Source: a virus
Virus record (IMG/VR): IMGVR_UViG_3300048007_000381
Span: 1 to 40,718 of that record
Direction: 5' to 3' (one strand)
DNA: 40,718 nucleotides
Shown here: positions 1-40,718 of the stretch, piece by piece
Position numbering within the stretch: the stretch's first letter is position 1
How the letters are laid out: the number at the start of each line of letters is the position of its first letter
Position numbers and translations under genes: made by a program
Notes under the pieces: generated by a model
Databases searched by the model: none
What the model was told of the DNA's origin: nothing
What the model saw: the letters and a program-made list of their open reading frames with translations, nothing else

Positions 1-88
1 TTATTGCGCTGCAGTATAGTCTTAGTTATCAGGCAAATCAAGTAATTATAAAAGTAACAATAATTTAATTATATTAAACCAAAAAAAA
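1..88. other. AT-rich leader before first rightward gene
   Basis: No gene is visible here on either strand. The stretch is strongly AT-rich and ends in a run of nine A residues just before the first ATG, a leader without a Shine-Dalgarno sequence. It holds TTTAATTATATTA at 64-76, the same 13 bases that precede the gene at 8748. It may carry a promoter, but no clear Bacteroidota -33/-7 pair could be identified. Confidence 0.5.
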
Positions 89-352
89 ATGAAAAAAGTA
101 AAAGAAACCAAAGTCGAAAAGATTAAGGCTGAAGAGCTAGAAAGCCTTCAAGCAATCGTGCAATTAATTAACCAAACTCAGCTAAGCATTGGCGGGCTAG
201 AAGTTCAAAAAATGGAGCTTCTTGGCAAATTAGACAAAGCAAAAGAGGAGCTTAATGTATTCCAAGTTAATCTGGAAAAATCTTACGGCAATGTAAGCGT
301 TAGCTTAGTTGACGGAACTATCGCGGAAAATGCAGATAATAAGGAAGATTAG
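89..352 (+). CDS. Small coiled-coil hypothetical protein
   Basis: This 87-residue protein is not assigned a function. Residues 1-15 are Lys/Glu-rich; about residues 15-65 form a heptad-like, Leu-rich coiled coil with few helix breakers. A short C-terminal segment (YGNVSVSLVDGTI) looks like a beta hairpin, and the tail is acidic. The overall plan of a long coiled coil plus a beta element recalls prefoldin-like or tail-chaperone-like small phage proteins, but no diagnostic residues are visible. The ATG follows an A-tract leader, and the gene's 3' end overlaps the next gene by about 23 bases, so the two are probably co-translated. It is the first gene of the rightward arm. Confidence 0.75.
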   Translation: MKKVKETKVEKIKAEELESLQAIVQLINQTQLSIGGLEVQKMELLGKLDKAKEELNVFQVNLEKSYGNVSVSLVDGTIAENADNKED

Positions 353-548
353 TATTGGGAAAGACTATAAAAATGACGCCATGCACTATTCTGTTGGACA
401 GGAAGTGTATGGTGGTCATACTATAGTGAATATACTGGAGGAATCTGATAAGTACTCTGTATATATACAAAAAGGTGAACTAGTAATGCCGTGGAAAGAC
501 TTTAACAAGAACATGGCAATATCCATCGAATATGATCTTAAGTGGTAA
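330..548 (+). CDS. Small conserved-looking hypothetical protein
   Basis: This protein has 72 residues if it starts at the ATG at 330. Upstream in-frame codons at 309 and a later ATG at 381 are alternatives. I prefer 330 because residues such as ISIGKDYKN upstream of the later Met look like part of the folded protein (a GKD...NAMHYxVGQ-type pattern). The rest alternates beta-like segments (VYGGHTIVNILEE, YSVYIQKGELV) and ends IEYDLKW. The likely fold is a small beta-rich domain. The function is unknown. The stop codon shares bases with the next start (TAATG). Confidence 0.65.
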   Translation: MQIIRKISIGKDYKNDAMHYSVGQEVYGGHTIVNILEESDKYSVYIQKGELVMPWKDFNKNMAISIEYDLKW

Positions 549-1138
549 TGCAAAGCGTATACAACTTTATAGTTAGCCCTAAAGAGGGGCGATCTACTAG
601 CGAAAAAAAAATAAACGGCAAAAAGCTGCTGTTAAATACAGAAGTACAAAACCACCACTACACGAGCAGGCTTGGCGTAGTTAATAGCGTACCCAAAATT
701 ACTAACGGTGATATACAGGAAGGTGACGAAATAATAGTGCATCATAATGTGTTTAGAAGATTTAGAGACGTTAAAGGCAAAGAAAAAAACAGCCGGGCGT
801 TTTATAAAGAAGATATGTTCTTTGTATATCCTGACCAGGTTTACGCATACAAACGCAATAGCGAATGGAATGCTTTGCCTGGTTTTTGTTTTGTAAAACC
901 TATAAAGGCAAAAGATAAATTTAGCTTACATAAAGAGGAACCTTTGATAGGTATTATTAAGTATGCTAGCGAAGGTTTTGAAGCAGGAGCGCTAGTGGGT
1001 TTTAAGCCTGGTATGGAATACGAATTTAATATAGAGGGCGAACGATTATACCGTGTGCCCGCCAATCAAATTACAGTCGAATATGAATATCAAGGAAACG
1101 AAGAAGAGTATAATCCTAGCTGGTCACAAAGCTGTTGA
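548..1138 (+). CDS. Possible tandem GroES-like co-chaperonin
   Basis: This 196-residue protein starts at the ATG overlapping the preceding stop (TAATG); a GTG two codons earlier is less likely. Residues about 4-80 follow a chaperonin-10 plan: an N-terminal beta strand (YNFIVSP), a polar mobile-loop-like stretch rich in Lys/Ser, then a barrel strand pattern with GDEIIVHHNVFRRF, which matches the usual 'GD.V.....' strand of GroES. Residues about 110-185 repeat the plan (GFCFVKPI, then LIGIIKY, then GMEYEFNIEGERLYRV), so it may be two fused GroES-like barrels. Phage co-chaperonins such as T4 gp31 act with host GroEL to fold capsid protein, which fits its place just before the packaging and head genes. 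The assignment rests on pattern only. Confidence 0.5.
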   Translation: MQSVYNFIVSPKEGRSTSEKKINGKKLLLNTEVQNHHYTSRLGVVNSVPKITNGDIQEGDEIIVHHNVFRRFRDVKGKEKNSRAFYKEDMFFVYPDQVYAYKRNSEWNALPGFCFVKPIKAKDKFSLHKEEPLIGIIKYASEGFEAGALVGFKPGMEYEFNIEGERLYRVPANQITVEYEYQGNEEEYNPSWSQSC

Positions 1139-1355
1139 AGAACTTATTAAAGTTGCTAAAGAAGCTATAGTTGATTCTGATGACGATATATCTGCTGATC
1201 GATTAAAAAACGCAGCGGCCACTAAAAAGTTAGCTATATTTGATGCTTTTGAAATATTGAATCGTATCCAAGATGAAGAACGCATACTAGAGAACAAGCC
1301 TAAAGAAGAAAAGAAAGAAGCTTTTTCAGGGTTTGCTGAAAAAAGATCTAAATAA
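1083..1355 (+). CDS. Probable terminase small subunit-like protein
   Basis: A 90-residue, mostly helical and charged protein directly upstream of the large terminase. The preferred start is the ATG at 1083 (MNIKETKKS); an upstream in-frame codon at 1053 would extend deeply into the previous gene. The start overlaps the 3' end of the GroES-like gene by 56 bases. Residues about 20-70 form helices with the pattern KNAAATKKLAIFDAFEILNRI, typical in style of small phage proteins that precede terminase large subunits. The tail is Lys/Glu-rich. The small-terminase role (recognising viral DNA and regulating the motor) is inferred from position and helical character; no helix-turn-helix is obvious. 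The stop overlaps the next start as TAATG. Confidence 0.5.
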   Translation: MNIKETKKSIILAGHKAVEELIKVAKEAIVDSDDDISADRLKNAAATKKLAIFDAFEILNRIQDEERILENKPKEEKKEAFSGFAEKRSK

Positions 1356-3568
1356 TGTACGAGCAGAATTTAGTAAAAACAGTAGAGCCTATAAAGCATA
1401 CTACACTACACCGATTAAATAAGGGTAAAAAGTGGAAGTACGGTTATAATAAAGAGCAAGATCTAATTGTCATAAGTAAGACAGGCCAAGTCGGCGAAAT
1501 AATAGATATACAAGGATTGGTTATAGGTTTACCGCCGGTCCCTAAAAACTTAAATAAAAAAGCTAACAAATGGACCGTTAAGGAGTATCCTAAGGAGCTT
1601 AAAAATATTAAAAGTATATTCGATTGGCAGTCTTATTCAGACGAATTTAAACAAAAATGGGAGGGCTATATAGATGAGGAATTTAACAATCGTGAAAACG
1701 GTTATTGGTTTTATAACAAAGACGTCCCAACTTATATTACTGGCACTCATTACATGTACCTGCAGTGGAGTAAGATCGACGTTGGCCACCCAGATTACAG
1801 AGAAGCAAACAGATTGTTTTATATATTCTGGGAAGCCGTTAAAGCGGACACGAGAGCTTACGGAATGTGCTACCTTAAAAACAGACGGAGTGGATTCTCA
1901 TTTATGGCATCAGGAGAAACCGTTAACCTTGCAACCATATCAGGCGACGCTAGATTCGGTATACTATCAAAATCAGGTAGTGACGCCAAGAAAATGTTTA
2001 CCGACAAAGTTGTACCGATTTCCCTTAACTACCCGTTTTTCTTCAAACCTATACAAGATGGTATGGATAGACCGAAGACTGAACTGGCATATAGGGTTCC
2101 TGCTTCTAAGCTAACCCGTAAATCTATACAGTCAAAGGAGACGCGTATTGAAATGGAAGGTCTAGATACAACTATTGATTGGAAAAACACCGGGGACAAC
2201 TCTTATGATGGTGAAAAGCTAAAGCTACTAGTGCACGATGAAAGTGGTAAGTGGGAAAGACCGGACAATATATTAAACAATTGGCGCGTGACAAAAACGT
2301 GTCTTAGGTTAGGTAGTCGCATTATAGGCAAGTGTATGATGGGTTCTACATCAAACGCTTTAGAAAAAGGGGGCGGAAATTTTAAAAAGCTTTACAACGA
2401 CTCTGACGTTACTAAGCGCAATAATAACGGACAAACAAAATCAGGATTGTACAGTTTGTTTATTCCTATGGAATGGAACTATGAAGGTTTTATTGACGAG
2501 CATGGACAGCCTGTATTTGACACTCCAAAAGAAGAAACCATTTTAGATCCGTTTGGTGATCCTATTGATACAGGAGTTATAGATTACTGGAACAATGAAG
2601 TTGAAGGCCTTAAGGGCGACCAGGACGCGTTAAATGAATACTATAGACAGTTCCCGCGTACCACTGAGCACGCATTTAGAGATGAAACTAAAAATAGTAT
2701 TTTTAACTTAGCGAAAATTTACGAACAAATTGATTATAACGACGATCTGCGTAATACTAATATTATAACCACCGGTAATTTTCAGTGGGAAGCAGGCGTA
2801 AAAGACACTAAGGTAATGTTTTTACCAAGTCCGCAGGGCAGATTTAAAGTGTCTTGGATACCTAATGCTGATGTGCAAAACAGATCAATTGTTAAAAACG
2901 GTATAAAATATCCAGGGAATGAACATATAGGTGCATTCGGCTGTGATAGTTACGATATTTCAGGTACTACCGACGGCAAGGGCTCAAAAGGTGCGCTGCA
3001 TGGACTAACAAAGTTTAGCATGGAAGACGCACCGCCTAGTACATTCTTTTTAGAATATATAGCTAGGCCTCAAACTGCGGAGATATTTTTTGAAGACGTG
3101 CTAATGGCTTGCGTCTTTTACGGAATGCCTTTATTAGCTGAGAATAACAAACCTAGATTGCTTTATTACTTTAAGCGTAGAGGGTACAGGGGTTATTCTA
3201 TGAATAGACCTGACAGATTGTGGAACAAGCTTTCTGTAACTGAAAAAGAAATTGGAGGTATACCAAACTCCAGTGAGGACATTAAGCAAGCGCATGCGGC
3301 TGCTATTGAGATGTACATAGATAAGTACATTGGATTAAAAGAAGATGGCACTTACGGCAGTATGTATTTTAATGACACTTTAAACGATTGGTCTAAGTTC
3401 GATATAAATAATCGAACAAAATTTGATGCTGCGATTAGCTCTGGATTAGCTGTAATGGCTTGCCACAAGGATATGTACAGACCTAATGCCGCTTTACAAA
3501 GAACAAAACTAAATCTCAATATTGCAAGATATAAGCAAGACGGAGATATATCGAAAATAATAAAATAA
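1355..3568 (+). CDS. terL: Terminase large subunit
   Basis: A 737-residue packaging motor: an N-terminal ATPase that pumps DNA into the prohead and a C-terminal RNase H-like nuclease that cuts concatemers. An Arg-rich Walker A-like loop (KNRRSGFSF) lies near residues 175-183, and a Walker B with catalytic Glu (LLVHDESGKW) has D295 and E296. A coupling-like Ser/Thr segment follows (MMGSTSN). The nuclease half contains GCDSYDISGT, with acidic residues about D531 and D534. The Walker A is non-canonical (no GKT/GKS), as is common in large terminases. The length is at the high end of the usual range. It begins at a TAATG overlap with the small-terminase-like gene, and the portal follows after 4 bases, which is the classical packaging order. 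Confidence 0.9.
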   Translation: MYEQNLVKTVEPIKHTTLHRLNKGKKWKYGYNKEQDLIVISKTGQVGEIIDIQGLVIGLPPVPKNLNKKANKWTVKEYPKELKNIKSIFDWQSYSDEFKQKWEGYIDEEFNNRENGYWFYNKDVPTYITGTHYMYLQWSKIDVGHPDYREANRLFYIFWEAVKADTRAYGMCYLKNRRSGFSFMASGETVNLATISGDARFGILSKSGSDAKKMFTDKVVPISLNYPFFFKPIQDGMDRPKTELAYRVPASKLTRKSIQSKETRIEMEGLDTTIDWKNTGDNSYDGEKLKLLVHDESGKWERPDNILNNWRVTKTCLRLGSRIIGKCMMGSTSNALEKGGGNFKKLYNDSDVTKRNNNGQTKSGLYSLFIPMEWNYEGFIDEHGQPVFDTPKEETILDPFGDPIDTGVIDYWNNEVEGLKGDQDALNEYYRQFPRTTEHAFRDETKNSIFNLAKIYEQIDYNDDLRNTNIITTGNFQWEAGVKDTKVMFLPSPQGRFKVSWIPNADVQNRSIVKNGIKYPGNEHIGAFGCDSYDISGTTDGKGSKGALHGLTKFSMEDAPPSTFFLEYIARPQTAEIFFEDVLMACVFYGMPLLAENNKPRLLYYFKRRGYRGYSMNRPDRLWNKLSVTEKEIGGIPNSSEDIKQAHAAAIEMYIDKYIGLKEDGTYGSMYFNDTLNDWSKFDINNRTKFDAAISSGLAVMACHKDMYRPNAALQRTKLNLNIARYKQDGDISKIIK

Positions 3569-3572
3569 AACT

Positions 3573-5999
3573 ATGGCTGAGTCAGTTGTAAATAATTTTT
3601 TCCCTAGCCAGGTTGCTAGCGACCAGGAAAAGATGTCATTTGAGTATGGCCGCCAGGTAGGTAGAGCTATTCAATCTGAATGGTTCGGGGGCAATTCAGG
3701 AAACGTAAGATTTCAAAGCAATCAAAATAGTTTTCACGGGTTAAGATTATATGCTAGAGGCGAACAGCCGATACAAAAATATAAAGATGAATTATCAGTT
3801 AACGGTGATTTGTCTTATCTTAATTTAGATTGGAAGCCTGTCCCTATACTGTCTAAGTTTGTTGATATTGTGGTTAACGGTATTGCGGACAGATCTTTTG
3901 ACGTAAAAGCGTATTCGCAGGATCCTTACGGTGTTGAAAAGCGCACTGCGTATATGGACTCTATTATAAGGGACATGCAAACGCAGGAGATTAACGATTA
4001 TGCGGCTGAGGCGTTTGGTATTAACTTATACGAAAACGATAAAGAAAATTTACCAGGTTCAAAAGAAGAGCTGGAGTTGCATATGCAGCTAAGTTATAAA
4101 CAAGGCATTGAAATAGCTGAGGAAATAGCAATTAACACTTTGTTTGATGGTAACAAATATGATTTAACTAAAAGAAGAGTATATTACGATTTAACAACCA
4201 TTGGTATTGGTGCGGTTAAAAATACATTCTCAGAATCCGAGGGTGTTGTTATTGACTACGTAGATCCAGCCAACCTGGTTTACTCTTACACTGAGTCTCC
4301 TTATTTTGAAGACATATACTATGTTGGGGAAGTTAAGAACATACCGATCAACGAATTAAAAAAGCAATACCCCCAACTCGACCAAGCTCAGCTTGACAAA
4401 ATAAAAGCAGCTGGGTCTTATAATAACACAACTTCTTGGAATCAATTTAATGACGGCGCTGATCGTGGTTATGATTCTAATACGGTGCAGGTTTTGTATT
4501 TTAATTACAAGACCTACATGAACGAGGTATACAAAGTAAAAGAAACAGCTACCGGTGGCTTAAAAGCTATACCAAGAGACGATCAATTTAATCCACCAGC
4601 GGATTCAGAGGGGTTTGCTAAAGCATCCCGTTCGCTCGAGGTGTTATATGAAGGTGCTATGATATTAGGCCCTAGTATGCTATTGGAATGGGGTATGGCT
4701 AAAAATATGGTACGCCCTAAAAGTGATTACAATAAAGTAAAAATGAATTACAGTATTGTAGCTCCAAGAATGTACAGAGGTCGTATTGAATCTATTGTAA
4801 GCCGTTGTACGGGGTTTGCTGATATGATACAGCTTACCCATTTAAAGATGCAGCAGGTGCTATCTAAAATGATGCCCGACGGTGTTTATATGGATGCTGA
4901 CGGTCTTGCTGAAATTGATTTAGGCAACGGAACAAACTACAATCCGCAAGAGGCGCTTAATATGTTCTTCCAGACGGGTTCTGTTATTGGTAGGTCATTT
5001 ACACAAGAGGGTGATATGAATCCCGGTAAAGTACCTATCCAACCGTTACAAACCGGCGCAGGTGGCCAAAAGCTGCAAACATTAATTCAAACATACAACT
5101 ATTATCTACAAATGATCCGTGATGTAACGGGTCTTAATGAAGCGCGTGACGGTTCAAGCCCTGATGCAAGAGCTTTAGTTGGCGTACAAAAATTAGCGGC
5201 GGCAAATTCAAATACCGCTACAAGACATATATTGGATTCTGGTCTATTCTTAACAGCAGATACAGCAGAGTCTTTATCACTTAGAATATCAGATATACTT
5301 GAGTACAGTCCATCTAAAGAAGCGTTTATACAAAAAATAGGCGGTTTTAACGTAGGCGTGTTGGAAGAGCTAAACGATTTGTATCTTCATGATTTCGGCA
5401 TTGTCCTAGAGTTATCACCAGATGACGAAGAAAAAGGTATGCTAGAAAATAACATACAAACCGCACTATCCGCTGGTATTATAGACTTATCAGATGCAAT
5501 TGACATACGCGAAGTTAAGAATCTAAAGCTAGCTAACCAGCTGTTAAAACTACGTAGAAAGCAAAAACAATTGCGCGATCAAGAAATGCAGCAGCAAAAC
5601 ATACAAGCGCAGGCACAAGCAAACGCACAGGCACAACAAGTAGCGGCACAAGCTGAGGTACAAAAAGACCAAGCGTTGTTCCAAACAAAAGCGCAGCTTG
5701 AACAAATGAAAGCTCAAATTGAGCAGCAGAAAATGCAAGCTGAGGTTCAATTAAAGAAAGAGCTTATGGCTTTAGAGTTCCAGTACAATATGCAACTTAA
5801 AGGCATAGAGGTTGATGGTCAGAAGTCTAAAGAGGCACAAAAAGAAGATCGCAAAGACGAAAGAACTAAAATGCAAGCGACTCAACAAAGCGAGTTAATT
5901 GATCAAAGAAAAAATGACTCACCACCTAAAAATTTCGAATCCTCCGGGAACGATATACTTGGCGGAGGGTTCGGCTTAGGTACCTTTGAACCTAGGTAA
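3573..5999 (+). CDS. Portal protein
   Basis: An 808-residue protein placed directly between the large terminase and the scaffold/capsid genes. The portal is a dodecameric ring at the capsid vertex through which DNA enters and leaves. Residues 1-110 include WKPVPILSKFVDIVVNGI, a typical portal N-terminal segment around wing helices. The centre has alternating beta and helix segments and RDVTGLNEARDG near residue 520. From about residue 640 to 765 there is a long Gln/Ala/Lys-rich coiled coil (repeated QAQAQANAQAQQ-type sequence), followed by a charged, disordered-looking C-terminus ending Gly-rich. The extended coiled coil could form a barrel inside the capsid, as in P22-type portals (inference). 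The start ATG lies 4 bases after the terminase stop, without a Shine-Dalgarno site. Confidence 0.85.
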   Translation: MAESVVNNFFPSQVASDQEKMSFEYGRQVGRAIQSEWFGGNSGNVRFQSNQNSFHGLRLYARGEQPIQKYKDELSVNGDLSYLNLDWKPVPILSKFVDIVVNGIADRSFDVKAYSQDPYGVEKRTAYMDSIIRDMQTQEINDYAAEAFGINLYENDKENLPGSKEELELHMQLSYKQGIEIAEEIAINTLFDGNKYDLTKRRVYYDLTTIGIGAVKNTFSESEGVVIDYVDPANLVYSYTESPYFEDIYYVGEVKNIPINELKKQYPQLDQAQLDKIKAAGSYNNTTSWNQFNDGADRGYDSNTVQVLYFNYKTYMNEVYKVKETATGGLKAIPRDDQFNPPADSEGFAKASRSLEVLYEGAMILGPSMLLEWGMAKNMVRPKSDYNKVKMNYSIVAPRMYRGRIESIVSRCTGFADMIQLTHLKMQQVLSKMMPDGVYMDADGLAEIDLGNGTNYNPQEALNMFFQTGSVIGRSFTQEGDMNPGKVPIQPLQTGAGGQKLQTLIQTYNYYLQMIRDVTGLNEARDGSSPDARALVGVQKLAAANSNTATRHILDSGLFLTADTAESLSLRISDILEYSPSKEAFIQKIGGFNVGVLEELNDLYLHDFGIVLELSPDDEEKGMLENNIQTALSAGIIDLSDAIDIREVKNLKLANQLLKLRRKQKQLRDQEMQQQNIQAQAQANAQAQQVAAQAEVQKDQALFQTKAQLEQMKAQIEQQKMQAEVQLKKELMALEFQYNMQLKGIEVDGQKSKEAQKEDRKDERTKMQATQQSELIDQRKNDSPPKNFESSGNDILGGGFGLGTFEPR

Positions 6000-6031
6000 T
6001 TATAGTAATAACAATTTTATAATATCTTATC

Positions 6032-7201
6032 ATGAGTGAAGAAACTAACCCGGTAGTGGGTGTCGGCGAAGACGGCACTATCAAAGTAAACATGCAAGCT
6101 AATGCCGTTCAAGAGCAAAGCACAGATGAGGTTCCTGTACGCGACGAACCCGCAGTTAGCGAAGAAGTACCAGAACAAAACATCGAAACAGCAGTTGAAG
6201 AACCTGCCAGAGAAGAAGAGCGCGTTCAAGATGAACAGCCTGTTCGAGAAGAAGTAGTAGAACAAGAGTCCGCACTGCAGGAGATTACAGACGAAGAAGT
6301 CGAAGAGGCAGCGGAACAACTTGAAGAAGACGTAGCCACAGCAATTGAGGAGTCCACAAAAGCCGGCGCAAACTTACCTGAAAACATTCAGAAAGTTGTT
6401 GATTTTATGGATGAGACAGGCGGTACTTTAGAGGATTACGTACGACTTAATACAGATTACTCCCAATTAAACGAAGATCAATTGCTTCGTGAATATTACG
6501 AAACAAAATACAAGGCATACGATAGAGAAGATATAGATTTTCTATTAAATGACAAATTTGCTTACGACGAAGATCTTGACGATGAACGTGAGGTTCGTTT
6601 GAAAAAGATAGAACGCAAGCGCGCATTGTCGGAAGCTAAAGATCATTTAGACAGTTTAAAGTCTAAATATTACGATGAAATTAAGGCTGGGTCTAGGTTA
6701 AACCCTGACCAGCAAAAAGCGGTTGAATTTTTTAGTCGCTATACAAAAGAGAGTGAGGATGCTGCTAAAATTGCAGAACAACAAGCCAGTAGGTTTAAAC
6801 GCGAAAGCGCGAAAGTATTCAACGAAAGTTTTCAAGGGTTTGATTACAGCGTTGGGGACAAAAAGTACCGCTTCAAGGTTAACGACGCTGGCAAGGTTAA
6901 GGAAACCCAAGGTGACATTAATAACTTTATCAAGAAGTTCTTGAACGAAAAAGGTGAAATGTCGGATGCCAAAGGCTACCATAAATCGCTGTTCACCGCA
7001 ATGAACGCTGATCAAGTCGCACAACACTTTTACGAGCAAGGCAAAGCCGATGCAGTAAAGGATAGTATGGCCCGCACAAAAAACGTTGATATGAATCCGA
7101 GAGGGGTTCACGAAGAAGTAACAGCGGCTAATGGGTGGAAAATACGCGCGGTTGACAGTGGAACTAACAGCTCTAAGCTTAAGGTTAAGTTTAAAAAATA
7201 A
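6032..7201 (+). CDS. Probable scaffolding / capsid assembly protein
   Basis: A 389-residue protein between portal and major capsid, the usual place of a scaffold. The first roughly 110 residues are extremely acidic and Val/Glu/Gln-rich (repeats such as EEVPEQN, REEVVEQE), predicted disordered. The middle (about 120-260) is helical and charged. The C-terminus is basic (KLKVKFKK), as in scaffolds whose Lys-rich tail contacts the capsid shell. No protease motif is seen, so I assign only a structural assembly role. The role comes from position and composition; the sequence itself carries no recognised catalytic site. Confidence 0.7.
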   Translation: MSEETNPVVGVGEDGTIKVNMQANAVQEQSTDEVPVRDEPAVSEEVPEQNIETAVEEPAREEERVQDEQPVREEVVEQESALQEITDEEVEEAAEQLEEDVATAIEESTKAGANLPENIQKVVDFMDETGGTLEDYVRLNTDYSQLNEDQLLREYYETKYKAYDREDIDFLLNDKFAYDEDLDDEREVRLKKIERKRALSEAKDHLDSLKSKYYDEIKAGSRLNPDQQKAVEFFSRYTKESEDAAKIAEQQASRFKRESAKVFNESFQGFDYSVGDKKYRFKVNDAGKVKETQGDINNFIKKFLNEKGEMSDAKGYHKSLFTAMNADQVAQHFYEQGKADAVKDSMARTKNVDMNPRGVHEEVTAANGWKIRAVDSGTNSSKLKVKFKK

Positions 7202-7225
7202 TAATCCATTTAAAATTTTACACAA

Positions 7226-8677
7226 ATGGCATTTGCAACAGCGCCAGCAACACTGGCAAATTTAGCGCACCTAACACCACGTCCTGTTAAGGGCTTGTTC
7301 GGTGACAACTATATTCCTTTAGCGAATATGGATTTTACACAACAATTTCTTCCTGAGGTATACGAGAAAGAAGTAGAGCGTTACGGTAATCGTACGATCG
7401 GCGGATTCTTACGTATGGTGGGGGCAGAAATGCCTATGGCCTCTGATCAAGTAGTATGGTCTGAACAAGGTCGTCTACACATTGCTTACGATAATGTTAG
7501 ACTAAAAACAACCAGTACTTTAGAGATTACTCAAACAGCTACCAAGCCTTCTTTGATTGGCCCAGGTATGACTTTAGTAGTTAGCCAAAGCCTTGCAGGT
7601 GGAGCTATCACTACTTTCAAAGCGTTTGTTACAGGAGTTACTGCTACTTCAGCTACTATTCAAACTGTAGCATTTAAAGCTTATGAAACAGCAGCGGGTC
7701 TTGCCCCAGCTGGTATTGCGGTAAATTCTACAGACTTAAGCTTGTTTGTATACGGTAATGAGTACGGAAAGGGATCTAAAGAAGCTGGCAACTCATTGGA
7801 CGCTTCGTTCACTCAGTTTTCTAACCAGCCTATTATCTTACGTGATAAGTACAGCGTTAACGGTTCTGACACAGCGCAGATCGGTTGGGTTGAAGTAACT
7901 ACTGAAGCTGGAACTTCTGGTTACATGTGGTACTTGAAGTCTGAGCACGAGTCGCGTCTACGTTTTGAAGACTACCTAGAAATGTCTATGGTTGAAGCTG
8001 AAAAAGCTGTATCAACGTTTAACGCACCGGCTGCTAACGGCGGTCAAGTAATTGCAGGTACTCAAGGTTTGTTCTCTGTATTAGAAGAGCGCGGCTTAGT
8101 TTACAACAACGCTGACTTCGGTGGTGGTAACGGACTAGCTGAGTTTGATACTATTCTTTCTGAGCTTGATAAGCAAGGTGCTATTGAAGAGAACATGATG
8201 TTCTTGGATCGTGCAACTTCTTTGTCTATCGACAATATGCTTGCTGCTCAGAACTCTTACGGAGCGGGTGGTACATCTTACGGTGTATTTGACAACTCTG
8301 AAGATATGGCATTGAACTTAGGATTCTCTGGATTCCGTCGTGGTTCTTATGACTTTTACAAGACTGACTGGAAATACTTGAACGATTCAACTACTCGCGG
8401 ATCTATCGGCGATATTGAAGGGGTAATCATCCCTGCAGGTACTTCTACTGTTTATGACCAACAATTAGGCAAGAACATCTCACGTCCTTTCTTACACGTT
8501 CGTTACCGTGCTTCTGAAGCAGACGATCGTCGTATGAAGTCTTGGGTTACTGGCTCAGTTGGTGGAAATTACACTAGTGATGCTGATGAAATGAATGTTC
8601 ACTTCCTTTCAGAGCGTACAATGTGTACTCAAGCAGCCAACAACTTCGTATTGTTGAAGAAAACAACTAACGCATAA
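7226..8677 (+). CDS. Major capsid protein
   Basis: A 483-residue protein downstream of the scaffold, with features expected of a HK97-fold capsid protein: an N-terminal arm (MDFTQQFLPEVYEKEVERYG), a central Gly/Thr/Ala-rich beta insertion at about 100-165, and later alternating helices and strands (NMMFLDRATSLSIDNMLAAQ; GFRRGSYDFYKTDW). Codon use differs from its neighbours: almost all Arg codons are CGT/CGC, and Phe TTC and Asn AAC are frequent, while nearby genes favour AGA, TTT and AAT. That is consistent with very high expression. The start follows a leader without Shine-Dalgarno (ttttacacaaATG). A stem-loop lies immediately after the stop. Confidence 0.85.
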   Translation: MAFATAPATLANLAHLTPRPVKGLFGDNYIPLANMDFTQQFLPEVYEKEVERYGNRTIGGFLRMVGAEMPMASDQVVWSEQGRLHIAYDNVRLKTTSTLEITQTATKPSLIGPGMTLVVSQSLAGGAITTFKAFVTGVTATSATIQTVAFKAYETAAGLAPAGIAVNSTDLSLFVYGNEYGKGSKEAGNSLDASFTQFSNQPIILRDKYSVNGSDTAQIGWVEVTTEAGTSGYMWYLKSEHESRLRFEDYLEMSMVEAEKAVSTFNAPAANGGQVIAGTQGLFSVLEERGLVYNNADFGGGNGLAEFDTILSELDKQGAIEENMMFLDRATSLSIDNMLAAQNSYGAGGTSYGVFDNSEDMALNLGFSGFRRGSYDFYKTDWKYLNDSTTRGSIGDIEGVIIPAGTSTVYDQQLGKNISRPFLHVRYRASEADDRRMKSWVTGSVGGNYTSDADEMNVHFLSERTMCTQAANNFVLLKKTTNA

Positions 8678-8690
8678 GCGTTAATTTAAT

Positions 8691-8719
8691 ATTACCCTCG
8701 TCCTTGCGGCGGGGGTAAT
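8691..8719 (+). terminator. Stem-loop after the major capsid gene
   Basis: The arms ATTACCCTCG (8691-8700) and CGGGGGTAAT (8710-8719) pair over 10 bp with one T-G wobble, around a 9-base loop. The hairpin starts 14 bases after the capsid stop codon. The downstream sequence is T/A-rich but has no long T-run. It could be a partial terminator or an mRNA-stabilising 3' hairpin that sets the capsid transcript level. Confidence 0.6.
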
Positions 8720-8730
8720 TATTACCTTTA

Positions 8731-8743
8731 TTTAATTATATTA
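8731..8743 (+). promoter_or_regulatory. AT-rich 13-mer shared with the window start
   Basis: TTTAATTATATTA occurs here just before the ATG at 8748 and again at 64-76 before the ATG at 89. Both are on the plus strand immediately upstream of a gene that follows a non-coding gap. It could be part of a phage promoter or a translation leader. In AT-rich DNA chance recurrence is possible, and only two exact copies were noticed. Confidence 0.2.
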
Positions 8744-8747
8744 TATC

Positions 8748-9611
8748 ATGGCAACAGCAAAAACACCTGCGGCTAAAAAAGCTGCACCAAAAGCAAAAGT
8801 TGAAACATATGTTGAACCAGAACCAGAAGTTCTTGCAACTATTCAACCTGAAACAAAAAAATTTACAAAGAAAAAAGATGAATGGGTTTTTAAAGACCGA
8901 TTGTACGAGCTAGCTAGCGGCAAAGAACCGTTGGCTTATACTGTCCCTACAATGCACTCTGCAAAAAGCCCGTTACTTCACTTTGACAAAGAAAAAGGAT
9001 ACCAGCGAGAAATACGCTATGCTACTAACCAGCGCTCTCCATTTGTTGATGAGCAAGAAGGAACAGTAACACTAGGGCGTATTGTTTTAAGAAACGGTAT
9101 TTTAAGAGTTCCTAAAGAGAACGTAGCAATGCAAAAGTTTTTATCTGTACACCCGTTTGTTACATCCGGTATAATTGTAGAGTATAAACCTGAGTCAATC
9201 GCGGAAGACGAGGTTGATTGGATTGAAATGGAATTAGAGGCACTTAATGCTGCTAAAGACATGGCTGTCGATCAAGCTGAAGCTATAATGCGGGTCCAGA
9301 GCGGATCTAAGGTATCTGAGCTCTCTTCTAAGGAACTTAAAAGAGATTTACTTATATTTGCGCGTAAACAACCTGGTTTGTTCTTAGAACTAGCCAATGA
9401 CGATAACGTGGAACTAAGAAATATTGGGATCAAAGCCACAGAGCGTGGATTGCTAACATTATCAAGTGACAATAGAACATTTATGTACGGCGAAAATAAA
9501 CGCAAGATCATGACTGTTCCTTTTGACGAACACCCTTATTCAGCGCTTGCTGCATTCTTCAAAACAGATGAAGGTATGGAAGTACTGAATGTAATTGAAA
9601 AACGACTATAA
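8748..9611 (+). CDS. Structural-region hypothetical protein after capsid
   Basis: A 287-residue protein of unknown function flanked by two hairpins, one after the capsid gene and one after its own stop. Residues 1-45 form a low-complexity Lys/Ala/Pro/Glu tail (AAKKAAPKAK, then EPEPEV). Residues about 45-140 contain beta-like segments (GTVTLGRIVLRNGILRVP). Residues about 150-290 are helical with KELKRDLLIFARKQPGLFLELAND. The position suggests a head completion, decoration or minor virion protein, but nothing in the sequence proves it. The flanking hairpins suggest that its dosage is set separately from its neighbours. Confidence 0.6.
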   Translation: MATAKTPAAKKAAPKAKVETYVEPEPEVLATIQPETKKFTKKKDEWVFKDRLYELASGKEPLAYTVPTMHSAKSPLLHFDKEKGYQREIRYATNQRSPFVDEQEGTVTLGRIVLRNGILRVPKENVAMQKFLSVHPFVTSGIIVEYKPESIAEDEVDWIEMELEALNAAKDMAVDQAEAIMRVQSGSKVSELSSKELKRDLLIFARKQPGLFLELANDDNVELRNIGIKATERGLLTLSSDNRTFMYGENKRKIMTVPFDEHPYSALAAFFKTDEGMEVLNVIEKRL

Positions 9612-9618
9612 GTCAAAT

Positions 9619-9646
9619 AGTGGGGATCGCTAACGCGGTCTCCACT
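9619..9646 (+). terminator. Strong 12-bp stem-loop
   Basis: The arms AGTGGGGATCGC (9619-9630) and GCGGTCTCCACT (9635-9646) pair over 12 bp with two G-T wobbles and a TAAC tetraloop, followed by TTAATAAC. It lies 7 bases after the preceding stop codon and 18 bases before the next start. It looks like an intrinsic terminator, although the T-run is weak. Confidence 0.7.
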
Positions 9647-9664
9647 TTAATAACATAAAACATT

Positions 9665-10351
9665 ATGAGCGTAAGCGTAGACACTGTTTATCAACGAGTA
9701 TTAAGTATACTCAATAAAGAGCAACGAGGGTATGTTACGCCTCAAGAATTTAATCTGTTTGCTAATCAAGCACAGATGGATCTATTCGAGCAATACTTCT
9801 ATGACATTAACCAGTTCGGTAGAATGCATGGAAACGATACGGAGTTCTCCGACATGCTCAACCTTCTCAACGAAAAAATAAACTTATTTGAGGCTACAGC
9901 GGCAATGATCCGCAGTAACAATTATTGGACCGTGCCTTCTGATTTATACAGGATAGGCACACTTATCTATAATAATACAGAGGTCGAAAGAATTAATCAA
10001 AAAGAGTTTTTATACATAAATCAAGCGCCTTTAACCAAGCCTACTGATACAAGACCTGTTTTTGTAGCTAGCGACGACGGATACAAAGTATATGGTACAG
10101 CTGAGTTAACTGCTGGTGTAACGTGTAATTATATTAAAAGACCCGCGACAGTAGAGTGGGGTTACAATACACTTAACGGCGTTGCTCAATACAATGCTTC
10201 CACCTCTCAGGATTTTCCTCTTCACGCTTCTGAAGAAACAGAATTAGTAATGAAAATACTAGAGCTTGCTGGTATTTCAACACGCGAATTGCAAGTGTAC
10301 CAAATAGCCGCTCAAGAAGAAGCGCGCAATACTCAACAAGAAAAATCTTAA
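9665..10351 (+). CDS. Head-tail connector (adaptor/ring-like) protein
   Basis: A 228-residue protein in the connector position, between the capsid block and the muzzle protein. The N-terminal 110 residues are helical (VYQRVLSILNKEQRGYVTP, then NLFANQAQMDLFEQYFYD), followed by a beta-rich centre (DLYRIGTLIYNNTEVERI, then YKVYGTAELTAGVTCNYI) and a C-terminal helix (ETELVMKILELAGIS). The helix/beta-insert/helix plan matches the general architecture of gp11/gp4-type adaptors that extend the portal in podoviruses. In crAss-like phages such small proteins form the ring proteins. This is inference from fold plan and order. A 3-base gap separates it from the next connector gene. Confidence 0.55.
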   Translation: MSVSVDTVYQRVLSILNKEQRGYVTPQEFNLFANQAQMDLFEQYFYDINQFGRMHGNDTEFSDMLNLLNEKINLFEATAAMIRSNNYWTVPSDLYRIGTLIYNNTEVERINQKEFLYINQAPLTKPTDTRPVFVASDDGYKVYGTAELTAGVTCNYIKRPATVEWGYNTLNGVAQYNASTSQDFPLHASEETELVMKILELAGISTRELQVYQIAAQEEARNTQQEKS

Positions 10352-10354
10352 CAC

Positions 10355-11272
10355 ATGGCATTATTAAATCAAACTAGCGAAGCTTACTACCTTGGCGCCG
10401 ACGGCGTTTGGAATAGTGGTGATGAAGATTACGGTGACTACCAGTTTGTTAGCCTTAAAGATATGGTTAATAATTTTATGATAGCCTATGTAGGTGAAGA
10501 TAAAATTATAAGCAAGATCAAAAGAACAGACGTAGCTTTTCACGCACAGCGTGCTATTCAAGAATTTAGCTTTGACACACTACCTTCGCAAAAGGCATAC
10601 GAAATAGAAATACCGCCTTCGCTGTCAATGATATTACCACAGGATTACGTTAATTATGTACGTATGTCTTGGGTAGACGCTAATGGTATTGAAAGAATTA
10701 TATATCCTATTCGTGATTCAAGTAATCCTTCTGCTATTGCACAGGATAACAGTTATCAATACACTTTTGACCATGCCGGTAATATACTCAAAGCGCACGA
10801 GTCTGAAACGCTTAAGAAGTTTAATTCGGATTACTACGGATCACCATATAACAATCCGCAAGACAATGCGTTAAACGAGGGTATGCTTTTTAATATGTAC
10901 CGCTACGGGAGACGCTATGGTTTGCAACCGGAGGCGGCCCAAATGAACGGGGTTTTTTACATAGACCAGCTGCACGGCATTGTGCATTTTAGTTCGGATA
11001 TGGTAAACCGCATAATTACATTAAAGTACATTAGTGACGGCCTTGGCACAGAAGAAGAAATGCGAGTGCACAAGTTTGCTGAAGAAGCGGTGTATAAGTA
11101 CATTACTCATGCAATTTTAGGAACAAGAGCTAACACGCCTGAGTACCAAGTAGCGAGATTTAAAAAAGAAATGGTTGCTGCTAAACGTAACGCTAAATTA
11201 CGTATGTCTAATCTTAAGATATCTGAATTAGCGCAAGTAATGAGAAACCAATCCAAGTGGATTAAACACTAA
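10355..11272 (+). CDS. Second connector / ring-like structural protein
   Basis: A 305-residue protein with the same general plan as its upstream neighbour: N-terminal helices (VAFHAQRAIQEFSFDTLP at about 66-83), a beta segment with YEIEIPPSLSMILPQDYVNY, a central loop region rich in Asn/Tyr, a strand pair around GIVHFSSD and RIITLKYISDGLG, and C-terminal helices with a basic tail. This resembles adaptor/tail-tube-gatekeeper proteins at the portal-tail interface. It lies 3 bases after the previous gene and 3 bases before the muzzle gene, so the three are probably co-translated. The exact role (adaptor, closure or ring) cannot be told from the sequence. Confidence 0.55.
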   Translation: MALLNQTSEAYYLGADGVWNSGDEDYGDYQFVSLKDMVNNFMIAYVGEDKIISKIKRTDVAFHAQRAIQEFSFDTLPSQKAYEIEIPPSLSMILPQDYVNYVRMSWVDANGIERIIYPIRDSSNPSAIAQDNSYQYTFDHAGNILKAHESETLKKFNSDYYGSPYNNPQDNALNEGMLFNMYRYGRRYGLQPEAAQMNGVFYIDQLHGIVHFSSDMVNRIITLKYISDGLGTEEEMRVHKFAEEAVYKYITHAILGTRANTPEYQVARFKKEMVAAKRNAKLRMSNLKISELAQVMRNQSKWIKH

Positions 11273-11275
11273 TAT

Positions 11276-14200
11276 ATGGCTAAGCTACAGCATACATTTA
11301 TCCAGGGTAAAATGAACAAAGACCTTGATGAAAGGTTGGTACCTAACGGACAATATCGCGATGCCCAGAATATTCAGGTAAGTACATCTGAAGGATCTGA
11401 TGTAGGCGCCGTAGAAAATATACTTGGTAACACTATAAAGAACTTAAGAAGCACTGGCCCAGATGTGTTTTGGCAATCAAACTTTGGGTTGCAAAACCCC
11501 GTTTGTATCGGCGTTATTAAAGACTCACAGAACGAAAAAATATATTGGTTTTTAAATTCAGCAGATTCTAGCACGGACGCTATTGTTGAATACGATCAAA
11601 CTACAGGCATTGTAGCCCCTATACTAGTTGATGTAAATGGCGTGTTAAACTTTAATAAGTTAAACCTCATTACGGGTGTTAATATATTAGAGGGGCTACT
11701 TTACTGGACAGATGACCTTAATGAGCCTAGGGTAATAAACATAGCTACATTTAAAGCCGGTTCTACTGATTTTGTTACACAAACTCATGTGTATGGCGCT
11801 GCTAGAGATTTTATAGCTTCTGATGTAACGGTTATAACAGCTACACCATTAACAGCTTTAACCGCAATTGCTCAGCCATCTATATACAGTGGCCCAGGTA
11901 CTGGTATTACGCCTATCTTAGACGCATCGCCCTCAGTGCCATGGAATACTTTATCCGTAGGTGATACTGTAGGTATTTCTTGGACCGCTCCTATTACTTG
12001 GACAGGATTAACAAACCCTAAGGTTGCTATTACAAAACAAGTTCAAGGTAATAACGGTGCAGTAGAAAATTACGAAATAATAGGTTTGCTTTCAAGCATA
12101 GGCACAATTAGTGCTGTTATTACAATACAAAGCATCACTCCTAGTATACCGAGTACGGTAGTAGATTTCAATATGCTGCTTGTTGAGGACGAGCCTATAT
12201 TTAAAAATGATTTTCCAAGATTTTCATACAGATACAAATACACAGACGGTAGATTTTCAACCTACGCGCCGTTTTCTCAAGCAGCTTTTGTTGCAGGTAA
12301 ATTTGAATATGCCAGTAGAGATGGGTTTAACATTGGGATGGAAGATGTTATAAGAAAAATATCTTTAACAAACTTTCCTTCTCTTGGTGGTGCCACGTTT
12401 CCAAAAAATGTTGCGGAAATTGAAGTATTATATAAGGGATCTCGATCTAATAATATATATTTAATAGAATCTTTTGAATTTGATTTTGCTTCAAACCCTC
12501 AGCCTGTATTAACATTAGACATTACCTCTGATACTTTAGGAAGAATAATTGAAAGCTCACAACTTCTTAGGTTATTTGATAATGTACCTCAAAAAGCAAA
12601 AGCGCAAGAGCTTATAGGCAATAGAATAGTTTACGGAAATTACGTGCAAAACTATGACGTACCTAACAGCAGTATCTCTATTAGTGTTGATCAAATAAAC
12701 ACCGCTCACACAGATCCATTATTTGGCAAGTCGTCTGTAAAAACAGATAGAAAATATCAAATAGGCTTTAGTTTTCTAGATGATTTTGGCAGAGAGTCGC
12801 CTGTATTTACCTCAACATCAGGTTCTATTTCTTTACAAAAAGAAAACTCAAACAAAGAAAATCAAATACAAGCTAAGCTAGCGTCTTCCAGTATAACGCC
12901 TTCGTGGGCAAGCGCATTTAAAATATATTTAAAAAACAATACTCCAGAATACTATAACATAGCGCTTGATCGCTATTACAATTCTGTAGATGGCAATGTT
13001 TGGCTTTCTTTTCCTTCTTCTGAAAGGAATAAAGTTAAAGAAGGTCAGTTTATTATACTTAAAAAAGAGCATGATAACGACTTGCCAGTACAGGTAAATA
13101 ACAGATATAAAATAAATTCTATATCTAACGAAGCCCCAGATAGTTTAACGAAAGTTCAAACAGCGGTAGCAAGAGCTGATGTTTTAGGTTTTTCCAGTAT
13201 TGATACACCAAGGGGGTTTGTTGTTGGGAGCAATAGAATAAGGTTTTACGGGCCAAATAGCGATGTAATAACCGACGGTACCGATTTAAACGGCACTAAT
13301 GCTAATTTCCATGAAAACATAATTCAAGGGAACTATATATCTTTTTCAAATTCCACCGGCGGAGGTACTTCTTTAACTTATGAAATAGCTTATGGTGGGC
13401 CTACTGGCGCAATTTATACAACAACTGGCACTACGCCTATTACATATTCAGTGTATGAAATAGTATTGGTAAAGGATCTGGACCCGGTAGACGTGTGGCT
13501 AACAACGTCAACATTTAATACTTTATTTAGGTCTACTGTTTACATAAACGAAAACAGAGCGCTTCCTGAATTTACGGGTAGATTTTTTGTTAAAATAAAT
13601 CCTAACGGAACTTTTATAAATAGCGTTAAAGCAGCTTTTTCAGACTTAGCAGTGCCCCTAGTCGAAAGTGGCACAATAAATATAACAACAACGCTTGGTT
13701 CTACTCTTACTTCCACGGATACTTTAGTAGCGTGGCAAGATGCTCTTGATCCAGCTAATCCAAATTTTTTGCTGCCTACCGCTGGGTCTGATTTATTTAA
13801 TTTAGCTATAGCAAGAACAGATGATTTACCGGCGCAATTTGGGGGCACTGGAAGTGGATCTTATTTCCCTGATGTGGCTTATCAATATTATCAAAATTTA
13901 ATAATACCTAGTAAATTTAAATTTTTATACGCGGATAATACGCAAAGCCAAAGCGAATACACTATTATCGGCATAGACGACACGTTAAATTTTGGTGGCT
14001 ATCCCAGAACCGGACAAAGCAATGGTTCAGGAAGAAACCAGCAATATACATTAAATCGTAATTTTGACGACACTCAGTATGGCGGTACTCCCTCTGCTGC
14101 GCAAATCGTAGGCATTGTTTTATACACAGAGCAAACAACGACAACTGAAACTATTCAGTCTTCTAAAAACCCAGCTATTTTTGAAACTGAGCCTGAGGAA

Positions 14201-15652
14201 CTAGCAGACATCGATCTTTACTATGAAGCTTCTGGCGCAATTGACATAAATCTTGCTAGAAATTATCAAACTTTAAATTGGTTTAATTGTTATTCCTTTG
14301 GAAATGGCGTAGAGTCAGATAGAATACGTGATGACTTTAATGCCCCTGTGTTAGGCAAAGGTGTTAGAGTTAGCTCTACATTAGAGGAACCTTACAGGCA
14401 AGAACGCTTAGGATCGCAAATGATTTTTAGCGGTATATTTAATTCTATTAGTGGAATAAACAATACAAATCAGTTCCTAACCGCTGAAAACATTACTAAA
14501 AGTTTAAATGTTTCTTATGGTACGCTACAGAAGCTGCATGCTAGAGATACTGATTTAATAGCTCTTTGTGAAGACAAATGCTTTAAAATACTAGCCAATA
14601 AAGACGCATTATTTAATGCAGACGGTAGTACTAACGTTACTTCTAGCGCTAATGTGTTGGGGCAAACAATACCTTTCGTCGGTGAATACGGAATATCTAA
14701 AAATCCAGAGTCCTTTGCGTCATTTGGTTTTAGATCGTATTTTACAGACAAAGCCAGGGGCGCTGTAATGAGGCTGTCAAGAGACGGTCTCACGGACATT
14801 AGCGACAAAGGCATGTCGTTCTTTTTTCAAGATGCACTTAAAACAAACGTTAACCCTAATATAATAGGATCGTATGATTCCGATGCTGGCTCCTACAATG
14901 TTGTTGTTGGCGGCGAAGGCGTGTCGTTTAAAGAAAAGTCTGACGGGTGGAACACTAGGTTATCTTACGATCCTGAAGCTGGTATATCATTAAACAACGA
15001 GTATTACACGTTTAAAAACGGAGAGCTGTACGAACATTCAAACGCGACTAGATCAAACTTCTATGGAGTGCAGAAAGACACAACTGTTACACCTTTATTC
15101 AATGATGCCCCAACAAGCGTTAAAAACTTTAAGACACTCTCGTACGAAGGGGATGAAGGGTGGATTGCTTCTATCGCAACAAATAAACAAAGTGGAACGG
15201 TAAGTACCTGGAAAGAGCGCGAAGGCATATACTTTAATTACATAATGGGCGATGCTACGACGCTGGCTAATATAGATTTAAAAGAGTTTAGTGTACAGGG
15301 GATAGGCAACGTGCTGGCACATTCTGCGGGTAGTACTACAATAACCATAAACGGGGAAATTAATGTTTCATTGCAACCCGGTGATGTTATTTATTCAAAC
15401 GACCCTGGTAATACATTAAGAGTCATAGGCACGGTTCTTGTTGTTGACAGAGTAAATAACTCTATAAGACTTACCAGCACAATACCCGGTGTACCGCCCG
15501 TGGCTACCGACTTTATGTTATTTGCCAAAAACAGCCAGGTTAATACATCAGGATTGTTAGGCTACTATGGCGAAGCTGTATTTAGCACTTCAAGTTCAAG
15601 CAAGAAAGAGCTGTTCGCGGTGAACTCTGAAATATTTATCAGCAGCGAATAA
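11276..15652 (+). CDS. Tail nozzle/muzzle (packaged-DNA stabilisation-like) protein
   Basis: A 1458-residue beta-rich tail protein. The N-terminus carries the signature NKDLDERLVPNGQYRDAQN (about residues 14-32) followed by SEGSDVGAVENILGN, the opening pattern of beta-propeller nozzle proteins such as P22 gp10, T7 gp12 and the crAss-like muzzle. A propeller-like region (YWFLNSADSSTDAIVEYD, LYWTDDLNEPRVI) follows within the first 150 residues. A large central insertion (about 170-1050) is rich in Thr/Ser/Asn with many short strands, and the propeller pattern seems to resume toward the C-terminus (about 1080-1310: DLIALCEDKCFKILANKD, GAVMRLSRDGLTDIS). It would close the tail tube below the ring proteins and open on receptor contact. 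It is the main hint that the virion is short-tailed. Confidence 0.7.
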   Translation: MAKLQHTFIQGKMNKDLDERLVPNGQYRDAQNIQVSTSEGSDVGAVENILGNTIKNLRSTGPDVFWQSNFGLQNPVCIGVIKDSQNEKIYWFLNSADSSTDAIVEYDQTTGIVAPILVDVNGVLNFNKLNLITGVNILEGLLYWTDDLNEPRVINIATFKAGSTDFVTQTHVYGAARDFIASDVTVITATPLTALTAIAQPSIYSGPGTGITPILDASPSVPWNTLSVGDTVGISWTAPITWTGLTNPKVAITKQVQGNNGAVENYEIIGLLSSIGTISAVITIQSITPSIPSTVVDFNMLLVEDEPIFKNDFPRFSYRYKYTDGRFSTYAPFSQAAFVAGKFEYASRDGFNIGMEDVIRKISLTNFPSLGGATFPKNVAEIEVLYKGSRSNNIYLIESFEFDFASNPQPVLTLDITSDTLGRIIESSQLLRLFDNVPQKAKAQELIGNRIVYGNYVQNYDVPNSSISISVDQINTAHTDPLFGKSSVKTDRKYQIGFSFLDDFGRESPVFTSTSGSISLQKENSNKENQIQAKLASSSITPSWASAFKIYLKNNTPEYYNIALDRYYNSVDGNVWLSFPSSERNKVKEGQFIILKKEHDNDLPVQVNNRYKINSISNEAPDSLTKVQTAVARADVLGFSSIDTPRGFVVGSNRIRFYGPNSDVITDGTDLNGTNANFHENIIQGNYISFSNSTGGGTSLTYEIAYGGPTGAIYTTTGTTPITYSVYEIVLVKDLDPVDVWLTTSTFNTLFRSTVYINENRALPEFTGRFFVKINPNGTFINSVKAAFSDLAVPLVESGTINITTTLGSTLTSTDTLVAWQDALDPANPNFLLPTAGSDLFNLAIARTDDLPAQFGGTGSGSYFPDVAYQYYQNLIIPSKFKFLYADNTQSQSEYTIIGIDDTLNFGGYPRTGQSNGSGRNQQYTLNRNFDDTQYGGTPSAAQIVGIVLYTEQTTTTETIQSSKNPAIFETEPEELADIDLYYEASGAIDINLARNYQTLNWFNCYSFGNGVESDRIRDDFNAPVLGKGVRVSSTLEEPYRQERLGSQMIFSGIFNSISGINNTNQFLTAENITKSLNVSYGTLQKLHARDTDLIALCEDKCFKILANKDALFNADGSTNVTSSANVLGQTIPFVGEYGISKNPESFASFGFRSYFTDKARGAVMRLSRDGLTDISDKGMSFFFQDALKTNVNPNIIGSYDSDAGSYNVVVGGEGVSFKEKSDGWNTRLSYDPEAGISLNNEYYTFKNGELYEHSNATRSNFYGVQKDTTVTPLFNDAPTSVKNFKTLSYEGDEGWIASIATNKQSGTVSTWKEREGIYFNYIMGDATTLANIDLKEFSVQGIGNVLAHSAGSTTITINGEINVSLQPGDVIYSNDPGNTLRVIGTVLVVDRVNNSIRLTSTIPGVPPVATDFMLFAKNSQVNTSGLLGYYGEAVFSTSSSSKKELFAVNSEIFISSE

Positions 15653-15683
15653 TGCGTAATAATAACTTATAAACTAATTAAAT

Positions 15684-16355
15684 ATGTTCGGAGATATTTT
15701 AAGTGGTGCTGTTAATTTCGGCACTTCATATATCGGCGGTAAAAAAAGACTAGCTAGAAGAGGCGAAGCGCAGGGGGCGTATGACCAATCTATGCAGCAG
15801 TACTTTTCTCAGGATACTTCTAACTTGTACTCTAACTTAGAGAACACAATGGAAGACCTAACTGTTAATACTCAAGCAGCGGATTTTGCGGCGCAGCAGC
15901 AAGCACAAGGGTTATCTAATATAATGGGATCTATGAATCAAGCCGCAGGCGGTAGTGGTATCGCTGCGTTAGCACAATCATTAGCTAATCAGCAAGCGCA
16001 ATCAGCGCAGCAAGCATCTGCAAGTATAGGTCAGCAGGAACAAAGAAACCAGATGGCAGCAGCTGGACAAGCTGGTAGGCTCCAATCAATGGAGAGAGCC
16101 GGTGCGGAGCAGTCTAGAGCGTTAAAAGCTCAATTACTTGGTGAAGAATTTCAAATAGATGCAAACGAACTAGCATCGAGCGAGGAGGCAATCCAAGCAG
16201 CGAGGGCAGCAAGAGCTGACGCTGCAGGGCAATTCGCGGGGGGTGTTGGTAATGCAGTGGGTGCTGCAATGGGATTGCCAACAGAAACTCTCGGCAAACT
16301 AGGCAGCCTAGGTGTTGGGTTGGCTGATGCTGGTAGAATATTAGGTAAAAGATAA
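15684..16355 (+). CDS. Internal virion protein candidate (Ala/Gln-rich)
   Basis: A 223-residue, Ala/Gln-rich, mostly helical protein with a Gly-rich N-terminus (GDILSGAVNFGTSYIGGKK) and a Gly/Ala-rich hydrophobic C-terminal stretch (about 180-215: AGGVGNAVGAAMGLP). Amphipathic helices flanked by Gly/Ala segments are typical of short ejection proteins such as T7 gp14 and P22 gp7, which insert into the host envelope during DNA entry. Together with the next two genes it forms a three-gene set like T7 gp14-gp15-gp16. The stop overlaps the next ATG (TAATG). The leader ends in taattaaatATG. Confidence 0.6.
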   Translation: MFGDILSGAVNFGTSYIGGKKRLARRGEAQGAYDQSMQQYFSQDTSNLYSNLENTMEDLTVNTQAADFAAQQQAQGLSNIMGSMNQAAGGSGIAALAQSLANQQAQSAQQASASIGQQEQRNQMAAAGQAGRLQSMERAGAEQSRALKAQLLGEEFQIDANELASSEEAIQAARAARADAAGQFAGGVGNAVGAAMGLPTETLGKLGSLGVGLADAGRILGKR

Positions 16356-17527
16356 TGGCTAAGCAACAAGGATCAGGAGTAGTGGCGGCGGCACGTAGAG
16401 TGTCAGATACGCAGGGCAGGTTTCAAGACGTGGGCAGTCAATTTATGACCGGCTATAATAAATCTTTAGAAGCTAAAAAAGCACGCGAAGCTAAAGCTAA
16501 AGAAGGCATAGCTAAAGCTAACGCATTAATGGACGGGTTTAAAGATGATATTGACTACATGTCTTTTACTCCCGAAGAAGGTAAGCTAGTTAAAGACCAG
16601 GTGGTAACGTGGAGAAATGCATATGCTGATTTAGCGAATAAGGCTTCTAAAATAGAAGATAAAACAAGTCAGGAATATCAAATTTTGATGGACGAAATGA
16701 CCGGGTTTAAAAACCGTTTAGTTTCTTTAAAAAATAATATTGATGGAAGGCAGCAGTTAAAAGCTGACTTTAAAACAGATCTTAACGATTATTCTACAGC
16801 AGGTTTTAACGATGAAGCAATAGCTAAAGCTACTGTTATGTCTGCAACGCCATTTTCCGGTGTAAATGATAGAGGCGAACTTATGTGGTCTGATGAAGGA
16901 CTTGGTGAGTTCTCGTCTACTGGTTTTAAAATGCCGGCATCTAATAAGCCTGCGAAACAAGCAGCAGCAAATATATTTAACGAAGTAGAGCGCCAATCTA
17001 ACGCGCGCGGCCCTTTAACCCCAGCTCTTAAAGAGTCGTTAAGAAATAAGTTAGATAACAGCATTGGGAGTAAAGAAAATCTTTTAAGTTTTATAGCAGA
17101 CAATCAATTTGAGATTTTTAAGTTTGACGACTTAGACCCAGAATCTGATATTAACGAGCTTCGTGAAACTGTATTAGATAGACTAATGAATGGTTTAGAA
17201 AGTACAAGAGGAGCAGCACTTATTGAAGAAAAGCCTTCCAAGCCTCAAGGGGGAGGAACTACAGCTACTAATGTTATAAAGCCTAAACTAGTAGACACGG
17301 TTGAAGCTATGCAACTACTAGAAAACGAGGAGAATTCCAGCGTGCCAGGCCCAATTCAATTAAAGGAATTTGAACTTGGACCGACGACCGATCCAGGTAG
17401 TATTAAAGTTACGTGGGATCCAAAAAGAAAAGAGTGGACTTATTTAAATGCAGTGTTCAGTGAGGATAAAAGCTATAAAACTTTAAAAGAAGTTATGATT
17501 TCTCACCCTAGTCTTTTTTACAAATAA
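16355..17527 (+). CDS. Internal virion protein candidate
   Basis: A 390-residue hydrophilic protein, second of the proposed three ejection genes. Residues 1-140 are helical and Lys/Ala-rich (KSLEAKKAREAKAKEGIAK), with coiled-coil character. The middle contains polar loops. Residues about 320-390 are beta-like (LKEFELGP, SIKVTWDPKRKEWTYLNAVF), possibly a small C-terminal beta domain. It has no catalytic motif, signal peptide or membrane segment. The position between the Ala/Gln-rich protein and the giant ejection protein matches gp15-like proteins. It starts at the TAATG overlap; the giant gene starts 18 bases after its stop. Confidence 0.55.
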   Translation: MAKQQGSGVVAAARRVSDTQGRFQDVGSQFMTGYNKSLEAKKAREAKAKEGIAKANALMDGFKDDIDYMSFTPEEGKLVKDQVVTWRNAYADLANKASKIEDKTSQEYQILMDEMTGFKNRLVSLKNNIDGRQQLKADFKTDLNDYSTAGFNDEAIAKATVMSATPFSGVNDRGELMWSDEGLGEFSSTGFKMPASNKPAKQAAANIFNEVERQSNARGPLTPALKESLRNKLDNSIGSKENLLSFIADNQFEIFKFDDLDPESDINELRETVLDRLMNGLESTRGAALIEEKPSKPQGGGTTATNVIKPKLVDTVEAMQLLENEENSSVPGPIQLKEFELGPTTDPGSIKVTWDPKRKEWTYLNAVFSEDKSYKTLKEVMISHPSLFYK

Positions 17528-17545
17528 TATAAAATACAATAGCGA

Positions 17546-20500
17546 ATGTACATTATAGGAGATAAAGAATTATCTGATGAGCAAGCCCGCGATTTTGCCG
17601 CTAAATTCGGCAGTGAACTTGACGTGCTTGCAAAAAAATACAACTGGCAGTATGTTGCTGGTGATGTGGGAAAGACAACGGTTCCGGAGGACACGACTCC
17701 GCCGACGGGACCAGGATTAGCAACGCCCGCTGGGGAATCCAGATTGGGCATTACTTTATTGGAGTCACCCGTAGCTAGCGCCCCTAAAATTAACGAATAC
17801 GTAACAGCCGAAGATTTAAAAGGAAGCGAAGAAAAGGTTTCTAAAATGCTTAACGAGAAGCTTTCTGGCTTGGGACTTTACGTTACAGAAGGCACCGGCA
17901 TGCATTCTTGGGACGCTGTTAACATAAGAAAACGTGACGAAAAAAGAAACTACTCGCCTTACGGCGCTATACAAACAGTTCGTACCGGTGTCGAGTTTGG
18001 GCCAGAGCTTTCGGAAGAAGAGCTTAGTGAAAAAGCCGCGGAAATAAACCTTAAAATAGAGGAGTTAAAAAACGATAACTACCTTACAGAAGCTCAGGAA
18101 AGATCAGGTGCTAAGTATGATGAATACAAAGCGGCCACAACCCCTGAGCCACTTTCTGAAAAAGAAGCCTTAAATCTTTACGAAAAAGAACGTGAGGAAA
18201 AGTTCAGCAATATTAGACGCTTCCGAGATAACAAAGGTTTTGATGTTTCTTTTGAGAACGGCGACTTTGAAAGCGTTGAAGAAGAAGAGCAATATAAAAA
18301 ATACTTAGCAGGTAGCTACATAGCGCCGCCTAATAAAGAGCGGTTAACAGCATGGGAAAATGCCCGCAATGAGGGTTACACTTCAAAGCAGTCATTAAAG
18401 TTTGCGAACAATCTTGACCGCCAGACTAGGTTGGACCTAGAAGCTATAGCGGCTAATGAAAAAGCTATAGCGGAAGAACGCGTTGGTGCTTTAAATAAAA
18501 AATACGAAAGCCAATCCGCAGCCTACGAAGAATCTTACAATGCTTTTGAATCAAACCCAACCGAAGAAACCAGGTTGGTTGCGCTTGCTGATTTTGAAAA
18601 TTTACAACAAACATTATTAGAAGGCAGGGAGCTAGCGAAAGATAGCAAAGGATTACCTTTGGCTATTAAAGATTTTGGCGCTAATTACAATAGACTACAG
18701 CAGTTGACTAGTAATTTTAAAGGCTTGGCTGCAGACGCTAATTACCTTACCGCTCAGTTAGGCCAGTTATTAGGAGACGACCCGAAATACAAAGAGGCTG
18801 CATTTCAAATGGCAGCTGGCATAAAAGAAGAACAACAAAAGTTTCAAAGGTCTGTAAAGGTTGATGAAATAGGTAGCCTGCAAGAAGCGGGTATGTGGCT
18901 AGCATCGTCTAGCACCAGTCTTATTCCTTCTTTGGCTATGGCGTTTACGGGACCAGCAGCACTGCCTTTGTTTTTTGCAACAGGTGCGGGTAGCACTGGT
19001 GTGGAAACAGCAATTGCTGAAAGAGACGCGGCAAAGCGCATGCTTAGTAACCGTGAGCTCCTAGATGGTAATCCAAATATAGATGCTCTTGAGCGCTCTG
19101 CTATTGAAGAGCAAATGCAAAAAGACTCTAAAACGTTAAACATACCAGAATGGCGTAAGATTACGGCACAGGTTTGGAACGGTTTAGCAGAAGTTGCGTT
19201 TGAAAGAACAGGTACTTTGTATTTACTTAAAAGCTTGAAACAAGGAGCGAAACTTTTACCACCTAAAACAATTAAGCAGGCGGCTATTAAGCTAGGTAAA
19301 GACGTTGTTAAAGGCATTAGAGTTGAAGGTGGATCCGAGTGGGCTACAAATACCTTCCAAAACTTTGCTGATATTTATATATTAGATGAAGACAAAAACT
19401 TTTTTGAAGCTATTACTGACGAAAAGCTTTTTGAAGAAGGTTTAGAAACTTTTGCACAAGGTGCCTTAATGGGTGGCGGCATGTCTGTAGGCGGTAATTT
19501 TGGGGCTATTAAAGAAGCCTATTTCAGCGAGCTAGCCACAAGTAAAGAAAGCGCTAGGCTAAAGGAAATAATAGCTAAACTAGAGTCTTTAACCGGTGTT
19601 AAAGGCCTTACAAATGCCGGTGACGGTGTTCCTTTGCCACAGCAAACTCAAGAAGTGCAAGCCCTCGTTGAAGAACTTACAGGAGAAGCTAACGATATAA
19701 AAAACAATGTTATCGCTCGTTTAGGAGTGGATTTAACATTAGAGGATGCTAAAGCAGTAGGCGATATAAACCGTCAGATGCGCAAAGTTAACGCTGACTT
19801 CGTAAAGCTTGCATCGAACACTGATTTAGGTGCGGCTCAATTAAAAGCTATAGAAACAGAATACAGAGCCAAGTTTGATAAATTAGCCGAGCAACGAGAA
19901 GATATATTAACCAACGAGCAGTTAAGCACAAAAAATTTAAAGGCATCAAGCGGCAACAAGGTTGTATTTGACGCACAGACCGGTTATGAGATGTATCAAG
20001 ACCGCATGCTTAATGAAAGCATGGTTGGCATAGCGCAAGAATGGAATAAAATGCGTGGTGGTAAAAAAACAGAAATGTTTAATGCCGCAAAAATTGAATT
20101 AGAAAAAGAAGCCGGCCCAGGTAAAGCTATAACAGCGGAGGCCATTGAGAAGCGCGCGATAGATAACTTTGAAAATTTAAAGTACGCTGAAAAAATAGAA
20201 AGCGGCGCAAAAAACGTTGAAGATTACGCTAAGGCTAACAATATAAACGTACGCATTGAAACATTTGACGGAGATAATGCCTCAGCGGCTTTTGAGCAAA
20301 GGCTATTAGATTTAGGGTACAGTAAAGAAAAAGCTGCTGAAGTAGCAGAAGAATCTGAAGAATCTGAAGAAGGCCCTAAACTAGAAGTAGAGGCTATAAA
20401 TATACCTGGTAAAAACGGGGAGCCAGATATTATACTTATTAATAAACCTATGTCCGTTAAAAACAAAAGGATAGGTGTTTATGCTCACGAGCTTCTTCAC

Positions 20501-23500
20501 TCAATAGCCCGTCAAAAATTTAACACTACTGATGTTACTAAAGCGGGTGAGGAGCTTCTTGGTTATTTAGAAAAAAACCAACCTGACCTGTACACTAAGG
20601 TTAAATTTAGAATAGACCAAAGCTACACTGAGACAAGTGAAGACGGGGAAGTAACGAAAGACGCAGATTATTACGAAGAGGCGATGAACGCTATGTCTGA
20701 TGTTATTGCAGACGGCCAAGCGGTCGATAAAAACTTTTTGTTACAAGCACGTTCTTTTGTTAATAGTTGGCTGCCCGCTTCAATGCAACTTAAAAGCGAT
20801 GAAGCTACTTACCAGTTTATTAGAGGCTTTAACAAACAAGCACACTTCGGCGGCAAAGGTCCTGCTTTAAACATTAAGGACAAAACCGTTGGTGATCGCT
20901 CTGATGAAGAAGCGCCAACTGCAAAAGAATCAAGAACGCTTACGCCTGAGCAAGACGCTGGCGTAATAGACATGCTGTCTAGGCGTGCCGGAAGAATTGA
21001 GGAGGCTAAAAAAGTAGCTGAAAAGTTCGGCGTTGAGGTTCAGGCTGACGCCGTACAACAACGTCTTGAAGCAAAAATTAGAGAACAACTAAGCCCCCTT
21101 ATTGGCAAAATTGTTACTAATCGTACTAAAGCATTGTACGATCCGATTGCACCAGAGCAACGCAATAACGTATCTCGCGAAGATTTCCAAAACTCTTTAA
21201 GAACAGAGATTGAAACTTTAGCTTTTGAGGAATTTAAAGAAGGCAAGCAGGATATTGAAAAGTTCTTGGTCAACAGAGCGTTTCTAAGATCTAACAACTT
21301 AGCCTCTAGATTAGGTATTGAATCGGCAAAAACAGGTGGTATTAAGAAAGACATTGACACTGCTAAAGGTATGGCGGCGCAGGAAGAGACCACAGCTAAG
21401 GAAGACAAGCCACAATACAAAACTCTGCTAGAACGCAGGGTTTTAGACAGCGAAGTTGTAAATTCAATTAAAGAAAAAGTTAAATCAACCGTGCGTGTTA
21501 TGAAAACGCGTATGGATGAGTCCGTATCTAAAAACGTTACTGTTAAGCCATATATTGCCGAGCTTCGTAAAGCTATGGGCAAACAAGCTGACATCGACTT
21601 AAAGAAAGCGATGGGCGGCAAGAAAGACGGTGAACTTCGTAAATTCCTTTTGCGTAACAAAGCTGCTATTTTGCAGAACATGACTACCACGTACTTGATG
21701 ACGGCTATGCCTAATGCTATCCAGAAAAAAGTTAACGGTGTATGGACAAGTGATTGGAAGGGTAAGAAAATTGATAGAGAGTCTGTAGACACAGACAAAG
21801 CGGGCCGCACATCAGGTGCAGAGCTTGTTAGAAGACTACCTAATGCATCAACTAGATTATCTGATGCTGATTACTTATCTAACATTTTAGACGCGTCTGG
21901 AGCGCCTATACGAGGCCGCAAAGAATCTTTAGCTAAAGCAATGGCGGAGGAAATTTCTTTTGATATTGTTAATGAGGCTTTGCAAGACCCTAATAGTGAA
22001 ATTCGCCAGGCGTTTGAAATGCGTCAAGACTTGCTGGGGGTTGAACTTGTGGATAATTATACCACTCAAGCGATAGTAGACATTGAAAGGGGCAATGTAA
22101 AATACAGCCTTTCTGCGGCTCAATACGGAGAGTTTAACGATCGCATGGGTAGTTTAAAAATTATTATTGATAGCCAAAATACCGGAAATCTTACTAATGC
22201 CAGATTGCGCAATGCTTTAATTAAAACCTTTGAAAACGAGCCTAGCGACATTATTACTGAAAAAGAAATAAAGAAATTTGCCAACGAGTCTTTTAATACC
22301 GTTAAAAGATATCTTAGTAAACCAGAAGCGCAAGATGTAAATTTTGCCTCGTTTGTACAAGAGGGTGTTGAGCTGTCTAAACAAAAAAGCAACCTAATGC
22401 TTGCTTTGGATATTGCTAAATCATCATTAAAGGGTGGATATAAAGCTCTTTTTGAAAATAAAAACTTAGTTAACAGACAAAGAGGCCTAAGCTTAGATTT
22501 TAATACCAAAACAATAGAAGAGCAAGGAGTAAAAGGTTTAATAACGGTACTAAAATGGATGCGTGGGCACCAAACCACTTCCGGAAAAATAGGCGGTGGT
22601 CGAATGCAGATATACGCTGGTGTTTCGGATTTTATTAATAACAATTTAAATACAATACCAGGTGTTAAAATAGAATACAAAACCGGGGGTGCAGGCGTGG
22701 TGATAACCAATGTATCTTACAAAGGCGAGACTGTTAAAGACTGGAAAAAACTTACATTAACACCCGCTCAGACAGCTACAAAAACGGTCAGCAAAGATGG
22801 TGTTAAAGCAAAAGCGCCTATTTCTAAAAAAACATTTGAAGAGCAATATGACCAAAGAGTAAAAGAAGCTAGGGAAGCTTGGGAAGTACTTACTGATTAT
22901 CTATCTTACGTTAATGAAAACGGCAATAAATTAGACTGGGTCATGACAATGATGAGTCTTAAGAGTAACATGTCTAGTATGCTTAAGGCTGCTGCCCCTG
23001 TTAAATATTACCATACAGGCGCGCCAACTGCTAATTTAAGATATGAACACATGATACCTACTGAGTACATGGTTCTTAAGTTAACTCAGCATTTCAAAAT
23101 TAAAAATATAGATTTAAATAAACTAAGAGACAAATACAACGTGGCTATTATCCCTGTAAAAATGGATGACAACTTTAACATATTGGTGCAGTCTCAAATG
23201 AATTCTAATTTTGATTTAGAAACAGACAGTGAAGTATTTAGATATTATAACAAAGGCACCTATGGCTTTAAAAACATGGAAGCGCTTGAGGTTATTGGCG
23301 GCAAAAATAAAGGAGAAGTTATAGGTGAAGGTTGGGTTAAATTTAATAAAGAAATTAATGCAGAAGAAGCTGCTAAAGCTATTGAAGAAGTAAAGCAGGT
23401 TGAAAGAGCTAAATTTAGTAAATCACCAAAAGCGGAAGAGCTAAGTAAAAAGTTTAACAATATACTTGAACGTAAAACAGGTGTTGAATCATTTAAAACT

Positions 23501-25582
23501 TTCTCCGCTGTACAAGCGCAAAAGCGTGGTGAAAAGAAAGGCAGGTTTAAATTCTTTGTTGCGCCTAGTGTTGATGATTTTAGAGGCTTAGTTAACTATG
23601 CGTTCGCTGGTAAGGGCAAACAGGGTGAAGCTGATATGAAATGGCTCGAGGATAACTTAATGACGCCTTACGCTAAAGGTGTAGCCGCTATTGATGGCAT
23701 ACGTCAACAAATTAAGCGTGACTTTAAATCTGCTGTTAAAGCTTTCCCTAAGCAATACCAGTTACTAAACAAAGAGATTGGCAAAACAGGTTTTACCTAT
23801 GATCAAGCTGTTAGAGTTTACTTATGGGGTAAAGCTGGTATTAAAGTACCAGGCTTGTCTCAGAAAGATACGAAAATACTACAAGACGCTATTCGTGAAA
23901 ATCCAGAGTTAATGGACTTTGCGGACGCAATGCTTGTTGTTGCTCGCCGCGATACTTGGATGGAACCTAGTGAATACTGGGCTGGTAATACGCTACTGTC
24001 GGACCTTAACAGCATGACCGAAAAAATTGGTCGTAAAAAATATTTAGAAGAGTTTATAGCAAACGCTGATGCAATATTCACCACGGAGAACCTAAATAAG
24101 ATTGAGGCGTTGTACGGCAAAGCACATCGCGACGCAATTGAAGACTCTTTGTACTCAATGAAGAACGGCACAAACCGTAACGCGGGAGGCAATAAGCAGG
24201 TTAATGCATGGTTAAACTGGATTAACGGTTCTACAGGCGCAATCATGTTCTTTAACAGACGTTCTGCATTGTTACAGATGCTTTCGTTTACTAACTTTAT
24301 AAACTGGTCTGACAATAACCCCGTTAAAGCAGCAGCTGCGTTTGCTAACCAAAAGCAATATTGGTCTGATTGGACTATGATATTTAACTCGGACAAGCTT
24401 AAAGAGCGTCGGGGTGGTTTAAAGCAAGACGTAAGTTCCGATGAAATTGCTAGTGTAGCTAACGCAAGTAAAAATAGCCCGCAAGCTATTTTAGCTAAGT
24501 TGTTACAATTAGGTTTTACACCCACTCAAATTGCGGATAGTATGGCTATTGCAACAGGTGGCGCTATGTATTACCGCAACCGCGTTAACGCTCTGATTAA
24601 GCAAGGCGTGTCACAAAAGGATGCAGAAGCGCAAGCGTTTATTGATTTTTCTAAAAAATCCGATGAAGCCCAGCAGTCCTCAGATCCGGCATTGGTGTCA
24701 CAGCTGCAAAGAAGCACACTAGGGCGTCTTATATTCGCTTTTCAGAACACCCCTATGCAATATACCCGCTTAATGAAAAAGGCGGCGTTAGATTTAGCTA
24801 ATAACAGAGGAGATTGGAAAGAAAACGTAAGTAAGATTGCTTATTACGGTGTAATACAAAACTTTATATTCTCAGCATTACAAAGCGCGTTGTTCGCTAT
24901 GTTGCCTGGGTTTGATGATGATGAAGAGGATCTTACTGCTGCTGAGCTAGACAAGAAGAATGCTAAGGAAGAGCAAAAGATAACTAGAGTATTAAACAGC
25001 ATGCTCGATACTGTACTTAAAGGCTCAGGTGTATATGGGGCGGTTTTCTCTACTGTTAAAAACATTATTAGAGAATACGATAAGCAAGAGAAAAAAGGTT
25101 TTATGTCCGATCATGCCTATACTGTTTTATCTTTATTTGATATATCGCCGCCTATCGGTTCTAAGGCTCGCAAAGTATACAGCGCAATTCAAACAAGGAA
25201 GTTTGAGAAAGATGAAATTGCAGCACGTGGCTGGGGAGTGGTAGCAGACGGAAGATTAGACTTAGGTCCTAATTGGACAATACTAGGCAAGGTTTTATCA
25301 GCTTCTATCAACTTGCCGCTCGATCGTGTGGTTGATGAACTTACTTCCGTGAGCGAAGCATTCGATGCACGCAACAAAGCGTGGCAGCGTATAGCATTAG
25401 GCTTAGGTTGGAAAACATGGGACGTAGGTGCTATAGAGGAAAACGCGGAAGCTATTAAAGAAGCCGCAAAGAAAGAGCGCAAAGAAGCTGGAATAGAAAA
25501 AGCGAAAGAAACTAGAGCTGCAAACAAAAAAACCAAGAGCAGGGGAAGAACTGTTAAAACAAGAGGGGGAAAAACACGATGA
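17546..25582 (+). CDS. Giant ejection protein with metallopeptidase motif
   Basis: A 2678-residue polyprotein-like internal virion protein, about twice the length of T7 gp16. The N-terminal 440 residues are charged and helical. A hydrophobic Gly/Ser/Ala segment at about 449-486 (SLIPSLAMAFTGPAALPLFF) could touch membrane. Residues 981-985 are HELLH in the context RIGVYAHELLHSIA, the zinc-binding motif of zincin metallopeptidases; Glu1044/1045 in YYEEAMNAMSDV may supply the third ligand. The long centre is Lys/Glu-rich with scattered globular segments. The last about 450 residues look most conserved-like, including MFFNRRSALLQM and FQNTPMQYTRL (about 2398), then a hydrophobic stretch at about 2431-2457, and end in a basic Arg/Lys tail. 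It would be packaged in the head and ejected with DNA, possibly cutting peptides in the envelope. It overlaps the endolysin gene as ATGA. Confidence 0.7.
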   Translation: MYIIGDKELSDEQARDFAAKFGSELDVLAKKYNWQYVAGDVGKTTVPEDTTPPTGPGLATPAGESRLGITLLESPVASAPKINEYVTAEDLKGSEEKVSKMLNEKLSGLGLYVTEGTGMHSWDAVNIRKRDEKRNYSPYGAIQTVRTGVEFGPELSEEELSEKAAEINLKIEELKNDNYLTEAQERSGAKYDEYKAATTPEPLSEKEALNLYEKEREEKFSNIRRFRDNKGFDVSFENGDFESVEEEEQYKKYLAGSYIAPPNKERLTAWENARNEGYTSKQSLKFANNLDRQTRLDLEAIAANEKAIAEERVGALNKKYESQSAAYEESYNAFESNPTEETRLVALADFENLQQTLLEGRELAKDSKGLPLAIKDFGANYNRLQQLTSNFKGLAADANYLTAQLGQLLGDDPKYKEAAFQMAAGIKEEQQKFQRSVKVDEIGSLQEAGMWLASSSTSLIPSLAMAFTGPAALPLFFATGAGSTGVETAIAERDAAKRMLSNRELLDGNPNIDALERSAIEEQMQKDSKTLNIPEWRKITAQVWNGLAEVAFERTGTLYLLKSLKQGAKLLPPKTIKQAAIKLGKDVVKGIRVEGGSEWATNTFQNFADIYILDEDKNFFEAITDEKLFEEGLETFAQGALMGGGMSVGGNFGAIKEAYFSELATSKESARLKEIIAKLESLTGVKGLTNAGDGVPLPQQTQEVQALVEELTGEANDIKNNVIARLGVDLTLEDAKAVGDINRQMRKVNADFVKLASNTDLGAAQLKAIETEYRAKFDKLAEQREDILTNEQLSTKNLKASSGNKVVFDAQTGYEMYQDRMLNESMVGIAQEWNKMRGGKKTEMFNAAKIELEKEAGPGKAITAEAIEKRAIDNFENLKYAEKIESGAKNVEDYAKANNINVRIETFDGDNASAAFEQRLLDLGYSKEKAAEVAEESEESEEGPKLEVEAINIPGKNGEPDIILINKPMSVKNKRIGVYAHELLHSIARQKFNTTDVTKAGEELLGYLEKNQPDLYTKVKFRIDQSYTETSEDGEVTKDADYYEEAMNAMSDVIADGQAVDKNFLLQARSFVNSWLPASMQLKSDEATYQFIRGFNKQAHFGGKGPALNIKDKTVGDRSDEEAPTAKESRTLTPEQDAGVIDMLSRRAGRIEEAKKVAEKFGVEVQADAVQQRLEAKIREQLSPLIGKIVTNRTKALYDPIAPEQRNNVSREDFQNSLRTEIETLAFEEFKEGKQDIEKFLVNRAFLRSNNLASRLGIESAKTGGIKKDIDTAKGMAAQEETTAKEDKPQYKTLLERRVLDSEVVNSIKEKVKSTVRVMKTRMDESVSKNVTVKPYIAELRKAMGKQADIDLKKAMGGKKDGELRKFLLRNKAAILQNMTTTYLMTAMPNAIQKKVNGVWTSDWKGKKIDRESVDTDKAGRTSGAELVRRLPNASTRLSDADYLSNILDASGAPIRGRKESLAKAMAEEISFDIVNEALQDPNSEIRQAFEMRQDLLGVELVDNYTTQAIVDIERGNVKYSLSAAQYGEFNDRMGSLKIIIDSQNTGNLTNARLRNALIKTFENEPSDIITEKEIKKFANESFNTVKRYLSKPEAQDVNFASFVQEGVELSKQKSNLMLALDIAKSSLKGGYKALFENKNLVNRQRGLSLDFNTKTIEEQGVKGLITVLKWMRGHQTTSGKIGGGRMQIYAGVSDFINNNLNTIPGVKIEYKTGGAGVVITNVSYKGETVKDWKKLTLTPAQTATKTVSKDGVKAKAPISKKTFEEQYDQRVKEAREAWEVLTDYLSYVNENGNKLDWVMTMMSLKSNMSSMLKAAAPVKYYHTGAPTANLRYEHMIPTEYMVLKLTQHFKIKNIDLNKLRDKYNVAIIPVKMDDNFNILVQSQMNSNFDLETDSEVFRYYNKGTYGFKNMEALEVIGGKNKGEVIGEGWVKFNKEINAEEAAKAIEEVKQVERAKFSKSPKAEELSKKFNNILERKTGVESFKTFSAVQAQKRGEKKGRFKFFVAPSVDDFRGLVNYAFAGKGKQGEADMKWLEDNLMTPYAKGVAAIDGIRQQIKRDFKSAVKAFPKQYQLLNKEIGKTGFTYDQAVRVYLWGKAGIKVPGLSQKDTKILQDAIRENPELMDFADAMLVVARRDTWMEPSEYWAGNTLLSDLNSMTEKIGRKKYLEEFIANADAIFTTENLNKIEALYGKAHRDAIEDSLYSMKNGTNRNAGGNKQVNAWLNWINGSTGAIMFFNRRSALLQMLSFTNFINWSDNNPVKAAAAFANQKQYWSDWTMIFNSDKLKERRGGLKQDVSSDEIASVANASKNSPQAILAKLLQLGFTPTQIADSMAIATGGAMYYRNRVNALIKQGVSQKDAEAQAFIDFSKKSDEAQQSSDPALVSQLQRSTLGRLIFAFQNTPMQYTRLMKKAALDLANNRGDWKENVSKIAYYGVIQNFIFSALQSALFAMLPGFDDDEEDLTAAELDKKNAKEEQKITRVLNSMLDTVLKGSGVYGAVFSTVKNIIREYDKQEKKGFMSDHAYTVLSLFDISPPIGSKARKVYSAIQTRKFEKDEIAARGWGVVADGRLDLGPNWTILGKVLSASINLPLDRVVDELTSVSEAFDARNKAWQRIALGLGWKTWDVGAIEENAEAIKEAAKKERKEAGIEKAKETRAANKKTKSRGRTVKTRGGKTR

Positions 25583-26043
25583 AATTATCAAAAAACTTAA
25601 GTGTTGCTGAGGTAATCAAATCAACTACGGCAAAAAGATGCGGCATCAATAATGAGCCTACAATAGAGCACTTGGAAAATTTAAAGGCAATTGCACTAAA
25701 CATTTTCCAGCCAACGCGTAATTATTTTAACAAACCTATTTGCGTAACTTCCGGATATCGCAGTGAAGCTCTTAATGAGCGCATTGGTGGAAGTAAAACC
25801 TCTCAACATTCCAAAGGTCAAGCTCTTGACTTAGACGCCCAAGCATACGGCGGATTAACCAATAAAGAATTATTCCATTATATATCAGAGCATACTGATT
25901 TTGATCAGTTAATATGGGAGTTTGGCACAGAAGAAGAGCCAGACTGGGTACATGTTTCTTATGTCGATAACCGCACAAACCGTGGAGAAAGGTTAATAGC
26001 CTACAAAAAAGACGGCAAAACAAAATACAAGCACTTTAAATAG
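25579..26043 (+). CDS. M15-family peptidase endolysin
   Basis: A 154-residue zinc peptidase of the M15 (D-Ala-D-Ala carboxypeptidase/L-Ala-D-Glu endopeptidase) type, which would cut cell-wall peptides at lysis. The key motifs are present: SGYRS (58-62), SQHSKGQALDLD with zinc ligands H77 and D84, an acid-like WEFG (Glu114) and the ligand segment DWVHVSY with H125. It has the usual length of stand-alone phage M15_3-like endolysins and no signal peptide, so export would need a holin. The start ATG overlaps the giant protein's stop (ATGA). A one-helix membrane protein follows after 1 base, which fits a lysis cassette. It could instead be a virion-associated muralytic enzyme. Confidence 0.85.
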   Translation: MKLSKNLSVAEVIKSTTAKRCGINNEPTIEHLENLKAIALNIFQPTRNYFNKPICVTSGYRSEALNERIGGSKTSQHSKGQALDLDAQAYGGLTNKELFHYISEHTDFDQLIWEFGTEEEPDWVHVSYVDNRTNRGERLIAYKKDGKTKYKHFK

Positions 26044-26044
26044 C

Positions 26045-26320
26045 ATGGCAAAAGAAATTTCGGAAAACACAGTAGTAGGATTGTCTTTAAAAACTCTAGG
26101 CGCTATAATAGCCGGGGTAGGGGTAATTACGCTTGGGTATTTTGACCTACAAGCAGGTATTGAAGAAGCTAAGCTTTTGCCGCCCGCTGAAATTGGTAGA
26201 ATGGAATACGATCTTAAAGATCAGTTAATCCGCGAAACAATAATGAACACACAGAATGACGTGAATGATATTAAGCAGCAGCTTGATAAAATGGAAAAAA
26301 GATTATTTGAAATGAAGTAA
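26045..26320 (+). CDS. One-helix membrane protein, holin- or spanin-like
   Basis: A 91-residue protein with a short polar N-terminus, one predicted membrane helix at about residues 10-32 (LKTLGAIIAGVGVITLGYFD) and a charged, coiled-coil C-terminal half (NDVNDIKQQLDKMEKRLFEM). The gene directly follows the M15 endolysin, so a lysis role is the simplest reading: a single-pass holin or an i-spanin-like protein. No lipobox or second membrane segment is seen. The assignment comes from topology and position. Confidence 0.55.
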   Translation: MAKEISENTVVGLSLKTLGAIIAGVGVITLGYFDLQAGIEEAKLLPPAEIGRMEYDLKDQLIRETIMNTQNDVNDIKQQLDKMEKRLFEMK

Positions 26321-26321
26321 A

Positions 26322-26672
26322 ATGAAAAACACAACCCTTTTATTAATCGCATTTACACTATGCTCGTTTGCTTCCGAAACTATTAGCAAGCGAGGTATAG
26401 TATTAGTGCATTATAATGCTGAATTCAACTCTGCAAACAATTATGTTGACGTTGTTAAAATTAAAGATGCTAAAATATTTAAAGCATCTATTGATGGCAA
26501 CGCGGCTCTAAAACAAGACGAACGCATAAGATCGGTGCCTACGCTGGTGCTGTATAAAAATGGTAAAGAAATTACCAGGTGGGAAGCCGGTATTAATTTA
26601 TCATTGAGTCATATAGACTACCGCGAAATACAAAAAGAAGTTGACCAGCTAACCGGGGCTAATAAGTTTTAA
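26322..26672 (+). CDS. Secreted thioredoxin-fold protein without CxxC
   Basis: A 116-residue protein with an N-terminal signal peptide (about residues 1-17, MKNTTLLLIAFTLCSFAS) and a thioredoxin-like core: strand GIVLVHYNAEFN, then helix, then VVKIKDAKIFKASID and the cis-Pro strand RSVPTLVLYKNGKEITRW. The usual WCGPC active site is replaced by NAEFNSANN, so no redox-active cysteine pair exists; the only cysteine lies in the signal peptide. It would act in the periplasm as a non-catalytic thioredoxin-like protein, perhaps a binding or stability partner. It sits between the membrane protein and an outer-membrane-barrel-like gene, 1 base after its upstream neighbour. The role in infection is unknown. 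Confidence 0.65.
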   Translation: MKNTTLLLIAFTLCSFASETISKRGIVLVHYNAEFNSANNYVDVVKIKDAKIFKASIDGNAALKQDERIRSVPTLVLYKNGKEITRWEAGINLSLSHIDYREIQKEVDQLTGANKF

Positions 26673-26674
26673 GC

Positions 26675-27766
26675 ATGAAGAATCTACTTATAACATTTTT
26701 TATATCAACCTCAGCATTTGGGCAGGGATTATTAAAATACAGCACGTTTTACACAAGTGTGTACGGAGCGTCGCCAATGGAAGCACAGTCAGAGTACTTT
26801 GTTTCTCAAGGTGGGGACCTAATGGATATAACCATTGAAAACCCGTTTGATTATAGATATACATTTGGCATTCGCCGGGTTGCTCGTTACGATTACGAAA
26901 AAAGACAAAACCCCTTTTACGATGGCCATAACCAATCCACTACATCTTTATTTGCAACCGTTGGTGCAGTTAAAGGTTTTGAGTACCTATTTCAATTTGA
27001 TCGTGGAAGACAGCAAGGCAATAATTATATAAACCAACGTTACTTTCTTAGATACCTTGCTAAGTATTGGATGCTAAAAGCTGAACTGTTTAATCAGGGC
27101 TTAGTTAATTTAAACTATACTCAGGTAGAAGCAAGAGGCCGGTTGCATGTTGGCGAACTAGATTTTAGTTTAGGTATTGCTGCTAGACAGCACCAAGCTT
27201 ATGGTTACAATCCTATTGCAGAATATTTGGCTACCAACCCATGGTGGGATTTAGTTCGTGATATGGGATACGAGGATATTTATTATGGCATTGATTACGA
27301 TAATGATGACGAAATAGACAATTTTGATTGGTATTGGCTGGATCCCGAGGGCAATAAAGTAGCTGACACTGATCTTGATTTTAGAAAATATATATATGGT
27401 GATATTGTAAATGCTTACAATGCAGAGCAACTTGCAGGCATAGGCGTTCTTGGATCGTTATCAGCTATAGTTGGTATCGATTACTATCACTATACTGAAA
27501 ACTTTTGGATTCATTCATGGGCAAGTATGTTGCCCTGGCACACTCGTATAATAGGCGATCATATGTTTTCATATGAGCAATTTGCTGATGAGTTAGAAAA
27601 CACAAATCATTTCATTCCAGGCCAATGGATCGACTACAACTTCGGTGGAGTTATAGGTTACAAGATAGGATTGAACTGGGGTATATTCGCAGAAGGCGAG
27701 TATATGAAATACTGGGATAAAGAAGTCTTTGAAATCAAAGCAGGTATTAATTACCAATTTAGATAA
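26675..27766 (+). CDS. Outer-membrane beta-barrel-like protein
   Basis: A 363-residue protein with a signal peptide (MKNLLITFFISTSAFGQG, cleavage near FGQ|G, the flavobacterial style). The mature part is rich in Tyr, Trp and Gly and in alternating beta segments: RYTFGIRRVARYDY, FEYLFQFDRG, LDFSLGIAARQ, GGVIGYKIGLNWGIFAEGEY. The last strand ends AGINYQFR, close to the C-terminal aromatic signal of outer-membrane barrels although the final residue is Arg. Residues about 207-235 form an Asp-rich loop (DYDNDDEIDNFDWYW and DTDLDF) that may bind cations. It could alter the host surface, block superinfection or help lysis. A virion role is less likely given the signal peptide. Confidence 0.6.
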   Translation: MKNLLITFFISTSAFGQGLLKYSTFYTSVYGASPMEAQSEYFVSQGGDLMDITIENPFDYRYTFGIRRVARYDYEKRQNPFYDGHNQSTTSLFATVGAVKGFEYLFQFDRGRQQGNNYINQRYFLRYLAKYWMLKAELFNQGLVNLNYTQVEARGRLHVGELDFSLGIAARQHQAYGYNPIAEYLATNPWWDLVRDMGYEDIYYGIDYDNDDEIDNFDWYWLDPEGNKVADTDLDFRKYIYGDIVNAYNAEQLAGIGVLGSLSAIVGIDYYHYTENFWIHSWASMLPWHTRIIGDHMFSYEQFADELENTNHFIPGQWIDYNFGGVIGYKIGLNWGIFAEGEYMKYWDKEVFEIKAGINYQFR

Positions 27767-27774
27767 TAAAAGTT

Positions 27775-28341
27775 ATGTATAAACAAAATCCAAAATCGCC
27801 TGTATTAAAGGCGTTAAAAGGTAACCAAGGAAAGTTGCCGCAGCATTTGCAAGATGCAATTAAAGCCGCACCAGAATCTCCAGCTAAACAAACAAAAAGT
27901 ATGCAGAAGATAAAGCGTACACCAGAAACTCCAGGAGAAAAGAAAGCGGCGCAGCGCGCGGCTCAAACAAGAATTTCTAGCGACTCAACTTACACTTACA
28001 ACGCTTTAAGAAATGACACAAACTCTTGGATGAGTAAACCAGGTATGGGTGCAGGCGATGCAGCGGCAGAAAAAGCGGGCAGAATTGCACGTAAAAACGA
28101 AGCAAAAAGATCTCCAGCTAAGCAAACCACAGCAGGCGAATTTGCCTACGAGAAGTCTTTAAAAGATAAAGAGATGGGTAAAAGCACAAAAGTTGTAGAC
28201 AAGTTTACATCAGCTCTTGAAGCACCGTTTAGTGATAAAACTTACAGCGAGCTAAAGAAAGAAAAGCGCGCTAAGCAGAAAGCTAAGTACAACGCTAAGT
28301 CGCCAGCTAAAAACTACAAAAAAGGATATTATGGCGTTTAA
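27775..28341 (+). CDS. Basic Lys/Ala-rich protein with SPAK repeats
   Basis: A 188-residue, highly basic and probably disordered protein. Short Ser-Pro motifs recur: ESPAKQTK near 34, RSPAKQTT near 112 and KSPAKNYK near 173, plus TPETPGEKK, all typical in style of histone H1-like or DNA-coating tails. Lys and Ala dominate, and the only aromatic clusters are a Tyr-rich pair near 73-75 and the C-terminal end (YKKGYYGV). It may bind DNA or another acidic polymer, or be a small virion-associated protein. The function is unknown. Its last 11 bases overlap the small gene at 28331. Confidence 0.55.
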   Translation: MYKQNPKSPVLKALKGNQGKLPQHLQDAIKAAPESPAKQTKSMQKIKRTPETPGEKKAAQRAAQTRISSDSTYTYNALRNDTNSWMSKPGMGAGDAAAEKAGRIARKNEAKRSPAKQTTAGEFAYEKSLKDKEMGKSTKVVDKFTSALEAPFSDKTYSELKKEKRAKQKAKYNAKSPAKNYKKGYYGV

Positions 28342-28474
28342 AATGTCATCACCCTTTAAGCTTAAAGATGCATGTTATCATAAGGTAAAAGCACAATACG
28401 ATGTATTCCCCTCAGCTTATGCTTCTGGTGCTATTGCAAAGTGCAGAAAGAATAAGGGCAAAAAGAAAAAGTAA
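28331..28474 (+). CDS. 47-residue Lys-rich protein, PSAYASG family
   Basis: A 47-residue gene. Its ATG overlaps the upstream stop region by 11 bases, and its stop overlaps the next start as TAATG, so it fits tightly into the operon. The core has KVKAQYDVFPSAYASGAIAK, a pattern I recognise as a short family (KVxxxYxVxPSAYASGAxxKC) seen in marine phages and some large DNA viruses; I believe Pfam names it as a DUF, but its number is not certain to me. Two Cys residues (in ACYH and AKCRK) and a Lys-rich tail (KNKGKKKK) could bind metal or nucleic acid. The function is unknown. Confidence 0.65.
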   Translation: MAFKMSSPFKLKDACYHKVKAQYDVFPSAYASGAIAKCRKNKGKKKK

Positions 28475-28737
28475 TGTACACGCAAAGTAATTCCCCGTTC
28501 AAAAAAGTCAGAAAGACTAAAGAAGGTTTGGCCCTTAAACGTTGGTTTAAAGAAAAATGGGAAACACCTAGTGGTAAAGAAAACTACGAAGGCGGGGAAA
28601 ATACTTTTAGACCTACTAAGCGCGTTTCAAAAGACACGCCCGCTACGTGGAGCGAATTAACTCCAGCGGAAAAAGCTAGAGCTCAAAAAGAAAAAAATAC
28701 TAAAGGCAGAGTAAGCCGATACAAAAAAAATAAATAA
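28474..28737 (+). CDS. Small basic protein, LKRWFKEKW type
   Basis: An 87-residue basic protein whose sequence includes LKRWFKEKWETPSG (about 21-34), a FRPTKRVSKDTPATWSEL stretch (about 46-63) and a Lys-rich end. The first part resembles the domain that often accompanies the PSAYASG-type family of the gene just upstream, as if one ancestral protein were split into two genes or two related small proteins were kept together. It is coupled to both neighbours by TAATG overlaps. No catalytic motif is visible. It may be a small DNA- or virion-binding protein. Confidence 0.6.
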   Translation: MYTQSNSPFKKVRKTKEGLALKRWFKEKWETPSGKENYEGGENTFRPTKRVSKDTPATWSELTPAEKARAQKEKNTKGRVSRYKKNK

Positions 28738-31586
28738 TGGCAAGAATACAGACTTACATTGTAGATACAGTACTATCAGATACTGATTTAATACTGGGCT
28801 CTAACGCGGATAACTCTTTAGACACGGTTAATTTTAAGTTAAGCGACGTTAAAGCTTATGTATTAGGCACCGGCGTTGTAACCAGTGTTTCCGGTACTGG
28901 AACAGTTAGCGGTTTAACCTTAACAGGAACGGTAACATCTTCTGGTAATTTAACACTAGGTGGAACCTTAGCTTTGACTAGCAGTGATATAACATCCGGG
29001 TTAGGGTTTACGCCTTATGATGCTGCAAACCCAGATGGTTTTACTAGCAACCCTAGCTACGACTACGGTGCTGTAGGCGCGGCTGGAAATATAAATATGG
29101 CACTAACCGGGTCAGACGGTAGCAACGATGTTGTGACTATACAGGCTGGTAATCACATTACCCTTACTGATAACGGTAGTAATACATTTACAATAGCTTC
29201 CACCGGTGGTGGTGGTGGTGGCGCGGGAGTTACTTCTTTTACCAATGTTAACGGACAATTTGTAAGCGCTGCGGTTTCTAATAGCGGTGCAACAGGCGCT
29301 GTTACTACGGGTGCGATAGACTTGTCAGCTACGGGAACACCTAGCTCAACCACATATTTAAGAGGTGACAACACGTGGGCAACACCTGCGGGCAGTGGCA
29401 CAGTAACTGAGGTGACTGCGGAAGTCATTCCGAATACTAGCGCACTTGACGTTACTGTAGCAAATAGCACTGTTAATCCTAATATAAGCATTGCATGGCA
29501 GGGTCCTGACAATACTAGACTTGTCGCCGGAGATGGTACCTTAGTGTTACCTGTTATAACAGCAATAACAACCAACAATAGTAGCGGTGTTGCGACTCTT
29601 GCCAATAATGTACTAAACATACCGGATTATTCTGGGTCAAGCATAACATTAACCACCACAGGCACTACTGGCCCAGCTACACTTGCTGGAGGGGTATTGA
29701 ATGTACCCAACTACTCGTCAAACCCCGGGGGTGGAACGGTTACAAGAGTAGGGGCTCTGAACGGAACATTTATAAGCAGTTCAAGTGCAGACATTACTGC
29801 CACTGGTGATTTAACTTATGATTTAAGCGCTACAGGAACACCTAGTGCAACATCTTTCTTAAGAGGTGATAATACATGGGCAACACCAGCGGGCAGCGGT
29901 ACAGTAACCGAAGTAACCGGTGGTCAAACCGCATTTATACGGGTAATTACAGCTGACCCAGACACAACACCTGTGATTACTGCGTCATTAAACGCAACAG
30001 GGCAAACTCCTGACGCTGGTAACTTCCTGCGTGGCGACAACCAATGGGCAGATGCGATAATTTTAACCACTAACGGTACATCCGGGGCTGCTCAGTTTAA
30101 CAGCACTACTGGAACATTAAATATACCGGAATACTTAGGCGTCGCTGTGCAAAGCGTAGGCGTGTCAATGCCTTCAGCCTTTACCGTTTCTAATTCACCT
30201 ATAACAAGTCAAGGCACAATAGCTATTTCAGGCGCTGGAACTGGCGCGCAATATGTAAATGGATTAGGCGCGTTAGCAGCATTAAACACAATACCTACAA
30301 ATATAAATTTAACAACCACAGGAACCAGTGGAGCGGCTACATTATCAAATAACAATTTAAATATACCACAATACGTTACTCCAGCAGCTGGATCAAACGG
30401 CGATGTACAATTTAATAGTAACGGTGCTTTTGCTGCAGAAGGTGAATTTAACTACGCAACATCCACAAACACTTTAACCATTGCAGGTGTTGTTAACCAA
30501 CCTTCCTTAAAGCTTGCTAGCGCTCAGCAGACTACCCCATTCTCGGGTGCTTTATTATCTGAGATTGAGTCGTATTATTCTTCAACAGAAGTTGGTAAAA
30601 TAAAATTTGTAGCTGACGGCAGTTTCAATCCAAGCAGCAGCCCTTCAAGATTAGAGATTGAAACAACCTCTGTTAACAGTACGGTTGCCGACACTAAGTT
30701 AGAAATAGCTAACAACGGCCAATTGCGCTTAAACAAATATGGGTCAAGCGCTCCTTTTTCAGGTGCACCTGTATCTTCTCTTGCTGTTGATGCTAACGGT
30801 TATGTTATAGAAAATGCTTTTTCTCGGCCAGCAAGTGCAACTAACATATCTTACAATACAAACTTAAATCCAGTGGCTAATCAATATAGTGTTGAAAGTG
30901 TAAGTAGCGGATCAATTGGAGCCCCTAGTGGCAATGGAAAAGTTAGAGTTCGCTACGTGACTTCAGCTGAGGCGCAAAATGTGCAGGAAATTACCGTTGC
31001 TAATAACCAACTTGACGGAACAAATAACGCCCTGGCGCTCCAGAACATGGCTGTTGGTGGAACAATTACTCTTAACCAAGTGGGTGGTGGCGCAAGCGGT
31101 ATCCTTACGTACACTATTAAATCAAGAACTAACGAAACAGGTTATGTAAGATTTGACCTAGTATTTGTTAGCGGGAATGCTACTTATGTAATATTAACCA
31201 CTACAACAGATGCCTTCACATTCACAGCGGATTATGAACATGCATTATCAGGGGGATACAATAGATTGTCAGTCACTAATGCCTCCGGGAGCACGACTAA
31301 TAGGTTTAGAATGGCACCGCCAGCTGTCGCAACGCCTGGTCAAGAAATTATTGTTGAACTGAATAGGTCTAGTACGGCTGGTGCTAACATGATTCCTGCT
31401 TATGTAGTGCGCGATGGCAATAGCACTTTTCTGAAAACAAGATCTATTGTTGAAATCGAAGGTACAACTATAAATGTAATAAGCTTAGGCACTAACGATA
31501 CAGCTATAATTAAATTCCAAGTCAACGTAATAGGCGGCGTTAAAGGTTTAACAGTTCTTGGTTCAAACCAAATGATTTATGCTTAA
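28737..31586 (+). CDS. Tail fibre / receptor-binding-like protein with repeats
   Basis: A 949-residue Thr/Ser/Gly/Asn-rich protein with almost no Cys, typical of trimeric tail fibres that bind the host surface. An early N-terminal segment (MARIQTYIVDTVLSDTDLIL) could dock to the tail. Residues about 40-160 are Thr/Gly-rich, followed by a GGGGGG hinge at 157-162. Repeats fill the centre: LRGDNxWA at 208, 375 and 431, and (T)TxGTSGxATL...LNIPxY at about 278, 305, 443 and 524. The C-terminal third changes to a less repetitive, more hydrophobic region (about 550-949), probably the receptor-binding tip. No intramolecular chaperone (S74) motif is seen. The gene overlaps the next gene by 8 bases. 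Confidence 0.75.
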   Translation: MARIQTYIVDTVLSDTDLILGSNADNSLDTVNFKLSDVKAYVLGTGVVTSVSGTGTVSGLTLTGTVTSSGNLTLGGTLALTSSDITSGLGFTPYDAANPDGFTSNPSYDYGAVGAAGNINMALTGSDGSNDVVTIQAGNHITLTDNGSNTFTIASTGGGGGGAGVTSFTNVNGQFVSAAVSNSGATGAVTTGAIDLSATGTPSSTTYLRGDNTWATPAGSGTVTEVTAEVIPNTSALDVTVANSTVNPNISIAWQGPDNTRLVAGDGTLVLPVITAITTNNSSGVATLANNVLNIPDYSGSSITLTTTGTTGPATLAGGVLNVPNYSSNPGGGTVTRVGALNGTFISSSSADITATGDLTYDLSATGTPSATSFLRGDNTWATPAGSGTVTEVTGGQTAFIRVITADPDTTPVITASLNATGQTPDAGNFLRGDNQWADAIILTTNGTSGAAQFNSTTGTLNIPEYLGVAVQSVGVSMPSAFTVSNSPITSQGTIAISGAGTGAQYVNGLGALAALNTIPTNINLTTTGTSGAATLSNNNLNIPQYVTPAAGSNGDVQFNSNGAFAAEGEFNYATSTNTLTIAGVVNQPSLKLASAQQTTPFSGALLSEIESYYSSTEVGKIKFVADGSFNPSSSPSRLEIETTSVNSTVADTKLEIANNGQLRLNKYGSSAPFSGAPVSSLAVDANGYVIENAFSRPASATNISYNTNLNPVANQYSVESVSSGSIGAPSGNGKVRVRYVTSAEAQNVQEITVANNQLDGTNNALALQNMAVGGTITLNQVGGGASGILTYTIKSRTNETGYVRFDLVFVSGNATYVILTTTTDAFTFTADYEHALSGGYNRLSVTNASGSTTNRFRMAPPAVATPGQEIIVELNRSSTAGANMIPAYVVRDGNSTFLKTRSIVEIEGTTINVISLGTNDTAIIKFQVNVIGGVKGLTVLGSNQMIYA
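29325..30374 (+). repeat. Imperfect coding repeats in the tail fibre
   Basis: Two repeat types alternate inside the fibre gene. Type 1 (SATGTPS....LRGDNTWATPAGSGTVTEV) is found at 29325-29417 and 29826-29918, nearly identical in protein but differing at many third codon positions, plus a diverged copy at 29991-30050. Type 2 (TTxGTSGxATL......LNIPxY) is found at about 29568-29630, 29649-29714, 30063-30134 and 30306-30374. Synonymous differences between copies show that they are old and kept by selection on the protein, rather than recent duplications. Confidence 0.75.
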
Positions 31587-32007
31587 ACTTTTAGCTGCTT
31601 TGCTTTTTAGCACAGCGCTATTAGGGCAAGAATGCCCTCCTTACCACAAAGTTACCAATTGGGAATACAACAATGACGTTAAGTACAACATAGCTTGGGC
31701 TAGCTGTTTTCACGCAGCGGCGATAGCGGCAAGCATGGAATACAAATCGTTCGAGGTGGGTACACACATAATGGGGGAGGGTCATCACAACACTGCTTAT
31801 ATTTTTACTAGCTACAACTTTAAACTAAATAAAAGCTTGAACCTATCATTAGGTAGCTTACATAGAATAAATAATAATCCTAGTTTGCTTTTAGGGCAAT
31901 GGGGTGGTAGTGTGAGGATTTATAAACCAGTTTGGTTTATAGCGAGAGTATTGCAAATAAACAAAGACCTTAGTTACTTAAACGTAGGCATTAAATTAAC
32001 AATATAA
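31579..32007 (+). CDS. Small secreted/outer-membrane-like protein
   Basis: A 142-residue protein with a signal peptide (MLKLLAALLFSTALLGQ, cleavage before ECPPY). The mature part has alternating beta segments (FEVGTHIMGEGHHNTAYIFT; NLSLGSLHRI; GGSVRIYKPVWFIARVLQI; YLNVGIKLTI) with a terminal strand, reminiscent of a small outer-membrane barrel or palm. It has two Cys, one near the mature N-terminus and one in ASCFHAAAIAAS. It begins 8 bases inside the tail fibre gene, so the two are coupled in translation. Following a fibre, it might be a fibre-linked host-surface modifier, a chaperone or an immunity protein. The function is unknown. Confidence 0.55.
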   Translation: MLKLLAALLFSTALLGQECPPYHKVTNWEYNNDVKYNIAWASCFHAAAIAASMEYKSFEVGTHIMGEGHHNTAYIFTSYNFKLNKSLNLSLGSLHRINNNPSLLLGQWGGSVRIYKPVWFIARVLQINKDLSYLNVGIKLTI

Positions 32008-32017
32008 AAACAACAAA

Positions 32018-32323
32018 ATGAGAAAAGGAATTGGACCTAATAATTTAGGGGCACCTAAAGCGGTGGGAAAAATGTACGGCGCTAAATCAGTAGCTAAAAA
32101 AGCCGATACTAAAAGTAACAAAGAAAAAGCTGCGATGGTCGCTGAAAAGCGGGCAGCTGGTAAAGACAGTGATTCTCTTCGCCGTAGCATGAAAGCGGAA
32201 GAGTTTAAAAAAGCTGGAGGTGCTAAAATATCACAAGGACAACCAGGGTTTAAAGAAGCTGTATCAATAGCTGAAGCGGCGGCGGAAAAAAGAATGCGCC
32301 GGGTAAATCCTAGCAATATGTAA
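32018..32323 (+). CDS. Small basic Lys/Ala-rich protein
   Basis: A 101-residue basic protein ending the rightward arm. The N-terminus (RKGIGPNNLGAPKAVGK) is Gly/Pro-rich. The rest is helical, Lys/Ala/Glu/Met-rich (KSNKEKAAMVAEKRAAGK; EAVSIAEAAAEKRMRR). It is similar in composition to the gene at 27775 but lacks its SPAK motifs. No catalytic motif, signal peptide or membrane segment is visible. The leader is AT-rich (aaaacaacaaaATG), without Shine-Dalgarno. Confidence 0.6.
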   Translation: MRKGIGPNNLGAPKAVGKMYGAKSVAKKADTKSNKEKAAMVAEKRAAGKDSDSLRRSMKAEEFKKAGGAKISQGQPGFKEAVSIAEAAAEKRMRRVNPSNM

Positions 32324-32329
32324 TAAATA

Positions 32330-32365
32330 AAAGGGGACCCGTTACTGGATCCCCTTTATTTTTTT
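32330..32365. terminator. Bidirectional terminator between convergent arms
   Basis: The arms AAAGGGGACC (32330-32339) and GGATCCCCTTT (32347-32357) form a 10-bp stem with one bulged A and a CGTTACT loop, followed on the plus strand by ATTTTTTT (32358-32365). The leading A-rich side (taataaataaaa) gives a T-rich tail when read leftwards, so it can stop both arms. It lies between the last rightward gene (stop at 32323) and the stop of nrdA (32364). Confidence 0.85.
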
Positions 32366-34091
32366 AACCATCACAGGCAACGCAATCATCCATTGCAGCA
32401 GCGGCTAAATCGCCACGCAGCACTGATTCCGTCCTCGTATAATACAAGGTTTTGACACCTTGCTTCCAAGCTTCCATATGAACTTTGTTAATCCACTTTG
32501 GAGTAGCTTCAGAAGGGAAGGCTAGATTTAAACTAACCGATTGGTCAATGTACTGCTGCCGTATTCCGGCTTGCCTTACTAATTCCAGTTGGTTAATTTC
32601 TTTAAACGTTTTAAACACGTTCTTAACTGGCTCGTCCCAATCACCCATTAACAATCCATCGAGTTCTTCGATGTTCTGCACTGAGCCACCGTCGGCTAGG
32701 ATTTGATTCCAGATCTTTTCAGTGTTTATCTCATTATCTTCTAAAACACTTTCAAGAACAGGGTTTCTACGTATGAAAGTACCCTTAGCACTTTGTTCTG
32801 TAAATACGTTTGCGGCCCACGGCTCAATACCTGGAGAAACGTTCCCAGCCAGTTTACTATTACTAACGGTAGGAGCAATAGCCCTAAGATGAGTGTTACG
32901 CATCCCAGTGCCGACACACCAAAGAGGTTCACCATAGACATCGGCCAGGTCCCTTGAAGCGCGTTCGCTTTCAATTTTGATTTGAGAGAATATTTTTCTT
33001 GTTTCATATTGTGCTGATAATCCTTCAAAAGGTATGCCTCTGTCTTGCAAATAAGTATGCCAGCCTAAGACGCCAAGACCCAATGGTCTGCCCTTAACTG
33101 CTGAGCGTATTGCATTTTCAAAACCACGCAAGCCTTTTGCTCGTTGTATAAATTCTTCCATAACACCATCTAAAAACCATGTAGCATGGTAAATAAGATC
33201 AGTGCCTTTCCATTCGTCGTACTTAGACAGGTTAAGCGAACTCAAACAACATACAAAGCTGTGTGACTCGTCTGTATGCAGTGTAATCTCACTACATATG
33301 TTTGTCATATGTACTTTTAAACCATTTGACTTATATGCTTCCGGATTGTTCTTATTAACGTTCCCTTTAAACATAATGTACGGTTCTCCAGTTGCTTTTC
33401 GCTTTCTAAGAAGTTTACTCCATCGAGTTCTCGCTTCTTTATCGCCTTGTTCAAGTCGTCGCATAAACTTATCACCAACAATTGCGCACTGATGGAGATT
33501 AAGCGATTGTCGGTTAACATCGCCCTTCGGTTCTCTGATTTCCAACCACTCTTCGAAATCAGGGTGTTCAATGTTGATGTTAACTGATGCTGCTCCTCTT
33601 CTAACAGATCCTTGATTAGTTGCAAGGATTGTTGAGTCATAGATTTTGCAAAAAGGTACGACTCCGTCTGATGTTCCATTTCCTGTAATTTTAGCTCCAG
33701 CGGGTCTTATCATATTAATGCCAACACCCACACCGCCACCGTGTTTTGCTAGCAACATCATTTCTAGGTTCTTAGAGCCGATATCTTGGATACTATCCGC
33801 GACATCAATTCCAAAGCAACTAATCGGTAAGCCTCTGTCGGTACCGGTATTTGAAAGTACAGGAGAAGCCAGGTTAAGCCAACCTTTCCATATGTAATCA
33901 AAAAATACATCTGCAAGTTCTGGCTTATATAATCTTCGCGCAACTGTTTTAGCTACACGTTCGTAAGCATCTCTTGGGGTCTCGCCTTGCAGCAAGTACC
34001 CACCAGAGATTGTTTTTCTGTATACTTCAGTATCACCCCATGCAGGGTAGTCTGTTCCTTTGATCCATTCGTTATTCCAAGTCTCTACCAT
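32364..34091 (-). CDS. nrdA: Ribonucleotide reductase class I large subunit
   Basis: A 575-residue alpha subunit that reduces ribonucleotides to deoxyribonucleotides with the beta subunit's radical. Visible catalytic parts are: redox Cys92 (ISCF) and Cys281 (VCCLSSLNL); the active-site triad N264-I-C266-S-E268 (NICSEI); the radical-transfer tyrosines Y550/Y551 in VKTLYYTRTE; and the C-terminal thioredoxin-reducible CVAC (570-573). It lacks the about 100-residue N-terminal ATP-cone of E. coli NrdA (761 residues), so dATP feedback through a cone should be absent. The nrdB stop overlaps its start by 7 bases. The order is nrdB then nrdA, the reverse of the common bacterial order. Confidence 0.93.
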   Translation of the reverse strand: MVETWNNEWIKGTDYPAWGDTEVYRKTISGGYLLQGETPRDAYERVAKTVARRLYKPELADVFFDYIWKGWLNLASPVLSNTGTDRGLPISCFGIDVADSIQDIGSKNLEMMLLAKHGGGVGVGINMIRPAGAKITGNGTSDGVVPFCKIYDSTILATNQGSVRRGAASVNINIEHPDFEEWLEIREPKGDVNRQSLNLHQCAIVGDKFMRRLEQGDKEARTRWSKLLRKRKATGEPYIMFKGNVNKNNPEAYKSNGLKVHMTNICSEITLHTDESHSFVCCLSSLNLSKYDEWKGTDLIYHATWFLDGVMEEFIQRAKGLRGFENAIRSAVKGRPLGLGVLGWHTYLQDRGIPFEGLSAQYETRKIFSQIKIESERASRDLADVYGEPLWCVGTGMRNTHLRAIAPTVSNSKLAGNVSPGIEPWAANVFTEQSAKGTFIRRNPVLESVLEDNEINTEKIWNQILADGGSVQNIEELDGLLMGDWDEPVKNVFKTFKEINQLELVRQAGIRQQYIDQSVSLNLAFPSEATPKWINKVHMEAWKQGVKTLYYTRTESVLRGDLAAAAMDDCVACDG

Positions 34092-35053
34092 ATGTCTTCA
34101 AAATCTTCTCCTTCGTTAGCTTTAGAATAGTCTGTCGGTCTGATCGCAAAGAAATCAGTGTGTGTTACACCACCTGTTAAATGGTAAAACCAATCTAATT
34201 TTTTGGCCGATCCTTCCACATAAGGGAAATAATTGCCAAGGTCAATATAACCAAGCTCAACAAGCTTTTCATTTGTTCTCTTTTTAATAAAATTCTTTAA
34301 ATCTTCAGCGGCTATGCCTTCAATATCACCAGCCTCAAACATCTTATCTATATAATCTTCTTCAAGTTTTATCATAGTGGATGCGGCATCAATAACATCT
34401 TTCCGGCATTGTTCCATTAATTCAGCGTCTTCTTCGCACATATGGCGAAACAATTGACACCCCATCTTGCTGTGCAATGACTCGTCTCTTACACTCCACT
34501 TCATTTGCTGCCCAATACCCTTAAGTAAATTGCGCAGTTGAAAAGAATACAAAACAGCAAAAGCCGAGTATAGACTAACGCCTTCCGCGAATGCACTGAA
34601 CACAGCTAATGATTTAGCTATGCCTAACTTATCTGTGCCATCGTATGCGACTAGATTATCAAACCTAGAGGCTGTTGCGGGCTCGTGTAAGAAGGCTTCA
34701 TAATCTTCTAGGCCTAACGTCTCATTGAGGTAACTATAAGCTACTGCGTGGACTGTTTCTTGCGAGCCGAACATCATGGCCATTTGCTGTATTTCGTGCT
34801 TTGGGAACCAGCCAACAACTTTTTGTGTCCAATAATCAGACACGGCACATTCTGTTTGTGCAAAACCTAAAAGTATGTTACCTACTAAGTTTTTTTCCTC
34901 AGGTGTAAGCTTCTCGTTCCAGTCTTTAATGTCGCTTTGCATTGATATTTCAGTGTGCAGCCAAAATGCCTGCGCTTGCTTTAGCCAACCTTCCGTGTAA
35001 TATTCTGGATATTCAAAAGGTTTGTACGCTACTCGTTCGTTAAATAACCCCAT
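34085..35053 (-). CDS. nrdB: Ribonucleotide reductase class I small subunit
   Basis: A 322-residue beta subunit that holds a di-metal centre and the tyrosyl radical. Metal ligand candidates are E68 (AQTE), E99 and H102 (SQETVH), E157 (FAEG), and E191 with H194 (RDESLH). Tyr106, four residues after H102, corresponds to the radical tyrosine, so this looks like a tyrosyl-radical class I enzyme rather than class Ic with Phe. The first ligand is Glu, not Asp. The C-terminus is acidic with EDFEDIW, resembling the peptide tail that docks to the large subunit. The start overlaps the stop of the tiny gene at 35053-35199 as TAATG. Confidence 0.92.
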   Translation of the reverse strand: MGLFNERVAYKPFEYPEYYTEGWLKQAQAFWLHTEISMQSDIKDWNEKLTPEEKNLVGNILLGFAQTECAVSDYWTQKVVGWFPKHEIQQMAMMFGSQETVHAVAYSYLNETLGLEDYEAFLHEPATASRFDNLVAYDGTDKLGIAKSLAVFSAFAEGVSLYSAFAVLYSFQLRNLLKGIGQQMKWSVRDESLHSKMGCQLFRHMCEEDAELMEQCRKDVIDAASTMIKLEEDYIDKMFEAGDIEGIAAEDLKNFIKKRTNEKLVELGYIDLGNYFPYVEGSAKKLDWFYHLTGGVTHTDFFAIRPTDYSKANEGEDFEDIW

Positions 35054-35199
35054 TAGCGTTCTATTTGAAATGCAACATCAAAAAACGGCAGATAGAACAC
35101 GTGCGACGTCATATCTTCTGCGTGGTAAGTTCGGGCGCCTATTAAGACACCCGGATAAAAACCTATTGAGATAGCCCAACCTTTACTCTTTTCGCTCAT
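35053..35199 (-). CDS. 48-residue hypothetical protein before nrdB
   Basis: A 48-residue ORF that starts at the ATG at 35199 and ends exactly at the TAATG overlap with nrdB. The sequence has a beta-rich pattern with SIGFYPGVLIGARTY in its first half and VFYLPFFDVAFQIE at its end. Both the overlap and the coherent sequence support a real gene. The function is unknown. Small proteins of this kind commonly sit next to metabolic genes in phages of this type (general knowledge, not checked). Confidence 0.6.
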   Translation of the reverse strand: MSEKSKGWAISIGFYPGVLIGARTYHAEDMTSHVFYLPFFDVAFQIER

Positions 35200-35350
35200 A
35201 TTTGTTTATTTGTTCTATTAGTTCTTTATAAATTACTCTGCCGCGTACATCCCACGACCACTTAATCCATTTTTCTATCTTTCGCTCTGCGTACTTTTTC
35301 CTGGCGACTGCTTTTGTTTCTCCAGGATCAGTTGAATTGTCTCGTCGCAT
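35183..35350 (-). CDS. 55-residue hypothetical protein overlapping the nuclease end
   Basis: A 55-residue ORF from the ATG at 35350 to the TAA at 35183. It lies in another frame of the last 76 bases of the endonuclease gene, runs through the 75-base gap and ends 17 bases inside the next tiny gene. The content is plausible protein: charged N-terminus, WIKWSWDVRGRVIYKELIEQ in the centre and a polar end. It fills an otherwise empty gap, so I favour a real gene, but the long overlap leaves doubt. Confidence 0.5.
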   Translation of the reverse strand: MRRDNSTDPGETKAVARKKYAERKIEKWIKWSWDVRGRVIYKELIEQINKYERKE

Positions 35351-35757
35351 TCTTTCTGATTTTGTGGTTTATACAATGTGAACGGCTCTAGTTTGTTTTC
35401 AGCTATATGCTTTTTGAACAGCTTCCAGCGCATTGGGAATGATTCGTTAGCTCGTCCTTTAGTCTCAATGATAAAGTGCTTGCCTACGAAATCGGGGGTG
35501 TACTTAATGTTGAGGATTTTCTTATTTCCTCTATTAGTAAATTCGCCCTTACCGTTCCCCGTGCGCTCGTAACTTTCAAATGGGAAATCAAATGCTTGTT
35601 GCAATTCGAATGTTTCTCCTTCATATAATGCTGCTATTTTAGCTTTTCGTAAAGCCATGTACATATACTTTTCAAGCCCTGAGGCAAAGTTGATACCGTC
35701 ATACGATACCTTCTTTGCTCTCACTGGTCCTTTCTTTCTACTATATTTCTTTTTCAT
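35275..35757 (-). CDS. T7 endonuclease I-like Holliday junction resolvase
   Basis: A 160-residue PD-(D/E)XK nuclease resembling T7 gp3 (149 residues), which resolves branched DNA and degrades host DNA. The likely catalytic set is Glu29 in SGLEKYMY, Asp89 in YTPDF, Glu98 and Lys100 in IIETKG, spaced like the E...D...ExK set of T7 endonuclease I. I chose the ATG at 35757 rather than the in-frame upstream codon at 35865. It begins MKKKYSRKK, lies next to the preceding stop, and the upstream extension would overlap the previous gene by about 100 bases. The basic N-terminus suits DNA binding. Confidence 0.8.
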   Translation of the reverse strand: MKKKYSRKKGPVRAKKVSYDGINFASGLEKYMYMALRKAKIAALYEGETFELQQAFDFPFESYERTGNGKGEFTNRGNKKILNIKYTPDFVGKHFIIETKGRANESFPMRWKLFKKHIAENKLEPFTLYKPQNQKECDETIQLILEKQKQSPGKSTQSER

Positions 35758-35758
35758 A

Positions 35759-36004
35759 TTACTCCTCGGAGCTCTGTGCTTCATATGTTTCTTTGGCTTT
35801 TTGTAAATACAAGACTGCATCCATGAGTTCTTCTTGTAAGTGATTAAGCCAAGCAAGCATTTCACTAGGATCGTCTTGCAACGTTACGCCGTACTTTTCA
35901 AAGCCGACATTTGATCGACCCACAAACTTTTGGCATACACGGCGTACAACTGGGTCACGGAATTGCATTGGCACGATAGTATCGTGTGATTTTATTGGAT
36001 TCAT
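35759..36004 (-). CDS. Small MazG-like / phage conserved protein
   Basis: An 81-residue helical protein with VGFEKYGVTL followed by WLNHLQEELMDAVLYLQK, a pattern with an EExxDA helix that resembles the metal-binding helices of all-alpha NTP pyrophosphatases, although too short for a full MazG fold. It follows the MazG fusion gene with an ATGA overlap, so the two are co-translated and may act together. Without a second ExxE helix, catalysis on its own is doubtful. It could be a regulatory or dimer partner. Confidence 0.5.
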   Translation of the reverse strand: MNPIKSHDTIVPMQFRDPVVRRVCQKFVGRSNVGFEKYGVTLQDDPSEMLAWLNHLQEELMDAVLYLQKAKETYEAQSSEE

Positions 36005-36837
36005 AGTGTGCTGGTTTTAGATTGTAAGTAGTCAGAGAATGCATTGTTACTTGGCATTGTTTGTTTTACAAACGAGCCGTTGACCATAGAACCACGTCTA
36101 TTAGAGATCTCATCGTAAGCAGACTCAATGCAATCTTCAATACGGACGCCTCCAAGGTGGGCAAGGTTGGTGAGAACAACAACGCAATCACCAATAGCAT
36201 CAATAAACTCCTCGTTATCATCCCTAAGTACAGCTTGAGCAAGCTCTCCTGCTTCTTCATATAATTTAATTAATTGTGTCTTTGTATCGCCTTTAGCGTA
36301 TATACCCCGATCATCTGCCCATCTGCGGATATCGCCAAATATAGTTTCACCAAAGTCTTCTTTTGAATGCACGACACTATTGTGGCGAGTTTTGTCAAAT
36401 TCAAACATAGCCTTGTTGTAAATGTAACAACGCTCATTGTTGAAGCGTGATGTTAGTGCATTGTCAACAATCCACTTTACTAACGGCTTGTCTATTGTAA
36501 CGCGATGTCCGTGCGGTGTTACCCAACTTAAACCTATGTTGTCCATAAGACGACCTTTTAGTTTGTTTAATGGTACAGGGAATGTTGTTGTTTGATCGGT
36601 AATGTTTACTCTCATTTGTTTTGGTTTAAAAAGGTTTTTGTATAATTCAGTGTCAACTCTATAGCCGTAAGACTTTTGAAGTTCTATCTCCAACTGTGAT
36701 ATCTCGTCGATATCTTCACCCGTAAATAGAACTTCGTATTCGTCTGGAGCGTAGCCTTGCTGCTCCGTTACTCTCTTATTAAGATTACGTGTTACGCCTA
36801 TTTTTTTACCCGGTATGTGATAAATATAGTATGTCAT
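36001..36837 (-). CDS. GIY-YIG-like domain fused to MazG pyrophosphohydrolase
   Basis: A 278-residue protein with two recognisable parts. Residues 1-60 follow the GIY-YIG plan: YYIYHI, then KIGVTRNLNKRV with Arg17, then a helix ISQLEIELQKSYGYR with candidate catalytic Glu. Residues about 185-245 are a MazG-type all-alpha NTP pyrophosphohydrolase: YEEAGELAQAV and EEFIDAIGDCVVVLTNL, with metal-binding E194, E195, E198, E210 and D213. The central about 100 residues are unassigned. MazG enzymes hydrolyse (d)NTPs and can lower ppGpp in infected hosts; the GIY-YIG part may be a nuclease or may no longer be active. The stop overlaps the next start (ATGA). Confidence 0.7.
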   Translation of the reverse strand: MTYYIYHIPGKKIGVTRNLNKRVTEQQGYAPDEYEVLFTGEDIDEISQLEIELQKSYGYRVDTELYKNLFKPKQMRVNITDQTTTFPVPLNKLKGRLMDNIGLSWVTPHGHRVTIDKPLVKWIVDNALTSRFNNERCYIYNKAMFEFDKTRHNSVVHSKEDFGETIFGDIRRWADDRGIYAKGDTKTQLIKLYEEAGELAQAVLRDDNEEFIDAIGDCVVVLTNLAHLGGVRIEDCIESAYDEISNRRGSMVNGSFVKQTMPSNNAFSDYLQSKTSTL

Positions 36838-36843
36838 TTTGTC

Positions 36844-37668
36844 TTATTTGCCAACCGATAGCGGTGCTGGTATCGCGGGCTTTGGGTTGTAGTTTTTAAT
36901 GGTTATATCGCTGAACTCCGGAATGATCACCTCGTTGTGCATTGTGCTATACATGCCCTTGGCTAGTTCAAGCTCAGGCATATGCGCTGGCTGTACTCTA
37001 GCTAAGTATATTCTAGCTTGCTCTAAGTGATCGTTGTACAAATGGCAGTCGCCAAGTTGTGCAATTAGTTTGCCGGGTTTTAAGTTGTTGCCTTTGGCAA
37101 TCATTTCAAGTAGCAAACCGTACATTGCAATGTCATAAGGCAAGCCTAAGAATACATCAGCGGAACGTTGTTGCCACATTAAATCAAGTTGCCCGTCGTT
37201 TACATACAGCTGAAAGCCATAATGGCACGGTGGTAATACCATATCAGGCATATCCGCGGGGTTCCAAGCGTTAACGATCATACGACGTGATGTTGGGTTG
37301 TTTCTCACATCGTCTAAAACATTAAACAACTGGTCTACGCCGTTAAAGTCTCGCCATTGTTTGCCGTATACAGGCCCTAGGGTCTCATCAGAGCGTCCTG
37401 AGCGATCGTAATCAGCATTCCAGTATGTAACGCCATTATCGCGAAGATATTGCATGTCAGTGCGTCCATTTGCAATCCATAGTAGTTCGTGAATGGCCAT
37501 TTTGTGGTACACACGCTTGTTAGTTAGCAAAGGAAAACCTTCACTCATATCGTGCACAAGCATTCTACCAAACACTGAGCGCGTACCTGTACCTGTGCGG
37601 TCGTCTTTATGTGGCGCAAGTAGCAAGTCCATGATTAGTGACTCATATTGCTTTTCGATGTTTGTCAT
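36844..37668 (-). CDS. thyA: Thymidylate synthase
   Basis: A 274-residue ThyA-type enzyme that makes dTMP from dUMP and methylene-tetrahydrofolate. It shows RTGTGTRS (24-31), the phosphate-binding double Arg (SRRMIVNAW), the catalytic Cys148 in LPPCHYGFQLY, the QRSADVFLGLPYDIA loop and a final NYNPKPAIPAPL-like end. I chose the ATG at 37668 (MTNIEKQYE) because the upstream in-frame start at 37716 would overlap the neighbour by more and add non-family residues. The gene overlaps the 94-residue gene by 26 bases. With NrdAB it provides dTTP for phage DNA. Confidence 0.95.
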   Translation of the reverse strand: MTNIEKQYESLIMDLLLAPHKDDRTGTGTRSVFGRMLVHDMSEGFPLLTNKRVYHKMAIHELLWIANGRTDMQYLRDNGVTYWNADYDRSGRSDETLGPVYGKQWRDFNGVDQLFNVLDDVRNNPTSRRMIVNAWNPADMPDMVLPPCHYGFQLYVNDGQLDLMWQQRSADVFLGLPYDIAMYGLLLEMIAKGNNLKPGKLIAQLGDCHLYNDHLEQARIYLARVQPAHMPELELAKGMYSTMHNEVIIPEFSDITIKNYNPKPAIPAPLSVGK

Positions 37669-37927
37669 AATAGTATTTATAGTATTTGTAAATTTGCGGC
37701 CATAGCTCTTTAGCATGAAACGTTTCAGGGCTACGGCTTAATCTTCCCTGTATTATAATATCAATATAGAAGTATTGAGGGTTTGTTTTAACTTTTTCAG
37801 CGGCTAACGGTCCAATGACTATATTGTTCTTTAAGCACCAGCGCATAGCCTCAAATTCTTCAGGTGTTCTATAATAGTTACCAAAGTCTGTTTTCTTATT
37901 TTTGCTTTTGCCGAATCCACTGCCCAT
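37643..37927 (-). CDS. 94-residue hypothetical protein
   Basis: Function not recognised. Residues 1-15 are basic and Gly/Lys-rich (GSGFGKSKNKKTDFG). After that there is a helix with YRTPEEFEAMRWCLKNN and a Tyr-rich helical end (WPQIYKYYKYYYDKH). It is coupled to the primase-helicase by a TAATG overlap and overlaps thyA at its 3' end, so it belongs to the replication operon. It has no membrane segment or signal peptide. Confidence 0.7.
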   Translation of the reverse strand: MGSGFGKSKNKKTDFGNYYRTPEEFEAMRWCLKNNIVIGPLAAEKVKTNPQYFYIDIIIQGRLSRSPETFHAKELWPQIYKYYKYYYDKHRKAI

Positions 37928-39636
37928 TATTCCCAGGGCATTTTAGCATCGAGCAAGTCTGCTGGGTTATCTATAGACAAATAGTCACCAGAGTCTGGTT
38001 GCCATTTAAAATGCGCCTCTGCACCATTCTCTCCAAGGTTTTGAAACTTAACTTTAAGCACTTTGCATTTAACAGTCTTTGCTTCGTAGTCTCTGTGAAC
38101 GAGTAAGCCGTGGTAAGAAGCGTCGTACCACTCGCCGCCGCCTTTAATATTGTACATAGTTGGTTCCTCAATCTTACCATTTGCATCTTTATACATCTTA
38201 GTAGGGTGAGCAACAACAATAACGAGCACGTCGTACTTCTTAGCAAACGTTTCTATCTTCTGCAAATACTCAAGAGTATATACATTAACATCGCCTGACT
38301 GGTCATTTGATCGTACTTTATTGAACGGGTCAATAACCAAACACTTAATGCCTTTACGCTTTACTAGCTCAGCACCTTTCTTTAATACTGCTTCAAGCGT
38401 GTAGCGTTCCATGTCTATATGGAAGAAGTTAGTATTGCAATGGTCGGCTATTTGGTTCCATCTATCGCTGTATATATCAGCCGCGGTTGGCATTCCACCC
38501 CAGCATTTACGCATTAGCTTATGCGCATGCAAATATGTTGGTTGGTTTTCGGGTGATGCAAATGCCGTTTTCCATTCATAGTTGCGGTTGTAACCAACAA
38601 CCATTCGGTCTACAAAATCCGACTTACCACTGGAAGGTATGCCTGTAACAGTAATAAACTGCCCAGTGTAAGTGCTGAAGATATCATCGAAGTTACTAAG
38701 GCCAATCTGAAAGCCGGGCTTAAAGCCATTGCGAACAAAGTCGGTGATTTCGTCTTCGATATCACGGAAGGTTGTAACGTTTTCAAGCGGAACGGGCTTT
38801 GCATTCGTAATTCTAGATACGAGTTTTTCTGGTCCATGCTTTATTAAATATTCATTAGCGTCCTTACAGTCATCAAACGTAGCTAAAAAACAAACCTCGG
38901 AGCCTAATCTACGAATAAGTTCGGTTTGTAATGCAACTCCCGCTTCGTCTGAGTCAGTAGCAAGTATGATTTTCTCTTTATCTTCAAAGTAATCAATACA
39001 AGCATCTAAGTAATCTAAATTGTTAGTATTAAGTGTAGCGCCGTTAGGTACTGATATTACGTTACTAATACCCGCTTCGTGCAGCGCTAGCACATCCATT
39101 TCTCCTTCTACAAGGATACAATACTCGTAACCTACAATACTATCTATATTGTAGAATACTTTTTCGGCACCCTTATATAATTTAAAGTTCTTTCTCCCAT
39201 CACGATACTTAACGTTAATTAAGTTATCGCCCATGAAATAATTGAACTTTATAACATTCTCGGCTTTACCGGTCTGCGGCATATATTCACTGCCTTCAGT
39301 AACACGTAGCTCGTGTAACGTTTTGCGGGATATACCCCTTGTCTTAAACCACTCTTCTACTTTGCTACCCACCTCTTGAACAACAAAGGCTTCAGGCTTG
39401 ACATATGTCTTTTCCGAAGTACCTTTGCGCTCGTAAGTGTGTAACTGAAATGATTTATCACAGTTATGACAAGTACCGAGACCACGTTCCCAATCGTAAG
39501 AAGCACATTTTTGCTTCTGGTTCTCGGGTTTTCTTGTAGAAGAACACAGAGGACAAGTCCCCTGCGTTTTACCTTCATCAAGACCATGCTGATTGAAGTT
39601 GTCAATCACAAATCCATTGATCTCTACTGTCTGCAT
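37927..39636 (-). CDS. T7-type DNA primase-helicase
   Basis: A 569-residue replication protein with the T7 gp4 plan. The N-terminal zinc-binding region has C28, C31, C56 and C59 (CPLC...CHNC). A TOPRIM primase domain follows, with Glu177 (LVEGEMDVLAL) and D228/D230 (ATDSDEAG). The DnaB-like helicase has Walker A GIPSSGKS (332-339) and Walker B D436 in CLVIDPFNKV. It unwinds DNA and primes the lagging strand, moving with the SSB and a DNA polymerase. It starts at an ATG after an AT-rich leader, and its stop overlaps the next gene's start (TAATG). The DNA polymerase partner is not in this window. Confidence 0.93.
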   Translation of the reverse strand: MQTVEINGFVIDNFNQHGLDEGKTQGTCPLCSSTRKPENQKQKCASYDWERGLGTCHNCDKSFQLHTYERKGTSEKTYVKPEAFVVQEVGSKVEEWFKTRGISRKTLHELRVTEGSEYMPQTGKAENVIKFNYFMGDNLINVKYRDGRKNFKLYKGAEKVFYNIDSIVGYEYCILVEGEMDVLALHEAGISNVISVPNGATLNTNNLDYLDACIDYFEDKEKIILATDSDEAGVALQTELIRRLGSEVCFLATFDDCKDANEYLIKHGPEKLVSRITNAKPVPLENVTTFRDIEDEITDFVRNGFKPGFQIGLSNFDDIFSTYTGQFITVTGIPSSGKSDFVDRMVVGYNRNYEWKTAFASPENQPTYLHAHKLMRKCWGGMPTAADIYSDRWNQIADHCNTNFFHIDMERYTLEAVLKKGAELVKRKGIKCLVIDPFNKVRSNDQSGDVNVYTLEYLQKIETFAKKYDVLVIVVAHPTKMYKDANGKIEEPTMYNIKGGGEWYDASYHGLLVHRDYEAKTVKCKVLKVKFQNLGENGAEAHFKWQPDSGDYLSIDNPADLLDAKMPWE

Positions 39637-39663
39637 TATATTAAATTGCGGATTTAATTAATA

Positions 39664-39732
39664 TTAATCCTCTACTGAGGTTACTTTTCCATCTTTATCG
39701 TACGAGATGTGTACGAAATCTTCTTCGTACAT
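39664..39732 (-). CDS. Possible 22-residue small protein
   Basis: An ORF of 22 codons plus stop starts 4 bases after the SSB-like stop: MYEEDFVHISYDKDGKVTSV, then two acidic residues. The alternating beta-like residues and a strand-turn-strand pattern (HISYDKDGKVTSV) could form a hairpin. It fills the gap between the SSB-like and primase-helicase genes. At this size it could be chance. Confidence 0.35.
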   Translation of the reverse strand: MYEEDFVHISYDKDGKVTSVED

Positions 39733-39736
39733 ATGA

Positions 39737-40057
39737 TTAAAATGGTAGATCATCGACAGGTGCTGCTTGCGGTGGTGGCGGCGGCGCCATTCCTCCTGGT
39801 TGATCGGTTCTGGGTGCAGCGTCTACGTTTTGACCGTTGGACCACACCACCTTTGCATTACCTAAATAAACCTTCGGCATCTTAGCTTCACGTTCTTCTT
39901 TAGACTGCTCAATGATTAACGGTCCTTGATTACCAAACTGGTCAACTTCGTCGTTGAGCGTAATGGTTAGTGGTAAATACTTACCTTTCTTTCCTTCGAT
40001 GATCTTTGATTTGTCGATCATGTTGAGGTTGATACTTGCTTTAATAATTGATGCCAT
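39737..40057 (-). CDS. Single-stranded DNA-binding-like protein
   Basis: A 106-residue protein with a beta-rich N-terminal region (ASIIKASINLNMIDKSK; YLPLTITLNDEVD), a Pro/Gln-rich linker with PPPPPP and an acidic C-terminal tip VDDLPF. The tip closely matches the DDIPF partner-binding tail of bacterial SSB. It is smaller than E. coli SSB (178 residues), so the OB fold must be compact. It precedes the primase-helicase and would coat the lagging-strand template. The SSB assignment rests on the C-terminal tip, the length and the neighbours. Confidence 0.7.
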   Translation of the reverse strand: MASIIKASINLNMIDKSKIIEGKKGKYLPLTITLNDEVDQFGNQGPLIIEQSKEEREAKMPKVYLGNAKVVWSNGQNVDAAPRTDQPGGMAPPPPPQAAPVDDLPF

Positions 40058-40059
40058 AC

Positions 40060-40718
40060 TTATAATGTTTGGTTAATAAAATAGTTTCTTGGTTCAAATT
40101 CTGGGTTGTCATAAAATAACTTGTAAGCCTCAATAGCGCGTTCGACTTTTTCTTTGCCACGTTCAATGAACTGTGGTGAGCAATCGAATATACCTATTTG
40201 ATGCGTTTTCTTATCAATCGCAACGAAGACCATATCGTAACCGAATATCTTTTGGTAGATATACGCTTGGCTGTCGTAGTTGTACTTCGAAGCCGACCAT
40301 CTAAAGTCGTCAAGCTTAGCTGTTGTCTTCAGGTCAACGATTAGTCCGTCGTCACGGTTGATAATATCCGCTTTGCCTTTCCAAGCAATGCCGTCGATTT
40401 CTGTAATACCTGGTAATTCGTATTCGCCATCGATCGGCCGGATCAAGCCGCGACATACATCGTTAGCGAGCACTTTGTCGATCATCACCTCAAGTTGGTC
40501 AACCTCATGCTGCAGCAAACACATTTCGCCGTTAGAGATTTCTTTATACTTTTTAGTGTTTCTCGTCGAAGACTCGATAATCTTGTACTTCTTGAGCTTG
40601 TTTGGTTCGAGGATAGCGGTGTGAAAATAACCGCCAACCAAGAACGCTGGTACTTGTTCTCTCGGTTTGCCAAGAGCTAATGGATCTCGAAGCAACGTGG
40701 AGATGTCACTGTTACTTA
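40060..40718 (-). CDS. RecE/PDDEXK-type exonuclease, N-terminus outside window
   Basis: A nuclease gene cut by the right edge: the reading frame stays open to base 40718 with no ATG in the last 23 bases, so the N-terminus is missing. A TTG at 40695 is an alternative start, but residues before it (SNSDIST) continue the family-like sequence. At least 219 residues are present. It contains GGYFHTAILEP, typical of RecE-like nucleases, and the catalytic block GKADIINRDDGLIVDLKTT, with Asp and Asp-x-Lys of PD-(D/E)XK nucleases. It would resect double-stranded DNA ends for recombination or recycle host DNA. It is the leftmost replication gene seen in transcription order. Confidence 0.75.
   Translation of the reverse strand, partial: SNSDISTLLRDPLALGKPREQVPAFLVGGYFHTAILEPNKLKKYKIIESSTRNTKKYKEISNGEMCLLQHEVDQLEVMIDKVLANDVCRGLIRPIDGEYELPGITEIDGIAWKGKADIINRDDGLIVDLKTTAKLDDFRWSASKYNYDSQAYIYQKIFGYDMVFVAIDKKTHQIGIFDCSPQFIERGKEKVERAIEAYKLFYDNPEFEPRNYFINQTL

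Follow-up and report, generated by a model that had tools for sequence, protein, structure and literature searches.

P0001, the 2678-aa product of an open reading frame that occupies 19.7% of the window (the whole 40,718-nucleotide stretch of viral DNA analyzed here), is a modular protein in which a domain with conserved metal ligands and an exchangeable cassette lie between the N- and C-terminal domains, and in which the short linker peptides at the cassette edges co-vary between lineages at the peptide level. The explanation of the whole that we favor, with confidence slightly above even, is that P0001 would be a giant cargo (ejection) protein of a crAss-related marine podovirus infecting Bacteroidetes-type hosts, that it carries a zincin-type metallopeptidase together with an exchangeable enzyme cassette, and that its linkers would be cut by one factor. 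A sequence-only reading of this DNA had described a 2678-residue gene product taking 20% of the window, and the frame is indeed open over that length (Table 1). That reading did not mention the exchangeable cassette, the linkers that co-vary at its edges or the strongly conserved C-terminal domain.

Table 1. Positions in the window of P0001, its parts and its neighboring genes
Feature	Position	Strand	Basis
Muzzle (tail-tip) protein, 1458 aa	11276..15652	+	Pfam crAss_MUZ 6e-15, crAss_MUZ_C 7e-9
390-aa protein, position of phi38:1 gp100	16355..17527	+	gene order only
Giant modular protein P0001, 2678 aa	17546..25582	+	ORF and translation; 37 loci in IMG/VR
N-terminal virion-protein domain, residues ~380-800	18683..19945	+	profile matches phi38:1 gp101 and elemo structural protein
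Zincin-type metallopeptidase domain (best reading), residues 870-1130	20153..20935	+	alignment A1; AF2 model
HELLH, residues 981-985	20486..20500	+	H981, H985 invariant in 34; E982 >90%
E1045, putative third zinc ligand	20678..20680	+	invariant in 34 relatives
Conserved spacer domain (residues 1277-1516); its terminal ERGN directly precedes linker 1	21374..22093	+	profile match in 66/100 giant proteins
Linker peptide 1, VKYSLS, residues 1518-1523	22097..22114	+	junction windows; permutation test
Swappable cassette, residues 1522-1955, module with invariant EHxxP	22109..23410	+	similarity break in close relatives; A4 alignment; AF2
EHMIP, residues 1834-1838	23045..23059	+	E, H, P invariant in 32 aligned modules
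Linker peptide 2, AKFSKS, residues 1955-1960	23408..23425	+	junction windows; permutation test
Conserved C-terminal domain, residues 1964-2665	23435..25540	+	61% mean column identity, 24 relatives
M15-family endolysin, 3' of P0001	25579..26043	+	Pfam Peptidase_M15_3, PHROG endolysin

Genomic setting and terminal domains of P0001

P0001 gave no match by tblastn against 50,697 phage records, nor in Pfam or PHROGs scans, and its relatives were therefore taken from IMG/VR. There we found 37 loci for P0001 and at least 581 stretches that encode a relative of its C-terminal domain; with the exception of two cultured groups, the relatives are metagenomic contigs. Because a 63,892-base IMG/VR sister contig encodes a 99.96% identical version of the protein, the window is a fragment. 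Upstream of P0001 lie genes for terminase, portal and structural proteins and for the muzzle protein, which carries the crAss_MUZ and crAss_MUZ_C domains of a Crassvirales-type virion and has relatives in Cellulophaga and Flavobacterium phages. Judged by this Pfam match and by the homology of the P0001 N-domain to structural proteins of cultured phages, the window is part of the genome of a crAss-related marine podovirus. The 390-aa protein encoded just before P0001 is, from gene order, a possible second cargo or ejection protein; no sequence match to phi38:1 gp100 was found.

No giant RNA polymerase was recognized for this phage, which may therefore use the host RNA polymerase. The remainder of the sister contig (L126 and L127) encodes a Cpn60 chaperonin and a sigma-70-like protein. 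Elsewhere in the window, one minus-strand ORF (36001-36837) joins a T5orf172 (GIY-YIG-like) domain to a MazG/PRA-PH pyrophosphohydrolase domain, and a 949-aa protein of repeated low-complexity units (for example TTTGTSGAATL; 28737-31586, plus strand), for which no family match was obtained, is probably an adhesin or tail fibre.

The N-domain profile of P0001 matches gp101 of Cellulophaga phage phi38:1 (Pervagoviridae; iE 6e-40) and the 3667-aa structural protein QMP86235 of Elemovirus, a group of cultured Flavobacterium phages (iE 1e-35). This homology to annotated structural proteins makes it likely that P0001 is packaged in the virion, and injection into the host together with the genome likewise appears likely. 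The proposal of a metallopeptidase inside an ejection protein thus stands at the level of the family, while the ejection itself is not visible in the P0001 sequence. Phi38:1 gp101 occupies the same gene position after the muzzle and has hydrophobic segments in its N- and C-terminal parts; P0001 has one predicted segment in each terminal domain (residues 459-477, by hydropathy, and 2435-2453). In contrast to P0001, gp101 has only 1691 aa and lacks an HExxH motif, linkers and a cassette. The Elemovirus protein shares with P0001 both the N-domain and a metallopeptidase (HEIFH), but differs in its middle and C-terminal modules, and the P0001 C-domain, which belongs to no Pfam family, was not detected in it. 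We propose that the conserved N- and C-terminal domains would serve particle loading and envelope passage.

Corresponding giant proteins of PhicrAss001 have been found in virions by mass spectrometry (PMC10172136). Its gp47 (262 kDa; Bayfield et al. 2023, PMC10172136) is virion cargo encoded at the corresponding point of the structural module, where the muzzle gene and two smaller cargo genes precede it, and like P0001 it contains one HExxH motif (HEAFH at 2157). Unlike in P0001, this motif lies near the C-terminus, and gp47 is annotated as RNA polymerase-associated. The A1, CT, J1dom and whole-length profiles of P0001 found no match in gp47, and the N-domain profile reached an iE of 0.13.

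The N-terminal half of P0001-type proteins is exchanged between phages whose C-terminal domains are more than 90% identical. Among the cultured Flavobacterium phages, the 3.7-kaa virion proteins of elemoD (L124) and elemoA (L122) are near-identical except for a swapped N-terminal segment (~140-900 of elemoD). One 4044-aa family member (L115), with HEILH and several KFS-type peptides, possibly contains more modules than usual.

The HELLH domain

The HELLH motif noticed in the sequence-only reading is present at residues 981-985 and is the sole HExxH of P0001. In an alignment of 34 relatives (A1; 21% mean identity), H981, H985 and E1045 are the only invariant columns of residues 870-1130, and E982 is conserved in more than 90%. 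Among 87 domain-profile matches, H[E/D]xxH is kept in all, with HExxH in 86 and HDxxH in one. E1045 lies 60 residues past H985, in agreement with the earlier remark that acidic residues follow the motif at about that distance. The AF2 model of the domain (pLDDT 77.8) contains strands, an HExxH helix (109-122, model numbering) and then a second helix (176-186) that opens with E1045. This helix order fits the zincin core and agrees with the zincin MPTase core described in PMC5512222. P0001 thus shows two features of the zincin superfamily, an HExxH helix with both histidines conserved and, in a second helix, a later residue (Glu or His in the superfamily, here E1045) as putative ligand.

Comparison with solved structures gave a less decisive picture. 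Foldseek returned no match at E <= 0.001, with the zincins lethal factor, ACE and BlaR1 among the weak top matches (E 0.75-4.5), and the closest profile match to a solved protein was an M48 peptidase (weak, E 0.08). The structure prediction called for by the earlier reading therefore placed the helices as in a zincin, with the Glu helix starting at E1045, but did not yield a significant solved-fold match. In a viral structure library, the model matched a protein of an uncultured virus (E 9e-5). Its match to the elemo structural protein was weak there and is confirmed by a direct profile match to the metallopeptidase of that protein (iE 1e-11). Coliphage N4 virion RNA polymerase is likewise a giant ejected protein with a conserved HExxH domain, C1 (PMC12633501), and shows the same strand-then-HExxH-helix pattern in a weak profile alignment; this alignment (hhalign P 0.015 over 38 columns only) falls below any membership threshold. 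Unlike in the N4 protein, no RNA polymerase domain was recognized in P0001.

In principle HELLH could have arisen by chance, or have a purely structural part, in an otherwise ordinary ejection protein, a reading to which the want of a significant PDB match and the weakness of the M48 similarity lend some room. We consider this very improbable, given that two histidines and a glutamate are invariant where mean identity is 21% and that HExxH is kept in 86 of 87 matches. The loss of HExxH in relatives, named in the sequence-only reading as an outcome that would refute it, did not occur. The most fitting reading of residues 870-1130 is a divergent domain of the zincin type in which a Glu is the putative third ligand. 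This bears out the suggestion of a metallopeptidase, with peptidase activity predicted from the conserved residues.

The exchangeable cassette and its linker peptides

Close relatives are near-identical to P0001 except from about residue 1523 to about 1928-1958; L003, for example, is 94% identical to P0001 as far as residue 1523 and 83% identical from 1928 onward, and the stretch separating the two shows no match. Residues 1522-1955 are a variable, exchangeable cassette. In P0001 the cassette holds a module with an EHxxP motif, which is present in 59 of 100 giant proteins and whose E, H and P are invariant in the A4 alignment. The module has no Pfam match and no PDB fold match. In its AF2 model (pLDDT 84.8), EHxxP sits at a strand end and is followed by a later strand and helix, and we regard a His-Me finger (HNH) nuclease as possible from this model. 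Other modules found in the cassette slot of relatives are a HAD-like phosphatase and a P-loop kinase that matches Zeta_toxin/AAA_33 in Pfam (down to 1e-15). In the full-length set (86 proteins), EHxxP occurs in 55, the HAD motif in 50 and the kinase in 13. The pairing of kinase and phosphatase in one slot resembles the T4 Pnkp-type enzyme. In T4 Pnkp the two are in tandem, whereas in L068 (~1995-2370, protein residues) and L069 the kinase is nested in the HAD-like module, between a DFDDT-like start and an LTAR motif. P0001, unlike these relatives, has neither kinase nor HAD module. In another relative (L071, residues 983-1830), at least five KFS-type peptides occur in series, suggesting several small cassettes.

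The linkers were located by profile-defined domain borders. In proteins of the KFS class, which is the commonest, the density of K[FYW]S per 1000 aa reaches 78 and 44 in the two linkers, compared with 0-1.4 elsewhere. Within one protein the linkers match each other although their junctions are not homologous, and from lineage to lineage they change in step (KFS, KRS, KSN, KKYR, KESKG). Thus KKYR occurs at three junctions in L036 and L038, and at two in L023, which has KKFR at the third; KAS[IL] occurs at three junctions of L027; and two junctions each carry VKESKG in L101, VKSSIAP in L057, KSNKS in L086, IARS in L097 and VKRS in L058 and L068.

Within-protein similarity of the first and last linkers (J1 and J2) was 17.8, compared with 12.4 +- 0.55 for permuted partners (n=41, z 9.7, p<5e-5), and the match persisted in 15 diverged proteins (z 5.0). 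The junctions before the HAD module and before the C-domain (JH and J2) behaved similarly (z 6.5), and the kinase junction pair showed a small effect in the same direction (n=11, p 0.03). Since the sequences are related, these permutation p-values overstate certainty; by the more conservative nearest-relative test, a protein's own J2 fitted better than that of its nearest relative in 21 cases and worse in 8, with 8 ties (Wilcoxon p 0.001). A whole-protein search for copies of the J2 linker was weak (12 of 91 at 5%) because a six-residue match is lost in 1500 or more residues, and only the junction-restricted tests are informative.

Linkers that coincide with exchange boundaries might be DNA-level repeats that promote cassette exchange by homologous recombination. 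The codons make this highly unlikely. Identical linker residues share a codon in 63 of 119 cases, the level expected from codon usage (55.3), and in 10 of 18 proteins the linker serine is TCN at one site and AGY at the other. We accordingly rejected the DNA-repeat reading; codon sharing near expectation and mixed serine codon families indicate that selection acts on the peptide and that something reads the linkers. Other proteins of the window showed no pattern that would mark them as substrates, with K[FYW]S at most once or twice in each, and the module junctions of the elemo giant proteins lack this motif. In the MT497083 giant protein (L122), LTSRFQANF and PSVRMQKPK (SRFQ/VRMQ), seen by eye near 1660 and 2270, flank the middle module and are possible elemo-specific junction peptides.

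Possible readers of the linkers and relation to polyvalent proteins

We read the linkers as processing sites of a cleavable cargo polyprotein, judging from sequence patterns; since the peptides lie where modules meet, cleavage is the simplest interpretation. The lineage-specific peptides at the cassette edges would be recognized by a single factor with sequence specificity, most probably a protease, which would cut P0001 into separate working parts around the time of ejection. Linkers might instead be docking or spacing motifs, recognized while the particle is loaded by, for example, a chaperone, the portal or the C-terminal domain, and their co-variation with lineage and with the C-terminal and spacer domains would fit such a particle interaction partner. 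They are found at module boundaries wherever a module begins, however, and are almost absent elsewhere, which suits cutting better, and we judge the docking reading quite unlikely.

If the linkers are cut, the zincin domain is an obvious candidate for the cutting, in the head or after injection. Apart from this domain, a Peptidase_S74 autochaperone and the M15 endolysin, no candidate endopeptidase was recognized in the window or in what remains of the sister contig, where Pfam recognized no trans-acting maturation protease. Members without the metallopeptidase (phi38:1 gp101, L118, L139, L141) also lack linkers, and there is a precedent in P1 DdrB, cited in PMC5512222, where processing by their own MPTase is proposed for polyvalent proteins in general. 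Linker type follows lineage rather than the metallopeptidase, however. Linker similarity correlates with that of the spacer domain at 0.60 (which may reflect the physical linkage of linker 1 to this domain), with the C-domain at 0.39 and with the metallopeptidase at 0.16; the partial correlation between linker type and metallopeptidase is r 0.02 (p 0.31, partial Mantel), identity being a coarse measure of protease specificity at the metallopeptidase divergence seen. Where the metallopeptidase has been swapped (<=25% identity) and the C-domain is alike (>=75%), 22 of 28 pairs retain their linker class; where metallopeptidases are alike and C-domains have diverged, 10 of 19 pairs have a common class, near background. 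For example, L003 and L022 both have KFSK linkers and metallopeptidases only 15% identical, whereas L022 and L027 have metallopeptidases 48% identical and linkers of the KFS and KAS types. The partial Mantel test and these natural swaps do not support a metallopeptidase that sets linker type.

In addition, one member (L138) has the metallopeptidase but no recognizable linker or cassette; enzyme-less members lack linkers as well, so that the presence of linkers follows that of cassettes and not that of the enzyme. Self-processing by the zincin domain, a special case of the favored explanation, is on balance rather unlikely. The linkers may be read by a host protease, by a phage protease that escaped recognition, or by the metallopeptidase itself if its specificity is broad.

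The metallopeptidase might also have a role unrelated to the linkers, as an injected effector that cleaves a bacterial protein, for example in defence or the envelope. Catalytic residues that stay invariant amid extreme divergence are expected of a host-conflict enzyme, the metallopeptidase is exchanged between otherwise near-identical proteins (L003 and L022), the N-terminal half is exchanged above conserved C-terminal domains, and L138 has the enzyme independent of linkers. On the other hand, the divergent N-terminal half may reflect mere structural recombination, and the effector niche is already occupied by the cassette, which is likewise exchanged rapidly. We hold a host-directed effector to be somewhat improbable, and retain the reading of P0001 as a cargo polyprotein whose linkers would be processed.

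The likeness to polyvalent proteins proposed in the sequence-only reading is supported by those that carry a zincin-like MPTase (Iyer et al. 2017, PMC5512222). Like P0001, these are very large multidomain phage proteins adjoining virion genes, they combine an HExxH and later-Glu zincin with mixed enzyme domains, and MPTase processing has been proposed for them. Several unrelated enzymatic domains per polypeptide occur in relatives of P0001 (metallopeptidase plus kinase and/or HAD plus EHxxP); P0001 itself has the metallopeptidase and one module, EHxxP, whose activity is unassigned by Pfam or PDB. Unlike in polyvalent proteins, Pfam LPD families are absent from 73 cassettes and linker type does not follow the MPTase. 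In P0001, which has no Pfam match and a weak similarity to the N4 MPTase, none of the described domains of the LPD or MPTase clades was found. In the main text of PMC5512222, the word "linker" is absent and "cleavage" is used three times, and we did not find co-varying linker peptides described. We place P0001 among proteins of the polyvalent or ejected kind, with a linker code that we have not found described.

Cutting of giant injected phage proteins by their own metallopeptidase has been proposed before, but we did not find concrete candidate cut sites named. The linkers of P0001 are specific candidate cut sites in a very large uncharacterized family, and their pattern of natural variation indicates that they are read as peptides. 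Among cultured phages, the Flavobacterium elemo phages provide distant relatives that have the metallopeptidase. The enzymes of the cassette (PNK-like kinase, HAD phosphatase and EHxxP module) are plausible early weapons or repair enzymes that would be delivered before any phage gene is expressed. More broadly, we put forward tentatively, at somewhat under an even chance, that marine crAss-related phages package a polyprotein bearing a lineage-specific cut code at every junction, that this code would be read by one protease, not necessarily the embedded metallopeptidase, and that the same bounding code would make the cargo enzymes interchangeable.

Follow-up and report, generated by a model that had tools for sequence, protein, structure and literature searches.

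A phage with replaced cytosine faces three tasks: synthesis of the modified base, exclusion of the ordinary base, and destruction of DNA that lacks the modification. T4 uses separate genes for these tasks. The T4 dCTPase-dUTPase takes part in 5-hydroxymethylcytosine formation (PMC5107563), Asp179 determines that T4 dCMP hydroxymethylase takes dCMP (PMC6400193), and T4 endonuclease II is a GIY-YIG enzyme that degrades host DNA (PMC1564403). An equivalent Asp is present in MilA (PMC5175136), the Asn177Asp exchange turns thymidylate synthase (TS) from dUMP to dCMP, and Asp at that position is a mark of the TS homologues found on modified viral contigs (PMC8670742). The MazG-like MazZ of phage S-2L is encoded beside PurZ and supplies it with dGMP (PMC8342488), cyanophage MazG prefers dGTP and dCTP (PMC6850273), degradation of unmodified nucleotides has been proposed for MazG-like enzymes of jumbo phages (PMC7824862), and nuclease activity has been proven for a phage T5orf172 domain (PMC8263062). 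MazG-like proteins with N-terminal fusions (PMC8342488) and HEG-derived T5orf172 fusions (Odn, PMC8263062) are thus already known separately.

We analyzed a stretch of 40,718 nt from a marine bacterial virus, IMG/VR record IMGVR_UViG_3300048007_000381 (positions 1 to 40,718; hereafter the window). Judged by its terminase, this phage is close to the Flavobacterium elemo and Cellulophaga phages. A 278-aa ORF on the minus strand (36001..36837) comprised three parts, a GIY-YIG superfamily domain of the T5orf172/MUG113 type (residues 1-62; 36652..36837), a conserved middle domain (residues 83-146; 36400..36591), and a MazG domain with a C-terminal beta hairpin (residues 164-258; 36064..36348). An earlier reading of the letters without database searches (the sequence-only reading) had proposed a fusion of a GIY-YIG-like domain to MazG at this place, and the proposal held, with Pfam T5orf172 and MazG both above cut-off and the predicted folds in agreement. 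By family membership, as judged from sequence, the protein is a T5orf172/MUG113-type GIY-YIG domain joined to an all-alpha NTP pyrophosphohydrolase. The AlphaFold model (pLDDT 90.6, with an 81-sequence alignment as input) showed a beta-beta-alpha-beta-alpha unit at residues 3-56, a further alpha/beta unit spanning 83-156, and, at 166-245, the helical bundle of MazG followed by the C-terminal hairpin; because pTM was 0.50, the relative placement of the domains is not fixed. Polyubiquitin and Pizza repeats, the top PDB sequence matches of the whole protein, were rejected as repeat artefacts, being summed weak hits with i-Evalues >200 per single domain in the rows shown.

In the GIY-YIG nuclease I-TevI, the first motif Tyr is catalytic, an Arg is carried on a helix, and a Glu binds metal. 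The sequence-only reading had suggested comparing residues 1-80 with GIY-YIG profiles, and residues 1-62 proved to be a GIY-YIG-superfamily domain by both profile and predicted fold. T5orf172 (PF10544, GIY-YIG clan) matched residues 5-59 (E 3.6e-4, 21.4 bits against a cut-off of 20) and was found at E ≤ 1 in 15 of 23 relatives. The core was modelled with pLDDT 95-98 (strands 3-8, 12-16 and 35-40, helices 19-26 and 43-57). Foldseek of residues 1-160 against the PDB gave no match at E ≤ 0.001, and VIA-align placed the UvrC GIY-YIG domain (1yd6) at the top with a Z of only 4.4 (rmsd 3.2, 60 aligned), the next, unrelated row having Z 4.0. Among viral predicted structures, most of the matches to the same residues that carried a name were proteins of the GIY-YIG, intron endonuclease or T5orf172 kind; BFVD entry A0A516MJS7 (248 aa), with 43% identity over 162 columns, suggests that a relative of the fusion has already been deposited without a name.

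Tyr6, Lys12, Gly14, Arg22 and Glu50 were invariant in 147/147 distinct relatives. Because some search patterns contained the residues being counted, we recounted in sets found through another domain, and all five were kept in 59/59 distinct full fusions gathered by middle-domain patterns only. On the earlier question of whether the motif Tyr, Arg and Glu are kept, Tyr6, Arg22 and Glu50 stand in every relative, with the correction that the second motif tyrosine (that of YIG) is Lys12 in 147/147 fusions. Lys also occupies this position in 17/17 free-standing rows, one of which (L203) ends at a contig edge and may be a fusion. As the second Tyr is absent, we do not file the domain as a canonical I-TevI/UvrC-type GIY-YIG. 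The substitution would suit a catalytically dead domain that binds only DNA or a partner, but Tyr6, Arg22 and Glu50 do not vary among the relatives, the Lys is also that of the free-standing genes, and changing the matching Glu inactivated a phage T5orf172 nuclease, as the available text of PMC8263062 reports; we regard a dead domain as most improbable.

The MazG part was the more readily placed by structure. Pfam MazG (PF03819) matched residues 188-247 (E 1.9e-6, 28.5 bits against a cut-off of 22) and was found in 23/23 relatives, and several phage MazG-like PHROGs were matched, the best being phrog_1992 (E 2.7e-35). VIA-align of this part gave Z 9-10 to MazG, HisE and dCTPase chains with 81-104 residues aligned, including mouse dCTPase with 5-methyl-dCMP (6sqw; Z 9.3, rmsd 3.0, 89 aligned) and S-2L MazZ (7ody; Z 9.1, rmsd 3.1, 97 aligned). 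That all catalytic MazG acids are present, as first noticed from the letters, was borne out for the EExxE...ExxD pattern: E194, E195, E198 and D213 were invariant in 147/147 distinct relatives, as were D217, N224 and R247, and position 210 was Glu in 139, Asp in 6 and another residue in 2. Eight positions (K191, E194, E195, E198, D213, D217, N224 and R247) were likewise kept in 63/63 fusions found by the N-terminal part. An offset of 160, read from residue numbers and not from an alignment, takes MazZ E34, E35, E38, E50 and E53 (numbering from the accessible part of PMC8342488) to E194, E195, E198, E210 and D213, and the same offset, read in the same way, puts the guanine-specificity residues I56/D60 of MazZ, also given there, on G216/V220. 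Val220 at the position of MazZ Asp60 may speak mildly against dGTP as the substrate. Hydrolysis of (p)ppGpp was set aside as a role of the MazG part; according to the abstract-level record, cyanophage MazG is without that activity (PMC6850273), and we found no pointer to it here.

Between these two parts lies a third conserved domain (approximately residues 83-146), which the earlier reading had not named. No Pfam family was matched in this part of the window protein and no PHROG in the window row, with scattered PHROG matches among 17 members, the best having E 3.6e-4 in 1/17. A structure search that barely covered this part gave no convincing fold match.

Viral-contig searches found 35 encoding places for the whole protein; for the N-terminal part we worked with the best 80 of 295, and for the middle part with the best 80 of at least 561 among candidate stretches, and the counts describe relatives near the query. 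Because loci from different scans overlap, counts are given by distinct protein, and the domain order in relatives was scored with three profiles built from the alignment of this analysis. We identified 168 distinct full-length ORFs with GIY-YIG, middle and MazG domains in that order on other viral and MAG contigs, and 10 further ones that end at a contig edge. These rule out a chance fusion or frameshift, which the sequence-only reading had named as a way in which its proposal could fail, along with relatives lacking the N-terminal part; the count came out for the fusion. Two ORFs (L242 and L252) had GIY-YIG and MazG parts with a diverged middle, and 3 full GIY-YIG/middle ORFs were separate from the MazG part. 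In L176, L269 and L032, the fusion was divided over two ORFs (GIY-YIG/middle and MazG, or middle/MazG); we read the divisions as frameshifts or errors and kept the ORFs apart. Ten relatives lay in MAG contigs, and L195-L200 among them showed phage gene order, so these are probably phage sequences inside MAG bins. A tblastn search with residues 1-160 and the same part of L012 found no match in 50,697 isolated-phage records.

Across 128 pairs (Nei-Gojobori), dN/dS was 0.10 for the GIY-YIG part, 0.08 for the middle part and 0.09 for the MazG part. With values near 0.1 at both ends and invariant residues in each, the nuclease end is as strictly kept as the MazG end. The suggestion that the protein may be a dual enzyme thus gains support, which comes from these conserved residues and from purifying selection.

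We also searched for the origin of the nuclease domain. Free-standing relatives of the N-terminal domain numbered 16 distinct full-length ORFs of about 130-200 aa with other tails. Of ten proteins scanned against Pfam, eight were free-standing; among these, L034 had NUMOD3 above the cut-off, five others had matches to NUMOD1, NUMOD3 or I-HmuI-NUMOD-like families below it, and L209 and L220 had none. In a tree of 74 columns, the 44 fused rows formed one group save for one free-standing row inside it (L214:338-802). These NUMOD-type tails make capture from homing-type endonucleases likely, and the idea of a captured homing endonuclease domain, raised from the letters alone, is supported by the 16 free-standing relatives, by the NUMOD1/NUMOD3-like tails of several and by the one nested in the fused group. 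A single capture from homing-type nucleases followed by one escape or mixing would be the simplest reading, offered tentatively on a tree of few columns. Two viral contigs each carried two free-standing genes of this nuclease type (L214:338-802 on the minus strand and 2504-2989 on the plus strand; L210:1622-2071 and 2471-2980).

The same tails and the nested row would also be expected if the protein were still a homing element, in which the gene spreads through cuts that the GIY-YIG part makes in alleles without it. However, no NUMOD match was found by Pfam in the 23 fused proteins scanned, the dN/dS of the GIY-YIG part is the same as that of the MazG part, and nearly every locus has the fusion, with no patchy pattern, in a sample gathered by similarity to the fusion. 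We consider a present-day homing role scarcely credible.

L205 (Vibrio phage 1.085.O, MG592460.1) encoded a MazG that stands free and is close to that of the fusion; a separate GIY-YIG nuclease gene lay less than 1 kb away on the other strand. The elemoA phage NC_055852.1, a relative by terminase, encoded a 127-aa PRA-PH/MazG-like protein (L207:1-384) and DUF1064, and no thymidylate synthase was annotated in its first 50 kb. This separate MazG-like protein of elemo phages was tried and rejected as a close relative, being weakly similar (E 0.006 for the pair). Further, the 158-aa product of L277:1959-2435 matched Pyr_excise (pyrimidine dimer DNA glycosylase) below threshold, with 21.0 bits where the limit is 23.

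The sequence-only reading did not include a cytosine-modification context, which we judge to be the more informative part and which appears in the neighboring gene. Directly upstream of the fusion, on the minus strand, lies a ThyA-superfamily gene (36844..37716; PF00303, E 9.6e-86) annotated as thymidylate synthase. Its Asp195 (codon at 37132..37134, minus strand) aligns with the TS Asn at E. coli ThyA position 177, and this dCMP-type Asp in a gene so annotated is new here. We predict from this residue that the gene encodes a dCMP (hydroxy)methylase rather than a thymidylate synthase.

Among 186 distinct fusion ORFs, 172 had at least 700 nt upstream and formed the testable set. A ThyA-superfamily gene was directly upstream in 170 of these (165 at first pass and 5 masked by the overlap limit), and the two genes overlapped by 4 nt in 40/166. 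Of the 165 first-pass neighbors, 163 were readable at TS position 177 (2 had gaps) and all 163 had Asp; the catalytic Cys146 was present in 165/165. The neighbors fell into three classes, window-like (57), L063-like (21) and L174-like (87), with Asp read in 57, 21 and 85, respectively. At position 147, the window's class shared His with E. coli TS, and the two remaining classes had Tyr/Phe or Thr. The L174-like class matched MilA (3.3e-21) and T4 dCMP hydroxymethylase (2.3e-17) ahead of the best thymidylate synthase (6.4e-15). On a quick tree of 113 thinned fusion proteins, the neighbor class changed at least 20 times, with the Asp unchanged throughout.

Most fusion loci also had in common a primase/helicase, an 81-aa gene, DUF1064 and NrdB. 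In the window, these are, all on the minus strand, the primase/helicase (37927..39636), the 81-aa gene, which starts in the fusion stop through an ATGA overlap (35759..36004; matched in 220/241 fusion loci, counted redundantly) and had PHROG matches of unknown function only, the DUF1064/phage resolvase-like nuclease (35275..35865; 218/241 loci, counted redundantly), and the small (34085..35053) and large (32364..34091) subunits of ribonucleotide reductase. No dNMP kinase or glycosyltransferase was found among the few extra genes scanned. The region of virion genes in the window contained an ORF of 2678 aa (17546-25582, plus strand).

As one gene order is common to most loci, adjacency partly reflects common descent and is weak alone. 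In other surroundings (L242, L252 and L254 type), a ThyA-superfamily gene was again directly upstream, with the Asp readable within GLPYD in L242 and GIPYD in L252. The Asp kept through class swaps, together with this link in other surroundings, indicates that the fusion functionally belongs with a dCMP-modifying enzyme. In L242, an 86-aa gene (1496-1756) stood directly before the ThyA-family gene. Two contigs, L131 (57 kb) and L145 (54 kb), had no PF00303 match anywhere, and 4/4 comparison contigs had one; the fusion can therefore persist without such a neighbor, and the association is not absolute. In both contigs, the fusion was intact and a 94-aa-type gene directly abutted it.

These two fusions without a ThyA-family gene, an operon that includes ribonucleotide reductase, primase and the DUF1064 nuclease, and the action of cyanophage MazG on dGTP and dCTP, to which the abstract of PMC6850273 attaches no link to base modification, would fit a dual nuclease and NTP pyrophosphohydrolase for general recycling. 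Such a protein would nick host DNA and trim dNTP imbalance (e.g., dUTP, dCTP and dGTP) with no link to cytosine modification. The constancy of the neighbor's dCMP-type Asp in every readable case, through all of those class changes, speaks against it, and we hold general recycling to be somewhat unlikely. The primase/helicase and the resolvase-like DUF1064 gene nearby, along with a recombination role proposed for T5orf172 domains in the available text of PMC7824862, could instead point to a structure-specific nuclease for replication or recombination, acting on junctions or flaps with MazG tethered for local nucleotide clean-up; nothing specific for junction binding was seen, however, and several close relatives have NUMOD-like tails, which leaves this improbable.

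We propose that a domesticated GIY-YIG domain of homing stock, the middle domain and MazG act in partnership with the upstream dCMP modifier, combining dCTP hydrolysis with cytosine-dependent cutting, a proposal for which the case is evenly balanced. The MazG part would convert dCTP to dCMP, supplying the upstream ThyA-superfamily enzyme that would modify dCMP, and this hydrolysis would at the same time keep ordinary dCTP from new phage DNA. The GIY-YIG part would cut DNA with ordinary cytosine, such as that of the host, and the modified DNA of the phage would be spared. In T4, the corresponding roles belong to the dCTPase gp56, the dCMP hydroxymethylase gp42 and endonuclease II (DenA); here a single polypeptide would take on those of gp56 and DenA. 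It is by analogy with MazZ and T4 that we assign dCMP production from dCTP to the MazG part and cutting of ordinary-cytosine DNA to the GIY-YIG part; both activities, the dCTP substrate, the cytosine dependence of cutting and the modification of the phage DNA are what we infer. The opposite preference, in which GIY-YIG recognizes modified cytosine and attacks competing modified phages with the middle domain as sensor, has a parallel in the defence nuclease CMoRE, in which, according to PMC12923530, GIY-YIG is N-terminal and a modification sensor C-terminal; yet the phage itself is probably cytosine-modified and would need self-protection, and we find this very unlikely.

More doubtful than the proposal of a partnership around ordinary cytosine is an extension of it, in which the two genes would form a mobile cassette for cytosine-modified genomes, widespread in uncultured marine phages. 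It would pair an exchangeable dCMP (hydroxy)methylase, drawn from three TS-superfamily classes, with a fusion that removes ordinary cytosine both as polymer and as monomer, the middle domain sensing modification.

In many uncultured marine phages (the middle-domain search gave at least 561 places), two of the three tasks of a cytosine-replacing phage appear to be fused and to stand beside a cytidylate-modifying enzyme that is interchangeable. If this is true, an abundant group of marine phages is predicted to have modified cytosine, the modification gains a marker gene, and a compact nuclease becomes available that may distinguish modified from unmodified cytosine; a homing-type nuclease domain would have been turned to metabolic use.

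GIY-YIG and MazG in one protein were not found in the open full-text literature searched, and the combination is not described in the accessible parts of PMC8263062, PMC12846349, PMC9964418 and PMC7824862. The nearest parallel for the nuclease end is ICP1 Odn (Gp88), of the same T5orf172/MUG113 type, which, as far as the available text of PMC8263062 goes, resembles the fusion in its T5orf172 match, in the kept Arg and Glu, and in joining an HEG-derived domain to another. The partner in Odn is a RepA_N DNA-binding domain, whereas here it is a MazG enzyme and the nuclease is N-terminal. The MazG end has a common fold, with two C-terminal strands, with S-2L MazZ and the phage MazG-like pyrophosphatases (phrog_1992 and phrog_715). 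MazZ and the fusion are alike in that each stands beside an enzyme that uses, or here would use, its product, and MazZ-1 often carries N-terminal fusions, as the accessible part of PMC8342488 states; here the N-terminal partner is a nuclease domain. MazZ makes dGMP for PurZ; by residue-number offset, Val220 of the fusion would stand where MazZ has the guanine-specificity Asp60. The upstream gene has the same Asp as the Asp177-type TS homologues of modified viral contigs, as reported in the available text of PMC8670742, and at their second marker position, 147, the window's class has the His of E. coli TS. T4 gp56, gp42 and DenA provide the same three functions that we propose here (PMC1564403, PMC5107563 and PMC11404850, each in its accessible part). 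In T4 these are three separate genes, whereas here two of the functions would reside in one protein, and the likeness is put forward as an analogy of function.
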